Assembly: GCA_024697645.1 (NCBI GenBank)
Contig: JAILFH010000089.1
Span: 1 to 64,000, forward strand
Length of the DNA stretch: 64,000 nucleotides
Source: Prevotella sp.
Lineage (GTDB): Bacteria > Bacteroidota > Bacteroidia > Bacteroidales > Bacteroidaceae
Reading direction: 5' to 3'
Positions 1 to 64,000 of this stretch are shown in pieces. The notes under the pieces are model-generated. The model saw only the letters and a list, made by a program, of their open reading frames with translations. It was not told where the DNA came from and did not search any database. The position numbers and the translations under genes are program-made. Position 1 is the stretch's first letter; every line of letters begins with the position of its first letter.

Positions 1-178
1 GTAACACGCCAATCTGTGAAATCGAAAAATCTGTGCTCATCTGTGTAATCTGTGGGCAAAAAGAAAAAATCAGTGATTTAAAATCAGTGTAATTTAAAAA
101 GGAATGACCATCTGTGTCATCCGTGGTTAAAAACCGAGTTGAAGCGTGAGAGATTCAATTGAGCATCAGCAATGATGT

Positions 179-622
179 ATGGCCATATCTCAAACCTTCT
201 CTCACAAAATCAACGAAGAAATGAAAAAGAATAGTATCAAAACAACGACGCTGAGCGCGCTGGTAGCCGTCAGCAAGACAGATAGTGGAATGGATTACGT
301 TCAGGTGATGCCTGACGATCCCGTAGTAGGAATGGTGGAGCCCTTTCACGGCTCTGGATACGGACAACTGCTGAGCAACGGCACGTTCGACTTTACTCGT
401 CGCAAGAGAAAGCGGAGGAAGCCCGACCTGAAACTCAAACACGGCAGTGTGTCGTTTGGCGACGATGGGTTCGACCGGATGGTGTTCGTGCTTCCGAACG
501 GTCAGCGCAAGGATTTTGCAAGGCTCTTGCTGCAGGAGGCCGCTGAAGCAGCAACGTTCGTGTACACAAGGAGCCTACCCCCAACCCCTCCCTCAAGGGA
601 AGGGAGATCAGCCCCCAAATAG
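179..622 (+). CDS. Hypothetical protein; C-terminal ~17 aa (SLPPTPPSREGRSAPK) derived from an interspersed palindromic repeat
   Basis: 147 aa ORF; basic KRKRRK segment; 3' end coincides with a cccctccctcaagggaaggga repeat. Confidence 0.5.
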   Translation: MAISQTFSHKINEEMKKNSIKTTTLSALVAVSKTDSGMDYVQVMPDDPVVGMVEPFHGSGYGQLLSNGTFDFTRRKRKRRKPDLKLKHGSVSFGDDGFDRMVFVLPNGQRKDFARLLLQEAAEAATFVYTRSLPPTPPSREGRSAPK

Positions 623-647
623 GAGCAGGAAGTGACACCCACGAAGT

Positions 648-802
648 CCCCTCCTTATTGGAAGGAGGGGTGTAGTGGAGCGAAGCGGAACGGGGGGTGG
701 TAGAGAAAAATAATGCTCGACATAATGATAATTGTTAAGACCTAGTTTCACCGCTACCACCCCTCGCTTCGCTCCACCCCTCCTCCCCGGAGGAGGGGAA
801 TA
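648..802. repeat. Inverted pair of G/C-rich palindromic elements (ggaggggtgtagtggagcgaagcgg...ggggtggta and its reverse complement)
   Basis: ccctccttattggaaggaggggtgtagtggagcgaagcggaacggggggtggta at ~650-704 is answered by taccacccctcgcttcgctccacccctcctccccggaggagggg at ~754-798. Confidence 0.75.
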
Positions 803-977
803 CGAGGGAGCCTCTTTGAACATTACGATAGCAACAAACGGGCAACTAAAGGGGAGCAATGATTTTCACTTGCCTTTGCTCCCCAAGTTCGCCCCCCCTT
901 AAAAAGAATAAATTAATAACTGAGTAGGTCTGAGGACAAACTCTCCTCTCTCCTCTCACAACTAATTTCTAGAAAAT

Positions 978-3479
978 ATGATCAATCACATTTATATAAA
1001 TAGTAGTGGACGGAAGGTCGTCCACATTGTTAACTCCCCAGAGGAGTATTTCAAACTGCGTAATTCGGAAACGAACAGGCGCAACCTGAAGCGGGCACGA
1101 CAGGGTGATGGGAACTCGAAGCGTGCGCTGATTCAGTTCAACTACAATGCACGTGTTGCCGAAGGAGAACCCTTGGCTGGCTGTTGTGCTGCCGCTTCGA
1201 CTTGTGCTGGCGACATCGACTGCTACGACGCTGAAGAGCGCGAGGCCATTGTGGCTCGCATCCTGCCTTTGGCTGAGAAACTGCAACTGCTGGAACTGAG
1301 CCGCTCTGTGAACGGTCTGCACTGGGTGCGCCGTCGTCAGCAAGGTCAGACGATTCTTGAGAATCAGGTTGCTTTCGCTATGGAAACGGGCACGGAGGTA
1401 GATACGAACGCTCACGACTTGCAGCGAGTGATGTTCACGACTACTGCCGACCCTGAAGACCTCTTGTATTTCAATAAAGCCATCTTCATAGAGATTATGA
1501 GCGAGGAAGAAAGCCGCGAGGAATACAGGGTGATGAAGGAGCGCGAGGAGAAGGGATTGGAGAATGTGCCAGAGGGAGCGAAGAAAAGTAATAAACACTT
1601 TAGCCCTTCCCCTAACCCCTCCCCCGTAGGGAGGGGAGATAGGGGCCTCTCCCCCCTTACCCCCTCTCCTGAAGAGCGAGGGGGAGTGAGCCCTTCCCCT
1701 AACCCCTCCCCCGTAGGGAGGGGAACAGGAAACTCTGAAATGGGGCAACAGCCTGCTGAAGTCTCCCCTACGGGGGGAGATTTAGAGGGGGCCACAGTCT
1801 CCCCTACGGGGGGAGATTTAGAGGGGGCTACGGGGGGAGATTTAGAGGGGGCTCCTAGTTTCAAAGGCATCCCTTATTCCTCTATCATCTCCGAATACTG
1901 GCTGCAGACTGGTGGTGAACCCCAGGAAGGTGAGCGCAATGTGAAACTGCACAAACTGGCGGTGAACCTTCGTGCCATTTGCGACAACAAGCGTGATCTG
2001 CTGATGCAGATAATGCCACGACTCGGCTTGTCGGAGCAGGAGCTGCGCTCTATCGTTGACTCTGCATGTAAGGAAGAGCCGAAGGGTATCTCGAAACGAA
2101 TGCAGGAAGTGTTGAAGGGCGTTCAGTGGAGAGAGGAGAGTGGGGTGACCGATTCTGATGCCGACGATGCTGAAGGACAGAACGACTTGGGCTCCCGGCT
2201 GAACGTGAGGATGCTGCCACTGGGTCTGAAGGAATCGCTCATTGGAGTTCCGGAAGGTATGCGAATGCCCGTGATTTGCGCAGTGATGCCCATTGCCGCA
2301 GCCTACGCTGATCAGGTAGAGGTGAAGTATTGCGACGGGAATATGCAGCGACTCGGACTGATGTCAATCATCAAAGGCGAACAAGCCTCAGGTAAGAGCG
2401 TTTGCAAACTTGCTGTGGATGTCTGGAAGCGTCAGTTTGATGAGGAAGATGCTTTGGCTCGCAAGCGTGAGGAGGAATGGAAGGAGCGCAAGAAGGCTCG
2501 TAAGGCGAACGAGAAGGCGCCCGACGACCCGAAGGTATTGATCAGAACGGTACCCGTGACGGTTTCCTGTTCTACGCTCCTGCGCCGATTCAAGAACTCT
2601 GACGGTCATTGCCTCTACTCGTTCTGTGAGGAACTCGACACGCTCCGCAAGACCAACGGCGCTGGCTCTTGGTCGTCGAAGTACGACATCTATCGTCTGT
2701 CGTTTGATAATGGTGAATGGGGACAGGACTACAACTCCGATCAGGCAGAGAGCGGTGTGGTGAACGTGGCCTACAACTGGACGATGTTAGGTACCGACGG
2801 GGCAATGCGCAAGTGCTTCAAGCAGGACAACATCGAAAACGGCCTTTCGAGCCGAGTGCTTGTTTCGGAAATGCCTGATTCCAGTTTCTCCAAGATGCCG
2901 AAGTTTGGCAGGAGGTCGGAAGACGACGAGGCCCGCATTCAGGACGCTGTGACTCGTCTGCGCTCTGCCACTGGATTCATCGACACTCCTCGTCTGCGAA
3001 AGGCCATTGAGCAATGGGTTGAAGAGAAGCGCATCGAGGCTGCGAAGGACATCGACCGCGTGAAGGACACCTATCGCAAGCGCGCTGCAGTGATTGGTTT
3101 CCGCTGTGGGGTTGTCTACTACATTCTTGCTGGCAATCACGAGACGAAATGCTGTCTGGAGTTTGCCCAACTGATGGCAGAATATGCCCTTCAGCAGCAG
3201 ATAAAAGCCTTCGGCGAGGCACTGAGAAACGAGTATGTCGATGCTTCTGACGAATGTCAGCGATACGGCAAAAACCACAGCGTGTTCGACCAACTGCCAC
3301 CAACCTTCTCAATGAACGATCTGCGAGCTCTGAAGAATGGCAAGTGTGGCGAGAGCGGTCTGCGCAGTATTGTTTTCCGTTGGCGTTCAGATGGTTGGAT
3401 TGAGAAGATAGATACCAAGCACTGGAAGAAGTCGAGTCCCGAGGCCTCACGAACACCCTCATCGCCAGTCGCAACCTAA
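978..3479 (+). CDS. VirE N-terminal / DUF3987-like (primase/helicase-related) protein carrying in-frame palindromic repeat insertions
   Basis: 833 aa; Walker-A-like GEQASGKS; layout resembles the VirE_N-DUF3987 proteins common in Bacteroidales. Confidence 0.7.
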   Translation: MINHIYINSSGRKVVHIVNSPEEYFKLRNSETNRRNLKRARQGDGNSKRALIQFNYNARVAEGEPLAGCCAAASTCAGDIDCYDAEEREAIVARILPLAEKLQLLELSRSVNGLHWVRRRQQGQTILENQVAFAMETGTEVDTNAHDLQRVMFTTTADPEDLLYFNKAIFIEIMSEEESREEYRVMKEREEKGLENVPEGAKKSNKHFSPSPNPSPVGRGDRGLSPLTPSPEERGGVSPSPNPSPVGRGTGNSEMGQQPAEVSPTGGDLEGATVSPTGGDLEGATGGDLEGAPSFKGIPYSSIISEYWLQTGGEPQEGERNVKLHKLAVNLRAICDNKRDLLMQIMPRLGLSEQELRSIVDSACKEEPKGISKRMQEVLKGVQWREESGVTDSDADDAEGQNDLGSRLNVRMLPLGLKESLIGVPEGMRMPVICAVMPIAAAYADQVEVKYCDGNMQRLGLMSIIKGEQASGKSVCKLAVDVWKRQFDEEDALARKREEEWKERKKARKANEKAPDDPKVLIRTVPVTVSCSTLLRRFKNSDGHCLYSFCEELDTLRKTNGAGSWSSKYDIYRLSFDNGEWGQDYNSDQAESGVVNVAYNWTMLGTDGAMRKCFKQDNIENGLSSRVLVSEMPDSSFSKMPKFGRRSEDDEARIQDAVTRLRSATGFIDTPRLRKAIEQWVEEKRIEAAKDIDRVKDTYRKRAAVIGFRCGVVYYILAGNHETKCCLEFAQLMAEYALQQQIKAFGEALRNEYVDASDECQRYGKNHSVFDQLPPTFSMNDLRALKNGKCGESGLRSIVFRWRSDGWIEKIDTKHWKKSSPEASRTPSSPVAT
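1602..1857. repeat. Cluster of 36-bp palindromic elements in both orientations inside a CDS
   Basis: agcccttcccctaacccctcccccgtagggagggga x2, and agtctcccctacggggggagatttagagggggcYac x2 plus a 24-bp partial copy. Confidence 0.9.
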
Positions 3480-3651
3480 ATGTTGTGTGTTGCAATGTTG
3501 TTTGTTGCATTAAGGGAGTAACCAATGAGTAATGAGTAATGAGAAATGAGTAATGAGTAATATTAGTAGTTATGAGTAGTTATGAATAGTTATGAGTGGT
3601 TATGATTGGTATTCTCTCTCCTCTCTCCACTCTCCACTAAATACTAAAATT

Positions 3652-4137
3652 ATGGAACTATATTTGAAGAGAATCGCAATGCGCAACCGATACACCATCG
3701 GACATTTGTATAAACAAAAAGCCTCCCCTACGGGGGGAGGTTTGGAGGGGGCTTCCTTCACCTTCCTCTGCGACACGCTCGAGCCACCGGTTTTGGCAAC
3801 GAAAACACGAATGAGCATGAGTACGGTTTTACGTTCATCTCGAAAGACTAAAATGCTGAAGCCATTCGCAATTCCGCCAGGAAGATACGCCGTAGTCATC
3901 AGTTACTCGCCGAAGTTCCAGATGTGGTTGCCCATCCTGCTCGGTGTTAAGGGGTTCAAGGGAATCCGAATCCATGCAGGCAATACGGCAAAGGACACAC
4001 AAGGCTGCATCCTCGTTGGCGAGAACAAAAGGGTGGGGCAGGTCCTTCAGTCAGGCTACACCCTGAAACGCCTGAAGCAGCTGATAGTGGAAGCGAAGGA
4101 CAAAGGCGAAGGAGTGTGGTTGAACATAACGGAATAA
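3652..4137 (+). CDS. DUF5675-like family protein with an in-frame repeat insertion
   Basis: GHLY...FLCDTLEPP...[51 protein letters not shown] motif set. Confidence 0.75.
3721..3756. repeat. Single 36-bp palindromic element inside the DUF5675-like CDS
   Basis: gcctcccctacggggggaggtttggagggggcttcc, same family as the elements at 1602-1857. Confidence 0.85.
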
Positions 4138-4393
4138 TCTTATTCTAACGAAAGGTGGGTGACGGGCCGAAAATACTCGACCTGTCACCCTCGTTGGACA
4201 AGGGATGACATTAGGAAGTGGATCAAGGTTCGAAATATCCCAAAATGTTAAATTGAATATTTTGTGTATTTGCCTAATTTAATTAGAAAACTAATTTTGT
4301 TTTCCTGATTGTTAAGACGCTTTTTTCGAGTCAAATCTGCAGAGATTTTTCGTAATTTTGTGAGCTAGAAAACAGGCAACAATCTACACCGTT

Positions 4394-4648
4394 ATGGCTA
4401 ATCGAAATATCATCATGCTCCACGTGTTGGACACCGACATCTATGAGTTTTTCGGATCACCCGCCTCGCTCTTCGACAAGCACGAGGCCAAGGAACTGCT
4501 CATTGCCAAGACCAGTCTGAACAACCATTTCAGCAAGCTCGCCCTTGCCGGCAAGCCTTTGGTCTATCGCAACTCCTATTGCGAAATCCGCAAGGCCACC
4601 ATCTACGTGAAACCCACAACGAGAGGTAGAAAGAAAACGGAAGAGTAA
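4394..4648 (+). CDS. Small hypothetical protein (84 aa)
   Basis: ATG ORF preceded by taattttg (-7-like) at 4353-4360. Confidence 0.55.
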   Translation: MANRNIIMLHVLDTDIYEFFGSPASLFDKHEAKELLIAKTSLNNHFSKLALAGKPLVYRNSYCEIRKATIYVKPTTRGRKKTEE

Positions 4649-4705
4649 TTGAAAAACAAGGCCAATGTGATTGATAAGAGAATTCCCGAATCTCTAAACA
4701 AGAAT

Positions 4706-5482
4706 ATGAAAGATAATTGGACAGAAGAGCAGGTTACTGTAGTTCTCTATGAATATTGCCGCAAGCCATTTGGACAATTTTATGGTACTAATAAGTTTGT
4801 GAAAGACCTTGGAGATTTACTCCATAGGAGTCCTGGTGCTATTGTCCGTAAGGTGGGAAATCTTGCCAGTTTTGACCCACAAATGAAAGCAAGGGGAGTC
4901 GGTGGCCTAGCCCATACTGCAAAAATTGACAAACAGATTTGGGATAAGTATTATGGGAACTGGGACCAGTTGGTTATGGATGCCGAAACTATTATAGCCA
5001 GGCTCCGTAAAAGACCCCTTGAACAATCTCTTGAGATTAATTTACAAAATCTTCCTCCAGGACTCGAAAGAATTCAAGAAATTAAACGCCGTGTAAATCA
5101 GGATTTCTTTCGCAGATGTGTACTAGTTTCCTATAATAACACTTGTTGCATATCGGGAATCAACAACCCAGACTTGTTGGAGGCAGGTCATATAGTTGAT
5201 TGGAAAATAGACAAAATCAATCGTACAAATCCGGAAAATGGACTATGCTTGAATGTCCTATTCCATAAGGCATATGACGAGAATTTGCTTGGCATTTCCC
5301 CTGACTATGAGGTTTTTATTTCAGATGAATTTCTCGGAGAAAAACTTCAAAACGTAGAGGATTCGACACGCTTATTCATTAAGTCCTTTGATAAGACGAA
5401 ACTGCACTTGCCTAGTCGATTTTTACCAGATAAAGATTTCTTGGCAATACACTTTGAGAAATATCGTCAAAAACAGTTTTAA
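4706..5482 (+). CDS. HNH endonuclease
   Basis: N-terminal NWTEEQVTVVLYEYCRKPFGQF; HNH-type CCISGI...LLEAGHIVDWKID..NRTNPENGLCLNVLFHKAYDENLLG; ORF track begins at TTG 4649 but ATG 4706 better fits the family start. Confidence 0.8.
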   Translation: MKDNWTEEQVTVVLYEYCRKPFGQFYGTNKFVKDLGDLLHRSPGAIVRKVGNLASFDPQMKARGVGGLAHTAKIDKQIWDKYYGNWDQLVMDAETIIARLRKRPLEQSLEINLQNLPPGLERIQEIKRRVNQDFFRRCVLVSYNNTCCISGINNPDLLEAGHIVDWKIDKINRTNPENGLCLNVLFHKAYDENLLGISPDYEVFISDEFLGEKLQNVEDSTRLFIKSFDKTKLHLPSRFLPDKDFLAIHFEKYRQKQF

Positions 5483-5529
5483 TTTAGAGGTATACATTTC
5501 TTCTTAGTCCTATAGAGATTAACTTATTA

Positions 5530-6939
5530 ATGAACAATCTAGGTTACGATAAGACTTCGCCAAAGTCGATTTTCGAATACGCAATCCCTTTGCTCGACCA
5601 TACTCTCCGTGAGATGGTTGGCGATGAAGCCGTGCATGGTTACAACATGAAGGGTAAGGGCACACTAGGGCAGATGGTAGAAGAATTGTACTATCATTAT
5701 AAGGTGAACAGCAATCCATCTCCCGACTTCGAAGAGGCTGGCGTGGAACTTAAGACAACAGGACTAAAGCGACTAAAGGACCTATCGCTGCAAATAAAGG
5801 AACGCTTGGTGGTGGATATGATTGACTATAATGAAGTGGTTAATCAGTCGTTTGAGATGTCGCTCTTTTATAACAAATGCCGCCTGATGCTTTTGCTCTT
5901 TTATCTTTATGATGGAAGTCTTGAGCAATATGACCGCTTGTTCCTCTATCTGGCTTTATGGAAAATCCCCGAAAAGGATTTGCTGATGATAAAGCACGAC
6001 TATGAGGTTATCATCGAGAAGATAAAACGCGGCGAAGCTCATCTGCTATCAGAAGGCGATACCGAATATCTTGGAGCGTGCCGGAAAGGACAAAAGGGCG
6101 ATTCTTTGAGGAAACAACCAAATTCAGAAATTGGCGCACCACGAAGGGCTTTCTCTTTGAAAACTGCATATATGCGCACCGTTCTCCAATACATTAAGGA
6201 TTCGGGAAAACGTGCAGTTGTCAATTATGAGTTTGAAGGCGAACAAGTTGTTCAGACTAGCGAACTTCAGGAACGACCGTTTGACGAGATTATTCTATCA
6301 CGCTTTGCACCTTATATTGGTAAGGACTACAAGGAGATTTGCGCATTACTTAACAAGAAAGAGTCACGTTCGAAAGCAAAATATTTTGATATTGCCAACA
6401 GTATAGTTTCACCCGATGTAAGCAACGTGAACAGATCTGAAGAATTTATGAAAGCAGGTCTGACAATGAAGACTATTCGTGTAGAGGGGAATGGCAGTAT
6501 TAATGAAAGTATGTCTTTTGAAAACATTGATTATGAAGAAGTCTATGACAATGAAAATTGGTATGACTCCCGATTGTATGAAATGTTTACAAGCCGTTTC
6601 TTGTTCGTGGTTTATCGCCAAGACCCCAACAGGAAGATTGTTGTAAATGGAAAAGAAGAGAAAAGATATTTCTTGGACAAGGTATTTTTCTGGACAATGC
6701 CGCTAGATGATGTTGATTTGGCTGAGCAATATTGGCTGAACATCCGTGAAAGTGTTTTAAAGAATCATATTGACCCTTTGTATTTCTGGAAGATTAAAGA
6801 CCATAAGAAATTCCATGTAAGACCAAAGGGAAGAGTGGCAGCAGACCTTGCCTATAATCCCAATGGTGGATATGCAAAGAAATATTGTTATTGGTTTAAT
6901 AGTGAATATGTTAAGAATATAATAGAAAACAATGGATAA
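5530..6939 (+). CDS. Type II restriction endonuclease, Sau3AI/MutH family (predicted GATC)
   Basis: KGKGTLGQMVEELYYHY...PSPDFEEAGVELKTTGLK (DxxE.K-type core) and EGDTEYLGACRKGQ...SLRKQPNS...RAFSLKTAYM. Confidence 0.85.
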   Translation: MNNLGYDKTSPKSIFEYAIPLLDHTLREMVGDEAVHGYNMKGKGTLGQMVEELYYHYKVNSNPSPDFEEAGVELKTTGLKRLKDLSLQIKERLVVDMIDYNEVVNQSFEMSLFYNKCRLMLLLFYLYDGSLEQYDRLFLYLALWKIPEKDLLMIKHDYEVIIEKIKRGEAHLLSEGDTEYLGACRKGQKGDSLRKQPNSEIGAPRRAFSLKTAYMRTVLQYIKDSGKRAVVNYEFEGEQVVQTSELQERPFDEIILSRFAPYIGKDYKEICALLNKKESRSKAKYFDIANSIVSPDVSNVNRSEEFMKAGLTMKTIRVEGNGSINESMSFENIDYEEVYDNENWYDSRLYEMFTSRFLFVVYRQDPNRKIVVNGKEEKRYFLDKVFFWTMPLDDVDLAEQYWLNIRESVLKNHIDPLYFWKIKDHKKFHVRPKGRVAADLAYNPNGGYAKKYCYWFNSEYVKNIIENNG

Positions 6940-8656
6940 AGAACAAAACAAAATACGTGTCGTTGAACTTTTTGCTGGTGTGGGAGGATTTCGCATCGGT
7001 CTTGAAGGTGCTTCAGATGTGTTTGAAACCATCTGGAACAATCAATGGGAGCCATCTACGCAACATCAGGACGCATCGTTGGTCTATCGTGCTCGCTTTG
7101 GCGACAAAGGCCATTCAAATAAGGACATCAATCTTGTGCCCACAAAAGAGATTCCCGACCACGATTTATTGGTCGGAGGTTTCCCCTGTCAGGACTATTC
7201 TGTCGCAGCAACGCTGAGCAAATCAGGTGGCATTGAAGGCAAGAAGGGTGTTCTATGGTGGCAGATTTATAGAATTTTGAATGAGAAGGGAGACAAGCGT
7301 CCTCAGTTCATTTTCTTTGAGAATGTTGACCGACTGCTCAACTCGCCTGCAACTCAGCGCGGACGTGACTTCGCCATTATCCTTGCATCATTGGCCGACT
7401 TAGGCTATATCGTAGAGTGGCGTATCATCAATGCAGCCGAATACGGAATGCCCCAGCGTAGAAGAAGGACCTACATAGTTGGCTATCAGAAAGACTCTGT
7501 GATTGCTAAGAAAATAGAAGGAATGGAAGACTGGGTAGAGTTCGATGGCGTTATGGCAAAAGCGTTTGAATTCAAACCTAAGGCATCGTCTGTTTCTGCA
7601 TTCGATATTGAAGGCACAATTCCCGAGGTTTCTGCCAATTTCAATAAAGGCAAGAAGAACAGTCCTTTTGGGAATGCAGGAATGATGAAGGACCGCCATG
7701 TTTATTCGGTTGATGCCGACCCTGTCTATGATGGTCCGAGACAAACACTAGGAGGTAATCTTGTCGACGAGAATCTTGTGCCTGAGGAGTTCTTCATCTC
7801 TGAGGAAGACTTGCCAAAGTGGAAGTACGAGAAGGGAGCAAAGAAGATAAATCGTGTCTCAAAGCAAGGATTTGAATATGTGTTCTCTGAGGGAGGAATG
7901 GCCTTCCCTGACTATCTTGACCAACCTTCACGCACCATCATAACGGGAGAAGGCGGAACGGCTCCTTCGCGTTTCAAGCATGTAGTGAAAACTCCATCAG
8001 GACGTTATCGCCGACTGCTGCCTATTGAGTTGGAGCGAATGAATATGTTCCCAGACAACCACACATATCATCCTGAGGTGAGCGACGGAAGAAGGGCTTT
8101 CCTCATGGGTAATGCGCTGGTATGTGGTATAGTTCAGGAAATCGGAAAGAGCCTTTATCAGTTCATCTATGACGAAGCGCCAGAGTCTTCTCGCCCCATA
8201 TTCACACAGCGTGAAGCAAAACCGATGCTCGACTTAGGTCTATTCGACGACGAGAAGAAAGTGCTAGTTGTAAACCGCCCGAAGAAGCAATACTCGCTTG
8301 ATGAGACAAAACATCTGCTGATTGGATTGGTGAAGAAGGACAACGAGGAGTATTTCCTGAAAGAAGAGCCGACGAAGATTTACTATACAGGCAAGACCAA
8401 GACCTTCCCTTCAACGGTAGCCCTGAACAAACTTTACTATTTCATGCCTTACATTAAAGAAAAGGGCGTGCGTGATTTGTATCTCATCCGAGTTGCCCGT
8501 ATCGGCACCAAGGCCGAGATTCATCCAAAGTCAAACGACGAAGACCCCAGACTCGTCTTCGAGTTGGAGTATCTTGAAAGTCTGCCCGAGTATAAAATGG
8601 TCACCCTCAACCGCTATTGGTTTAAGGACACGCTGCTGGGGAAGATAGTGAAATAA
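6932..8656 (+). CDS. DNA (cytosine-5)-methyltransferase
   Basis: VELFAGVGGFRIGLEG, GGFPCQDYSVA, FFENVDRLL, EYGMPQRRRRTYIVGY; start overlaps the stop of the restriction gene. Confidence 0.93.
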   Translation: MDKEQNKIRVVELFAGVGGFRIGLEGASDVFETIWNNQWEPSTQHQDASLVYRARFGDKGHSNKDINLVPTKEIPDHDLLVGGFPCQDYSVAATLSKSGGIEGKKGVLWWQIYRILNEKGDKRPQFIFFENVDRLLNSPATQRGRDFAIILASLADLGYIVEWRIINAAEYGMPQRRRRTYIVGYQKDSVIAKKIEGMEDWVEFDGVMAKAFEFKPKASSVSAFDIEGTIPEVSANFNKGKKNSPFGNAGMMKDRHVYSVDADPVYDGPRQTLGGNLVDENLVPEEFFISEEDLPKWKYEKGAKKINRVSKQGFEYVFSEGGMAFPDYLDQPSRTIITGEGGTAPSRFKHVVKTPSGRYRRLLPIELERMNMFPDNHTYHPEVSDGRRAFLMGNALVCGIVQEIGKSLYQFIYDEAPESSRPIFTQREAKPMLDLGLFDDEKKVLVVNRPKKQYSLDETKHLLIGLVKKDNEEYFLKEEPTKIYYTGKTKTFPSTVALNKLYYFMPYIKEKGVRDLYLIRVARIGTKAEIHPKSNDEDPRLVFELEYLESLPEYKMVTLNRYWFKDTLLGKIVK

Positions 8657-8681
8657 AAAAGATAATAAAACAACAGACTAT

Positions 8682-10460
8682 ATGAAAGCTAACGATTTGT
8701 TTTTGCTAAAGGTTTTTAGCACACATACTGTTTTTGAAATTCCTTACTATCAACGTGCATACGTTTGGGGGGAAGATAATTGGAAAAGGTTTTTAGAGGA
8801 TATGGAAAACATATCACTTGTAGAAAAACCATACTTTATTGGTTCATTGATTCTTAAACAGAAAGAAACGGAGACAGGTAGCACATATAGTGATGTGCGT
8901 GTGGTTATTGACGGACAACAACGCCTAACAACCATTACTATCTTTTTCAAAGTCCTAAGTTTGAAAAGAAATAGACCGCAAATTTTCAATGATTTTCTGA
9001 TAACACTTAGCGACGAGTCTGACGAGAGAGAAATCTCTATCCACCATAACCACATTGACAAAGAGGCTTTTAACAAAATCGTTAATCTTACAGAACCACT
9101 GGATTTGTCTGTTGATGAAAACGGAAAGAAAATAGAGGTTCATAATCGTATCATTCAGATGTATAATTATTTCAACAAAAATCTGAATGTTGATAAGATA
9201 TCATCTGACAAGGTAAAGAGATTATTACATTTTGTAGTGATAGATTTAGGCTCAGAAGAGAATGAGCAACAAATATTTGACACGATTAATTCTCTTGGTG
9301 TTACTTTAACTACGTCAGAACTTTTGAAGAACTATCTCTTCGATGAGAAAAATGAGGATAAGTATAACAAATACTGGAAACCCGTATTTGAAGCTGATGA
9401 AGAGCAGAAGAAGTATTGGGACCAAATCGTTTACTCTGGTACAAAAAAGTATCATTTAATAGACCTTTTCCTTTACGCCTTGTTGATGATTAAGATGAGG
9501 GGTGGAGATTATTCTGTATCAACGGAAGACAAGCTGGAATACGAGAAAGTTGCCAAACTCTTTCCTTCTTACAAGGATTTTGTTGCCAAATATATGGGCA
9601 GGGATAAGGGGAAGTTAATGGTAGACATCTATAAATCTGCCAGTCTTTTTAAGGAGAAATTTAATCCAAATTGTAAGAAAGAGTCTGTTACGTCAGACCC
9701 TGGTCTCGAGCGTGTTAACTTAATGATGTTTGCTCTAGATTATACGGTTATGTTGCCATATATTCTTTATGTATTGATGTATGCAGAACCTGATGAACAA
9801 ACTAAAATATTTGATTATATTGAAACTTTCATGATGCGCAGAAGTATTGCTCGTCTTGAAACACGTGGATATAATGCACTATTTACCGATGGACTAATTA
9901 CAAATAGAATACTTACCGCAGAAGAACTGAAAGCCTATGTAAATAGAGACAGGGATGCAACATATAGGGCAGCAAAACAGGAAGAGATTAAAAATGGAAT
10001 TAAGAATATCGTATATATTAATCGGCAAGCTCTCGGTTTCCTGTATATGTTAGAGAGCCGTTTAAGGTCTGACAAACTTGCAGCTACACAACTTTTTGGT
10101 ATAGGCAATTACAGCTTAGAACATTTGCTCCCTAAAAAATGGAGACAATATTGGGATGTGCCTGAAAATGAGGAACTTGCTGAGCAAACAGATGATGCAC
10201 TTTATACATTCGGAAATCTCGCTATTATCCCGGGATCGTTGAATACAAGCATTAGCAATGCCCCATGGTCCGTAAAACTTGCAGGAAAGGGCAATAAGGA
10301 AGGACTTCTTAAAAATGCTAAGGGATTGATAACACTAGATGAGTATCTTGAATTACCAGAATGGAATCTTGAGACTATTAGGTATCGCGCTAAAAAATTG
10401 TATCAACAGATTTTAGCCACATGGTCAGAGCCTTGGGATGTTCAGGAAGAAGATTTTTAA
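8682..10460 (+). CDS. DUF262/DUF1524 (GmrSD-like) protein
   Basis: EIPYYQRAYVWGEDNW, VIDGQQRLTTI, C-terminal YSLEHLLPKKW and FGNLAIIPGSLNTSISNAPWSVK. Confidence 0.85.
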   Translation: MKANDLFLLKVFSTHTVFEIPYYQRAYVWGEDNWKRFLEDMENISLVEKPYFIGSLILKQKETETGSTYSDVRVVIDGQQRLTTITIFFKVLSLKRNRPQIFNDFLITLSDESDEREISIHHNHIDKEAFNKIVNLTEPLDLSVDENGKKIEVHNRIIQMYNYFNKNLNVDKISSDKVKRLLHFVVIDLGSEENEQQIFDTINSLGVTLTTSELLKNYLFDEKNEDKYNKYWKPVFEADEEQKKYWDQIVYSGTKKYHLIDLFLYALLMIKMRGGDYSVSTEDKLEYEKVAKLFPSYKDFVAKYMGRDKGKLMVDIYKSASLFKEKFNPNCKKESVTSDPGLERVNLMMFALDYTVMLPYILYVLMYAEPDEQTKIFDYIETFMMRRSIARLETRGYNALFTDGLITNRILTAEELKAYVNRDRDATYRAAKQEEIKNGIKNIVYINRQALGFLYMLESRLRSDKLAATQLFGIGNYSLEHLLPKKWRQYWDVPENEELAEQTDDALYTFGNLAIIPGSLNTSISNAPWSVKLAGKGNKEGLLKNAKGLITLDEYLELPEWNLETIRYRAKKLYQQILATWSEPWDVQEEDF

Positions 10461-10495
10461 ACATTCAAACAGTTAATATTACGAAACTACAAATT

Positions 10496-10528
10496 AGGCT
10501 GGGTGTCTCTCACGACAACCAGCCTTTG
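10496..10528 (+). terminator. Putative terminator after the DUF262 gene
   Basis: AGGCTGG...CCAGCCT stem, 36 nt after the stop. Confidence 0.4.
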
Positions 10529-10659
10529 TACTATTAACCTACTAATAGTAATATAATACCTTAATTACTTGCAAAGATACATAGTTTTTCAGAAACAAAG
10601 AAAATAATCGAGGAAAACTTTCTGCAAATCTCGTTACACTCTCCTCTATATTCTAGCGA

Positions 10660-10843
10660 AGCGCAGTTGAGAAAAGTTGAGAAGCCTTAGGCTTTTGTTG
10701 AGAAATGTTAGATTGGTTATGAGCAGCATTTCCAAAGTAACAAAGTAAAAAAGTAACAAGGTAACATTCGTGGACGAGTTCCGCCTTTGGCGGCCGTTTC
10801 CAAGGTAACAAGGTAACAAAGTAACAAGGTAACATTCGTGGAC
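10660..10843. repeat. Array of short intergenic repeat words (gtaacaaggtaacaaagtaac, gttgagaa, ccgcctttggcgg hairpins)
   Basis: attcgtggacgagttccgcctttggcggcc occurs twice with gtaacaagg runs between. Confidence 0.8.
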
Positions 10844-11030
10844 GAGTTCCGCCTTTGGCGGCCTTTAGAAAACAAGAAAAAACAAAAGAAAACAGTTAAA
10901 AACATTTGGCGCGATGCGCCAAGAATAGTGACATAAAAAAACCTTCACCTGCAGCGAGCCAATCTGTGAAATCAGTCTAAATCGAAATAAAAATAAATCT
11001 GAGAAAATCTGTGTAATCTGTGGGCAAAAA
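10844..11030 (+). repeat. Dispersed ~185-bp intergenic repeat, copy A
   Basis: gagttccgcctttggcgg...aagaaaacagttaaaaacatttggcgcgatgcgccaagaatagtgacataaaaaa...gcgagccaatctgtgaaat...atctgtgtaatctgtgggcaaaaa. Confidence 0.85.
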
Positions 11031-11365
11031 ATAATGAGTAATTAGAAATTAGTAATGAGTAGTAATGAGTAGTTATGAGCAGCATTTCCAAAGTAACAAA
11101 GTAACATATCCTTGAGATTCGCGTGATACGTGGAAAAAATGAGGAGTCGTGCGAAGCACTTTGAACTTTTGAACAGCCCGAAGGGCGATTGAACTAGGGC
11201 ATAGCCCGTTGAACTGCCCGAAGGGCAAAGTAGCGAAGCGAAGAGTAGCGAAGCGGAATGTTCAATGCCCGAGTGGCAAAATAGTTACAAAAGGACAAAA
11301 GAACGAAAATTTTTGATTCCATAATTAAAAAATGTAAAATAATTTTGGTGTATTCATTTTTTTTG

Positions 11366-11373
11366 TATATTTG
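11366..11373 (+). promoter_or_regulatory. Bacteroidota-type -7 box (TATATTTG), TTTG 18 bp upstream
   Basis: tttg at 11344-11347, N18, tatatttg; ATG at 11404. Confidence 0.6.
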
Positions 11374-11403
11374 CTGCGTCTTACAATGCTAAACTAAAGA
11401 ATT

Positions 11404-11589
11404 ATGGAAAAGAAAATCTTGGAAATCTTGAAGGAATACTACCTCGAACTCACTGACCTCACAGAGGAAGAAGTGGAAAAGATCAGGAGGCAAATTGAAG
11501 CGGAGGAACATGGCGCAATCATCCTGAATGGCTATGATCAGTGGCTGAGGCAAAAGAGTCTGGAGATAACTATTCGCAAGACTACATAG
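11404..11589 (+). CDS. Small hypothetical protein (61 aa)
   Basis: Consensus-like promoter upstream and strong terminator downstream. Confidence 0.6.
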   Translation: MEKKILEILKEYYLELTDLTEEEVEKIRRQIEAEEHGAIILNGYDQWLRQKSLEITIRKTT

Positions 11590-11661
11590 GAATTAATCTG
11601 ACGGCAAAGAATGTCTAAAACGTCCTTTGGAGATGCTAGCCTCCTTGGGTGTATAAATATG

Positions 11662-11700
11662 CAGAATGCTCAGCAATTATGTGTTGAGCATTCTGTTTTC
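11662..11700 (+). terminator. Rho-independent terminator
   Basis: CAGAATGCTCA...TGAGCATTCTG perfect 11-bp stem followed by TTTTC. Confidence 0.85.
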
Positions 11701-11977
11701 TATCCTCTAAACTGACGAAATTGTTAATATTTTTTGTATATTCATAAGCGCCTTAATGGCGCAGGACTTTTCGCTTCGCTACAAAATTTATCGAGGAAGG
11801 AGGAGCGAGGAAGGAGGAACGATGCCCTTCGGGCAGTTCAATGGGCTTCGCCTGGTGAATTTTTAAACACGGATGACACAGATTTTCACGTATTTTTTAA
11901 TGACACGGATTATCGTTCACCGATAAGGGCTTCGCCCAGTTTCAAGTTTACGACATTCTGTCGTGATTTTCGGCGGC

Positions 11978-12036
11978 ACCTCAGCAAATGAAAACAAGAT
12001 CTCTTTGCGTTCGGTTTGCACGAAAATTCAGGTTTC
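11978..12036 (+). repeat. 59-bp dispersed repeat, copy 1
   Basis: 58/59 identical to the reverse complement of 44782-44840. Confidence 0.9.
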
Positions 12037-12082
12037 AAGCGCAGCCACGAATTACTCATTGCTCATTACTAATTTCTCATTA

Positions 12083-12258
12083 TTTTTTGCCCACAGATTA
12101 CACAGATTTTCTCAGATTTATTTTTATCTGATTTACAGATTGGCTCGCTGCAGATGGCGTTTTTTTTATGTCACTATTCTTGGCGCATCGCGCCAAATGT
12201 TTTCTTATGTTTTATTATGTTTTTAATTGTTTTCTTAAAGCCGCCAACGGCGGAACTC
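12083..12258 (-). repeat. Dispersed ~185-bp intergenic repeat, copy B (inverted)
   Basis: ttttttgcccacagattacacagattttctcagattt...ttggctcgctgcag...atgtcactattcttggcgcatcgcgccaaatg...gccgccaacggcggaactc. Confidence 0.85.
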
Positions 12259-12406
12259 ATCAGTTTCTTAACTGAATCCCCTTTGGCTTAGGCCGCTTCC
12301 CCTATGGGGAACGCTCAAACTTTGTTACTTTGGAAATGCTACTCATAACCAATCTCAACATTTCTCAACACCTCTCAACATTTCATAACCGCGCGAAGCG
12401 CCTTCT

Positions 12407-13942
12407 TTATCTTGCGTTGACGGGGACGCGCTCATTGCTTTCGATGAGGTTGCGCATCTCGTGCTGATCGAGGTCGAGGGGCTGAGAGGCGAAGTCGGGG
12501 GTGTTGAAGGAGTAGAGCGTTTCGTCGTAGTATTTCAGGGGATTCTCCTGGGGGAGGAGGAAGGGCTTGGTGGCCCGTCCGTTCTCATCAATCGATGCGA
12601 GGAACAACTGGGAATAGAGACCGTTGGCGCGACGTGAGGTGAAGACAATCCACCGGCTGTTGACATTCCAGTTGTGATAACTGTCGGCTTCATTGCTATT
12701 GATCTCATCAACGGGACGAGCCTCACCAGTCTCCAGATTCAGCAGCCATTGGTCAGACTCCCTGTGCCAGATGCTGAAATAGCCATAGTCGAGTAGGGTG
12801 AACATTAGGAAGCGGCCATCGTAGGAGGGCTTGGGCCAAGTGAGGCTCTTGCCTTTGGCTACGGCATTGAAGAGTGTGTCGACCTTCTGGCCAAACGTGC
12901 CGTCTTCGGGGTCGAAATCGATGCAGCAGAGGTTGTATTGCTCATCCTTATAGTGCATGGGGTAGGCCTGCTGCAGGCATGTGATGAAGTAGAGTTTCCT
13001 GCCGTCGGGCGAGAATACGGGACAATTCTCCGACCAGTCCTTGGTGGAAAGCAGCGAGTCGGAGATAATCTCGTGGGTAGAGGGGCTATAGACGAACACA
13101 TCGGACGACGCATCGAAGACCTCAATGCGGTTCTGATGGGCAACATGGAATCCCTGTCGGGTCTGATTGGTTGAGAATGCACAATACTGCCCAGACGGAT
13201 GCCAATAGGGATAGACCATTGAGCCTCCAAGCGTCTCATTGGTTGCCTTGAGCAACTCCAGTTGGTCGGCCTGCTTGATCACCGTGGCTCCGTGTTCGCC
13301 TCGCACATGATAGACGAACTGAGAGGGATTGGTGCGATTGGAGGTGTGGCAGTTGACGCACATGCCATAGATTTCGGAGTTGTCGATGATGGGAGACTCG
13401 TCGAATGTACTCAGGTCGCGCTGATAGATTCCCATTCGGCTATAGACCTCATAACCCGGGGCGATGCGACGATAGGTCAGTCCCCACTCATCGAGGGCAT
13501 AGTTGCTGACATGAATATCGAAATCGTTGAAGCCAATCCATTTCCCATTAATCTTCGCACAAACCGTCAGCGTCAGTTTTCCACCTCGGTTGGCCGACAC
13601 CAGTTCGTGCCAGTTGTCCTCGTCGAAAGCAGCCCAAGAGCCATTGGCGTGAAGTTCGCCACCCTTGCTTCCCCTGACAACGACATCGACACAATCGACT
13701 TCGCCCATGAGAAGGGCTTTGCCTTCGTGAGTTTCTACTTGGCCATCAGAACGAGTCTGGAGGTTCTCGCTGCTCAGGACGTTGAAGTTGAGCGGCGCGA
13801 TTCCCACGGGAATAGTCACGTCGATATAGTCGGGGAAGATTGGGGGCAGTTGGTCGACCTTCGTCACATTCTCGGGCGTGCTCGTGCAAGCAGAGAACAG
13901 GACGGAAAAGGCGATGGTGACGAATGTAAGGAAATTCTTCAT
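12407..13942 (-). CDS. PD40/TolB-like beta-propeller lipoprotein with one CXXCH motif
   Basis: Lipobox-like VLFSAC; MCVNCHT; repeated SPDGRKLYF-type motifs; paralogous to 45010-46602. Confidence 0.7.
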   Translation of the reverse strand: MKNFLTFVTIAFSVLFSACTSTPENVTKVDQLPPIFPDYIDVTIPVGIAPLNFNVLSSENLQTRSDGQVETHEGKALLMGEVDCVDVVVRGSKGGELHANGSWAAFDEDNWHELVSANRGGKLTLTVCAKINGKWIGFNDFDIHVSNYALDEWGLTYRRIAPGYEVYSRMGIYQRDLSTFDESPIIDNSEIYGMCVNCHTSNRTNPSQFVYHVRGEHGATVIKQADQLELLKATNETLGGSMVYPYWHPSGQYCAFSTNQTRQGFHVAHQNRIEVFDASSDVFVYSPSTHEIISDSLLSTKDWSENCPVFSPDGRKLYFITCLQQAYPMHYKDEQYNLCCIDFDPEDGTFGQKVDTLFNAVAKGKSLTWPKPSYDGRFLMFTLLDYGYFSIWHRESDQWLLNLETGEARPVDEINSNEADSYHNWNVNSRWIVFTSRRANGLYSQLFLASIDENGRATKPFLLPQENPLKYYDETLYSFNTPDFASQPLDLDQHEMRNLIESNERVPVNAR

Positions 13943-13954
13943 CTCAGTCGGGTT

Positions 13955-15259
13955 TTATCGTTGGCGCAGATACTTTTCGAAAGATGCAAATTCCATCGTG
14001 TAGGGAACCTCATCCTTGACCAGACGCATATATTGAACGAACTTGTCGTAGTTGTTTTCAAGCAACGGATAGAGAAGCATGTACTGCATGGCGAGAACAT
14101 TCTCGTGATTCTGCATCAGCAAGAGTCCACAAACCTTGTCGACTTCCTGATCGTTGTAGAGAAAATCCTCACTGAGTCTCATACGGCGCAGACGGCCATA
14201 GAGGGAGTGGCTCATGATCGCAGACTCCCCACGGTTGATCATCGACAGGGTGCGCTGAGCCCATTTCCGATAGATGAGCGTCTTCTCGAGGAGGTGAAGA
14301 TACTTGCGAGCCACGCTGTACTGGCCGTTGATCAGATTGGTCTCAGCGAGACGACGGATGCAGCGGCAACTCTTCTTGTAGTTGGGGGCAGCCTCCATCG
14401 CTTCGAAATAGTAGCGCTGGGCCGTGTTGATGAGTCCCAACTGGAAATAGACCTCGGCGGTGGTGAGCGTGGAGAACGGATCCTTGCTGAACGAAGGGAA
14501 CAGGCCCTCGGGACCATTCTGGAAGAAATCGCCAGCACGATTCCCCAACTGATTGGTCATTCCCAAGGCCAGATTCGTGGCGCAGACGCTCAGAGGCAAG
14601 TCGGGCTGCTGCTTTTCGGCTTTCCGGATGACCTGATTCCAGCGGTTGGCCCTCACGAGCAGGTCATAATCGAGCAACTCGATAGTCTTGGGATTGTAGA
14701 TGTTGGAGATGTCCAGATGCATGGACGGAATGCGATAATGACTGGTTCCGGCAAGCCAGACGAACAGCAGAATCGCGACTACGGCTCCGAGAATCCTATA
14801 TAATTTGTTTCTGAATATTCGAACCAGGAGATCAATCAATATCAATGCGATGATGACGGCAATGATGACCGAATGCATTACATTGACATCGCCCAGGATG
14901 ATCCATAGGAGCAACATGGGGACAAACGACAGGAAAAAGGCCAGATAGGCGTGTCTTTTGCTCCATGTCGGGAGAATGTTTTTCAAGATATCGAGAGAGA
15001 GCCACTGAATCAGGACAAACTCCAAGGTGATAATCAAGGCACCAATCCAATAGTTGTTGTAGAACTGGATGAGGAATTCGGAAATGTAGACAGACAGCCC
15101 GCCCCTTTGTGTCAGATGGGAGACGAAATAGTCGGAACCCGTCTGAAACAACTGGAACTCCTCGTGGTAGTTGAGCATACCCCTAAGCGGTATTGCCCAA
15201 AAGAGATAGATGAGAATACCGACGAGGCAGGTGATGAAATATCTTACAATTTTTTTCAT
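13955..15259 (-). CDS. DUF6057-like multi-TM membrane protein
   Basis: 434 aa with N-terminal TM segments; paralogous to 46880-48754. Confidence 0.6.
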   Translation of the reverse strand: MKKIVRYFITCLVGILIYLFWAIPLRGMLNYHEEFQLFQTGSDYFVSHLTQRGGLSVYISEFLIQFYNNYWIGALIITLEFVLIQWLSLDILKNILPTWSKRHAYLAFFLSFVPMLLLWIILGDVNVMHSVIIAVIIALILIDLLVRIFRNKLYRILGAVVAILLFVWLAGTSHYRIPSMHLDISNIYNPKTIELLDYDLLVRANRWNQVIRKAEKQQPDLPLSVCATNLALGMTNQLGNRAGDFFQNGPEGLFPSFSKDPFSTLTTAEVYFQLGLINTAQRYYFEAMEAAPNYKKSCRCIRRLAETNLINGQYSVARKYLHLLEKTLIYRKWAQRTLSMINRGESAIMSHSLYGRLRRMRLSEDFLYNDQEVDKVCGLLLMQNHENVLAMQYMLLYPLLENNYDKFVQYMRLVKDEVPYTMEFASFEKYLRQR

Positions 15260-15457
15260 GAAGGGTTGAATTTTTGTCGAGGAGCGAGGAACGAGAAACG
15301 AGGAGCGAGATTACCATTCAAACTACTCATAACTGCTCATAACTACTCTAAACGTTAACGTTGAACCTTGGCGTTAACTTTGAACCCTTGAACGCGCGTA
15401 GCGCATTTGAACTTTTGAACAGCGACGAAAGTCGCCTAATATAGCCGCAGTCGATAT

Positions 15458-15511
15458 GTAGCGTCAGCGATATGTAGACGAAGTCGAAGTGTAGCCGCAG
15501 GCGAAATGTAA
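15458..15511 (+). repeat. 54-bp multi-hairpin repeat, copy 1
   Basis: 52/54 identical to the reverse complement of 22096-22149. Confidence 0.85.
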
Positions 15512-15577
15512 AAAGTTCCTTGAACTTTTGAACCGCCCGAAGGGCGAAAGAGTGTTAGGCGTACGAAACATAAAATG

Positions 15578-15613
15578 ATATTTGGCTGTGCCGATGATGA
15601 CACAGCCAAATAT
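15578..15613 (-). terminator. Rho-independent terminator for the susCD locus at 15.6-21.3 kb
   Basis: ATATTTGGCTGTG-N10-CACAGCCAAATAT perfect 13-bp stem 12 bp after the stop of 15625-16335. Confidence 0.8.
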
Positions 15614-15624
15614 GGGTGAGAGAA

Positions 15625-16335
15625 TTACAGTTCGTAGTAGAACTTGGTGATGGTAAGACCATTGTTACTTACGAACAACAGGTCTCTACCTCCGGCGCCC
15701 TTCTTACAGTCGTCGCACATTTGCTGGGTGAATTCGAATGTGAACTTGTCGCCAGCGTGAACTTCTGTGTCCTCTACGTAAGTGGTGCTCCACCAACCAT
15801 TGGTCACACGGATGGTAGTGCCGTCGCCGTTGACTTCCTTGATGTCGAGACACATCTTCTTACCGACCATCCAGTCGTAAGTTTCGTCGCTCAGCGTCGG
15901 GAGTTTACCCTCGGAGTCGCTAAAGCGGAGTGATGCGCCATCCCAGCCGTTACAAGACTGCTCGCCCTGCCATACGACAGTTTCGAGAACAGGAAGTTCG
16001 TATGTCATCTGAGTCACAGTGACAGGATATTGCTTCTCGACGATTTCGCCCTTAGCGTTGAGCATTGTGATGTATACGGTGTTGAGACCCATCTCGCGCA
16101 AAATCAAGTCGGCATAGTTGGCCTTGATGGTCTGCTTGCCATTTGAGATCTGAGCCGTACCCGGAGTGTGAACAGTCACCTGAACGAGGTTGTCGCCATT
16201 CTCCTGAACAAGTGTGGCATCAATCTGATCGCCCGTGAAATTACCGGCTGTGTTTTCAGTAAATTCCTCTACAGGATCACAAGCCGCGAGCATGAGAGCA
16301 AATAGTACAGCCAATGAATATATTAACTTTTTCAT
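15625..16335 (-). CDS. Putative surface lipoprotein downstream of susCD
   Basis: LFALMLAACDP lipobox-like signal; position after susD. Confidence 0.65.
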   Translation of the reverse strand: MKKLIYSLAVLFALMLAACDPVEEFTENTAGNFTGDQIDATLVQENGDNLVQVTVHTPGTAQISNGKQTIKANYADLILREMGLNTVYITMLNAKGEIVEKQYPVTVTQMTYELPVLETVVWQGEQSCNGWDGASLRFSDSEGKLPTLSDETYDWMVGKKMCLDIKEVNGDGTTIRVTNGWWSTTYVEDTEVHAGDKFTFEFTQQMCDDCKKGAGGRDLLFVSNNGLTITKFYYEL

Positions 16336-16356
16336 ATCTTATCTTACTTTTATGAA

Positions 16357-18102
16357 TTAATAACCTGCGAACTGATTAGCAGCATCGTCTTCCCAACCGG
16401 CATTCTGCTTGTAGGTGCCGCCAGAAAGGTCGATCTGTGCTTTAGGAATACGATAGAAGCCCTTGGTCTTGTTGTAACGCTCAGCATAGTTGCTGAAGGA
16501 CATATTCACCTTCTGGCCTTGGTTGTACATCACCTGACCATTCTGCTTGGCGAGTGCGTCGGCAGCAATGCCCCAACGGCGGAGGTCATCCCAGCGGCTG
16601 CCCTCGAAGGCCAATTCCCAGCGACGCTCGTTGCGGAGAGCCTCGTCGGAATAACTGACTGCAGGCAGACCCACACGGGCACGTACGCGGTTCAGGGTCG
16701 TAGCATCCTGTGCCAACTCAGAGTACATCAACAGTACGTCGGCAAAACGGAAGATAGTCAGAGGAGTACAGTTAGAAGCCTGATAGTTACCATTGCCGTC
16801 AGAACCCATTGCATCGATTGACCAAGAGTAGTTGGTGCCGCCAGAAGAACGTACAGACGTGATCTTCTTCTGGTGATACATCGTCAACTCAACGGCATCG
16901 GAGAATGTTCCAGGATCGAGCGCAGTCTTGCTCATGTCGAGGATAGAGGCATCGCGACGAGGATCGTCGGGCTCAATTCTCTTCCAGTCGTTCACGAGGT
17001 TTGTGGCTACAGTGCCGCAACCCCAACCCGTGCTGAACGGATAGACGGAAGTGGGTGTTCCAACGTGGTAGCGATCGTCATCCTGATTGTTGCCATCGCA
17101 ACGAATACCGAAGAACAGACCGTACTGGTTGGTGAGGTGGAGTTGATTAGACCATGCAGACTGATACTGGAAGTTGATGGCAAGGAGAACCTCCTTGTTT
17201 CCTTCCTGATAGCAGGTGCCCGCGTCGAGCATATCAGTCACGTAGTCGTAGTCCTTGGCGGTGTACTGATTGGAGTAAGCCCAAAGTGAACGATAGTCTG
17301 AAAGCAGATCGTGACCGGAGTTGTCGATACAGTCTTTCAGCGCAGCAGTCACATAGGCCTTGTCGATAGCACTTCCGTCGGTCTTAGGCCATGAAGGCTC
17401 GCCATAGAAACCGGTATAGAAGAGGAACGCGCGACCCAGGAATGCCTCAGCAGCCCAGCGGGTTACCTTGCCGAAAGGAAGCTTCTGCCATCCGTCGTAT
17501 TTGTAGGAAGGCATGATGGAGGTTGCCTCGTAGAGGTCGTCGGCAATATACTTGAAAATCTCCTTACCCTCAACCTGTGCCGGAGCGACCTGAGCTTCGG
17601 CTACGGTCTCGGGAGCCTTCTCAATGAACGGAACATTGTTGAATGCAAGTACGAGATAATAATAACTGTACGCACGCATGAACAGGAGTTCACCCTTGGT
17701 CTGATTGCGGGTTTCCTCATCGGCGATGTTGTCGATTACGCCCAGGGCCGCATTGGCGCGGGCAATGGTCTCATAGGCATAGGTCCAGAGATCCTGCATC
17801 TGGTTGGTCTGAGCATACATGAGTTTGTCGAGAGCCTGCCACCAGGGGTCACCAAGACCGGCGCCGCCAAACATGTCGTCGGACATAATATTTGCTACAG
17901 AAAAGTACTGTTCGAGGTTGTTGCCCTGGAACGGACCGTAGAAACATGACTTGTAAACGGCTGCAACCATCTTGTCGACATCCTCGTTGGTCGTTGGGAA
18001 GTTCGTGCTGTTCTTGCCGGTGTAGTCTTGTGAATCGAGAAAGTCGTCGCAAGAAGTAAAGGCAAGAATCACCGCAGCAGCCAATATAAATAATTTTTTC
18101 AT
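16357..18102 (-). CDS. SusD/RagB-like outer-membrane lipoprotein
   Basis: LAFTSCDDFLDS lipobox; ERRWELAFEGSRWDDLRRW; adjacent susC. Confidence 0.93.
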   Translation of the reverse strand: MKKLFILAAAVILAFTSCDDFLDSQDYTGKNSTNFPTTNEDVDKMVAAVYKSCFYGPFQGNNLEQYFSVANIMSDDMFGGAGLGDPWWQALDKLMYAQTNQMQDLWTYAYETIARANAALGVIDNIADEETRNQTKGELLFMRAYSYYYLVLAFNNVPFIEKAPETVAEAQVAPAQVEGKEIFKYIADDLYEATSIMPSYKYDGWQKLPFGKVTRWAAEAFLGRAFLFYTGFYGEPSWPKTDGSAIDKAYVTAALKDCIDNSGHDLLSDYRSLWAYSNQYTAKDYDYVTDMLDAGTCYQEGNKEVLLAINFQYQSAWSNQLHLTNQYGLFFGIRCDGNNQDDDRYHVGTPTSVYPFSTGWGCGTVATNLVNDWKRIEPDDPRRDASILDMSKTALDPGTFSDAVELTMYHQKKITSVRSSGGTNYSWSIDAMGSDGNGNYQASNCTPLTIFRFADVLLMYSELAQDATTLNRVRARVGLPAVSYSDEALRNERRWELAFEGSRWDDLRRWGIAADALAKQNGQVMYNQGQKVNMSFSNYAERYNKTKGFYRIPKAQIDLSGGTYKQNAGWEDDAANQFAGY

Positions 18103-18130
18103 ATATTCTGAATTTTGCTAGTATGTGATA

Positions 18131-21100
18131 TTAGAACTTAATGTTTACACCAACCAAGTAGGTGCGAGGAGCAGGATACACGCCAGTGTCGATGCCTGCT
18201 GCCCAAGAACTACCCGAACCACCATCAGAACCTACTTCAGGATCCATGCCTGTGTAGCTTGTGAAAGTGTAGAGGTTGTTGACTGCAACATAGAGACGGA
18301 GTTGCTGTAACGGGCAAGACTTCCAGATGTTCTTGAAGTCGTAACCGAAAGTCACGTTAGCAATGCGGAAGTAGTCACCATCCTCGAGCATAGCCGACGA
18401 CATGTTCTTCCAGTTCGGAGTGTCGAAGCCGTCGAAGATTGGGAGTTTGTTGCTTGTGCCTTCACCCTTCCACGAACCATAGACAATCTTCTTGGTAAGG
18501 TTCTGCTCAAGGAAGTCCTGATTGGCCCAAGTGCGGAGAATCTCATGTCCGAAGGCACCGTTGCCGGTAATCGAGAAGTCGAAGCCCTTGTAGGCAACAT
18601 TTGCGTTGACACCGAGGGTCACATCGGGATGAGGATCGCCGATGAAGGTGCGGTCGTTGTCGTCGATGGCACCATCGCCATTGCTGTCGACAAAGATCAG
18701 GTCGCCGGGACGCAACTTGTCGTTGCCACCGTGTACCTTGTCCTGATACTTCTGTGAGAACTCAGCAATATCCTTACCGTTCTGGAACACGCCAGCAGTC
18801 TTGTATCCATAGAAGAAGCCGATGGGCTGTCCAACCTGAGCGCGATAGATCTCACCCTCGAGCTGATGCCACACTGCACCGGGACCGTGGATGATGCCCT
18901 CAGCATTGGCAAGCTTGGTGACTTCGTTCTTGTTGTAGGCCATATTGGCAGACAGACCGTAGCGGAGACCGTTCGAAAGTTGGTCGTTCCAGGTGAGAGC
19001 AAGTTCGATACCGGTGTTCTTCACGTCACCACCATTAATATAAGGTGCACCAATACCATAGACACCGAGGATCGGGGCGCGTACGAGCCAGTCCTTCGTC
19101 GACTTCTTATACCAGTCGAAGGCGAGGCCGAGTCGGCTGTTGAGGAAGCGGGCATCGATACCGAGGTCGATCTGCTCAGAGGTCTCCCAGGTAAGGTCGG
19201 GGTTACCGAGCACATTGAACGAACCACCAGTTGTTGCCTCCTCGTGGTTGCCTACTCCGAAGAAGTAACTATTGGCAGTGCTGAAGCCTACCTGAGTCAG
19301 ATACTGGAAGTTAGGAATGTTACAGTTACCGTTCTGACCCCATGATGCGCGAAGTTTCAGGAAGTCCATCCATGACTTGGTGCCCTCCATGAACGATTCG
19401 TTAGTGACAACCCAACCTACAGATGCTGATGGGAATACACCCCAGCGATGACCCTTTGCGAAGTTTGAGGAACCATCGGCACGTACGGTTGCCTGCAACA
19501 TGTATCTCTCAGCGTAGTTGTAACTTACACGACCGAAGAATGAAGCGAGCGAGTTGTCGCCAGTAGGAGTACCGCCGACTGAAACGTCTGCCAACTTCTT
19601 GATCTGGGCGTTGCTCACGAATGCGTGATCCCAACTGTCACCGAAGAGGAGGTTGTTGCCGGAAGCATTGAGGTTCTCGCCGTAGGTTCTCTTCTCGATT
19701 GACTGACCAATCACTGCATTGATGTTGTGCTGGTCGATGTCGAAGGTGTAGGTCAGCGTGTTCTCAAGTGAGAGGTTCGACCACTGGTTGAGCGACTGTG
19801 AGGCATTGTCCTGGTCGGCTACGTTCGTACCGGAGGCATGCACTCTCGTCATAGCGCGATAGGAACTGAAGCCGAAGCGATAGCCAATCTGCGACTTGAA
19901 GATGAGGCTCTTGATGGGCTGAATCTCCAGATAGCCACTCATATTCACGCTCCAGTTGTTGCTTTCGTTCAGACCCTGACTGGTAGTTGCGGCAATGGCC
20001 AGTGGGTTTACGGCCGAACCGAGGGTCCATCCGTTAGCGGCCATCTCGGCGTTGGTGTAGTAGTTGCCGTTCTCATCATAGACGGGGAGCAGTGGGTTGG
20101 CATTCATCAGGTCGTGAACGTTGTTCCAGTACATACTGCTCTGCGAGATACCGCGACGGTTTCTGCGGTTGATGGTGAGGTTTTCACCAATGGTGATCAC
20201 GTTGTACTTCAGATCTTTCGAGCGAAGGATTGCGTGAGAAGAATTCAGGCGAACGTTGTAGCGCTCAAACTTCGACTGAGTCTCGCCACCGAGGATACCG
20301 TCCTGCTTTGTGTAGGCGAAGCCCAGGTTGAATTTCGATATATCGTTACCGCCAGCGAGGCTCAGCGAGTGGTTGGTGGTGATGGCACCCTTGTGATAGG
20401 ACTCGTCGAACCAGTCGGTTCCTTCCCAGCCATTCTGAAGTTTCTCGTAAATGTCGGCAGGAAGTTTGGCCTCCCATTCAGGTACTGCTGCGCCACCGTT
20501 GAATTCGCGGAGTTTGCGGCTATAGACATATTCCTGAGCGTTCAGCGCATCGGCTGCCTTCGCAAGATACTGCGCTCCGATGTAGCCATCGTAGTTGACC
20601 TGAATCTTACCAGCCTTACCCTGACGAGTGGTGACGAGGATAACGCCATTTGCAGCACGTGCACCGTAGATGGCTGCCGATGCTGCATCCTTCAGTACGT
20701 CGATTGACTCGATGTCGGAGGGGTTCAGGTCGTTAAGGCTACCGCCGGCAACGCCGTCGATAACGTACAGGGGGTCTGAGTTACCCGTTGTACCGATACC
20801 GCGGATGTTCACCTTGTAACCTTCACCTGCCTGACCGCTGTTCTGCAAGATGATCACACCAGGAGTCTGACCCTGCAATGCGGTGAATGCATCTGTGGTT
20901 GAGAGTTTGGCAATGTCGTCACCCTTCACCTGAACCGTAGCACCGGTGACGAGTTTTTTCTTCTGCACACCATAACCCACAACAACCACTTCGTTAAGAT
21001 TGGTGTTGTCTTCTTCAAGTGTTACGTCAATACGGGTGCTGTTGCCAACCCTGACTTCCTGTGTCTTGAAGCCTACGTAACTGATCACAAGTGTAGCGTT

Positions 21101-21349
21101 GGGTCCTACATTGAGTGAATAGTTACCGTCGAGATCGGTAACTGTGCCACGACTTGTGCCTTTTTCAACGATGCTGGCGCCAATAACTGGACCTTCGGCG
21201 TCAACAACCTTACCTGTTACTCTTTTGTCCTGTTGTACCGATTGTACGGAGTTTACAGAAGAGTCAGCCTTTGCCTGAGGCGACCAGAACAATCCTACGA
21301 TTGCAAAGGCTCCTACAAGCAGCATTGTCTTGTTAGTTGTTTTGTTCAT
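18131..21349 (-). CDS. SusC/RagA-like TonB-dependent transporter
   Basis: VTGKVVDAEGPVIGASIVEKGTSRGTVTDLDGNYSL, LNEVVVVGYGVQKKK, plug SIDVLKDAASAAIYGARAANGVILVTTRQG. Confidence 0.96.
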   Translation of the reverse strand: MNKTTNKTMLLVGAFAIVGLFWSPQAKADSSVNSVQSVQQDKRVTGKVVDAEGPVIGASIVEKGTSRGTVTDLDGNYSLNVGPNATLVISYVGFKTQEVRVGNSTRIDVTLEEDNTNLNEVVVVGYGVQKKKLVTGATVQVKGDDIAKLSTTDAFTALQGQTPGVIILQNSGQAGEGYKVNIRGIGTTGNSDPLYVIDGVAGGSLNDLNPSDIESIDVLKDAASAAIYGARAANGVILVTTRQGKAGKIQVNYDGYIGAQYLAKAADALNAQEYVYSRKLREFNGGAAVPEWEAKLPADIYEKLQNGWEGTDWFDESYHKGAITTNHSLSLAGGNDISKFNLGFAYTKQDGILGGETQSKFERYNVRLNSSHAILRSKDLKYNVITIGENLTINRRNRRGISQSSMYWNNVHDLMNANPLLPVYDENGNYYTNAEMAANGWTLGSAVNPLAIAATTSQGLNESNNWSVNMSGYLEIQPIKSLIFKSQIGYRFGFSSYRAMTRVHASGTNVADQDNASQSLNQWSNLSLENTLTYTFDIDQHNINAVIGQSIEKRTYGENLNASGNNLLFGDSWDHAFVSNAQIKKLADVSVGGTPTGDNSLASFFGRVSYNYAERYMLQATVRADGSSNFAKGHRWGVFPSASVGWVVTNESFMEGTKSWMDFLKLRASWGQNGNCNIPNFQYLTQVGFSTANSYFFGVGNHEEATTGGSFNVLGNPDLTWETSEQIDLGIDARFLNSRLGLAFDWYKKSTKDWLVRAPILGVYGIGAPYINGGDVKNTGIELALTWNDQLSNGLRYGLSANMAYNKNEVTKLANAEGIIHGPGAVWHQLEGEIYRAQVGQPIGFFYGYKTAGVFQNGKDIAEFSQKYQDKVHGGNDKLRPGDLIFVDSNGDGAIDDNDRTFIGDPHPDVTLGVNANVAYKGFDFSITGNGAFGHEILRTWANQDFLEQNLTKKIVYGSWKGEGTSNKLPIFDGFDTPNWKNMSSAMLEDGDYFRIANVTFGYDFKNIWKSCPLQQLRLYVAVNNLYTFTSYTGMDPEVGSDGGSGSSWAAGIDTGVYPAPRTYLVGVNIKF

Positions 21350-21433
21350 TCTTTTAGTTTTCTAAAATAATTGGTTTGTAATGAATACAAATAGATTCAT
21401 AAAAGTAATTAATCGCTTTTCTTGGGCCTGTCC

Positions 21434-21462
21434 GTCTGCCTGGCAGACGTTCGGCCGAACGT
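21434..21462. promoter_or_regulatory. Two adjacent perfect inverted repeats upstream of susC
   Basis: GTCTGCC-T-GGCAGAC overlapping ACGTTCGGCCGAACGT, 85-113 nt upstream of the susC ATG. Confidence 0.55.
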
Positions 21463-21759
21463 TAGGATGAATTGTCTTGGGTCATACGTTTAGTTTGTTT
21501 TAGGTTGATATGATAAATTGTTAAATGTAAATAGTCTGAACCTTAGTGAAACATTACTTTTTTGTTGGAACCTAAACGATTGTAGCGCCGTGGGTTCGCC
21601 TGCTGCAACGTCATTTGCTGCTCCCTTCCCATTGTTCTGAGCCGACGCGCAGGGCAACTATTGAAAACAGAGCAGAATCAAAAACACGAATGGTTTTAGC
21701 AGATTCCTTATGGTGGCCATATATTGAAAATATATTACAATAGTTAGTTGTTTGCGACA

Positions 21760-21767
21760 CAAATGTA
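21760..21767 (-). promoter_or_regulatory. Possible -7 box for susC (TACATTTG on minus)
   Basis: caaatgta on plus; caaa at 21791-21794 is 23 bp away, slightly long for a -33 box. Confidence 0.35.
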
Positions 21768-22095
21768 TCTAAAATTTTGTAACACTATTTCAAAAATTGT
21801 ATCAGAATCGTTTCAATATGTAACATAATATAAAAATGAATCAATTATTCGGGGGTAATGATACAAATAAGGAAGTGACGTTTTGTCTTTTTTGATGAAA
21901 ATGTTCTGTTTTTTTTGTATGTTTCATCATCCAGCGCTTCGCGCAACTCAAACAAGAGACCCTCCCCATCACCCCTCCCGTAAAGGGCGGGAAGTAGATA
22001 GTCTAAGTGGCGCACCAACAAGGTTAAGAATGTTTCGCGGCCACGACGGGCTGAAAGCCCAAGTTCAGTCGCCCTTCGGGCAGTTCTAAGAACAA

Positions 22096-22149
22096 TTACA
22101 TTTCGCCTACGGCTACACTTCGACTTTGTCTACATATCGCTGACGCTAC
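22096..22149 (-). repeat. 54-bp multi-hairpin repeat, copy 2 (inverted)
   Basis: ttacatttcgcctacggctacacttcgactttgtctacatatcgctgacgctac. Confidence 0.85.
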
Positions 22150-22433
22150 TTTTCGCTTCGCTACAATTTAGAGGAGAGAGGAGTGTGGAGAGTGGAGAGA
22201 GAATAGCGCTGCGCGCAGTTAAAAAGTTCAAAGTTCAAGGTCAACGTTAAGGTTTAGAGTAGTTATGAGCAGTTATGAGCGGCATTGTCCAAAGTAACAA
22301 GGTAACAGAGTAACAAAGTAACGTGGTTATGGGCGTGCTCGCCAGATCCAAAAGTTCTTGTTTCTTGTTCTTTTCTCCTCGTTTCTCGTTCCTCGCTCCT
22401 CGACAAATAAACGTCAAGGTCAACGTTCAAAGT

Positions 22434-22621
22434 TTCTTTGCCCACAGATTACAAAGATTTTCTCAGATTTCTTTTTATTTCGATTTAGACTGATTTTATA
22501 GATTGGCTCGCTGCAGGTGAAGGTTTTTTTATGTCACTATTCTTGGCGCATCGCGCCAAATGTTTTTAACTGTTTTCTTTTGTTTTTTCTTGTTTTCTAA
22601 AGGCCGCCAAGGGCGGAACTC
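22434..22621 (-). repeat. Dispersed ~185-bp intergenic repeat, copy C (inverted)
   Basis: tttgcccacagattacaaagattttctcagattt...attggctcgctgcaggtgaagg...atgtcactattcttggcgcatcgcgccaaatg...ggccgccaagggcggaactc. Confidence 0.85.
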
Positions 22622-22849
22622 AGCAGTTATAATTTTCCATTTTCCATTCGAATATCCCCTTCGGCTTAGGCCCTTTGCCTTTAGCGTTCTTGCGTCGGCT
22701 TGGGCTTCGCCAGTCTTGCACGACCCGAAGGCTGCACCCCAAGCCTTCACCGACGATACTCAATCGTCGTCTTGTCTTGGCCTCCCCGAAGGAGGGGAAT
22801 GCGTGGGTGCGACTTCCAACTGCAAAGAGGCGAGATATAGCCCTTCACA

Positions 22850-22875
22850 AAAAAATAGGGGAACGATTGTTCCCC
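22850..22875 (-). terminator. Rho-independent terminator after GH30
   Basis: Minus strand GGGGAACaatcGTTCCCC followed by TATTTTTTTG. Confidence 0.75.
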
Positions 22876-22901
22876 CAAATGTATAGCATGTAAGATGACG
22901 C

Positions 22902-24440
22902 TTACTTTCTTACGAAGACTTTTCTGGACGTGCCGTCAGCACTCTTCTCGATGCAAAGGCCACTGGGATGGGCCAGACGACGACCTTGCAGGTCGTAATA
23001 GGTTGCGGGACCATCGGCATCGGTCAGACGGGCATTCTGGACAGCCGTACTGCTTTGAGACAACTTGAAAACATAGGTCGCCACCGACTTTCCAGGCAGG
23101 CCAACGACGAGCCTCTGAGAAGGTTCGGCGATTTCAATTGTTTCTTTCTGGCAGAGTTCGGTCTTCTCATTACCCCACGAGAGGAGCCTTTCGCCACTTA
23201 TCACCTCGTAAGGAGTAGTCTCCATCTTGATGATGAAGTCCCTGTCATCGGTTTGGGAGTTGATGGCAATAACGATGAGCGAGTCGCCCTTGATGAAGGC
23301 CGAAGACTCGAGATCGGCATTTGTCACGAGGTCGTAGGTGCACGACGACTCCAGCAGCGTGGAACCCGTGACGTATTTCGAGAAATGAGACATCACGTAG
23401 GCACGAGGCAGCAACTGGTTCTTCTTTGCATTTTCTGTGCCATACTTCGACTCACCGGTGCTCACAAAGGACCAATGAGCGCGCATATACCAGTAGATAT
23501 AGCCCGTGCAGCCAGCCTGCAGACACTCGTTGACTTCGCGTGCGAACTCCAGTTGCTCGTCCCAGTTGGGCAGACGCTCACCGATGTTGTCGGAAACCGA
23601 ATGCTCGGTCATCCACACTTCCTTGCCATATTGCTTGGCAAGTTTAGCGGCACTCTTCAGATTGACAAGAGGCGGATGGCCATAGATGTGGCCGGCAATG
23701 ATGTCGACCTGATCACGGGCAACAGGGTCGTTGAGTAGTTTGTTTGAATAATTGGGGTCGAAGCCTAAGGGTTCGGCACTGATGAGACGCACGCCTTTGT
23801 AAGTCTCCCGATCCAGCATGTGGGCATAGTTCTTCACCAAATCGAGTTGCTCATCGGGTGTATAGAGACAACCGGAGTAACTGACCCACCAGTCGGGTTC
23901 GTTCTGAACAGACACAGCATCGACATCGACGCCTTTATCGTGCATCCACTTCAGGAATGTGTTCAGCCACGGGAAGAACTTTTCGTAGCAATCTGCACGC
24001 AACGTTCCTCTCTGATTGCCCTGATCCTCCGCGTTTCCACCCTGGGCAGTGCCATTGGTCTTATACTCTCCAGGTGGAGACCAAGGGGTGCCGAAGACAA
24101 TGCCGCCTCGCTGCTTGACAATCTTGGCCGAAGGCAAGGAACCGTTCCAGTCGTAAGGGGTATCCCAATAGTTCCATTCGGGCACTTTGACATCACCTTC
24201 AAAATTCGGAGAAATTTCCATGCGCATGATGTTGAGTCCAATGGCGGATTGGTCGCCAAAGAGCAGTCTCACGGGCTGGGTGTCGTTGGCGTATGGTTCC
24301 ATAGCCCCATAGCAACTGGCAGCGCCGAAGCCTGTAATCGACTGCAGGCGGTTGTCGGTGATGGTCATCGTGAACCTTTTGGCTGCAAAGACGCCCGAAA
24401 CGACGACCAATGCTACAAACGTAGTAATAATCTTTTTCAT
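22902..24440 (-). CDS. GH30 family glucuronoxylanase/xylanase-like enzyme with C-terminal sorting-like tail
   Basis: SITGFGAASCYGAM; VSVQNEPDW (acid/base); KEVWMTEHSVSDN (nucleophile); tail YYDLQGRRLAHPSGLCIEKS. Confidence 0.85.
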   Translation of the reverse strand: MKKIITTFVALVVVSGVFAAKRFTMTITDNRLQSITGFGAASCYGAMEPYANDTQPVRLLFGDQSAIGLNIMRMEISPNFEGDVKVPEWNYWDTPYDWNGSLPSAKIVKQRGGIVFGTPWSPPGEYKTNGTAQGGNAEDQGNQRGTLRADCYEKFFPWLNTFLKWMHDKGVDVDAVSVQNEPDWWVSYSGCLYTPDEQLDLVKNYAHMLDRETYKGVRLISAEPLGFDPNYSNKLLNDPVARDQVDIIAGHIYGHPPLVNLKSAAKLAKQYGKEVWMTEHSVSDNIGERLPNWDEQLEFAREVNECLQAGCTGYIYWYMRAHWSFVSTGESKYGTENAKKNQLLPRAYVMSHFSKYVTGSTLLESSCTYDLVTNADLESSAFIKGDSLIVIAINSQTDDRDFIIKMETTPYEVISGERLLSWGNEKTELCQKETIEIAEPSQRLVVGLPGKSVATYVFKLSQSSTAVQNARLTDADGPATYYDLQGRRLAHPSGLCIEKSADGTSRKVFVRK

Positions 24441-24459
24441 TTTTGAACTTTTATAATCT

Positions 24460-25392
24460 CTATTGAATCTTCAGATGTGTGTGACCTTCAGGCATATAGG
24501 CGGGAAGGGTGACGTGTGGCATGTTGATCTTACTGGTGAAGGGGGCAATGATGTCGGGTGCCTGATCAGCGGGAAGTATATAGTCGCCCGAAATGGTGTA
24601 ATGGTTGGTGGGGCAAGTCTTACCCTTTTTCAGGTCAGGACGATTGGTGTCGTAGGCAAGGCGGCCCACCACAACGCCAGACTTAATGAGTTTGTTGATA
24701 GGCACATTCATATTGAACTGCAGGAAAGCGGGAATATCGATGTCGCACTTAGCATGGAACATCGGGATGGATTCCTGAAACACCCAGTCGTAGAGGAATG
24801 AAGGCCGCGAACTGGTGATGTCGTATTGATATTCAATGATGCTACCCGGCTCGACATCGGGTACGGCCACATGGATGACCGTATAGTTTTCGTCGACTGG
24901 CTCCCTGACGAAGGAGTCGGTGCTGACATTCCTCCGCTCCACCTTTCCCTTTGCGTTCTTGGTGAAAACCCTCACTTTCAGATTCGACAATTCATCGAAG
25001 ACCCTATTGTCGTCGGAATTGAAATAGGTAATGTCGATGTTGGCGTGACCAGCGCCCTCGGGCTTCAGAATCTTCGTACGGAGGCGAAACTCATATTTAA
25101 CCAAGGTGTTGCTGTCGTCAATCTGGTTTTTACCAAAATCGGAAATGTTATCAGTACTGATCTCGGAACTGTTACGGTTGAAATTAGACACCTGATCAGA
25201 AATCTGATAAGTCACCTTCATGGTCTTACACAAGACGATAGCATCGGCCTTGATAGCCTCGCCCCAGCCGTTGAATTCCCATTCCAGACTCGATGGCTTG
25301 CCGAATTTCTCGTTAGGCAATTGCGCAAATGCCCTATTTCCACAGGCAAGAAATGCTGCCAACAATAATAATTTCACAAATGAAGACTTCAT
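24460..25392 (-). CDS. Stand-alone DUF3857-like domain protein
   Basis: Signal peptide; TVIHVAVPDVEPGSIIEYQYDITSSRPSFLYDWVFQESIPM. Confidence 0.65.
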   Translation of the reverse strand: MKSSFVKLLLLAAFLACGNRAFAQLPNEKFGKPSSLEWEFNGWGEAIKADAIVLCKTMKVTYQISDQVSNFNRNSSEISTDNISDFGKNQIDDSNTLVKYEFRLRTKILKPEGAGHANIDITYFNSDDNRVFDELSNLKVRVFTKNAKGKVERRNVSTDSFVREPVDENYTVIHVAVPDVEPGSIIEYQYDITSSRPSFLYDWVFQESIPMFHAKCDIDIPAFLQFNMNVPINKLIKSGVVVGRLAYDTNRPDLKKGKTCPTNHYTISGDYILPADQAPDIIAPFTSKINMPHVTLPAYMPEGHTHLKIQ

Positions 25393-25567
25393 ATATTGAG
25401 TTTGAGAGTTGTTATTTTGATGAGTCTATGAAATTTGCAAGTAGAGTAGGTTATGTCATCACATAGTGGGACTTCAATATCTCGTGCGTCACGTTCCGCT
25501 TTTGACGGAGACGCAACGCACGATGAAATGGAACGCCCTCTAAATTAGAGAGAGTGAAAAGAGTTTC

Positions 25568-27658
25568 TTATCTGACAATGTACTTCGAACCGTTCTTAAT
25601 AACGACGCCCTTGTAGTTCTTAGAAACACGCTGACCAGCGAGGTTGTAGATTGCGTCATTGCTGCGGACGGTATTGTCGTTCACGTTGTTGATGCCAGTA
25701 TCGGTACCAAACTCATAGGGAGAAGTGCCTGCGCCTTCCTTCACGTAGAAGTTCTTAGTGCCAGTCTGGTCGATCAGAGACTCTGTGCTGGCCTCGTCTC
25801 TCCAGATAACATCGGTGATGTAGTAGTCGCAAGCAGCCTTGATCTCAGCCATATTGAAGGCGATAGACTTCATGCCGTCGGCCTCAGAAGGAACGGTGAA
25901 TGTAGTCTCGAAGTTCTGCCATTCCTCAGTGAAGTTGAAGGTGCCGAGGCAATTCCAGTGCAAGTAAGCACCTGGCTCACCGTGACACTGTGTGCCGCTC
26001 GTAGCAGGAATAGAACTCTTGTATCTGAAGGAAATAACAGTTACCTCACCAGCAGAAAGAGTGCGGTTGGCAATGATGAAGAACTGGTTGTCCCAAGGCT
26101 GGCCTTCACCACCTTCTTCCTCATTGATAGTGCCATCAGAGCCGTCGGCAAGGTCGTCGCGCTCCTGACCCTTCACAACCACTTCCGTCGGGTTGGGATC
26201 AATCTGGATAACCGGCTTGTCGATGATTTCCTCACCTTCTAACTGAACGAAGTTGATTGACTTGTATTCAGTATCGATAGAAATCTTCCACACACCAGCA
26301 GCGGGGAGTTTGATCTTGGCGTTAGATCCTTCAGTGTAGTCGTACCACTCGTCCTCACCACTCTTAATATTGGTTGTGGAAGGCTTGATGGTACCGCCCT
26401 TGAACGAAGCATTGTGGCCGCGAACAGTAGAAATCATCAACTCATTGACCCAACTGTCTTGCTTGCCCTGTGTACCAACGGTAGCAACAAGCAGGCCATC
26501 GCCGCCATCAACAAACTCAATAGCATTGTCGAAGTCGTACTCAATACCTGTAGTGGTGTTGGAAGAAGCAACGAAGAATCCGTGGTCGAGTTTCATTTCA
26601 GACAGAGAGATGTCGTCGATATAGAAATCAACAGCATCCTTGACATTCGGGTTCAGGTTGAATGCGATAGAATAAGCATCGGTTGCTGCATCAGGAACTG
26701 TGAATGTCTGGTCGAAATCCTGCCAAGCCGTTGTGAAGGAAACATCACCGATAGCCTGCCAGTGGACATAGTCAGACGGAGTCTGATGGTGGAACTGGGT
26801 GTTTGTAACAACGTCCTGAGAAGCCTTGTAGCGGAAATGGATCTTGTACTGTGAGCCAACCTTCAACTGCTTCGGAGACTGGATCCAGAACTGGTTGTCC
26901 CAAGCAGAGGCATCGCCCTCAGTATCGGCAATGGCTGCATGAACGACGAACACGTGAGAACCGTCAACCTCTTCGATGTCGGCAGGATATGGGTTCCAAG
27001 CGCCATCCTCATTCAGGTTCTTACCCTTCACCTTACCCCAAGCACAAACGAACGTGTTCCTTTCAGAATCGTTATAGACTACGTCGGCAAGACCCAGGTC
27101 GGCCCACGATTTCTCAGCATCACCATTGGTGAGCAACTCAATCCACTCTACGGGCTTCTGGTTGCCGCTTTCCTCGTGGGTAATCTTCAGATAGGCGATA
27201 TCCCAATCACCAACATAGTCACCACACTGCATGAGGATGTTACCGCCGGAAGCATCTGTGCACTCGTAATCGACAGTTCCCTCAACCCAATCAGTCGTGA
27301 TGGGGAATTGTCCATAAGGTGTCTGTCCGAATCCAAGCATAGATACGTTCTGGGCAACAGAACCCTTAATCTTGTAATGAAGCGTATAGACAACGCCTAT
27401 CTCAGCACTGACACCACCGATAGGATGGAACTGGCAGTCCCAAGAGGGGTCAGTTGCTTCCTCACTATGGAAGTGAAGACAACCATCCTGAATGGTGAGA
27501 CGGGCTACTGCCGATTCACTGGCGCCCCAGCCCGCAAACTTAAACTCCGAAATGTCGGAATACTTAGAGAAGTCGACTTCAGCATCAACTACCTCTACCG
27601 CCTTTGCCCCCATGAAACATGCAAGGAGAACAAAAAGAGTAAAAATTTTCTTCATCAT
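25568..27658 (-). CDS. Secreted multi-CBM (CBM4_9-like) protein with no recognised catalytic domain and a C-terminal sorting-like tail
   Basis: Repeated modules WDNQFWI...HFRYKAS...YVHWQAIGDVSFTTAWQDFDQTFTVP and WDNQFFI...SFRYKSS...YLHWNCLGTFNFTEEWQNFETTFTVP; tail IYNLAGQRVSKNYKGVVIKNGSKYIVR. Confidence 0.7.
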   Translation of the reverse strand: MMKKIFTLFVLLACFMGAKAVEVVDAEVDFSKYSDISEFKFAGWGASESAVARLTIQDGCLHFHSEEATDPSWDCQFHPIGGVSAEIGVVYTLHYKIKGSVAQNVSMLGFGQTPYGQFPITTDWVEGTVDYECTDASGGNILMQCGDYVGDWDIAYLKITHEESGNQKPVEWIELLTNGDAEKSWADLGLADVVYNDSERNTFVCAWGKVKGKNLNEDGAWNPYPADIEEVDGSHVFVVHAAIADTEGDASAWDNQFWIQSPKQLKVGSQYKIHFRYKASQDVVTNTQFHHQTPSDYVHWQAIGDVSFTTAWQDFDQTFTVPDAATDAYSIAFNLNPNVKDAVDFYIDDISLSEMKLDHGFFVASSNTTTGIEYDFDNAIEFVDGGDGLLVATVGTQGKQDSWVNELMISTVRGHNASFKGGTIKPSTTNIKSGEDEWYDYTEGSNAKIKLPAAGVWKISIDTEYKSINFVQLEGEEIIDKPVIQIDPNPTEVVVKGQERDDLADGSDGTINEEEGGEGQPWDNQFFIIANRTLSAGEVTVISFRYKSSIPATSGTQCHGEPGAYLHWNCLGTFNFTEEWQNFETTFTVPSEADGMKSIAFNMAEIKAACDYYITDVIWRDEASTESLIDQTGTKNFYVKEGAGTSPYEFGTDTGINNVNDNTVRSNDAIYNLAGQRVSKNYKGVVIKNGSKYIVR

Positions 27659-27713
27659 AATAATTTTAGATTAATAAAATAGAATAAAAATAAAGTGTAA
27701 TTGCTATTTGAAA

Positions 27714-27759
27714 GATAACTGCCAGGAAAGGGGTTTCCCTCTGTTCGCTGGCAATTATC
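27714..27759 (-). terminator. Stem-loop between the GH10-like gene and the CBM gene
   Basis: GATAACTGCCAG...CTGGCAATTATC, 12-bp stem with one wobble. Confidence 0.6.
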
Positions 27760-27774
27760 TGCCATAAGAGTTCA

Positions 27775-29514
27775 TCATTGTCCGCTGAGGGCATCGCAGA
27801 ATGCCTTATAGGTGGCATTGCGTACCCAGTCCTTGCTCTTGCTGTCGACAGACCAGAGACCTACGGGGTCGGTGGTGTCGGCGAGGTTGCCCTTACAGAT
27901 ACCAGCCTGTTTGTCGTGAGGAATCTTATTCATGTAAGTCTTGATGACATAACCATAGTAATCGGCCAACTGCTGACGCTGGGCTTCCGTGATTGCTGCC
28001 GCTGAGACAGGAGCGCCCGCAGCATCCTGATACTTAATGTCGAAATTGGAGAGGCGGACGAGTTTTCCCGTAGAGGCAAGATTCGCGAGAAGGCGGTCGA
28101 GAGAAGCCTTGTTGGCCTCCTGCTTGGCGGGATTCTCGCTATAGGTGAGATTCAGTTTGGCATTGATGCCGTCGATCTTCGCTCCGTTGGCGTCCCAGAT
28201 GCCAATCCAGTACTTGAGGCTCTCGAATACCTTCTGCTGCTCAAGTCCGGTTTCGCTGATAAAGAACTTCAGTTCTTCGGGTACTCCGCCATACTTCTCG
28301 AAAGCAGCACGAGCCACTTTTGATACCTCAGGCGCATAGTTGGCGCTTCCGAGAATATCCTGCCAGAAAATCTTCTCGGTAGAATGCTTGAGGTCGAGCA
28401 TACCGTTCTCCAATTCAGCCGAGGGATCAATGGGTTCGTCAATCAGGTCGAACAACTTGATGCGACCGGCATTGATTTCCATCAGTTTGTCGCACCATGT
28501 GTCGATGGCATAATTGATGGTGTCGTTCAGTTCCTGCGCAGTCTGTGGACGATGGTTGTCGGGATAGTAGCCTACCTCCACCTTCTGGATATAGACAGGA
28601 GCGGAAGGCGTATTGTCGATTCTCAGGTAACCTTCAGTCGCGTCGGGAGCACTTTGTGCCTCGACCACAATCTTCTGCCATTTACCGGGCTTGCAGATCC
28701 ACTTTCCATCAGTACCGCTTCCGTCGATTCTATTACCGGAAAAGTTTACATAGAAAGATGCTTCCTTGTCGGCCTTTGCCCAGAAGACAATCGTATACTT
28801 AGCAAGCGGATCGACATCGAAACCTTCGATGATGCGTACTTTTGCTCGCTGATTGATCTTGAGCGTGTTCTGATCATCATACTTGGTAATTGAAGCACTT
28901 CCGCTTTCAATGGTACCTGTGTAGTTGCCTACAGGCATATCGTTGAAGTTGACGGTCTTTCCCTCTACGTAGTCGACAGGGACTTCAATGGGAGCCGTGA
29001 GCGTGGCCAGCCATTCGTCGGCCTGATTGGCATTAGCGAAGAGCGGACTGCCGTAGACCTCATAGCCGATTTCTTCAACATGGGCGAGGAGGTCGCTCAT
29101 ATCGAGGAAATTCATCACACCCTTGGCGTTGACAATAGAACCAGACATCAGGGACGTGCCGAAAGCAACATTGTCGAAGTTGGTAACGGCGGCAGCATGA
29201 GCCAGTTCCTGCTTGTTGAAATCAACCACCTTCAGCAATGCGCCGAGCGACATGTTCGGATAAGCCTCCCTATTGATGTAGTCCTTAACGGGGTTCAGAT
29301 CCTTATACGGCTCCACGAAAGCAGGGTCGGGCTGAGCAGTGAAATCGTCTGTCTCATTATAGTCAGCACAGGAGGAAACGAAGCATGAAGAAAGAAGAAT
29401 GAAGAATGCTGTTGCAAGCAACTTCACCGACGTTTTCTTGCGTCTTTTCTCTGCTATAAATTTCTTTTGTCTCATATCTTTATCAATTTTAAACCACCAT
29501 GAAAAATTCTTCAT
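27775..29514 (-). CDS. GH10-like lipoprotein with an internal CBM, predicted catalytically inactive
   Basis: FFILLSSCFVSSCAD signal; KLFDLIDEPIDPS retained but VRLSNFDI replaces the canonical ITELD nucleophile motif; CBM4_9-like insertion. Confidence 0.7.
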   Translation of the reverse strand: MKNFSWWFKIDKDMRQKKFIAEKRRKKTSVKLLATAFFILLSSCFVSSCADYNETDDFTAQPDPAFVEPYKDLNPVKDYINREAYPNMSLGALLKVVDFNKQELAHAAAVTNFDNVAFGTSLMSGSIVNAKGVMNFLDMSDLLAHVEEIGYEVYGSPLFANANQADEWLATLTAPIEVPVDYVEGKTVNFNDMPVGNYTGTIESGSASITKYDDQNTLKINQRAKVRIIEGFDVDPLAKYTIVFWAKADKEASFYVNFSGNRIDGSGTDGKWICKPGKWQKIVVEAQSAPDATEGYLRIDNTPSAPVYIQKVEVGYYPDNHRPQTAQELNDTINYAIDTWCDKLMEINAGRIKLFDLIDEPIDPSAELENGMLDLKHSTEKIFWQDILGSANYAPEVSKVARAAFEKYGGVPEELKFFISETGLEQQKVFESLKYWIGIWDANGAKIDGINAKLNLTYSENPAKQEANKASLDRLLANLASTGKLVRLSNFDIKYQDAAGAPVSAAAITEAQRQQLADYYGYVIKTYMNKIPHDKQAGICKGNLADTTDPVGLWSVDSKSKDWVRNATYKAFCDALSGQ

Positions 29515-29517
29515 TCA

Positions 29518-30660
29518 TCACTTCACGTATTTGGGCGTGAAGAATACTTTCTGATTAGACTCACGGGTCTGAACGACAAGCGTATCGTTGGTTGACACCT
29601 GAATATCGCTGTTTTCGAAACTTACATTGTAAGCCAGACGGAGAATATCGCGCTGAACGGGCTCTCCTTCGTTGCTTCCCCACTGATAGTCCTTATATTC
29701 CGAACGCTCTGTGCCATTGGTAATGAATTCGCCAGAACCAGTGGCCGTTACGTTCTCATCGTCAGTGGAAATGGTGCATGTGTTGCCGTTGAACGTGAGG
29801 ATGAGGTTGCAGGAAATGGATGCGCCGGAAGTCTTGAACGATACCGGGAAGATGGCCTGCGACATGTTCTTGGTTGTGATGCCGCAGACTTCATCATTCT
29901 GGTTGACGGGATTCTCCTTATAACGCTCCACATCTGTGTTCACGAGTGAGAAATCCTTGCGTACAATCGTTGTAGTCTCTCCCTTTTCAGTCACATTGTC
30001 GACGCCTCGGCGAATATATTTTGCCTGCCACGGGTTCATGTATTTCACGCAGTAGAGCACATAGTCCTTGGCGAGAATGTCCCAGTCTTCGGTGTTGGTG
30101 CGGGAAGGCGAGAGACCTTCGCGCGGTTTGCCCGTAAGAATATGGTCGATGCCCCGTACGCTCTTCATCAGAAGGGGTATGACGTAGGTATTCTCTATGG
30201 CCTTAGGGTCGTTGAAGAAAGCATCAGTGAACTGTACTTCTACATAACCGCGAGTATCACCATTGTAGGGAATGACATTGGATGCGAGTTTATAATATGA
30301 TGTCGGCATTGGAAGCACCGGTGACGCTGCATTGCCGCCTTCATCCACAAACCAGAGATTGTCGCAGAGTGACTCGTCGACGGCAATCTCGGCATAGGCG
30401 TCGCGTCCGCCATAGGCTCCACCCATCGTAGAATAGATCCGGCACTTGTGCTCGTTGTCGATGGCGTTGTCGTAGATGTCATTGCCAAGTACAAGTGTGC
30501 GTACCGGGAACTGATAGGCGAAGTAGGCTGTGGTGCCTCCTTCGTAGTCGGGGAACTCATGGTCTGCATTATAGCAGGACGTAAGTGCTACGCTAAATGA
30601 CAACTGACAAATGATAAATGATAGAATTATCAAGCGTCTCTTATTATTTTTGGTAATCAT
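29518..30660 (-). CDS. DUF1735/SusE-position surface lipoprotein (XusE-like)
   Basis: Signal ...VALTSCYN; position after tandem susCD; DUF1735/DUF5627-like TVYFAYQFPVRTLVLG-type opening. Confidence 0.65.
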   Translation of the reverse strand: MITKNNKRRLIILSFIICQLSFSVALTSCYNADHEFPDYEGGTTAYFAYQFPVRTLVLGNDIYDNAIDNEHKCRIYSTMGGAYGGRDAYAEIAVDESLCDNLWFVDEGGNAASPVLPMPTSYYKLASNVIPYNGDTRGYVEVQFTDAFFNDPKAIENTYVIPLLMKSVRGIDHILTGKPREGLSPSRTNTEDWDILAKDYVLYCVKYMNPWQAKYIRRGVDNVTEKGETTTIVRKDFSLVNTDVERYKENPVNQNDEVCGITTKNMSQAIFPVSFKTSGASISCNLILTFNGNTCTISTDDENVTATGSGEFITNGTERSEYKDYQWGSNEGEPVQRDILRLAYNVSFENSDIQVSTNDTLVVQTRESNQKVFFTPKYVK

Positions 30661-30720
30661 AATTCTTAATTATATTATTATAGTTCGTGAGTTTTATGAG
30701 TTACTCTTCACTTATCAGTT

Positions 30721-32610
30721 CTATTGCCAACCTTTGTTTTGTTTGAGGTTGCTCCATTTGAGTACTTCGCTCTTAGGGATAGGTCCGTAACACTGGTAAG
30801 AGTTGTTGTAATTGCGTTCCTCGACATTAATGATGGTGTAGGAGAGTTCGCCCGTTTCTTCGTTGCGGTCGATCTTCATTCCCTTCACAGTTTCATCGAG
30901 AGGCAACAACCAACGACGAAGATCCCAGAAACGCTTGTTCTCAAAGCAGAGTTCAAGACGGCGTTCGTTGCGAATCAAGTTGGTCATCTTCACCTGATCG
31001 TTGGCACATTCTTCAAGATAGACATCACCTTCGGGGAGTTTGCGACCAAATTCGTCGGTGCCAAGACCTGCACGCTCGCGGATGGCCTTAATGACGTCGT
31101 AGGCTGTGAAGCCGACGTTCGTAGGATCAGCCTTGGGTCCCCAGGCATCATTGGCTGCTTCGGCGTAGGCCAGGAAGATTTCGGTGTAGCGGATGCGAGG
31201 ATAGATGTGCTGTTGCTCAATCAGTGAACTTGACAGCGGGCTCACATCGTCGCGAAGCAATTTCTTCAGGTAGTAGCCTGTGCGTGTGGATCTGTCGATG
31301 CTGTTGAGATTGTCGTCAGTCTCGGACTGATCGCCATGAATAGCAGGATAAGTACCCGTAATGATTTCATACTTCTTGGTATGGAAAACGGTACCATTGT
31401 AGATGACATCGTCGGTCAGACGAAGGTCGCGGTTAGCATACGGATTATTGGGGTCGTAACCGGAATTGGGATCTGTGATAGGACGTCCGCTGCGCATGGG
31501 GAAAGCGTCGACAAGGTTCTGGGACGGGTTGACACGACCCTGACCATACAATGTCGGCGGATAGTTTTCTCTTTCCTGATCGGCATTCTTATGGCGGTCC
31601 TCACGCCAGAGAATCTCAGGCATCTCAGCCGCACTGGGCTCAAGTTTGGGTTTGTTCTTGTACCAAACATTACCTGTCGTGTCGAATCCTTCTAACCCGC
31701 CGATACGTTTGAGTACATTGGCACAAAGCGTTGCTGCTTCGGCAGAAGTCACACCACTCTGTTCGCGGAATGCAGGACTGGCGGCAAGCAGGGCGACCTG
31801 AGCCTTGACAGCCTCGGCAATACGACCAGAGAGAAGATTCTTAGCCTTGGTGCCAAACACGAGGTTATAGCCAGAGGCATTTGCGCCCAACTGCCTGTAT
31901 TTCTCAGGAATCTGGGTCTCCGAACCGATGTCTTCATAATCGGTAGGGAGAAGAAGCATAGCGCTGTCGCAGTCGGCAAAACACTGCTTAACACAGTCGG
32001 CAAATGTGGCGCGAGACTGATTGAAGTCGGAACCGCCATCCTCGAAAGTGGTCAGCAGGGGCACACCGTATAGGGTACCATCGTCAGCATAGCCTCCGTG
32101 GGCCTGCAGCAGATAGTAATAAAGAATCGCGCGCAAGCCGAATGCCTCACCTTTCAGACGGTCGACGAACATCTGCTGCTTCGAAGCAGCACTCGGTGCC
32201 CATTTCACCTTCTCTACGATCGTGAAGAAAAGATTGATATACTGTATTCCATCCTTACAGTTGTTCCACTGAGACATCGGGTTATTGTCGGAAGCCCATG
32301 TTCCTGTTGCCATATTCAGATAATTGCTCGTCTTCAGGTTGGTGACAGCATCGTCTGTGGCAATGTCGGTTGTCGTGGTCGTAAGGTAAGGAAGTCGTCC
32401 GTAGCCATACATCAGCAAGCCATAGGCATACAGAGACTCTTCCACCATGTCGTCGGCCTGTCGCTTGTTTTCATCTGCTGGCTCGAACATGTCATCACAT
32501 GAGGTGAGCAGCACTGCACTAAATGAGAAACTGCAGATGATCAATAATAAACTTATCAGGCGTCTATAGATATTTTTGGTAATCATAATACTGAATTTTA
32601 CTCTTTTCAC
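30721..32610 (-). CDS. SusD-like lipoprotein (XusD-like)
   Basis: VLLTSCDDMFEP; RNERRLELCFENKRFWDLRRWLLP. Confidence 0.9.
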   Translation of the reverse strand: MKRVKFSIMITKNIYRRLISLLLIICSFSFSAVLLTSCDDMFEPADENKRQADDMVEESLYAYGLLMYGYGRLPYLTTTTTDIATDDAVTNLKTSNYLNMATGTWASDNNPMSQWNNCKDGIQYINLFFTIVEKVKWAPSAASKQQMFVDRLKGEAFGLRAILYYYLLQAHGGYADDGTLYGVPLLTTFEDGGSDFNQSRATFADCVKQCFADCDSAMLLLPTDYEDIGSETQIPEKYRQLGANASGYNLVFGTKAKNLLSGRIAEAVKAQVALLAASPAFREQSGVTSAEAATLCANVLKRIGGLEGFDTTGNVWYKNKPKLEPSAAEMPEILWREDRHKNADQERENYPPTLYGQGRVNPSQNLVDAFPMRSGRPITDPNSGYDPNNPYANRDLRLTDDVIYNGTVFHTKKYEIITGTYPAIHGDQSETDDNLNSIDRSTRTGYYLKKLLRDDVSPLSSSLIEQQHIYPRIRYTEIFLAYAEAANDAWGPKADPTNVGFTAYDVIKAIRERAGLGTDEFGRKLPEGDVYLEECANDQVKMTNLIRNERRLELCFENKRFWDLRRWLLPLDETVKGMKIDRNEETGELSYTIINVEERNYNNSYQCYGPIPKSEVLKWSNLKQNKGWQ

Positions 32611-32621
32611 TTATCACTTCA

Positions 32622-35615
32622 TTACAGGGTAACCTTGACACCGAGGTTATAGAAACGAGTCTGTGGCGCATAGCCAACGCTGGTTTCCATCAACTTGCGG
32701 TTCTTTGAAATTGTGAGCAGGTCGTTTCCGTTCACATAAACAGAGAGGGACTTCACCCATTTCCCATCAAACATTTCCGACGGGAAGTCGTAAGTCAACT
32801 GTACCTTGCGAAGGTTGAAACGGTCGGTGCTGTACATCCAGAATGTAGATGCTGCACGATTGTTGTTCGAACTCAGCGTTGTCAGACGTGGATGCGTAGC
32901 AGTATTAGCAGTCTCCGGCGTCCAACGACCACGAACGTTCACAGAGTACTTAGCCTCTTGATCCATATAGTAGTAACTCGTGCCGCCACTGTTCTTCATT
33001 GCATAAGCGCCGAACTGGCCATTACCGAGCACAAAGAGCGTGAAATTCTTATACTTGAGCGTAAGGTTCACGCCAACGAACCAAGGAGTTCCGATGCTGC
33101 CCAAAGGATTGCTGTAAGGACTGGCGGTAGGATTACCTCCGTCGTCAAAAACAGTAATGGTGCCCGACTTGCCAAGAACGACCAAATCCTTATTGTCGAT
33201 TCGGCCATCACCATTGACATCTTCGTACTTCAGGTCACCGGGCTGGATGCTACCACCGATAGCAGGAGTCGGGAGTTCTGACTTCAGCGTGTACTTCGTG
33301 GTGCCATCATCGCTGGTGGTCACATTAAAATCGTTCAGAGAATAGAAGCCCTGACACTTATAGCCCCAGAGCGCATCAAGAGCCTGACCTTCCAAATATT
33401 TGTGAGATGCCAAAGGATCTATCGTCTCATCGTACTTCTTCCATTTTGTGGTGAGATAAGTACCAACGACTCCTAAAGTAGCATCAACTTCACCGATCTT
33501 CTTCTTGAGCGTGACGCTAAAGTCGACACCCTTACGGTTCTGTATGTTATTGTTGATGGCCGGCATGAATGAACTTCCAGAAAGACCACCCTGCAAGTGA
33601 GAGGGGAAGGTAGTCAGATTCTGGACAATATAGCCAGACATATCCGTATTGAAGAAACTAAGGTCGGTAGAGATCAACTTGTTGAAGAAGGAACCTCTCA
33701 GGCTTACCGACCATTCCTTGCGTTGAACGAAACCGAGGGAGGGATTGACACCCATTGTGGAATAAGTATAACTTGCAGTCGTTCCTTCATTCCATGAGAA
33801 TCCGCTACCCTTCTGGTTCCATAAGGCATCATAGATATAGAAGGTATTGTCTTTCAGATAGACATCAATATCTTCTTTCAGATCGCTGTAGGAAGCGCTG
33901 AGCATCAGGTCGTCGACGAAACTTCCCTCCATGAAACTCTCTTTGGCGATGTTCCAACCGAGGGTGAACGAAGGTGAAATGGCATTGCGCTGGTCTTTGG
34001 GAAGGCGGGCAGAATGAACGCCTGCCATTGCTGCTTCAGCAAAATAACGCCCCATATAGTCGTAACCTAACTGCAGACCTAAGTTTGCATTTGCATAACG
34101 ATGGTATGTGCCACTTGTCGTTGTCGTAAACATATTGGCGAGCAACATTCCCGTTACATGATGCTTGGCAGCAAAGGTGTGGTCGTAGTCGAAATGGCCA
34201 TTCCAACTAATGGTCTGACGATATTTCGTATCCGACATAGACATATGACCTGTCACCACTTCGTCGTTCTGCTGGGTAATTGCCGTGATGACGTCCTGTG
34301 AATTATAGTTACTCCACGTTGGAATGAACACAGCGTACTTATTGTTGTATGAAAGACTGTAGTTGGCAGCATAGTCAATAGAGAACAATGTCTTGAAGGA
34401 CAAACCCTTCAGGAATTTGTTCATGTCGTAAATGATTCCTGCATCAAACTGGAACTGACGACTGACGTCCTTTGTTCTACCACCAAAATAGCAATCTGCA
34501 ATGGAGTTAGTCTGGGTGGCCTTTGTTCCGCCGGGGAAATACTTTCCGTCAAGAAGATTGAGCGACTTGCCCAGGATGGCGAGTGCCTTACTGGCATTCG
34601 GGTCTACCATATCAATAGGAATCAATGGTGCGGCATTCTCCGGGAAGTTTGGACGCATACTGGCCGCATCACCCCAGAAGTTACCCTTATTCTTATTGGC
34701 GTTATAGAAGGTGGCGCTCACGTTGGCAAAGCCCTTGATGAGTTTGTTGACTACGAGATCCACATTACCACGTACGCTAAAACGGTCGGTGTAGTTGTCC
34801 TTAGCCGGACCGAAGTTGATGAGATCCTCGAAGCGATAGTAGTTGATGTTTGTGTAGAAGTGGGCACGCGCTCCACCACCCTGGATTTCCAAAGTCCCTT
34901 CAGAACGGTTATACACCTTACGAATATAATCGGAGGAATAGTAGTTCACGTTAGGATAACGATATGGATTAACACCCAAGGCATGGTTGTATATCTCCTG
35001 TTGCGAATAGCGGGGACCTGTGGGCAATTGGTCGTTCATACATGCCTCGTTATAGAGCGTCATGTACTCCGCAGAGCCAAGATACTCTGGAAATTCCTTG
35101 GCCACATGGAAACCTGTATTCGCGTTTGCCTGAATCTGAAGGCCGTCCACCTTACCGCGCTTGGTAGTAATCAAGATAGCACCCTTTGCTCCCTTGGCAC
35201 CATAAAGCACCACTGCCTGAGCACCCTTAAGGAAGGTAATCTGCTCTATTTCAGAAGGAAGCACATTGTTCGACGGACGCTTCACACCGTCGATAATAAC
35301 GAGCGGCAGATTGCTGTTGTCGTTATTGTCGAGACGTTCATTGTCCATACCCCAAAGGTTGTTGCCATTCCATCCACCGACAAGCGCATACATGTCTTCA
35401 AGGCTACTCATCGTATAGTCCTTCCTCTGCAATTCTTCCATATCCACATAGGAAATGCCTCCCAGAAGATGGTCGGGATCCTTATCGCGGAAAGCGACAT
35501 GGACTTTCTTTTTTGCCGAGACAGAATCCGCCTCATCGGTGGTCTGTGCATTGACCGCAAGCGGTGATGCAGCGAGCATGGCAAAGAGAAATATGTTTAT
35601 TTTTATACTTTTCAT
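32622..35615 (-). CDS. SusC-like TonB-dependent transporter (XusC-like), lacking the N-terminal carboxypeptidase-regulatory-like domain
   Basis: Plug EIEQITFLKGAQAVVLYGAKGAKGAILITTKRG; beta-barrel C-terminus. Confidence 0.9.
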   Translation of the reverse strand: MKSIKINIFLFAMLAASPLAVNAQTTDEADSVSAKKKVHVAFRDKDPDHLLGGISYVDMEELQRKDYTMSSLEDMYALVGGWNGNNLWGMDNERLDNNDNSNLPLVIIDGVKRPSNNVLPSEIEQITFLKGAQAVVLYGAKGAKGAILITTKRGKVDGLQIQANANTGFHVAKEFPEYLGSAEYMTLYNEACMNDQLPTGPRYSQQEIYNHALGVNPYRYPNVNYYSSDYIRKVYNRSEGTLEIQGGGARAHFYTNINYYRFEDLINFGPAKDNYTDRFSVRGNVDLVVNKLIKGFANVSATFYNANKNKGNFWGDAASMRPNFPENAAPLIPIDMVDPNASKALAILGKSLNLLDGKYFPGGTKATQTNSIADCYFGGRTKDVSRQFQFDAGIIYDMNKFLKGLSFKTLFSIDYAANYSLSYNNKYAVFIPTWSNYNSQDVITAITQQNDEVVTGHMSMSDTKYRQTISWNGHFDYDHTFAAKHHVTGMLLANMFTTTTSGTYHRYANANLGLQLGYDYMGRYFAEAAMAGVHSARLPKDQRNAISPSFTLGWNIAKESFMEGSFVDDLMLSASYSDLKEDIDVYLKDNTFYIYDALWNQKGSGFSWNEGTTASYTYSTMGVNPSLGFVQRKEWSVSLRGSFFNKLISTDLSFFNTDMSGYIVQNLTTFPSHLQGGLSGSSFMPAINNNIQNRKGVDFSVTLKKKIGEVDATLGVVGTYLTTKWKKYDETIDPLASHKYLEGQALDALWGYKCQGFYSLNDFNVTTSDDGTTKYTLKSELPTPAIGGSIQPGDLKYEDVNGDGRIDNKDLVVLGKSGTITVFDDGGNPTASPYSNPLGSIGTPWFVGVNLTLKYKNFTLFVLGNGQFGAYAMKNSGGTSYYYMDQEAKYSVNVRGRWTPETANTATHPRLTTLSSNNNRAASTFWMYSTDRFNLRKVQLTYDFPSEMFDGKWVKSLSVYVNGNDLLTISKNRKLMETSVGYAPQTRFYNLGVKVTL

Positions 35616-35658
35616 ATTTTCAATTTTTCATTTTCTCATTTCTCATTTTCTCATTGAC

Positions 35659-37767
35659 TTACCATCCAGGGTTCTGTGGGAATCCTTCGTAAAGATATAT
35701 ATCCTTATCGGGAAGTGGGAACCAGTAGTGCTTAGATTCCAGACGACGGGTGATGAGTTCCTTCTTGGTGAAGTTACCAACATGTGCGTCCTTGGGATCA
35801 TGACTTTTGAACCAATCCCACGGATAGAGCGGTTCTGATCTCTTCTTGCCTTTCTCATCAATTTGATTCTCCTCAAAGGACTTGTTCGGGTCGTAATTGC
35901 CCCATTCCAGTCGCTCAAATTCATGAGAGTATTTCATTGTGTAAGGAGGCTCCGTCAGGAGAAGCCAGCGTTGGAGGTCGCACCAGCGGAAACCTTCGAA
36001 AGCAAGTTCCACAGCGCGTTCGCGGCGTACTTCATCAATAAAATGCTCACGAGTGTCGCGAAGATTAGCGGCAACATGCTCCATAGGATAATCGATTGAG
36101 TTCACTCGATCGCGGAGTGCGTTGATGGCCTCTACGGCCGACAATGTGGTACAATACATGGGTCTTTCGTTCAATTCACTTACATTCGTTGCAATAGCAG
36201 CCTTGGCCTCTGCATACATCAGATAGACATCAGCCAGACGCATATAAGGAATATAAGACTGGAAAGCGTACTCCCAATCGTACCATTTATCGCCGAAATT
36301 ACACTGGTGAGGCACCAATTTCTGAATGAAATAACCCGTGCTGCTTCCATGGTCGATGTCGCGCATAGCGCCACCCGTGTAAAGGTCGCAATATTCAAGT
36401 TTCTTCTGCTCTGCCGACAGGGGGTCTGTACTGAGAACATAGTGGAAACCGTCGAACACAAAGTCATGATAGAATCGTGGGTCACGATTCTTAAAGGGAT
36501 GCTCAGGATCCCAGCCGGAATTGGGGTTCAGCACGTATTCACCATTCTGAACCAGATAGATGGGTTGTCCGTTAGCCATACCGTATTGGTCGACGAGGTT
36601 AGCGGTGGGATGATGAATGATGTTGTCGTGCTCTACAAGACCGGAAACCTTAGGACCGAAAATCTTTGCACAGTTCCAGTTGGCGGAATTGACTCCTGGA
36701 TAAGCACCGCGGAAGATGGCTTCTGTAGTACCAGGCATATTCCAACTCTGCTTGACCGTATAGAAGATGTCAGAATAGTTGGTCTCTGAATTTTCATCAC
36801 GCTCGTGATCGTAGATATTTGAATACTTATACTCAGCAAGTTTGTATCTTACGGTACCCTTGTTGACCATATCAAGCGCCTTTCCGAGTGCCTCTGCTGC
36901 CAAACGGCAGTACTTGACATCGTAGTCATAAGTCTTGCCATTGGAACTTGCACCCAACAGTTGGGCTACACCACCATCCTTGGTCTTCTCGAACTCCTTC
37001 ATCAGCGGAGAACCTGCCCAAAGATAGCACTTGCCAAGATAGCAGAGCGCCATGAACTTATTGACACGAAGTTCGTTCTTTCCTGATGTCTGCATACCGG
37101 CCAGAGTTTCATCCCAATCCAAAGGAAGAAGATCGTAGGCACGTTCGAAGTCTTCAGCACAACGGTCAGCACATTCCTGGAAAGAAAGACGAGGAAGTTC
37201 TGGAATGTTGGAAGCCTCAAAAGCCTGATCAATATAGGGGAGACCTCCGAAGTAGCACATCAGTTCGAAATGCCACCATGCACGGAAGAAATACATCTGA
37301 CCAAGCAACAGGTCGCGCTCTTCATCAGTTCCTACGAGTGACTTAATCTGCTCAATACCCATGTTGCATTTACGAATGCTGTACCATGAGTTTCTCCAGA
37401 GCGACTGGTCGCGGCCATTGAAGTTGTTACCCATGAGCCAGCACTGGTTGTTATTCAGCCAGTTGCGATAGTTGCCAAGGTCCACCTGATGATCCATATG
37501 TGCATAGCCTTCAGGGTTATGAACAGCATCATCGCCAAAATTCCATGCGGTACAATAATTAACCTTCTCCTTGTCAGGTATCAGGTTATAGATTTCCTCA
37601 ATATATCCCTGGAAGTTGCGGAAGTTCTTGAATGCCTCATCTTCTGCCACGATAGACTCCGGATCTTTTTCGAGCCAGTCGGTGCACGACGTAAGCGAAG
37701 CGCCAACAGCCAACGAGAGCAGCAAACTCCACAAAAGGGATTTTATGTTATTATAATATTTAATCAT
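35659..37767 (-). CDS. SusD-like lipoprotein (XusB-like)
   Basis: ASLTSCTDWLEKDPES; RRERAVELAFEGFRWCDLQRWLL. Confidence 0.92.
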   Translation of the reverse strand: MIKYYNNIKSLLWSLLLSLAVGASLTSCTDWLEKDPESIVAEDEAFKNFRNFQGYIEEIYNLIPDKEKVNYCTAWNFGDDAVHNPEGYAHMDHQVDLGNYRNWLNNNQCWLMGNNFNGRDQSLWRNSWYSIRKCNMGIEQIKSLVGTDEERDLLLGQMYFFRAWWHFELMCYFGGLPYIDQAFEASNIPELPRLSFQECADRCAEDFERAYDLLPLDWDETLAGMQTSGKNELRVNKFMALCYLGKCYLWAGSPLMKEFEKTKDGGVAQLLGASSNGKTYDYDVKYCRLAAEALGKALDMVNKGTVRYKLAEYKYSNIYDHERDENSETNYSDIFYTVKQSWNMPGTTEAIFRGAYPGVNSANWNCAKIFGPKVSGLVEHDNIIHHPTANLVDQYGMANGQPIYLVQNGEYVLNPNSGWDPEHPFKNRDPRFYHDFVFDGFHYVLSTDPLSAEQKKLEYCDLYTGGAMRDIDHGSSTGYFIQKLVPHQCNFGDKWYDWEYAFQSYIPYMRLADVYLMYAEAKAAIATNVSELNERPMYCTTLSAVEAINALRDRVNSIDYPMEHVAANLRDTREHFIDEVRRERAVELAFEGFRWCDLQRWLLLTEPPYTMKYSHEFERLEWGNYDPNKSFEENQIDEKGKKRSEPLYPWDWFKSHDPKDAHVGNFTKKELITRRLESKHYWFPLPDKDIYLYEGFPQNPGW

Positions 37768-37779
37768 AGTTGTACGCCA

Positions 37780-40700
37780 TTAAATGTTAAGTTTAATTCC
37801 GAAGTTGTAACGTCTGACAGTAGGATAGGCACCGCCTCCGCCACTCCATCCATAGTTACTCTCACGGTCGTCAGGCATCTTGGTAATCAGGAAAAGGTTG
37901 TTACCATTGAGGTAGATTTTCAGACTTGTGAATCCAAGTTTCCTAATCCAGCCCTTCGTCCATGTATAGGCGACTTCAACGTTCTTCAGTCTGAAGTAAG
38001 AACCGTCGTAGAGATACTGTGTTCCATCGTTGTATGAAACTTGAGTCGTGAAGCGAGGTACGACAACCTCACCTGTTCCATCTACAGCATTCCACCATTT
38101 ACCATTATCATATACGGTGAGAAGTTTATTATTGAAAGAGGGGAGACCTACGTCACGCGTAACACCCGTGACGCCATAGAGTTGGGCAAACATGCTGAAG
38201 CCCTTCCACTCCCATCCGATGGTAGCATTGTAGGTGTGCTCAGGATTTCCTGTATAGCCGTAAGGAGCCTGGTCGTTTGTTTCATCAACGACACCGTCAC
38301 CATTAAAGTCGACGATATAGTGGTCGCCGATAAGAACCTGACCGTCGTCCTTTTCACGCGCAGGCGTACCATATAGTTCATCATAAGAGCCGATAAAACC
38401 TTTATCAATGAACGACCAGTATTGTCCCTGAGAATAACCCTCAGCCTTACGGTAACTCGGAATCAGTTTGGGATCGTCTTTCAACTTAATCACATTGTGT
38501 GCATAGGTATAGTTGGAATTAACCCAGAAACGCATACCGTTCTTCAGCACCTTGTTGAAGCGAAGTTCAATTTCGAAACCAGTATTCTTAATCTTACCCT
38601 TATTGATGTCAGGAGTCTTTGCTGCACCAAAATAAGAAGGAACCGAGCGGTCGGCACCTGATATAAAGATGTCATAACGGTCGTCACGGAACCAGTCGAA
38701 ACTACCGGCAAACATACCGCCGAGGAATCCGTAGTCGAAACCAAGGTTCTTCTTCTGAACCGTTGCCCAGCGAAGGTCAGGCATAGCAATCGTGGCTTCC
38801 TTATAGGCTACGAAGGGACTTGCCGAACCGTCAATAGACATATTGAAACCATCTCCGTTGTTCATAACTTCCCAACCAGTCAGGTAAGCGAAGCGGGCAC
38901 CGGCACTATCATCACCGATCTCACCAAATGAACCACGAATCTTGAGCATATCAACGATATTTCGATCTTTAAGAGATTTCATGAATTTCTCTTCAGACAC
39001 CATCCAGCCTACTGCTCCTGAACAGAAGAATGCAAAACGATTGTCGGGTGAGAATCTCTGTGAACCGTTGTAGGCTCCATTGAACTCTGCAAAGTACTTG
39101 CTCTTATAATCATAGGTGGTACGGAACACCCAGTCTTCACGACGATTTTCGAGGTCAGCATTACCTGCATCGATACGACGCTTCCAGTTGCCCATGAGCG
39201 TCAAGTTATGGTCGCCGAACTGACGTCCCCAGAATAGTTGGAGCGACATTTCGGTTGCACGGTATGTATAACTGACGTCACCTGCCCTGACATCCCAGTC
39301 GCGGCTCTCATAGAAGTCGAAACCAGTATTATCATAGATGGCCGACTCAAATAGTAGCAGTCCGTCCTCAGGAAGCATGTATGCTCTACTGTTCTTGTGA
39401 CCTTCGGCAGAAATACCACGGGTTCCCTCATCGAAGCGGTTGTCCCAGGAAATCGTTCCTCTTGCAACAAGTCCCTTCGTGATGAAATCGAGTTTCTGCT
39501 CGAGTGCAAAGTCAGTGTATACACGTGTGATGGTTTTCAACTCATAACCTGCTGTAGCCACACTCATCGGAGAGTTCTCGATGTTGGAAACCAGTGGGTA
39601 GTAACCCCAGGCCCCATTGGAGAACTGAACAGGGAAAAGGTTGGGCGCCATACCATAGGCACCTGCCCACTTCTGCTGCTGGAAGAACTCGCCGCTATTA
39701 CCATAATAATAACGAGGCGTCTTCTGCTGGGCATTAGAACCTGCCAGATTCACCTTGAACTGAGTGGTCTTCGTAATTTGGAAGTCAAGATTTGAACGTA
39801 CATTCAAACGATTATAGGAGTAACCACCTTCATAGCCCTGATGGTTATCCCAAAGTTTTGTCATATCACCTTCATTCTGAAAGTCAAATGCTACGAAATA
39901 CTTTACATACTCCGTACCACCATAGATGTTGAGGTTTGTATTATATGACAAAGCAGTATTTTTGAACATCTCTTCCTGCCAGTCAACATTCGGATAACGC
40001 TCTGCCTGACTGTAGTCGCCAAGGTAGGAACCATCAGCAGTATAGTTTGACAAAACCGTATGATCCTGATTGCGGAAATTATTGATGAAGGTCTGTGGAC
40101 GATAATATGCCCACGATGCGGCTCCGCCTATGGCAAGTTCATGCTCGATGGCCTGATTACGGTACATATAACCGTCATAGGAGTCGTACTTGCGTGGCAG
40201 TTTTGATACGGCCTTTAAGGTAGCATTGAAGCCAACATCAATTCTTGCCTTACCCTCCACACCACGTTTGGTGGTAATAAGGATAACGCCGTTAGCACCT
40301 TCCACACCATATACAGCAGTGGCAGATGCGTCCTTCAATACCGAGATTGTTGCCACAGACGTGATATCTACTGACTTGATCTCACGCTTGACGCCATCGA
40401 CGAGAACCAGTGGCTGAGCATCCTGATTCCAGGCAGCAGCACCACGGATATAAATTCGTGGGTCTTCTTCACCTGGCTGACCCGTAGAAGCAATTGTCGC
40501 AATACCGGGTAGATTACCTGTAAGGGCAGCACTGACACTACCTATACCGGCTGCTCGTTCAAGCACTTCACCTGTTGTCTGGGTAATGGCTCCCACCACA
40601 GAGGCTTTCTTCTGCTGGCCATAACCGACAATAACCACTTCTTCAAGTTGGGTATCATCATCTTCCAAAGTCACTCTGTTTACTTTATCAGATGTAACTT

Positions 40701-40995
40701 TTACTTCTTTCTCTTTCATGCCGACGTAAGTCACTATAAGAGTACCCTTACCTCCTGGCATATTTAGCGAGAAGTTTCCGTCGATGTCGGTAATAGTTCC
40801 ATTCGTACGATTGTCTTTTTGGACAACTGTTGCACCTATTACCGCCTCGCCGCTGCTGTCAATGACGACACCCTTGACTAAACTTTGACCGAATGATGGT
40901 AATGAGAAAACCACCATAAGCAAAGCCAGAACCGATGTCTTTGAAGATTTCTTGCACATAACAAGATTGATCATCATTTTCAGTTTTTTTGTCAT
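37780..40995 (-). CDS. SusC-like TonB-dependent transporter (XusA-like)
   Basis: VKGVVIDSSGEAVIGATVVQKD...GTITDIDGNFSL; EEVVIVGYGQQKKASVVGAI; SVLKDASATAVYGVEGANGVILITTKRG. Confidence 0.96.
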   Translation of the reverse strand: MTKKLKMMINLVMCKKSSKTSVLALLMVVFSLPSFGQSLVKGVVIDSSGEAVIGATVVQKDNRTNGTITDIDGNFSLNMPGGKGTLIVTYVGMKEKEVKVTSDKVNRVTLEDDDTQLEEVVIVGYGQQKKASVVGAITQTTGEVLERAAGIGSVSAALTGNLPGIATIASTGQPGEEDPRIYIRGAAAWNQDAQPLVLVDGVKREIKSVDITSVATISVLKDASATAVYGVEGANGVILITTKRGVEGKARIDVGFNATLKAVSKLPRKYDSYDGYMYRNQAIEHELAIGGAASWAYYRPQTFINNFRNQDHTVLSNYTADGSYLGDYSQAERYPNVDWQEEMFKNTALSYNTNLNIYGGTEYVKYFVAFDFQNEGDMTKLWDNHQGYEGGYSYNRLNVRSNLDFQITKTTQFKVNLAGSNAQQKTPRYYYGNSGEFFQQQKWAGAYGMAPNLFPVQFSNGAWGYYPLVSNIENSPMSVATAGYELKTITRVYTDFALEQKLDFITKGLVARGTISWDNRFDEGTRGISAEGHKNSRAYMLPEDGLLLFESAIYDNTGFDFYESRDWDVRAGDVSYTYRATEMSLQLFWGRQFGDHNLTLMGNWKRRIDAGNADLENRREDWVFRTTYDYKSKYFAEFNGAYNGSQRFSPDNRFAFFCSGAVGWMVSEEKFMKSLKDRNIVDMLKIRGSFGEIGDDSAGARFAYLTGWEVMNNGDGFNMSIDGSASPFVAYKEATIAMPDLRWATVQKKNLGFDYGFLGGMFAGSFDWFRDDRYDIFISGADRSVPSYFGAAKTPDINKGKIKNTGFEIELRFNKVLKNGMRFWVNSNYTYAHNVIKLKDDPKLIPSYRKAEGYSQGQYWSFIDKGFIGSYDELYGTPAREKDDGQVLIGDHYIVDFNGDGVVDETNDQAPYGYTGNPEHTYNATIGWEWKGFSMFAQLYGVTGVTRDVGLPSFNNKLLTVYDNGKWWNAVDGTGEVVVPRFTTQVSYNDGTQYLYDGSYFRLKNVEVAYTWTKGWIRKLGFTSLKIYLNGNNLFLITKMPDDRESNYGWSGGGGAYPTVRRYNFGIKLNI

Positions 40996-41063
40996 TTGGG
41001 TTTTAATTATTATATCAAATTTTCGTTTAGTTTACAGATTGTGGAATTTATATATATATTGTC

Positions 41064-41184
41064 ATTTGCAAATTTAAACATTTTTTTTGTTTGTTGTTAT
41101 ATATTTAAAATATCGTTTGCAAAATTAAACATTATTTTCATTTGTAACGACTTTTTATGTATCAGTTACTTTTCAAAAAGTAAC
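41064..41184. promoter_or_regulatory. Upstream region of the tandem susCD operon with repeated -7-like boxes and a perfect inverted repeat
   Basis: caaattta 41069-41076, caaaatta 41120-41127; GTTACTTTT-CA-AAAAGTAAC at 41165-41184. Confidence 0.5.
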
Positions 41185-41430
41185 ATTTGCAAAAAAATGG
41201 AACTAAATTCGTAAAAAAATTACTCGTTCATATCCTTATCTCTCACGCGCGTACCATATTAAATAATTTCACAAGTTGGTTCCTTTGCCGGTTCGAACAT
41301 GATATCACCCTTGTCTTTCGGTTAGGATGCTGCGTCATACGCGTCCGCACCTTCACAAGATACTGCTGGAAATTATAACCTATGCAGTTTTTCTTTGGAC
41401 GCACCTTGTGGACACAGGTTGTGCCTAGTG

Positions 41431-41498
41431 CCTAACGATCGTAGGCCAGGTGGGCCGTTACCCCCGCCTGCTGCCTAATCCTACGCATCCCCATCCCA
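41431..41498 (-). pseudogene. 16S rRNA-like fragment (region around E. coli positions ~240-300)
   Basis: Minus strand gatggggatgcgtaggattaggcagcaggcgggggtaacggcccacctggcctacgatcgttagg resembles the 16S GATGGGGATGCG...GGCGGGGTAACGGCCCACC...ACGATC segment. Confidence 0.55.
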
Positions 41499-41588
41499 CA
41501 GCATCGACCAACAGAGGACCTTTTCCAGGATATTTCATTCTTCACAATTTTAGGTCAATAATAAAGTAGGACTGAATAGCGCTTATGG

Positions 41589-41632
41589 TTTTAAAAACGA
41601 GCAGGAGGGTGAATCACATCAGCCTCCTGCTC
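41589..41632 (-). terminator. Rho-independent terminator
   Basis: GAGCAGGAGG...CCTCCTGCTC perfect 10-bp stem; minus-strand tail GTTTTTAAAA. Confidence 0.8.
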
Positions 41633-41871
41633 TTGAAAACATTAACCATAATATATCTAATGCATATAATATATATATATTCGATTGCAAAATTATCGCA
41701 TTCTTCGCATATATCCAAAAAAGTTTGTTACACGTATTTTCTCATTTGTAACACTCGTTTGGAACTTTTTCGAGAAGGTTTGTAAACAAGTGGCACAAAA
41801 GTGGTACAACAATGAATACCCTCAAAAACAAGAAACCCTATAAGACAATTGACTTACAGGGTTTTACGCCT

Positions 41872-41949
41872 TGGGGTGCCCGGTGGGACTCGAACCCACG
41901 ACATTCAGAACCACAATCTGACGCTCTAACCAACTGAACTACGGGCACC
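41872..41949 (-). tRNA. tRNA-His (anticodon GTG) with encoded CCA and G-1
   Basis: gGTGCCCGtagttcagttggttagagcgtcagattGTGgttctgaatgtcgtgggttcgagtcccacCGGGCACcCCA; 7-bp acceptor stem, C73 discriminator. Confidence 0.97.
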
Positions 41950-42119
41950 ATGTTGGTTTTGCGGATGCAAAGGTAAGTAAAAAGTTCGGAACCACCAAAT
42001 ATTTGGGTTGAATTTTTGATAAAAACTTTCTGAGACCTTGTTTTTAGAGCGAGCCTGAAGGCTTCGGATGCAAGTTCTTTGGCGTAACATTCTCAACTTT
42101 CTCAACAAAGACCGAAGGC

Positions 42120-42525
42120 TTCTCAACCGCGCGAAGTTCATTCTCAACTCTTCTCAACACCTCTCAACACCTCTCAACCGCGCGAAGCGCCTTGTTACCT
42201 TGTTACCTTGTTACTTTGTTACTTTGGATATGCCTCTCAACTCCTCTCAACCGCGCGAAGCGCCTTGTTACCTTGTTACCTTGTTACTTTGGATATGCCT
42301 CTCAACTCTTCTCAACACATCTCAACCGCGCGAAGCGCTTTGTTACCTTGTTACTTTGTTACTTTGGATATGCCTCTCAACTCTTCTCAACTCTTCTCAA
42401 CCGCGCGAAGCGCTTTGTTACCTTGTTACCCTGTTACTTTGGATATGCCTCTCAACTCTTCTCAACACATCTCAACCGCGCGAAGCGCCTTGTTACTTTG
42501 TTACCTTGTTACTTTGGATATGCCA
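42120..42525. repeat. Compound tandem repeat, ~75-bp unit, with a gcgcgaagcgc mini-hairpin in each unit
   Basis: ggatatgcc at 42226, 42291, 42366, 42441, 42516 (spacings 65, 75, 75, 75); each unit has ctcaac words, gcgcgaagcgc and ttgttaccttgttac words. Confidence 0.95.
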
Positions 42526-42742
42526 CTCATAACTACTCATAACCACTCATAACCTAGTAACTTTAAGATTGAAGGTAGACCTCTTTCTCAACCGCGCGAA
42601 GCGCTTTCTCAACCTTCTCAACAAAGGCCGAAGGCTTCTCAACTGCGCGAAGCGCCTTGTTACCTTGTTACTTTGGAAAGCCCCCTTGTCATAGCGAAAA
42701 AGAGCATTTTTAAGGCAATTTTCACAATCTTGTTCCATAAAA

Positions 42743-42774
42743 TTTGGTAATTTCATGAAAAATACGTAAATTTG
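42743..42774 (+). promoter_or_regulatory. Bacteroidota-type promoter for the Na/Pi cotransporter
   Basis: TTTG 42743-42746, N20, TAAATTTG 42767-42774; start codon at 42830. Confidence 0.75.
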
Positions 42775-42829
42775 TCACACGAATGTAACATTTGCAAAAT
42801 CATTTACAAATTACATCAATTTTTTATTT

Positions 42830-44521
42830 GTGGATACGATTATTAATATCTTTTCGCTTCTAGGTTCTCTTGGCATGTTCCTCTATGGTATGAAGATCAT
42901 GAGTGAGGGACTTGAGAAGTTTGCCGGTGATCGACTGAGATCGATTCTGGCTTCTATGACGAAGAACCGGTTGATGGGTGTCCTTACGGGTATTGTCGTA
43001 ACGACCCTGATTCAGAGTTCAAGTGCAACAACCGTAATGGTCGTTTCGTTTGTAAACGCCGGCTTGATGAATCTTGTGCAAGCCATTGGCGTAATCATGG
43101 GTGCCAACATTGGTACAACGACCACGGCGTGGGTCATCTCGGCCGTAGGATTCAAGGTGAACATCGCCGCCTTTGCCGTACCGTTATTGGCATTTGGTGT
43201 GCCGCTGATCTTCTCTAAGCAGTCAAAACGAAAGAGTATTGGTGAGTTCATCTTTGGCTTCTCGTTCCTGTTCATGGGTCTGAGTTTCCTGCAGCAGGCA
43301 GCCAACGACATGAACATCGGCACGATGGTCGCCAATATGCTTGCCCACGTCTCCAGCGACAGTTTCCTGACCATTCTGCTGTTCATTGCAGTGGGTGCAC
43401 TGGTCACCATGCTCGTGCAGGCATCAGCTGCCACGATGGCCATCACCTTGATGCTCTTCGACATGAACATTCCCGGATTCGGATTCGAACAGGCTGCAGC
43501 CCTTGCAATGGGTCAGAACATCGGTACGACCATCACCGCCTTCATGGCCTCACTCACGGGTAACACGCAGGCCAAGCGAGCCGCCCTGGCCCACATGTTC
43601 TTCAACGTGTTCGGTGTCGTTGTCGTCCTGCCGTTCTTCTATCCTGCTTGCGATGCCGTCAGTTGGTTCGTAACCAATGTGATGGGTGCTGGCGACAATC
43701 CGCTGTTCAAGCTCTCCGCATTCCACACCGCATTCAATATTGTCAACACCCTGTTGCTCATCTGGTTCGTCAATCAGATTGCTGCACTCGTCTGCAAGAT
43801 TCTGCCTATGAAGAAGCAGGACGAGGAGTATCGTCTGAAGTACATTTCTGCTGGTCTGCTCTCCACTTCCGAACTTAGCATTCTGGAAGCCCAGAAGGAG
43901 ATCAACAGTTTTGCTGAGCGTTGTCAGAAGATGTTCGGATTCACGAAGGATCTGCTCGACACCGACGACGAGAAGGAGTTTAGCTCCCTCTTTGCGCGTA
44001 TCCAGAAATACGAGCAGATTACCGACCGAATGGAAATCGAAATCGCCGACTACCTGCATAAGGTAAGCGAAGGACGCCTGTCGGATGAGTCGAAGAGTCA
44101 GATTCAGATGATGATGCGCCAGATTGACGAATTGGAAAGTATCGGCGACAGTTGCTACAATCTGGGTCGTACCCTGAACCGCAAGCGCGAAGCTGGCGAG
44201 GCACCGTTCACGACGGAACAGACCGACCACATACGCACGATGATGTCGCTTGTCGACAAGGCATTCGACGAGATGGTGAAGAAGGTGAAGAGTCCTACCC
44301 CACGTCCGAATATCGCGCAGTCGTATAACATCGAGCACGAGATCAACAACTATCGCAACCAGTTGAAGAATCAGAACGTGCGCGACGTCGAAGCCGGCAA
44401 GTACAGTTACCAACTCGGTATCTACTACACCGATATGGTTTCAGAGTGCGAGAAGGTTGGCGACTTCATCATGAATGTCGTACAGGCTGGTCAGAGCAAG
44501 AGCAACGACTACGAGGATTAA
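42830..44521 (+). CDS. Na/Pi cotransporter family protein with C-terminal PhoU-like domain
   Basis: GMFLYGMKIMSEGLEK; QSSSATTVMVVSFVNAGLM; second QASAATMAITLMLF repeat; PhoU-like helical C-terminus; GTG start. Confidence 0.9.
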   Translation: MDTIINIFSLLGSLGMFLYGMKIMSEGLEKFAGDRLRSILASMTKNRLMGVLTGIVVTTLIQSSSATTVMVVSFVNAGLMNLVQAIGVIMGANIGTTTTAWVISAVGFKVNIAAFAVPLLAFGVPLIFSKQSKRKSIGEFIFGFSFLFMGLSFLQQAANDMNIGTMVANMLAHVSSDSFLTILLFIAVGALVTMLVQASAATMAITLMLFDMNIPGFGFEQAAALAMGQNIGTTITAFMASLTGNTQAKRAALAHMFFNVFGVVVVLPFFYPACDAVSWFVTNVMGAGDNPLFKLSAFHTAFNIVNTLLLIWFVNQIAALVCKILPMKKQDEEYRLKYISAGLLSTSELSILEAQKEINSFAERCQKMFGFTKDLLDTDDEKEFSSLFARIQKYEQITDRMEIEIADYLHKVSEGRLSDESKSQIQMMMRQIDELESIGDSCYNLGRTLNRKREAGEAPFTTEQTDHIRTMMSLVDKAFDEMVKKVKSPTPRPNIAQSYNIEHEINNYRNQLKNQNVRDVEAGKYSYQLGIYYTDMVSECEKVGDFIMNVVQAGQSKSNDYED

Positions 44522-44587
44522 TCCATTCTGAATGCTCATAGCATAGCAAATCCCTGGGCACCTGATAGTGCCTCTGCAAAATAAAGA

Positions 44588-44640
44588 AACTCACCTACGA
44601 GGACCATTCCATCCGGAAGAAACCTTGTGGGTGAGTTTTT
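44588..44640 (+). terminator. Rho-independent terminator
   Basis: CTCACCTACGAGG...CCTTGTGGGTGAG followed by TTTTT. Confidence 0.85.
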
Positions 44641-44781
44641 GCTATTTATGGAAACATTCGATATCTGGATATTGCGACTCTTGAAAGGTCGGGCGAAGCC
44701 TATGACCAACATAGGAGACGCAAAAGGCAAAGGGCTTAAGCCAAAGGGGAATAAAGAAAAACCCTGCTCTGAATGAAACCT

Positions 44782-44840
44782 GAAACCTGAATTTTCGTGC
44801 AAACCGAACGCAAAGAGAACTTGTTTTCATTTGCTGAGGT
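44782..44840 (-). repeat. 59-bp dispersed repeat, copy 2 (inverted)
   Basis: 58/59 match to 11978-12036. Confidence 0.9.
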
Positions 44841-44935
44841 TCTCACCGATTTTCTTCCCTTTCAACTTAGACTCAATCGGAATTAAAACGTAGGACGATG
44901 GTGGTATTTTAAATCTAAATATCCATAAAAAAGAG

Positions 44936-44966
44936 TTTGGGGGTTTAGTCAATAAACCCCCAAACA
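44936..44966 (-). terminator. Rho-independent terminator for the PD40 gene
   Basis: GTTTGGGGGTTTA-GTCAA-TAAACCCCCAAAC perfect 13-bp stem; minus-strand CTCTTTTTTATG tail. Confidence 0.85.
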
Positions 44967-45009
44967 TACGAACTACCAAGTTGCTAACTCCCGAATCAGA
45001 AACGAATTC

Positions 45010-46602
45010 CTATTCTTTATATTTCACAGGGGTGGCTTCGCCTTTCAGGATGTCTGCAAACTGATGTGGGGTGATGGTTACAGGTCCGCGCATGAATTCG
45101 GGGATGTTGTAACTCCTCATGAACTGCCTGTGATAGTCGGGGTCGGCGGTCGGCAGTTCGAAAGGCTTCGTCCCCTTTCCGTTTGCATCGATATGTGCAA
45201 TGAACGGTCGGGTGAACGTACCGTCGTATCTTCTGCTGCTGATGATCACCCACCGGCCGTTGCTCGACCAGGAATGATAACTCTCGGTGTCGGAGGAGTT
45301 GATTTCACTCATAGGTCGTATCTCGCCGCTCTGGAGGTCAAGTGACCAGATGTCGGCATCGTGATGCCAGATGTGGAAATAGCCGAATTTGCCGGATGTG
45401 AAATGCAGGAAGCGCCCATCGGGTGAAACTCTTGGCAGCGTGGCACTCTGGTCGTTGGCCGCAGCGTCATAGACCAGTTCCTTAGGACCGAACTGACGGG
45501 TGGCAGGGTCGAAACTCTTCTTGTAGATGTTGTATCTGAATTCCTGATATCTGTTTCTCATCTCCACATTTTTTGAATGTGCTGTATCCTGATACTCAAA
45601 GTGGGCACTACAGAAGTAGAGCGTCTTCCCATCGGGAGCCCAGCAGGGGAATACCTCAAACTCCGTGGTGTCGTTTTCCAGGTTGGTCACCTCATTCTTG
45701 TCGATGTCGTAGGCAATGATGTCGCTCGCCAGATCATATACCTCAATCTTGTTGAGGTTGTTGATGTGGAAGTTCTGGAAGGTCTTGTCGGTGGCATAGA
45801 CGATGAAGTTGAGGGTGGGATGCCACGCGGGATAGACACCAGCCGCAAGGATGGAGTCGTTCTTCATGTTTATTTTCTTCATGTTCCCGTCCATGACAAG
45901 GACAGTGCCACCGCGGAACTGACGGGCGTGGAACTGCATGCGCTGGGGATTGTATGCCTGATAGTGGTGACAGTTGATGCACTGGCCGTCTTTCTCGAAA
46001 CTGTTGAGGATGTTGTCGTAGATAACGCTTTCGTCGTAGTTCTCGAGGCATCGCTGGTTGATGGTCAGAGCCTCGTAGGAGACGAAGGACGGGGCTATCA
46101 GTCGGTAACTGATATAGGGGTCGATGGAGTCGGCCGACACATAGATGCAGAAAGGCTTGTGGCGTGTCCATTGGTCATCGGTCTGTGTGAAGACGTCCAC
46201 TTCAATCTTACCTCCCCGTGCTTTTTCCGTCAGTCGGTGCCATTCCTCTTCCGTAGGCTGCATCTTGTCGGCATAGATTACTTCCTCATCCCCCGCCTTG
46301 TAGCGCGCAATCATGCCCACGTCAGGATTATCGGGCATGAACGTCAGTGGGGCTATATTTGCCGGTACGGTTACGTTGACATAGTCTGGATAGATCTTAG
46401 GCCACTCGCCAGACTGTTTGTATTCCGTGGGCAACTGAGGCTGGCCGCACGAGGCCAACAGCAGTATGAAAAGTCCCACCCCAACCCTTCCTATGAGGGA
46501 TAGCAGGGGAACCTTGACGCTAACGCTAACCTTGAACCTTGAACTTTGTTCCTTGAACTTTGAACCTTGAACCATAAACCTTGAACTTATAACCTTGACC
46601 AT
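45010..46602 (-). CDS. PD40/TolB-like lipoprotein with one CXXCH motif; N-terminus encoded by repeat array
   Basis: GQCINCHH; FILLLASC lipobox; IYPDYVNVTVPANIAPLTF aligns with IFPDYIDVTIPVGIAPLNF of 12407-13942. Confidence 0.7.
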   Translation of the reverse strand: MVKVISSRFMVQGSKFKEQSSRFKVSVSVKVPLLSLIGRVGVGLFILLLASCGQPQLPTEYKQSGEWPKIYPDYVNVTVPANIAPLTFMPDNPDVGMIARYKAGDEEVIYADKMQPTEEEWHRLTEKARGGKIEVDVFTQTDDQWTRHKPFCIYVSADSIDPYISYRLIAPSFVSYEALTINQRCLENYDESVIYDNILNSFEKDGQCINCHHYQAYNPQRMQFHARQFRGGTVLVMDGNMKKINMKNDSILAAGVYPAWHPTLNFIVYATDKTFQNFHINNLNKIEVYDLASDIIAYDIDKNEVTNLENDTTEFEVFPCWAPDGKTLYFCSAHFEYQDTAHSKNVEMRNRYQEFRYNIYKKSFDPATRQFGPKELVYDAAANDQSATLPRVSPDGRFLHFTSGKFGYFHIWHHDADIWSLDLQSGEIRPMSEINSSDTESYHSWSSNGRWVIISSRRYDGTFTRPFIAHIDANGKGTKPFELPTADPDYHRQFMRSYNIPEFMRGPVTITPHQFADILKGEATPVKYKE

Positions 46603-46879
46603 TAGACTTTAAACTTTGAACTTTGACGCTAACGCTAACGTTAACGTTAACCTTAACCTTAACCTTAACCTTAACCTTGATCTTTGATCCTCGAAACTTG
46701 AAACTTGAAACTCGAAACTTGAAACTCGAAACTTGAAACTCGAAACTTGTTCCTCGAAACTTGTTCCTCGAAACTTGTTCCTTGAACTTTGAACCTTGAA
46801 CTAGGGCGAAGCCCGTTGAACTGCGACGAATGTCGCCTTGAACAGGCGCTTGCGCCGATTGAACTGGGGCGAAGCCCCC
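46603..46879. repeat. Low-complexity array: (TTAACC)n, (CGAAACTTGAAACT)n, TTGAAC words and varied mini-hairpins
   Basis: gctaacgttaacgttaaccttaaccttaaccttaacc; ctcgaaacttgaaactcgaaacttg; gggcgaagccc, gcgacgaatgtcgc, ggcgcttgcgcc, ggggcgaagcccc. Confidence 0.95.
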
Positions 46880-48754
46880 TCAATATTCTGGGAGGTTTGA
46901 CATGAGGTAATACTGGTAGAAATAGGTGTTACCGAAGAGCGGCTCAGTGGCTTCTCGTACGTCTTTGATATCCTTTCCGTCGTATAGGCCCATCGTTTGG
47001 TCGAATCGTGAGAATGTCCCTTTCACACTGGGATCTATCGGATATCTATCGACGTTGGGATCGTTTCCGAGTATGCCAAACAGATAGGCCGCCTCCTGAT
47101 AATGGATGGGGATGGGCTGCTGGGGATGCAGTTTCACATAGCGACTGAAGTGATACCAGAACACCTGAGGATTGGCCGACCAAAGCGCGGCGAGCAAGGC
47201 CTGTTCCTGGAAATAGGGGTCATCAACCTCACGAAGGTCGGCAAGATGCAACATGATGCATTTCTCCACATCTCCCTGATCGGAATAGAGTCGGTTCTCG
47301 TAATGCATCAGATGGGTGATAGGACCCAACTCGGGGTGCTGCGCAATCTTGTCCCTATGGCCCACCAACTGCTCCATATCCTCGGCCCATTTCCTGTGGA
47401 AGGTGGTCTTCTTCAGTTGGCCGATGTATTTGCGGGCAGCATTCCACTCGCCGTTGAGCAGTGTGCAGCGGGTGAGGTTCTTATAGTATTCGGCACGCCA
47501 GTCGTATTCCACGCCCATCTCCGTACAGTAGCGGATGCAGAAATTGGTCATGCCATACTGGCAGTAGATCATCGGACCATTGACCAGCATCATGCGGAAG
47601 AGGAAGGGGGCATTGTATTGCTTGGAACCATTCTTGTAGGAATACATCTCGCTGCCCTGTCGTCCGAGCCGACCCAACGCGAGGTTCTTCATCATGACAA
47701 TGGCACGTGTGGGCTCATCGACTTGCTTGGAGGCCTCAGTCAGCACCCCTTCCCAGTCGAGACGGTCAATGCATCGCTCCATCGCCAGTTCGTGGTGGAA
47801 GTTCTCGTCCTTGAACCAGCCCTTGTAGGTGCCAATCACGAGAACGGCGAGCATAGCGGCCTGAATCAGGAGCCAGCGCATGGGCTTGGCCATCTGCTCG
47901 TTTCTGTCCGGCTTGTAGGTCGCAGCGAGAATGACATAGAACAGGGCGAGCAGATAGTAGGGAATGTAGTATTGGTGATACTCTTCCTGAATAAGATAGA
48001 GGGGCAATTTCGCCCAATAGACGTTGGCCTGATTAACCTCGTAATAAAGATACCTGTAGCAAAGTAGCGGTACGGCCACCGCGGCAAGAATGGCCAGCGT
48101 GCTATAGACTGCACTCACCATCTTCGACTCCAGTCGCCAGCAAAATATGCCCATCAGCAAGGTGGCGGCCAGACCATAGATGCCCGCCAGCGGATAGCCC
48201 ACTACGGCGGTGAGCACAATCAGAACGGCCCTGAGATGATATTTCGACGGCAGACTGCGGAAAGCCCATAGCATAGCGGTCACGAACAAGGCTCCTAAGG
48301 TGGCGACGAAGAAATGACCGCGCAGTTTGAGGATATAGATCCAGTAGCCCATGTCCATGAACGTGAGCAGAAGCAAGACCACAGGCACAAACATCACCAG
48401 CGCCCATGTTCCCGGTAGTCGGAATGCCCGCTTGATCATCCACATCAACAGCAGCCAGCATCCGATGATAATCATTACGCCAAGCCAGGGATAATAGAAG
48501 AACTGGGTGAGGAACGTACCCAGATAGGTGAGCATGCCTCCGGGCACCAACATCTGCTGCCTGAAGAAGAGGCTCGTGTGCTGAAAGAGATTCATCTCCT
48601 GTGCTTTCCATAAGAAATCGTTCTCGAAGAAAAGCAAGGCGAAAGCAATGATCGCTAACCCTACTGCCCAGACAATGATATTATAGAGGCCAGGTTTGGC
48701 AATACCCTGGAAGCGGGGGAGAGACTTTTTCTGTTTCTTATTCTTATGCTTCAT
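46880..48754 (-). CDS. DUF6057-like multi-TM membrane protein
   Basis: ATG at 48754 (MKHKNKKQKKS) preferred over the 49045 start; TM-rich; paralogous to 13955-15259. Confidence 0.65.
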   Translation of the reverse strand: MKHKNKKQKKSLPRFQGIAKPGLYNIIVWAVGLAIIAFALLFFENDFLWKAQEMNLFQHTSLFFRQQMLVPGGMLTYLGTFLTQFFYYPWLGVMIIIGCWLLLMWMIKRAFRLPGTWALVMFVPVVLLLLTFMDMGYWIYILKLRGHFFVATLGALFVTAMLWAFRSLPSKYHLRAVLIVLTAVVGYPLAGIYGLAATLLMGIFCWRLESKMVSAVYSTLAILAAVAVPLLCYRYLYYEVNQANVYWAKLPLYLIQEEYHQYYIPYYLLALFYVILAATYKPDRNEQMAKPMRWLLIQAAMLAVLVIGTYKGWFKDENFHHELAMERCIDRLDWEGVLTEASKQVDEPTRAIVMMKNLALGRLGRQGSEMYSYKNGSKQYNAPFLFRMMLVNGPMIYCQYGMTNFCIRYCTEMGVEYDWRAEYYKNLTRCTLLNGEWNAARKYIGQLKKTTFHRKWAEDMEQLVGHRDKIAQHPELGPITHLMHYENRLYSDQGDVEKCIMLHLADLREVDDPYFQEQALLAALWSANPQVFWYHFSRYVKLHPQQPIPIHYQEAAYLFGILGNDPNVDRYPIDPSVKGTFSRFDQTMGLYDGKDIKDVREATEPLFGNTYFYQYYLMSNLPEY

Positions 48755-48887
48755 GTCCAATCGATTTGACTCTATGAGGTGTAACCTAATCATACATAAT
48801 AATAGGTGCAAAGATAAACAAAAAAAGTAATAATCGAGCAGAATGAGTGCGGAAAGATGATTTTGAAACAAAAGAAAAAAAAGTTGA

Positions 48888-50894
<2,007 letters not shown>

Positions 50895-50934
50895 TATTCC
50901 CGCTTTTGGGAGAGTATTTATTTTCTTTTCTGCT

Positions 50935-50964
50935 AGTCCGTCTGACCCTCAGGCGGACTTTTTT
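50935..50964 (+). terminator. Rho-independent terminator
   Basis: AGTCCGTCTGA-CCC-TCAGGCGGACT followed by TTTTT. Confidence 0.9.
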
Positions 50965-51075
50965 CTGCTCCGATTCTCTCAGTTTCATCAGATATTTCAG
51001 TTGTGCTTGGCGTAATTGAAACAAATTCAATAAACTATGTAACAAATCAATATTGTTTATTTAGTTTAGATTTCT

Positions 51076-51083
51076 TATCTTTG
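51076..51083 (+). promoter_or_regulatory. -7 box (TATCTTTG) for GH8
   Basis: tatctttgc 31 nt upstream of ATG 51114. Confidence 0.5.
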
Positions 51084-51113
51084 CAGAAGAATAAATGGAA
51101 CTCAATTGAAACA

Positions 51114-52415
51114 ATGAAAAAATTACTGATTCTTCTTATGTTTGGAGCAGTCTCGCTGTCGGCAAGCGCCTTGACACCTTGGACAAAGGGAGCGTTCGAG
51201 ACGCGCCAGTATCGGAATCTTTTTGTGGAGATGGGGTATAAACCCGCCGATGTGGAGGCCAAGTTGCACGAAGTCTTTAATGATGTCTTCCGCGGACCCA
51301 ACAAAGTTTATTTTGAAGTGGGCGATTCCATGGGATATGTTTCCGACATCAAGAACCATGATGCCCGCACCGAAGGCATGTCGTACGGAATGATGATTGC
51401 CGTACAGTTTGGAGAAAAGGACATCTTCGACCGACTCTGGAGATGGAGCAAACGCTATATGCAGCACCAGTCAGGACCCCGTGAAGGCTATTTCGCCTGG
51501 AGTTGTAAGACTGACGGAACGCAGAATGCGCAGGGTGCCGCCAGCGACGGTGAACTCTATTTTATCACGGCGCTCATTTTTGCATCCAACCGCTGGGGAA
51601 ATGATACGGGCATCAATTACAAGGCAGAGGCACAGCGCATTTTGCGTTGCACGATGCCCCGCGAAATAGAATCCGACCCCAATATGCCCGCCTTTGGTCG
51701 GCAACAGGGGCCTCGTATGAGTTATCTCATTGACCCCACCACTCATCTCATCACTTTCACGCCCGATGGATTCGGCAATAGTTTCACCGATCCGTCGTAT
51801 CACATTCCTGCTTTCTATGAGGTCTGGGCGCGTTGGGCTGATGACGGAAACGCGCAGTTGTGGAACGACTGTGCTGCCAAGTCGCGTGCCTATTTGCACA
51901 AGGCCACTCATCCGCAGACAGGACTGAATCCCGACATGAGCAATTTCGACGGTTCGCTCATGAAAGGGTGGGGCGGACGCCGTAATGGCAGTTCCAATTT
52001 CCGTTACGATTCTTGGCGTGTGCCGATGAATATTACGCTTGATTATGAATGGAGTTGCGCTGACTGCGAGTGGCAACAGCAGTATGGCGAGCGCATTCAG
52101 AATTTCCTGTATTCCCAGGGCATCGATACTTTCGTCGATCAGTATCGCATAGACGGTTCACTGCCCGAAGACGACGAGATTCTGCAGGCTGGCGGTTTCA
52201 GGAAACTGCGTCATAGTATTGGTCTGGTGGCCACTTCGGCTGCTGCTTCGATGATGTGCTCCCACGAGAAGAGCCGCGAATTTGTCGATGCGTTATGGAA
52301 CGCCCGTCATGAGCCTTTCGAAGACGGCTATTTCGATGCTTACTATGATGGTCTGCTGCGACTCTTTGCCTTCATGCATCTCAGCGGTAACTATCGCATT
52401 ATTTTTCCGAACTAA
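51114..52415 (+). CDS. GH8 family enzyme (reducing-end xylose-releasing exo-oligoxylanase-like)
   Basis: DARTEGMSYGMMIAVQ; AASDGELYFITALIFA; DYEWSCADCEW. Confidence 0.85.
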   Translation: MKKLLILLMFGAVSLSASALTPWTKGAFETRQYRNLFVEMGYKPADVEAKLHEVFNDVFRGPNKVYFEVGDSMGYVSDIKNHDARTEGMSYGMMIAVQFGEKDIFDRLWRWSKRYMQHQSGPREGYFAWSCKTDGTQNAQGAASDGELYFITALIFASNRWGNDTGINYKAEAQRILRCTMPREIESDPNMPAFGRQQGPRMSYLIDPTTHLITFTPDGFGNSFTDPSYHIPAFYEVWARWADDGNAQLWNDCAAKSRAYLHKATHPQTGLNPDMSNFDGSLMKGWGGRRNGSSNFRYDSWRVPMNITLDYEWSCADCEWQQQYGERIQNFLYSQGIDTFVDQYRIDGSLPEDDEILQAGGFRKLRHSIGLVATSAAASMMCSHEKSREFVDALWNARHEPFEDGYFDAYYDGLLRLFAFMHLSGNYRIIFPN

Positions 52416-52452
52416 AATAAGTAACTATCGCATTTTTTTCAAACTAAAATAA
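52387..52452 (+). repeat. Tandem duplication (34/32 bp) spanning the GH8 stop codon
   Basis: gtaactatcgcattatttttccgaactaaaataa then gtaactatcgcatttttttcaaactaaaataa. Confidence 0.9.
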
Positions 52453-52464
52453 GTAATTGTAGAT

Positions 52465-53505
52465 ATGAATAAGACAATTTTATTGACTTTGTATTTTGCA
52501 CTCGTCTGGGTAGTAGTCCATGGTGCCGAAGTGAGTGTAAGCAGTCCTGACGGAGATCTGAAAGAGATTGTCAGCGACAATGGTGGAAGTGCTGCTGATT
52601 GTGTAGATTTGAGCGGTACTGAGGTACTGGGAAACTCTCCTTTGGGAGTGGTTACCAATATGGCTGACGGCGAGCGCATTGTGGAGGAGGGCGGTACTGG
52701 TGCCTACAAAGCAGTGATGAAAGAGGAATCCACGCTGCCTGCCCACACCTTTTTTGTGCCGCAGGACTTGAAGAAATTCGATGCTTCCAATCCCTTGCCG
52801 GTGCTGGTATGGGGCAATGGTGCTTGCGCCAATTCGCCTTTCGAACACTACAAGTTCCTCAACGAGATTGCCTCTCATGGCTATCTGGTGGTGGCGACAG
52901 GCTTCATGCCCGAAGGTGATGAACGCTACGTTGGACCGATGTCGACGACGGAGCAGCAGATTGAGGCCGTCGACTGGGTTTTTGAACAGAACGAGGACAG
53001 CCGCTCGCCTTACTATCAGCGCATCGACTTGCAGCATATATGTGTTGCAGGCATGTCGTGCGGCGGTTTGCAGACACTTTTCAATTGTGCCGATCCTCGC
53101 ATCAGTTCGCTTATGATTTGTAACAGCGGTCTCTTCAAACAGTCCAATGCGGCAAGTGCTGTGGGAGGTATGCCGATGCCGCCTAAGAGCAAGTTGAAGG
53201 AAATTCATACACCTATTATCTATATCCTCGGCGGCGAGACCGATATTGCCTACGAGAACGGTATGGACGATTTCCATCTCATCAACCATGTGCCAGCCTG
53301 CGCCACTAATTTCCCTGTAGGTCACGGTGGCACCTATGCACGTCCCCACGGCGGCGAGTTTGCGGTAGTGGCTCTCAACTGGCTCAACTGGCAACTCAAG
53401 AACGATCAGCAGGCTGCGCTCATGTTCAAAGGCAGTGACTGCGGTCTCTCCAAGCGCGAGGGATGGACTATCGAGAAGAATTCGAAGTTTGACGAATTAC
53501 GCTGA
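52465..53505 (+). CDS. Alpha/beta-hydrolase (putative carbohydrate esterase) with a GH97-N-like N-terminal stub
   Basis: VAGMSCGGLQTLF nucleophile elbow; N-terminus VSVSSPDGDLKEIVSDNGG...SGTEVLGNSPLGVVTNM. Confidence 0.7.
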   Translation: MNKTILLTLYFALVWVVVHGAEVSVSSPDGDLKEIVSDNGGSAADCVDLSGTEVLGNSPLGVVTNMADGERIVEEGGTGAYKAVMKEESTLPAHTFFVPQDLKKFDASNPLPVLVWGNGACANSPFEHYKFLNEIASHGYLVVATGFMPEGDERYVGPMSTTEQQIEAVDWVFEQNEDSRSPYYQRIDLQHICVAGMSCGGLQTLFNCADPRISSLMICNSGLFKQSNAASAVGGMPMPPKSKLKEIHTPIIYILGGETDIAYENGMDDFHLINHVPACATNFPVGHGGTYARPHGGEFAVVALNWLNWQLKNDQQAALMFKGSDCGLSKREGWTIEKNSKFDELR

Positions 53506-53658
53506 TTTCACAGGTGAAGTCTCTTCTTCTTGAATAGAAAGGACTGCGGCAGGGGATCAGTTTTGCGACTTTCTTATCCATTTGTTTCAAGCGTTTTCGC
53601 TGTTACAAATCAGATAGAACATGTTACGCAAGACAAATCCCTTTTCCCCCGTGGGTAG

Positions 53659-53666
53659 TACCTTTG
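53659..53666 (+). promoter_or_regulatory. -7 box (TACCTTTG) upstream of GH43
   Basis: tacctttg; no clear -33 TTTG; a 23-bp triple repeat follows. Confidence 0.4.
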
Positions 53667-53685
53667 TGAACAATTTAGAATGGTA

Positions 53686-53754
53686 AGACCTGTATGAGGC
53701 ATTTATCAAGACCTATCTGAGACATTTGTCAATGCCTATATGTGGCATTTGTCA
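53686..53754 (+). repeat. Three tandem imperfect 23-bp repeats upstream of GH43
   Basis: agacctgtatgaggcatttatca / agacctatctgagacatttgtca / atgcctatatgtggcatttgtca. Confidence 0.9.
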
Positions 53755-53818
53755 TTTATTTTTGCTTTTCTTTCAATTTGACGATATAAATTTTATCACA
53801 TAAAAATATTAACAAGAT

Positions 53819-55483
53819 ATGAAAAAACTCCTTCTGGCAACAATTCTCGCCTCCGCCTCGCTCTTCGCATCTGCGCAGGAGGCAACCTTCGGCTACTTCA
53901 AGTACACAGGAAATGACACCCGTTTCGACAAACAGTTCAATCCTGCCAGTGAGTATCTCAACCCAATATTGGCAGGATTCTATCCAGATCCTTCTTTCTG
54001 CAGGGCTGGCGACAAGTTCTATCTCGTCAATTCCTCTTTTTCGTTCTTCCCCGGTGTACCTATCTTTGAGAGTAGCGATCTTGTCAACTGGCAGCAGATA
54101 GGGCATGTGCTCAATCGTCCATCCCAATTGCCGCTCGACGGTCAGGGCGTCTCACAGGGTATCTTTGCTCCCGACATCAAGTACAACGCCCGTAACAAGA
54201 CCTTCTACATGATTACCACCAGCATCCGCATGGGCAACTTCTTCGTTAAGACCAAGGACCCGCGTGCTGGATGGAGCGACCCTATTCCGCTTCCTAAGAT
54301 TGACGGCATCGATCCCTCTTTCTTCTTCGATAACGACGGCAAGGCCTACATCGTGCATAACGGCCCAGTTGACGGTGGTGCTGACTACGAGGGACAGCGG
54401 GCCATCCGAATTTTCCGATTCGACACCAAGGGCGATAGCATCATTGGTACCTATCGTCAGATTATCCGCGGAGGCACCCATGTCGAAGAGCATCCCATCT
54501 GGATTGAAGGACCTCATATCTATCGCATTGGCAAATACTACTATCTCATGTGTGCAGAGGGAGGAACTGGCGATTGGCACAGTGAGGTCATTCTCCGTGC
54601 TCCGCTGAAGTCTGATATCATGGATCCCAACTCATGGGAGGAATGCCCCAACAACCCCATACTCACACAACGCACGGGCGTTGATCCCAACCGTCCCGAC
54701 ATTGTTACGAGCACAGGTCATGCAGATCTCCTTCAGGATAAAGAAGGTCGTTGGTGGTCGGTGTTCCTCGGATGCCGTGCTTACGAAGGACCATTCTACA
54801 ATACAGGACGCGACACTTATATGCTGCCTGTCACATGGAAAGACGGATGGCCCGAAATCCTCGAAAAGGGTAAGGCGCTGCCGACGGTGGTCAGCAAGTC
54901 AGGACTGTCTGCCGCTGCTGCTCCCTCGCTTCTCACGGGTAATTTCTCTTATGTCGACCGTTTTGATACCCCAGAACTTAACATGCGCTGGATGTTCCTC
55001 CGCAATCCTGAGATGGACCGTTACAAGTGGGGCAATGGTAAATTCGTCATCCGTCCCTCTGAGGCTGACATCAGTCAACGCAAACCCCTCTCCGCCATTT
55101 TCTGTCGCCAGCAGCACACTCGTTTCTCAGCCGAAACAGAAGTTGTCTTTACGCCGAAATCCGAAAAGGATGTAGCCGGTTTTGCTCTTCTTCAGAACGA
55201 AAATTTCAACTTCGTCTTCGGTAAGACCCTGCTCAATGGTCGTCCTGCAGTCACCCTTACGCGTGCAGAAAGAGGAAAGAGCCTCATTGGTTCTGCTTTC
55301 CTCAAGTCTGACGGTGCATTGCAGTTGAAGATTGAAGGCGATGGCCGCTACTATTCGTTCTTCTATCGTGAGTCAGGAGAGTGGTGCCCAATAGCCGTTG
55401 GAGTCGATGCCGTCAACCTGAGTACTTCCCGTTCTGGTGGTTTCATAGGAGCCTGCATCGGTCTGTATGCTACAGGCGAATAG
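53819..55483 (+). CDS. GH43 family beta-xylosidase/arabinofuranosidase-like enzyme with C-terminal DUF1349-like domain
   Basis: ILAGFYPDPSFCRAGDKFYLVNSSFSFFPGVPIFESSDLVNW; DGIDPSFFFDNDGKAY; WIEGPHIYRIGKYYYLMCAEGGT. Confidence 0.9.
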   Translation: MKKLLLATILASASLFASAQEATFGYFKYTGNDTRFDKQFNPASEYLNPILAGFYPDPSFCRAGDKFYLVNSSFSFFPGVPIFESSDLVNWQQIGHVLNRPSQLPLDGQGVSQGIFAPDIKYNARNKTFYMITTSIRMGNFFVKTKDPRAGWSDPIPLPKIDGIDPSFFFDNDGKAYIVHNGPVDGGADYEGQRAIRIFRFDTKGDSIIGTYRQIIRGGTHVEEHPIWIEGPHIYRIGKYYYLMCAEGGTGDWHSEVILRAPLKSDIMDPNSWEECPNNPILTQRTGVDPNRPDIVTSTGHADLLQDKEGRWWSVFLGCRAYEGPFYNTGRDTYMLPVTWKDGWPEILEKGKALPTVVSKSGLSAAAAPSLLTGNFSYVDRFDTPELNMRWMFLRNPEMDRYKWGNGKFVIRPSEADISQRKPLSAIFCRQQHTRFSAETEVVFTPKSEKDVAGFALLQNENFNFVFGKTLLNGRPAVTLTRAERGKSLIGSAFLKSDGALQLKIEGDGRYYSFFYRESGEWCPIAVGVDAVNLSTSRSGGFIGACIGLYATGE

Positions 55484-55579
55484 TCTTTTTGTTTTTCTTT
55501 TTTCAACAACGACGCCTATAATTGGGGACAAGTGTCGAAAAAAATGTTTAAATTTGCAAGCATAATTATATAGGTTATT

Positions 55580-58303
55580 ATGAGAGCAAGATCACACTTT
55601 GTTACAGTTCTGCTGGGACTCTTCGTCTTGACAACTGCTACAGCGCAAAACCCGTTTGTACAGACTTGGTTCACGAGTGACCCTGCACCCATGGTGCATG
55701 ATGGTACGATGTATGTATACACGGGTCATGACGAAGACAATGCAGACTTCTTCTGGATGCAGGAGTGGCGTGTCTATTCAACGCAGGATATGGTGAACTG
55801 GACCGATCATGGTTCGCCTTTGGCTTTGGAGAGTTTCTCATGGGCAGACGATCGCGCTTGGGCAAGTCAGTGTGTGGAACGCGACGGGAAGTTCTACTGG
55901 TATATCTGCGCCCACTCGAAACTGTCGGGAGGTATGGCTATTGGCGTTGCAGTGGGCGATTCACCCACAGGACCGTTCCGCGATGCCATTGGGAAACCGC
56001 TCTTCGAAAATGGTTCCTGGGATCATATCGACCCAACCGTATTCATCGACGACGATGGCCAGGCGTGGCTGATGTGGGGTAATCCACGAGTCTATTACCT
56101 GAAACTGAACCGCGACATGATAACCTATGAGGGAGAAGTGGGTATGCTCCCCATGACGGAACAGGCTTTCGGTGCTCCTTCGATGGATAAGCGCGAGAGG
56201 GACAAGAAATATAAGGATTCGTATGTGGAAGGACCGTGGTTGACAAAGCGGAACGGAACCTATCAACTGCTGTATGCTGCCGGAGGTGTACCTGAACATA
56301 TCTCTTACAGTACGGCTCCTTCGCCTACTGGTCCCTGGACGTATGCTGGTGAAATCATGCCGCTCTGTGAAACGAATTCATTTACGAACCATTGTGGCGT
56401 TGCCGACTATAAGGGACATAGTTATTTCTTCTATCACACGGGAAAGTTGCCACAAGGTGGAGGATTTGGACGTAGCGTTGCTGTGGAGGAATTCAAATAT
56501 AATGCCGACGGCAGTTTCCCGAAGATTCTTCCTACTGATGAGGGGGTGAAGCCTGTTGGTAAATTTGACCCGTATCGGAAGGTGGAAGCAGAGACTATGG
56601 CTTTCTCGAAGGGCATCAAGACAGAGCAGAACGACCAAGTGGGCGTATATGTGACAGATATCCATAACGGTGACTATATCAAACTCCAAAGCGTGCATTT
56701 CTGCAAGAAGACGCCCCGAACGTTTACGGTACGTGTGGCAAGCGGACTCCGTGGTGGTGCCATCGAGATTCGTCTTGACAGCGTGGGCGGAAAACTGGCA
56801 GGTCGTCTGGAGGTTCCGGGAACCGGAGGATGGGAAGAGTGGAAGACCTTGACAACAGACCTGACGGAAATTGTCAGCGGGCATCATGACCTCTACTTTG
56901 TCTTCACAGGTAGGAAAGGACCTAAACTCTTCAACTTCGACTGGTGGGAGATGCGCGGTTTGGAACAATGCAACATGCCTCTGTTCCAGACAAAGTTCAC
57001 CGCCGATCCTTCGCCGTTGGTGGTGGGAGACACCTTGTTCCTTTACACCTCGCATGACGCATCACCTGAAGACATCCCCGATGCTAACGAGAAAAGTTCT
57101 GCCGGGTTCTTTATGTACGACTGGCTGTTATGGTCAACGACGGATATGGTGAACTGGACGGAACACGGAGCCGTGGCATCCTTGAAGGACTTCGTATGGC
57201 GCTCGCGTGAGAACGGGGCTTGGGCTATACAGACGGTGGAACGCAACGGGAAATACTATCTGTATGCTCCGCTTCATGGTCATGGCATCGGCGTATTGGT
57301 GGCGGATTCTCCTTACGGACCGTTCCATGATCCGCTCGGGAAGCCGCTGGTTTGGCAGAAGGAACATTGGGATGACATCGATCCTACAGTCTTCGTGGAC
57401 GACGACGGACAGGCGTATATGTATTGGGGTAATCCCCACACTTACTACGCACTGTTGAATGATGACATGATTTCTTTAAAGAGCGATATCGTAAAACTCG
57501 ACTACCACATTGACAACTACCAGGAAGGACCGTGGTTCTACAAACGCAACGGTCATTATTATCTGGGATACGCATCCACCTGTTGTCCGGAGGCATTGGG
57601 CTATGCCATGAGCGACTCTCCTACAGGTCCCTGGATTAGCAAGGGCTATATCATGCGACCCACGGAGCGTGACCGTGGAAACCATCCGGGAATCACAGAT
57701 TATAAAGGACATAGTTATGTCTTCGGACAGAACTACGACCTGATGCATCTGAAGACTTTCATACATCATGAACAACGCTCGGTGTCGGCCACGGAGATTA
57801 CGTATTTGGCAGACGGTACGATACAGGAAGTTCCTTATTGGCTTGACCAGGAACCCATGAAACAACTGCATTACCTGAATCCCTACCAACGAGTGGAGGC
57901 AGAGACTATGGCATGGGGCTTCGGTCTGAAATCTGCTAAGATGGGGATTCCCAACACGGGGGTGGTAGCGGACATGCCTTCTTCGACGGGAAAGAAGAAT
58001 ATGTATATCTACGATATCAACGACGGGGAGTATATCAAACTGCGTGGTGTTGACTTCGGAGCAAAAGGTCCTTCCCGGTTCCTGATGACGGCAGCCGCCA
58101 AAGGCTCCTGCACGATTACCCTTCGCGTGGATGGAACCGATGGTCCTGTGGTTGGAACTTTGTTAGTAAACGACACTTCATCTTTGGAGAAATACCGTCA
58201 GTTCAGCGCCAAGACAAAAAAGATGACGGGTGTTCACGACCTGTATCTTTGTTTTGAAAAGGCTAATGGTGAGGTGCGACTCGACTGGTGGCAATTTAAG
58301 TAA
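55580..58303 (+). CDS. Tandem GH43-CBM6-GH43-CBM6 protein
   Basis: Two sets: DPAPMV/HIDPTVFIDDDGQA/YVEGPWLTKRNG and DPSPLV/DIDPTVFVDDDGQA/YQEGPWFYKRNG, each followed by a VEAETMA CBM6. Confidence 0.88.
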   Translation: MRARSHFVTVLLGLFVLTTATAQNPFVQTWFTSDPAPMVHDGTMYVYTGHDEDNADFFWMQEWRVYSTQDMVNWTDHGSPLALESFSWADDRAWASQCVERDGKFYWYICAHSKLSGGMAIGVAVGDSPTGPFRDAIGKPLFENGSWDHIDPTVFIDDDGQAWLMWGNPRVYYLKLNRDMITYEGEVGMLPMTEQAFGAPSMDKRERDKKYKDSYVEGPWLTKRNGTYQLLYAAGGVPEHISYSTAPSPTGPWTYAGEIMPLCETNSFTNHCGVADYKGHSYFFYHTGKLPQGGGFGRSVAVEEFKYNADGSFPKILPTDEGVKPVGKFDPYRKVEAETMAFSKGIKTEQNDQVGVYVTDIHNGDYIKLQSVHFCKKTPRTFTVRVASGLRGGAIEIRLDSVGGKLAGRLEVPGTGGWEEWKTLTTDLTEIVSGHHDLYFVFTGRKGPKLFNFDWWEMRGLEQCNMPLFQTKFTADPSPLVVGDTLFLYTSHDASPEDIPDANEKSSAGFFMYDWLLWSTTDMVNWTEHGAVASLKDFVWRSRENGAWAIQTVERNGKYYLYAPLHGHGIGVLVADSPYGPFHDPLGKPLVWQKEHWDDIDPTVFVDDDGQAYMYWGNPHTYYALLNDDMISLKSDIVKLDYHIDNYQEGPWFYKRNGHYYLGYASTCCPEALGYAMSDSPTGPWISKGYIMRPTERDRGNHPGITDYKGHSYVFGQNYDLMHLKTFIHHEQRSVSATEITYLADGTIQEVPYWLDQEPMKQLHYLNPYQRVEAETMAWGFGLKSAKMGIPNTGVVADMPSSTGKKNMYIYDINDGEYIKLRGVDFGAKGPSRFLMTAAAKGSCTITLRVDGTDGPVVGTLLVNDTSSLEKYRQFSAKTKKMTGVHDLYLCFEKANGEVRLDWWQFK

Positions 58304-58323
58304 TTCACCTTTTTTAAGGAGAT

Positions 58324-60501
58324 ATGATGAAAAGGACTTTATTACCTGTTATCCTTCTGTGCGTTTGTGCGATACTATCGGCTCAGACACCTTTCGGAAA
58401 GGGACAACTATGTGTGAGCAAGGTGGCCAGAAATGCCGTACGTATTCAGTATACGACCGATGGTGTCAAGGGCAGTGATCTTCCGGACTGGCTCTATGTG
58501 AAACATGATAATGTGGAGGAGCAGGACATTAGTTTCCAAGTGGATGCGCAACAGGAAACTCTCATCGTCAAAGACAAGAATGGTAAATCTTTATTTAAGG
58601 CCACACGCCATCAGTTGGTGGATGGACAGGCAACTCTGGCGTTCGATTCTCCTGAGGATGAGTTCTTGTTCGGGCTGGGACAGTTTCAGGATGGTTACAG
58701 CAACGTGCGCGGTCTCTCCCGACGTCTGACGCAGGTGAATACCCAGATATCCATCCCCATGCTTCTCTCAAGCAAAGGCTATGGGGTGCTGTGGAACAAC
58801 TATGGCCTTACAGAGTTTAATCCCTGTGGACAGAGCGTCCGTCTGAATAAAACTTATGGCAGCGGGAAGACGGAAGAGGTGGACGTAACTACGACCGAGG
58901 GCAATAATAAGGAAGTGCGCGAGCGGCATGTCTTCGAGGCGACCTTAGATATTAAAGAAACGGGCGACTATGCTTTGCTGCTCGATGTGGGGCAGAAGAT
59001 GGCCCGCCGCCATCATCTCTGCATCGACGGTACCCCCGTTATCGATATGCAGAACCTCTGGCTGCCGCCTACAGCATCGACGATTGTCAGGCTGGAGGCT
59101 GGACGTCACACATTGATGGCAGAACTGACGAAAGATGACCAACCAACACTATATTATGATAAGGTGAAGAATGAGACGGTGCTGAGGTCGCCTGTGGCAA
59201 CAGCAGTGGACTATACGGTATTTATCGGTACACCCGATGAGATCATTGCCACTTACCGCGAACTGACGGGCCCCTGTCCGCTGATGCCAAAGTGGGCGTT
59301 AGGTTATATCCATTGTCGCGAAAGGTTTCATTCTTCGCAAGAGATTCTTGAGACCGCCAACAGGTTTAAGGCAGAGCAGATGCCCGTGAGAATGCTTGTG
59401 CAGGACTGGCAATGGTGGGGCAAGTACGGATGGAACTCGATGCAGTTTGATGAGGACTTCTATCCTGATCCCAAGGCATTGACGGACAGCCTTCACAGAA
59501 TGAACATCCGACTCATGCTTAGCGTTTGGTCGAAGATAGACAAGTCATCGGAGTTGGGCCGTCAGATGGAACATGACGGCTATTATATTCCCGGTACAGA
59601 TTGGATAGACTTCTTCAATCCCGACGCTGCCGCTGCCTACTGGAAGGCATTCAATGAACGGTTGCTGCCTACGGGAATCGATGCCTGGTGGCAGGACGCA
59701 ACGGAGCCTGAGAACGATGACCTTGCTGGGCGAAAGGTGAATAACGGTCAATGGAGTGGGGAACAAGTGCGCAATGTCTATCCCTTACTTGTGAACAAGA
59801 CCGTCTATGAGGGACTTGTTGCTGCCGGTAGGGAACCGATGATTCTTACTCGCAGCGGATTCCCCGGCATACAGCGTTATGGTTCTGCCTTATGGAGTGG
59901 AGACGTGGGCAATGACTGGGATACCTTCCGCCGTCAGATTACGGCAGGATTGGGTGTACAGGTTGCTGGCATCCCTTGGTGGACTTACGATGCAGGCGGT
60001 TTCTTCCGTCCTCGGGATCAGTACACCAATCAGGAATATATCGAACGGATGCTGCGCTGGATAGAGACAAGTGTATATCTGCCGTTGATGCGGGTACATG
60101 GCTATATGAGTAACACCGAACCATGGAACTATGGCGATGAGGCCAAGCAGATTATCGCAGACTGTCTGAAGGAACGTGAACAGTTGCGCCCGTACATCGA
60201 GGCTTGTGCTGAACGCGTGGCCAATGAAGGCTATACTTTGATGCGACCGCTCGTCTTCGACTTTGCCGATGATACGGAAGCCTTGAAGCAGACATGTGAG
60301 TATATGTTTGGTCCGGAACTGCTCATCAGTCCCGTAACGGAGCCCGGTGTTACAACGTGGAAAACATATCTGCCTCGTCAGAAGGGCGGTTGGACGGACA
60401 TTCATACGGGTGAACACTATGACGGTGGGCAGTATGTCACAACTATAGTGGATAAAGCACATATCCCCGTCTTCAAAAGACTACAATATAAAGTTAACTA
60501 A
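58324..60501 (+). CDS. GH31 family alpha-xylosidase-like enzyme with a PA14-like insert
   Basis: GIDAWWQDATEPENDD; MPKWALGYIHCRERFHSSQEI; inserted ATLDIKETGDYALLLDVGQ..IDGTPVID. Confidence 0.85.
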   Translation: MMKRTLLPVILLCVCAILSAQTPFGKGQLCVSKVARNAVRIQYTTDGVKGSDLPDWLYVKHDNVEEQDISFQVDAQQETLIVKDKNGKSLFKATRHQLVDGQATLAFDSPEDEFLFGLGQFQDGYSNVRGLSRRLTQVNTQISIPMLLSSKGYGVLWNNYGLTEFNPCGQSVRLNKTYGSGKTEEVDVTTTEGNNKEVRERHVFEATLDIKETGDYALLLDVGQKMARRHHLCIDGTPVIDMQNLWLPPTASTIVRLEAGRHTLMAELTKDDQPTLYYDKVKNETVLRSPVATAVDYTVFIGTPDEIIATYRELTGPCPLMPKWALGYIHCRERFHSSQEILETANRFKAEQMPVRMLVQDWQWWGKYGWNSMQFDEDFYPDPKALTDSLHRMNIRLMLSVWSKIDKSSELGRQMEHDGYYIPGTDWIDFFNPDAAAAYWKAFNERLLPTGIDAWWQDATEPENDDLAGRKVNNGQWSGEQVRNVYPLLVNKTVYEGLVAAGREPMILTRSGFPGIQRYGSALWSGDVGNDWDTFRRQITAGLGVQVAGIPWWTYDAGGFFRPRDQYTNQEYIERMLRWIETSVYLPLMRVHGYMSNTEPWNYGDEAKQIIADCLKEREQLRPYIEACAERVANEGYTLMRPLVFDFADDTEALKQTCEYMFGPELLISPVTEPGVTTWKTYLPRQKGGWTDIHTGEHYDGGQYVTTIVDKAHIPVFKRLQYKVN

Positions 60502-60512
60502 CAACAAGGATT

Positions 60513-61490
60513 ATGAAACGTATTTTATTATCAACATTTTTGCTGTGCATGGTCACATGGCTTATGGCGCAGCCGCAGGGAGGTTTTGGAGGCTTTCAGG
60601 CGCCTCAAGTGAAATTGGAAACCAGTCAGGAATGGAAGGATGTAAACTATGCTGGCGACGATCAGGCTTATCACACCTGCGACATCTACCTGCCCAAGAA
60701 GGAGGCAGAGAAATATCCTGTGGTGATCCACATTTACGGTAGTGCATGGTTTAGCAACAACGGCAAAGGAATGGCAGATCTCGGCACTATCGTCAAAACA
60801 CTGCTGGAATCAGGTTATGCTGTGGTATGTCCAAACCATCGCTCGAGTATGGATGCTAAGTGGCCTGCACAAATCCACGATATCCGGGCCGTCATCCGCT
60901 TCGTACGTGGAGAGGCCACGAAATATAAGTTCGATAGTTCGTTTATTGCCACAAGTGGCTTTTCTTCTGGCGGCCATCTGTCATCGACTGCTGCTACTAC
61001 CAGTGGGGTGAAGCAGACAAAGGTGGGCACTGTGGACATCGATCTCGAGGGCACTGTGGGTAACTATCTCAATGAAAGCAGTGTTGTGAATGCTGCATGT
61101 GACTGGAGTGGTCCCGTAGATCTTACGTCTATGGATTGTGGAGAGCACATGACTATGGGCGATAACTCGCCGGAGGACATCCTGCTGGATTCGAAACTAA
61201 CGCAGGAACCCGACAAGTACCTCAGTCTGAGTGCAACAAACTATGTTGATTCTAATGATCCTCCTGTGATTATCTTTCATGGTGAAAAGGATAATGTGGT
61301 GCCTTGCTGTCAGGGTAAGAAGTTCTTTGAGTTGTTGCAGGCTGCTGGCGTGAAGACGAAGGCCACTTTTGTTCCTGAAGGCGGTCACGGCGGTCCTCAG
61401 ATGTACACCGAGGAGAATTTGAAGAAGATGGTTCATTTCTTGGATTGTGTACGTCAGAAGGGGGCATGTTGTAAAGAGAACGGAAACTAA
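60513..61490 (+). CDS. Alpha/beta-hydrolase esterase (BD-FAE/acetyl-xylan-esterase-like)
   Basis: PVVIHIYGSAWFSNNGKG; SGFSSGGHLSS; IIFHGEKDNVVP; EGGHGG. Confidence 0.8.
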   Translation: MKRILLSTFLLCMVTWLMAQPQGGFGGFQAPQVKLETSQEWKDVNYAGDDQAYHTCDIYLPKKEAEKYPVVIHIYGSAWFSNNGKGMADLGTIVKTLLESGYAVVCPNHRSSMDAKWPAQIHDIRAVIRFVRGEATKYKFDSSFIATSGFSSGGHLSSTAATTSGVKQTKVGTVDIDLEGTVGNYLNESSVVNAACDWSGPVDLTSMDCGEHMTMGDNSPEDILLDSKLTQEPDKYLSLSATNYVDSNDPPVIIFHGEKDNVVPCCQGKKFFELLQAAGVKTKATFVPEGGHGGPQMYTEENLKKMVHFLDCVRQKGACCKENGN

Positions 61491-61631
61491 ATGGCAAGTC
61501 GATTATTATTGAGGAAAATGGAATTGGAGACCCTTTAAATGAACGATAAGTATTTGTTTAAAGTTTGCTGATAACAGTTTGAAAATAAAACCTTTAAGAT
61601 ATAGTTTGTGGAGTAAGTTGCACTCTTCCTG

Positions 61632-61665
61632 AAGTCCTGTAGTCATCTGATTACAGGGCTTTTTC
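61632..61665 (+). terminator. Rho-independent terminator
   Basis: AAGTCCTGTA...TACAGGGCTT followed by TTTC. Confidence 0.75.
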
Positions 61666-62226
61666 TTTTCACCTAATTATTATACGCAATTTGAGGGATT
61701 ACTTTTGATGATTGAAATTGAACTAAAGTAAGAAACTCGGTGGAAACGTTAGGAAATGAGAGTTTGTTGTCAGGTGTTTTTATGTGGTGTTTTTAATGGG
61801 GATTGGACTGCAAAATTACAAATAATAATTTTTATGACAAAATAATTGGGATAAAAGTCTTAAACTATTTATTTGGTGGTTTTGGATTGAAAGAAAACGT
61901 GGCCTAATTCTTACAATTTGTAATTATAAGCGGTATATATTCTTTTGGATATTAATTATTTTGATTTCAAAGAAAGTAAATAGTGAATTTTTACGACTGT
62001 TGAATCAAAAAAGAAGTAATTTTGCAAACGGAAACAAATACAATTGAATTTTATTGGGTCGTAATTGCCGATTGTAATGGTCGATAAGGCTTGAAGAAAG
62101 CCTGTGGACAGGACCTTCTGGGGTAGTGTGGAACGCGGTTGGCAGTCAGTTCCTTGCGAGGAAGTCAGGATTCATCATGTTGTAGGGATACCAAGAGCAG
62201 AGAAAACTCTCAACAAAAACAATCAT

Positions 62227-63807
62227 ATGCAAAGTAGTAAATTTATCTTCGTAACAGGCGGTGTCGTTTCTTCATTGGGAAAGGGCATTATTTCAGCCGC
62301 TATAGGCAAACTGTTACAAGCACGAGGCTTCAAAATCACGATACAGAAGTTTGATCCGTATATCAATATCGACCCGGGTACGCTGAATCCCTATGAACAC
62401 GGTGAATGCTACGTGACTGCCGACGGAATGGAAACCGATTTGGATCTTGGCCATTACGAGCGGTTCACAGGCATTGAGACCACACGTTCGAACTCGATGA
62501 CCACTGGCCGAATCTACAAGGCAGTCATCGACAAAGAGCGCCGAGGGGATTATTTGGGCAAGACAATTCAGGTGGTACCTCATATCACAGATGAGATCAA
62601 GCGTCGCATACAGTATCTTTCGAAAGACGGCTACGACTTCATCATCACCGAGATTGGCGGTACGATTGGCGACATTGAGAGTGCTCCATTCCTGGAAGCC
62701 ATTCGTCAGTTGAAATGGGAACTGGGCAGAGACGCCGTGAGCATTCATCTCACTTACGTTCCCTATCTGAAGGCCGCAGGTGAACTAAAGACAAAGCCTA
62801 CACAGCATAGCGTGAAGGAATTGCAGTCGGTAGGTATTCAGCCCGACATCTTGATTTTGCGTACGGAACTGCATCTCGACGATCAGTTGCGGAAGAAGGT
62901 AGCAGGATTCTGCAATGTCGACCTTGAATGCGTCATCCAAAGCGAAGACCTTCCGAGCATCTATGAGGTGCCGGTGAATATGCAGAAGCAAGGACTCGAC
63001 GCAGCAATCCTTCGGAAGATGGGAATCCCCGTTGGCGAGACACCCGATCTTGGACCTTGGAATCATTTCCTTGAACTTTGCCGTTGTGCGACTAAGGAGG
63101 TTCGTATTGGTCTCGTTGGCAAATACGACCTTCAGGATGCCTATAAGAGCATCAATGAGAGTCTGAGTCATGCAGCCACCTATCATATGAGAAAGGTGAA
63201 GATTACGTTCATCAATTCGGAACATCTGGATATGGACTTGGTGAAAGCGCAGGACGGTCTTGTCATCTGTCCGGGCTTTGGTCAGCGCGGTATCGAGGGG
63301 AAGATTCAGGCTGCAAAATACGCTCGCGAAAACGATATTCCCTGTTTCGGCATTTGTCTGGGAATGCAGATGATGGTCATAGAGTTTGCCCGCGATGTGT
63401 TGGGACTGGAGATGGCCAACAGCCGCGAGTTTTCCAATGAGGGCGACTTCGTCATCGACCTGATGGAAGAACAGAAGAACATTTCCCAGATGGGAGGAAC
63501 GATGCGACTTGGAGCCTATGAGTGCGAACTGATGGAGAACTCCAAGGCGGAAAGGATTTATGGAGAGACGCTTGTTCGTGAGCGTCATCGTCATCGTTAT
63601 GAGTTCAACAATGCGTATTTCGATGATTTTGAAAGTCACGGTATGAAATGTTCTGGGCGAAATCCTGCCGCCGATCTGGTTGAGATTGTGGAGATTCCCA
63701 CACTTCGCTGGTATATCGGCACGCAGTTCCATCCTGAATATCAGAGCACCGTGCTTCATCCGCATCCGCTGTTTATGGATTTTATCAAAGCAACTATTAA
63801 GAAATGA
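62227..63807 (+). CDS. pyrG: CTP synthase
   Basis: [61 protein letters not shown]; glutaminase [12 protein letters not shown] 62227 fits the family start. Confidence 0.97.
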
Positions 63808-64000
63808 AGAAAGCAATATTGACATTAAGCGATGGTACGACATTTCATTGCCAGTCGTTCGGTTTTGAAGGACCGACGACTGGCGAAGTTGTGTTTTGTA
63901 CTGCCATGACGGGCTATCCTGAAAGCCTTACCGACCCGAGTTATGCAGGCCAGTTATTGGTGATGACTTACCCGCTTGCAGGAAACTACGGCGTGCCTCC
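63804..64000 (+). CDS. carA: Carbamoyl-phosphate synthase small subunit, N-terminal part (runs off window)
   Basis: ATGA overlap with pyrG stop; [65 protein letters not shown]. Confidence 0.93.

What the first reader, a model, noticed from the sequence alone, without database searches (positions are those of the whole stretch)
1602..1857. 36-bp (12-codon) palindromic elements inserted in frame, in both orientations, in a DUF3987-type gene
Two copies of agcccttcccctaacccctcccccgtagggagggga (SPSPNPSPVGRG) and two of agtctcccctacggggggagatttagagggggcYac (VSPTGGDLEGAT), plus a 24-bp partial copy, lie in the linker between the N- and C-terminal parts. All are multiples of 12 bp, so the reading frame survives. 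The two forms look like reverse-orientation relatives sharing a TCCCCC(C)GTAGGG(A)G hairpin. This resembles Rickettsia palindromic elements that invade ORFs, but in Bacteroidota.
Basis: partly seen in the sequence, partly recalled or inferred. Interest (0 to 1): 0.75.

Follow-up and report, generated by a model that had tools for sequence, protein, structure and literature searches.

The report
Protein-coding mobile palindromes linked to endonuclease
Short hairpin-forming DNA repeats that have landed inside genes of a rumen Prevotella-type bacterium without breaking the reading frame belong to a family whose pairs bracket a small DNA-cutting enzyme gene across the genus, which points to an apparently undescribed mobile element that is translated as part of the genes it invades.

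Summary
Window 1602-1857 holds two A-type 36-mers, a missed third divergent A-like copy, two B-type 36-mers and a 24-bp partial, all in frame in a DUF3987 gene; another B copy lies in frame in the next gene (DUF5675). They are in-frame insertions: none of 40 orthologous DUF3987 linkers carries the window's peptide, and 11 carry palindrome-type peptides. In this genome about 75 copies are interspersed, roughly a quarter in frame inside genes; I found no frame-disrupting copy.

The new part is the partner. All three DUF559 (VSR/EDxHD-type endonuclease) genes here are flanked by these palindromes. Across the genus 64 of 73 DUF559 loci have an inverted palindrome pair (controls 1 of 256), and many sit in frame inside host genes (fRMsr, CapD, MazG, DegT, ABC-F). 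In a sister species the window's B sequence (36/36) and A-type repeats flank a DUF559 inside CapD. Palindromes are absent from 7 of 8 DUF559-free genomes and do not follow the REP transposase.

Best reading: non-autonomous, translatable copies of a DUF559 element. The movement step is inferred. It works like Rickettsia RPEs and REPINs but fails membership in both.

The parts
978..3479 (+). host gene 1: DUF3987-type protein, 833 aa, carrying the array in the linker between its N-terminal part and the conserved FKGIPY region
   Evidence: orthologs
1602..1637 (+). A-type palindromic element, copy 1 (SPSPNPSPVGRG)
   Evidence: related copy in C99
1689..1724 (+). A-type palindromic element, copy 2, identical to copy 1
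1725..1759 (+). non-palindromic spacer (ACAGGAAACTCTGAAATGGGGCAACAGCCTGCTGA), identical inside the DUF5675 gene of contig C15, so the A-spacer-B module occurs in two unrelated genes
   Evidence: 170/187 identical over the module, spacer 100%
1760..1795 (-). B-type palindromic element, copy 1 (VSPTGGDLEGAT); inverted relative to A
1796..1831 (-). B-type palindromic element, copy 2
1832..1855 (-). partial B-type element (24 bp)
3652..4137 (+). host gene 2: DUF5675 protein, invaded in the loop between YTIGxLY and FLCDTLEP
3721..3756 (-). solo B-type element in frame in DUF5675 ([12 protein letters not shown]); 36/36 identical to a copy beside a DUF559 insertion in CapD of sister genome G227 (L228)
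571..607 (+). A-type element forming the C-terminal end of the upstream ORF 179-622 (SLPPTPPSREGRSAPK*; the C44 paralog ends differently)
630..816 (.). intergenic inverted pair of other palindromic repeats (REPIN-like, non-coding)

Best explanation
The 36-bp units are single ends, or inverted end pairs (A-spacer-B), of a mobile element whose complete form is A-palindrome, DUF559 (VSR/EDxHD-type) endonuclease ORF, inverted B-palindrome. Short copies without the endonuclease, such as those in the window, are non-autonomous derivatives. SHOWN: (1) they are in-frame insertions at tolerant linkers and loops, in both orientations; (2) the same family brackets DUF559 genes in this genome, the genus and much of Bacteroidota; (3) DUF559 with its ends sits in frame inside or at the edge of conserved host genes, with no intron family detected and no intein-type ends seen; (4) at one site (fRMsr hairpin) empty, solo-end and two independent full forms exist in different species. 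INFERRED: the endonuclease cuts or nicks DNA and host repair or replication copies the element in; hairpin ends are what it recognises; short copies are moved in trans or by recombination; selection removes copies that break frame, so the survivors are translated, because one frame of each orientation is stop-free and low in structure (Pro/Gly/Ser-rich).
For: DUF559 count in the own genome is 3, all with model-R1 palindromes directly flanking. Inverted palindrome pair at 64/73 genus DUF559 loci and 21/28 phylum loci, against 0/29, 0/27 and 1/200 controls. In-frame hosts: fRMsr, CapD, MazG, DegT, ABC-F, epimerase, helicase, gmk, ispF, RNase H, leuS, metH; Pfam shows host domains resuming after DUF559. 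Window B 36-mer (36/36), the window's other B type and A-type repeats (33/36) flank DUF559 in L228. Empty/solo/full series in fRMsr, where the two full copies come from different DUF559 lineages (50% identity, separate in the tree). Closely related DUF559 (82%) in unrelated genes degT and ATP-grasp. Palindrome counts follow DUF559: 7/8 DUF559+ versus 1/8 DUF559- genomes, Fisher p=0.005. Catalytic-type residues E, D, E, D, H, D at 98-100% in 103 DUF559; nearest solved chains are an endonuclease-like protein and 'Mobile intron protein' 3r3p (E 0.021).
Against: No movement event was observed and no target-site duplication defined. The B-type family has no DUF559 partner in this assembly (92% complete); the partner is seen in G227 and G173. 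G032 has 28 palindromes without detected DUF559; G160 has a DUF559 and none. Genome association was tested on 16 genomes I chose, without phylogenetic correction. The N-terminal fusions (gmk, ispF, RNase H) form one clade, consistent with old, possibly domesticated insertions. DUF3987 linkers also hold unrelated low-complexity peptides, so tolerance of the site explains part of the pattern.
Confidence: 0.7

Rival explanations
1. REPIN-like elements moved by a RAYT (Y1 REP-associated transposase); DUF559 is unrelated or merely inserts nearby.
For: Inverted pairs of hairpin units and frequent position just 3' of genes resemble REPINs (PMC3733652). RAYTs occur in many genus members.
Against: No RAYT in this genome; G010 has strong RAYTs but no R1 palindromes; RAYT flanks do not carry this palindrome family; 88% of DUF559 loci do.
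Confidence: 0.12
2. DUF559 is a homing-type parasite that inserts into the spacer of pre-existing palindrome pairs; the palindromes are the target, not its ends, and spread by another route.
For: Pairs without DUF559 are common; some IS elements are known to use REPs as targets (PMC1525189, abstract).
Against: DUF559-free genomes mostly lack the palindromes; the two arms at one locus are usually near-identical while families differ between loci.
Confidence: 0.25
3. Ordinary low-complexity linker expansion (slippage and selection for Pro/Gly linkers) with no mobile element.
For: The B copies are in tandem (36, 24 bp), and other DUF3987 linkers hold different repetitive peptides.
Against: The same 36-mers recur in unrelated genes, intergenically and in both orientations; hairpin symmetry; exact match beside a CapD/DUF559 insertion in another species.
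Confidence: 0.05
4. True Rickettsia-type palindromic element (RPE) family horizontally acquired.
For: Same behaviour: palindromic, in frame, both in ORFs and between genes (PMC10969869, PMC3733652).
Against: The ends seen here are AGCC...GGCT-type, without the CGTC end described for R. conorii RPE-4/RPE-6 (PMC3733652); unit 36 bp rather than about 150 bp.
Confidence: 0.02

Closest known systems
Rickettsia palindromic elements (RPE; Ogata et al. 2000, 2002, as reviewed in PMC10969869)
   Same: palindromic repeats found in frame inside many unrelated ORFs and between genes
   Different: unit about 36 bp, different ends, Bacteroidota, tandem and inverted pairs, linked to a DUF559 endonuclease gene
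REP/REPIN elements with RAYT transposase; intragenic REPs of Di Nocera et al. 2013 (PMC3733652)
   Same: 20-40 bp hairpin units, singles, tandems and inverted dimers, often directly 3' of genes, some in frame in genes
   Different: no consistent GTAG or CGTC end, no RAYT in this genome; the flanked gene is a PD-(D/E)XK-type DUF559 nuclease
EDxHD/VSR-like homing endonucleases (I-Bth0305I; review PMC3943268)
   Same: weak sequence relation of DUF559 to the solved 'Mobile intron protein' 3r3p; same gene sites occupied in different species
   Different: no intron or intein: the nuclease is translated in frame with the host and bracketed by coding palindromes; closely related copies also occur in unrelated genes
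MITEs (non-autonomous inverted-repeat elements)
   Same: inverted ends, short spacer, a presumed autonomous partner
   Different: in-frame coding insertion is common; no defined target duplication; partner is an endonuclease, not a known transposase

Membership tests
Rickettsia palindromic elements (RPE) | palindromic unit inserted in frame in ORFs of unrelated function | tested here: met
Rickettsia palindromic elements (RPE) | RPE end sequence (CGTC for RPE-4/6) and unit of about 100-150 bp | tested here: not met
   own-genome copies listed show AGCC.../AGAC... ends; unit 36-40 bp
REP/REPIN | 20-40 bp hairpin units in singles and inverted dimers, mostly intergenic near 3' ends | tested here: met
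REP/REPIN | GTAG (or CGTC) tag at one end | tested here: not met
   interior side is AGTRRWTA-like and variable; GTAG present in only part of the copies
REP/REPIN | RAYT (PF01797) in the genome and flanked by the same repeats | tested here: not met
   0 in own genome (92% complete); RAYT loci of relatives not flanked by this family
Homing endonuclease element (EDxHD/VSR-like) | nuclease fold with conserved catalytic residues | tested here: met
   (sequence level only)
Homing endonuclease element (EDxHD/VSR-like) | occupies the same site in homologous genes of different hosts | tested here: met
   fRMsr, CapD, ABC-F, metH, leuS
Homing endonuclease element (EDxHD/VSR-like) | cleavage of the empty allele | not testable with these tools
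   needs purified protein
Group I/II intron or intein | intron RNA or intein-type ends | tested here: not met
   no Rfam intron in ten loci; element ends are palindrome peptides, no Cys/Ser...His-Asn ends seen by eye
MITE | terminal inverted repeats | tested here: met
MITE | target-site duplication | tested here: inconclusive
   fRMsr site series is too diverged to define one

The most novel reading that the evidence does not exclude
A previously undescribed class of mobile element in Bacteroidota: a VSR/EDxHD-type DUF559 endonuclease bracketed by inverted, protein-coding palindromes that inserts in frame into conserved, often essential genes and stays in the finished protein without splicing, together with swarms of non-autonomous 36-bp coding palindromes like those in the window.
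Probability: 0.5. Interest if true: 0.9.

Novelty: new variant of a known kind. Interest (0 to 1): 0.8.

Why it matters
Protein-coding selfish palindromes have been treated mainly as a Rickettsia curiosity with no known mover. Here the same behaviour appears in a dominant gut and rumen phylum, with a candidate enzyme of about 125 aa attached and natural empty, solo and full versions of one site. That makes the question 'what moves coding palindromes' testable. It also explains Pro/Gly-rich inserts such as [10 protein letters not shown] or NPSPVGRG in Bacteroidota proteins as footprints of mobile DNA, and it shows a route by which nuclease domains become fused to essential enzymes (guanylate kinase, IspF, RNase H).

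Tried and rejected
The first MAFFT alignment of mixed A and B copies was poor and was replaced by an A-only alignment. RAYT as mover: rejected as main explanation. Intron: no Rfam hit; weak miRNA/IRES matches in the window are chance or reflect an intergenic inverted repeat. AlphaFold of the window DUF5675 gave pLDDT 43 and was not used. A first script for DUF3987 linkers returned nothing because of its filter and was redone. A coding-score classification of copies was too coarse and was replaced by reading the spanning ORFs. Ten literature searches found no description of DUF559 elements with palindromes (bear on this most directly); the library holds only open-licence papers.

Full report
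CHECK OF THE OBSERVATION. They lie in one open frame of 833 aa (978-3479, DUF3987). A divergent A-like copy lies at about 1647-1682. Another B copy (3721-3756) lies in frame in the next gene (DUF5675), and an A-type copy (571-607) supplies the C-terminal residues of the upstream ORF. Core hits exceed shuffled expectation. The A core folds as an 8-bp hairpin and the B core as an 11-bp hairpin; A and B are inverted relatives (78% complementary arms). Frame use: A has only one stop-free frame (SPSPNPSPVGRG) and B has two, of which one is used (read directly from the sequence).

IN-FRAME INSERTIONS, NOT ANCESTRAL LINKERS. Relatives are rumen Prevotellaceae and Bacteroidaceae MAGs. Of 40 DUF3987 sequences with a readable linker (the window's own included), 11 hold palindrome-type peptides by an automatic pattern, mostly of other sequence families, and the rest hold unrelated linkers; none but the window has the window peptide. 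The DUF5675 loop between YTIGxL and FCDTLEP gives the clearest series: short loops (KIEEAYFCDTLE, SIGGTYFCDTLE), single elements (NSPSPNGEGGTYFCDTLE) and inverted pairs (LTPDPSPIERGDSKASPMGGGLEGAPLYFCDTLE). A module of two A-type units, spacer and two B units is shared between the window DUF3987 linker and the DUF5675 gene of contig C15 (170/187 identical, the 35-bp non-palindromic spacer exactly so), so the unit occurs in two unrelated genes.

GENOME CENSUS. The exact B core is limited to the DUF3987/DUF5675 cassettes (8 of 9 hits). A model of the A family (R1) finds 75 copies in 52 clusters (a lower bound, since only 150 of 1006 candidates were scored). Many are intergenic, often within about 10 bp of a stop codon. 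About 19 of 75 lie in frame inside genes: DUF3987, DUF5675, RsgA GTPase, two GH92-type proteins, an alpha/beta hydrolase, a small membrane protein, fRMsr, CapD, and the N-termini of an acyl-CoA ligase and a sugar permease (names other than DUF3987, DUF5675 and the GAF/DUF559 protein are read from motifs or from profiled relatives, not from a profile search of the own-genome gene). I found no copy that clearly splits a gene out of frame; a broken gene without a recognisable half could be missed. Inverted neighbours are 9 of inward A..B type against 2 of the opposite type.

THE PARTNER GENE. Two in-gene copies in contig C61 bracket a DUF559 domain inside fRMsr. The genome has exactly three DUF559 matches and all three are flanked by R1 palindromes (one at a contig end). 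In the genus 90 of 150 genomes carry DUF559. An inverted repeat (score >=30) joins the two flanks at 64 of 73 DUF559 loci, against 0/29 DUF5675 loci, 0/27 fRMsr loci and 1/200 random positions. The set includes the 30 best-scoring DUF559 loci and 40 fetches chosen for long frames; both stand-alone (22/24) and fused (42/49) loci show it. In the phylum sample it is 21/28. Arms at one locus are usually near-identical, while families differ between loci.

IN-FRAME HOSTS. DUF559 plus ends lies within MazG, DegT aminotransferase, CapD, ABC-F ATPase, fRMsr, an epimerase, helicases and others, at the N-terminus of guanylate kinase, IspF and RNase H, and at the C-terminus of a GNAT-like protein; elsewhere in the phylum in leuS, metH and hsdR by motif. 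Pfam finds DegT, Polysacc_synt_2, MazG and ABC_tran in two stretches in the fused ORFs (ABC-F proteins have two ABC domains anyway, so that one is weaker evidence of splitting). Several cases are in closed genomes (G140, G016), so assembly error is unlikely. No Rfam intron is present and no intein-type ends were seen by eye.

LINK TO THE WINDOW. In sister genome G227 the CapD/DUF559 insertion (L228) ends with a 36-mer identical to window 3721-3756, followed by the window's other B type, and begins with A-type repeats (33/36). At the fRMsr site G227 has a solo B-side palindrome where the own genome has the full element, G223 has a full element of another lineage, and most genomes have the plain turn. 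The DUF559 tree (few columns, so many forks are unresolved) puts the two fRMsr copies apart, which suggests independent insertion, groups degT and ATP-grasp copies (82% identical, unrelated hosts), and groups the N-terminal fusions in one clade, perhaps domesticated.

WHAT MOVES IT. In 16 mostly near-complete genomes the palindromes occur in 7 of 8 with DUF559 and 1 of 8 without (p=0.005; no phylogenetic correction). RAYT does not fit: none here, strong RAYTs but no palindromes in G010, and RAYT loci not flanked by this family. DUF559 copies keep E, D, E, D, H, D residues at 98-100% and match 3hrl (E 4.5e-14) and the 'Mobile intron protein' 3r3p (E 0.021) in the PDB; that 3r3p is I-Bth0305I is my recollection. 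Endonuclease-triggered copying is the most economical mechanism, but no step of movement was shown. The main rival is that DUF559 parasitises pre-existing palindrome pairs.

KNOWN OR NEW. In-frame palindromes (RPE; PMC10969869) and intragenic REPs including dimers (PMC3733652) are known, and EDxHD homing endonucleases are known (PMC3943268). I found no description of DUF559 genes bracketed by coding palindromes or of their in-frame, unspliced residence in host genes. I therefore rate the window elements a new variant of a known kind, and the composite element as possibly a new class.

Noticed in passing
window 630-816: Intergenic inverted pair of GC-rich repeats (GGAGCGAAGCGG... / ...CGCTTCGCTCC) between ORF 179-622 and the DUF3987 gene, REPIN-like and non-coding; a second palindrome family in this genome.
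   Followed up: partly
L233 (G302): Two nearly identical DUF559 elements in opposite orientation about 2 kb apart, one fused to RNase H and one to a PfkB-like kinase.
   Followed up: no
L178, L188, L210, L214, L219, L222-L225, L227, L229, L232, L236: DUF559 fused to the N-terminus of guanylate kinase in 13 genus loci, in a tree clade with the IspF and RNase H fusions; may be domesticated.
   Followed up: partly
contigs C15, C44, C50, C99 of G000: The ORF147-DUF3987-DUF5675 cassette occurs in several partial copies ending at contig ends, each with a different mosaic of repeats in the linker.
   Followed up: partly
L018, L026, L066, L068 DUF3987 linkers: Other short tandem peptides (TIEPIETIEP, SLDKNNSLDQN, GGDLKSP...IANPDEQ) fill the same linker in orthologs, so the linker is a general landing or expansion site.
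   Followed up: no
C61:18333-18848 of G000: Intergenic array of five same-strand palindromes with a conserved inter-unit sequence (about AGCGGGACAAAGGAGGCCCC).
   Followed up: no
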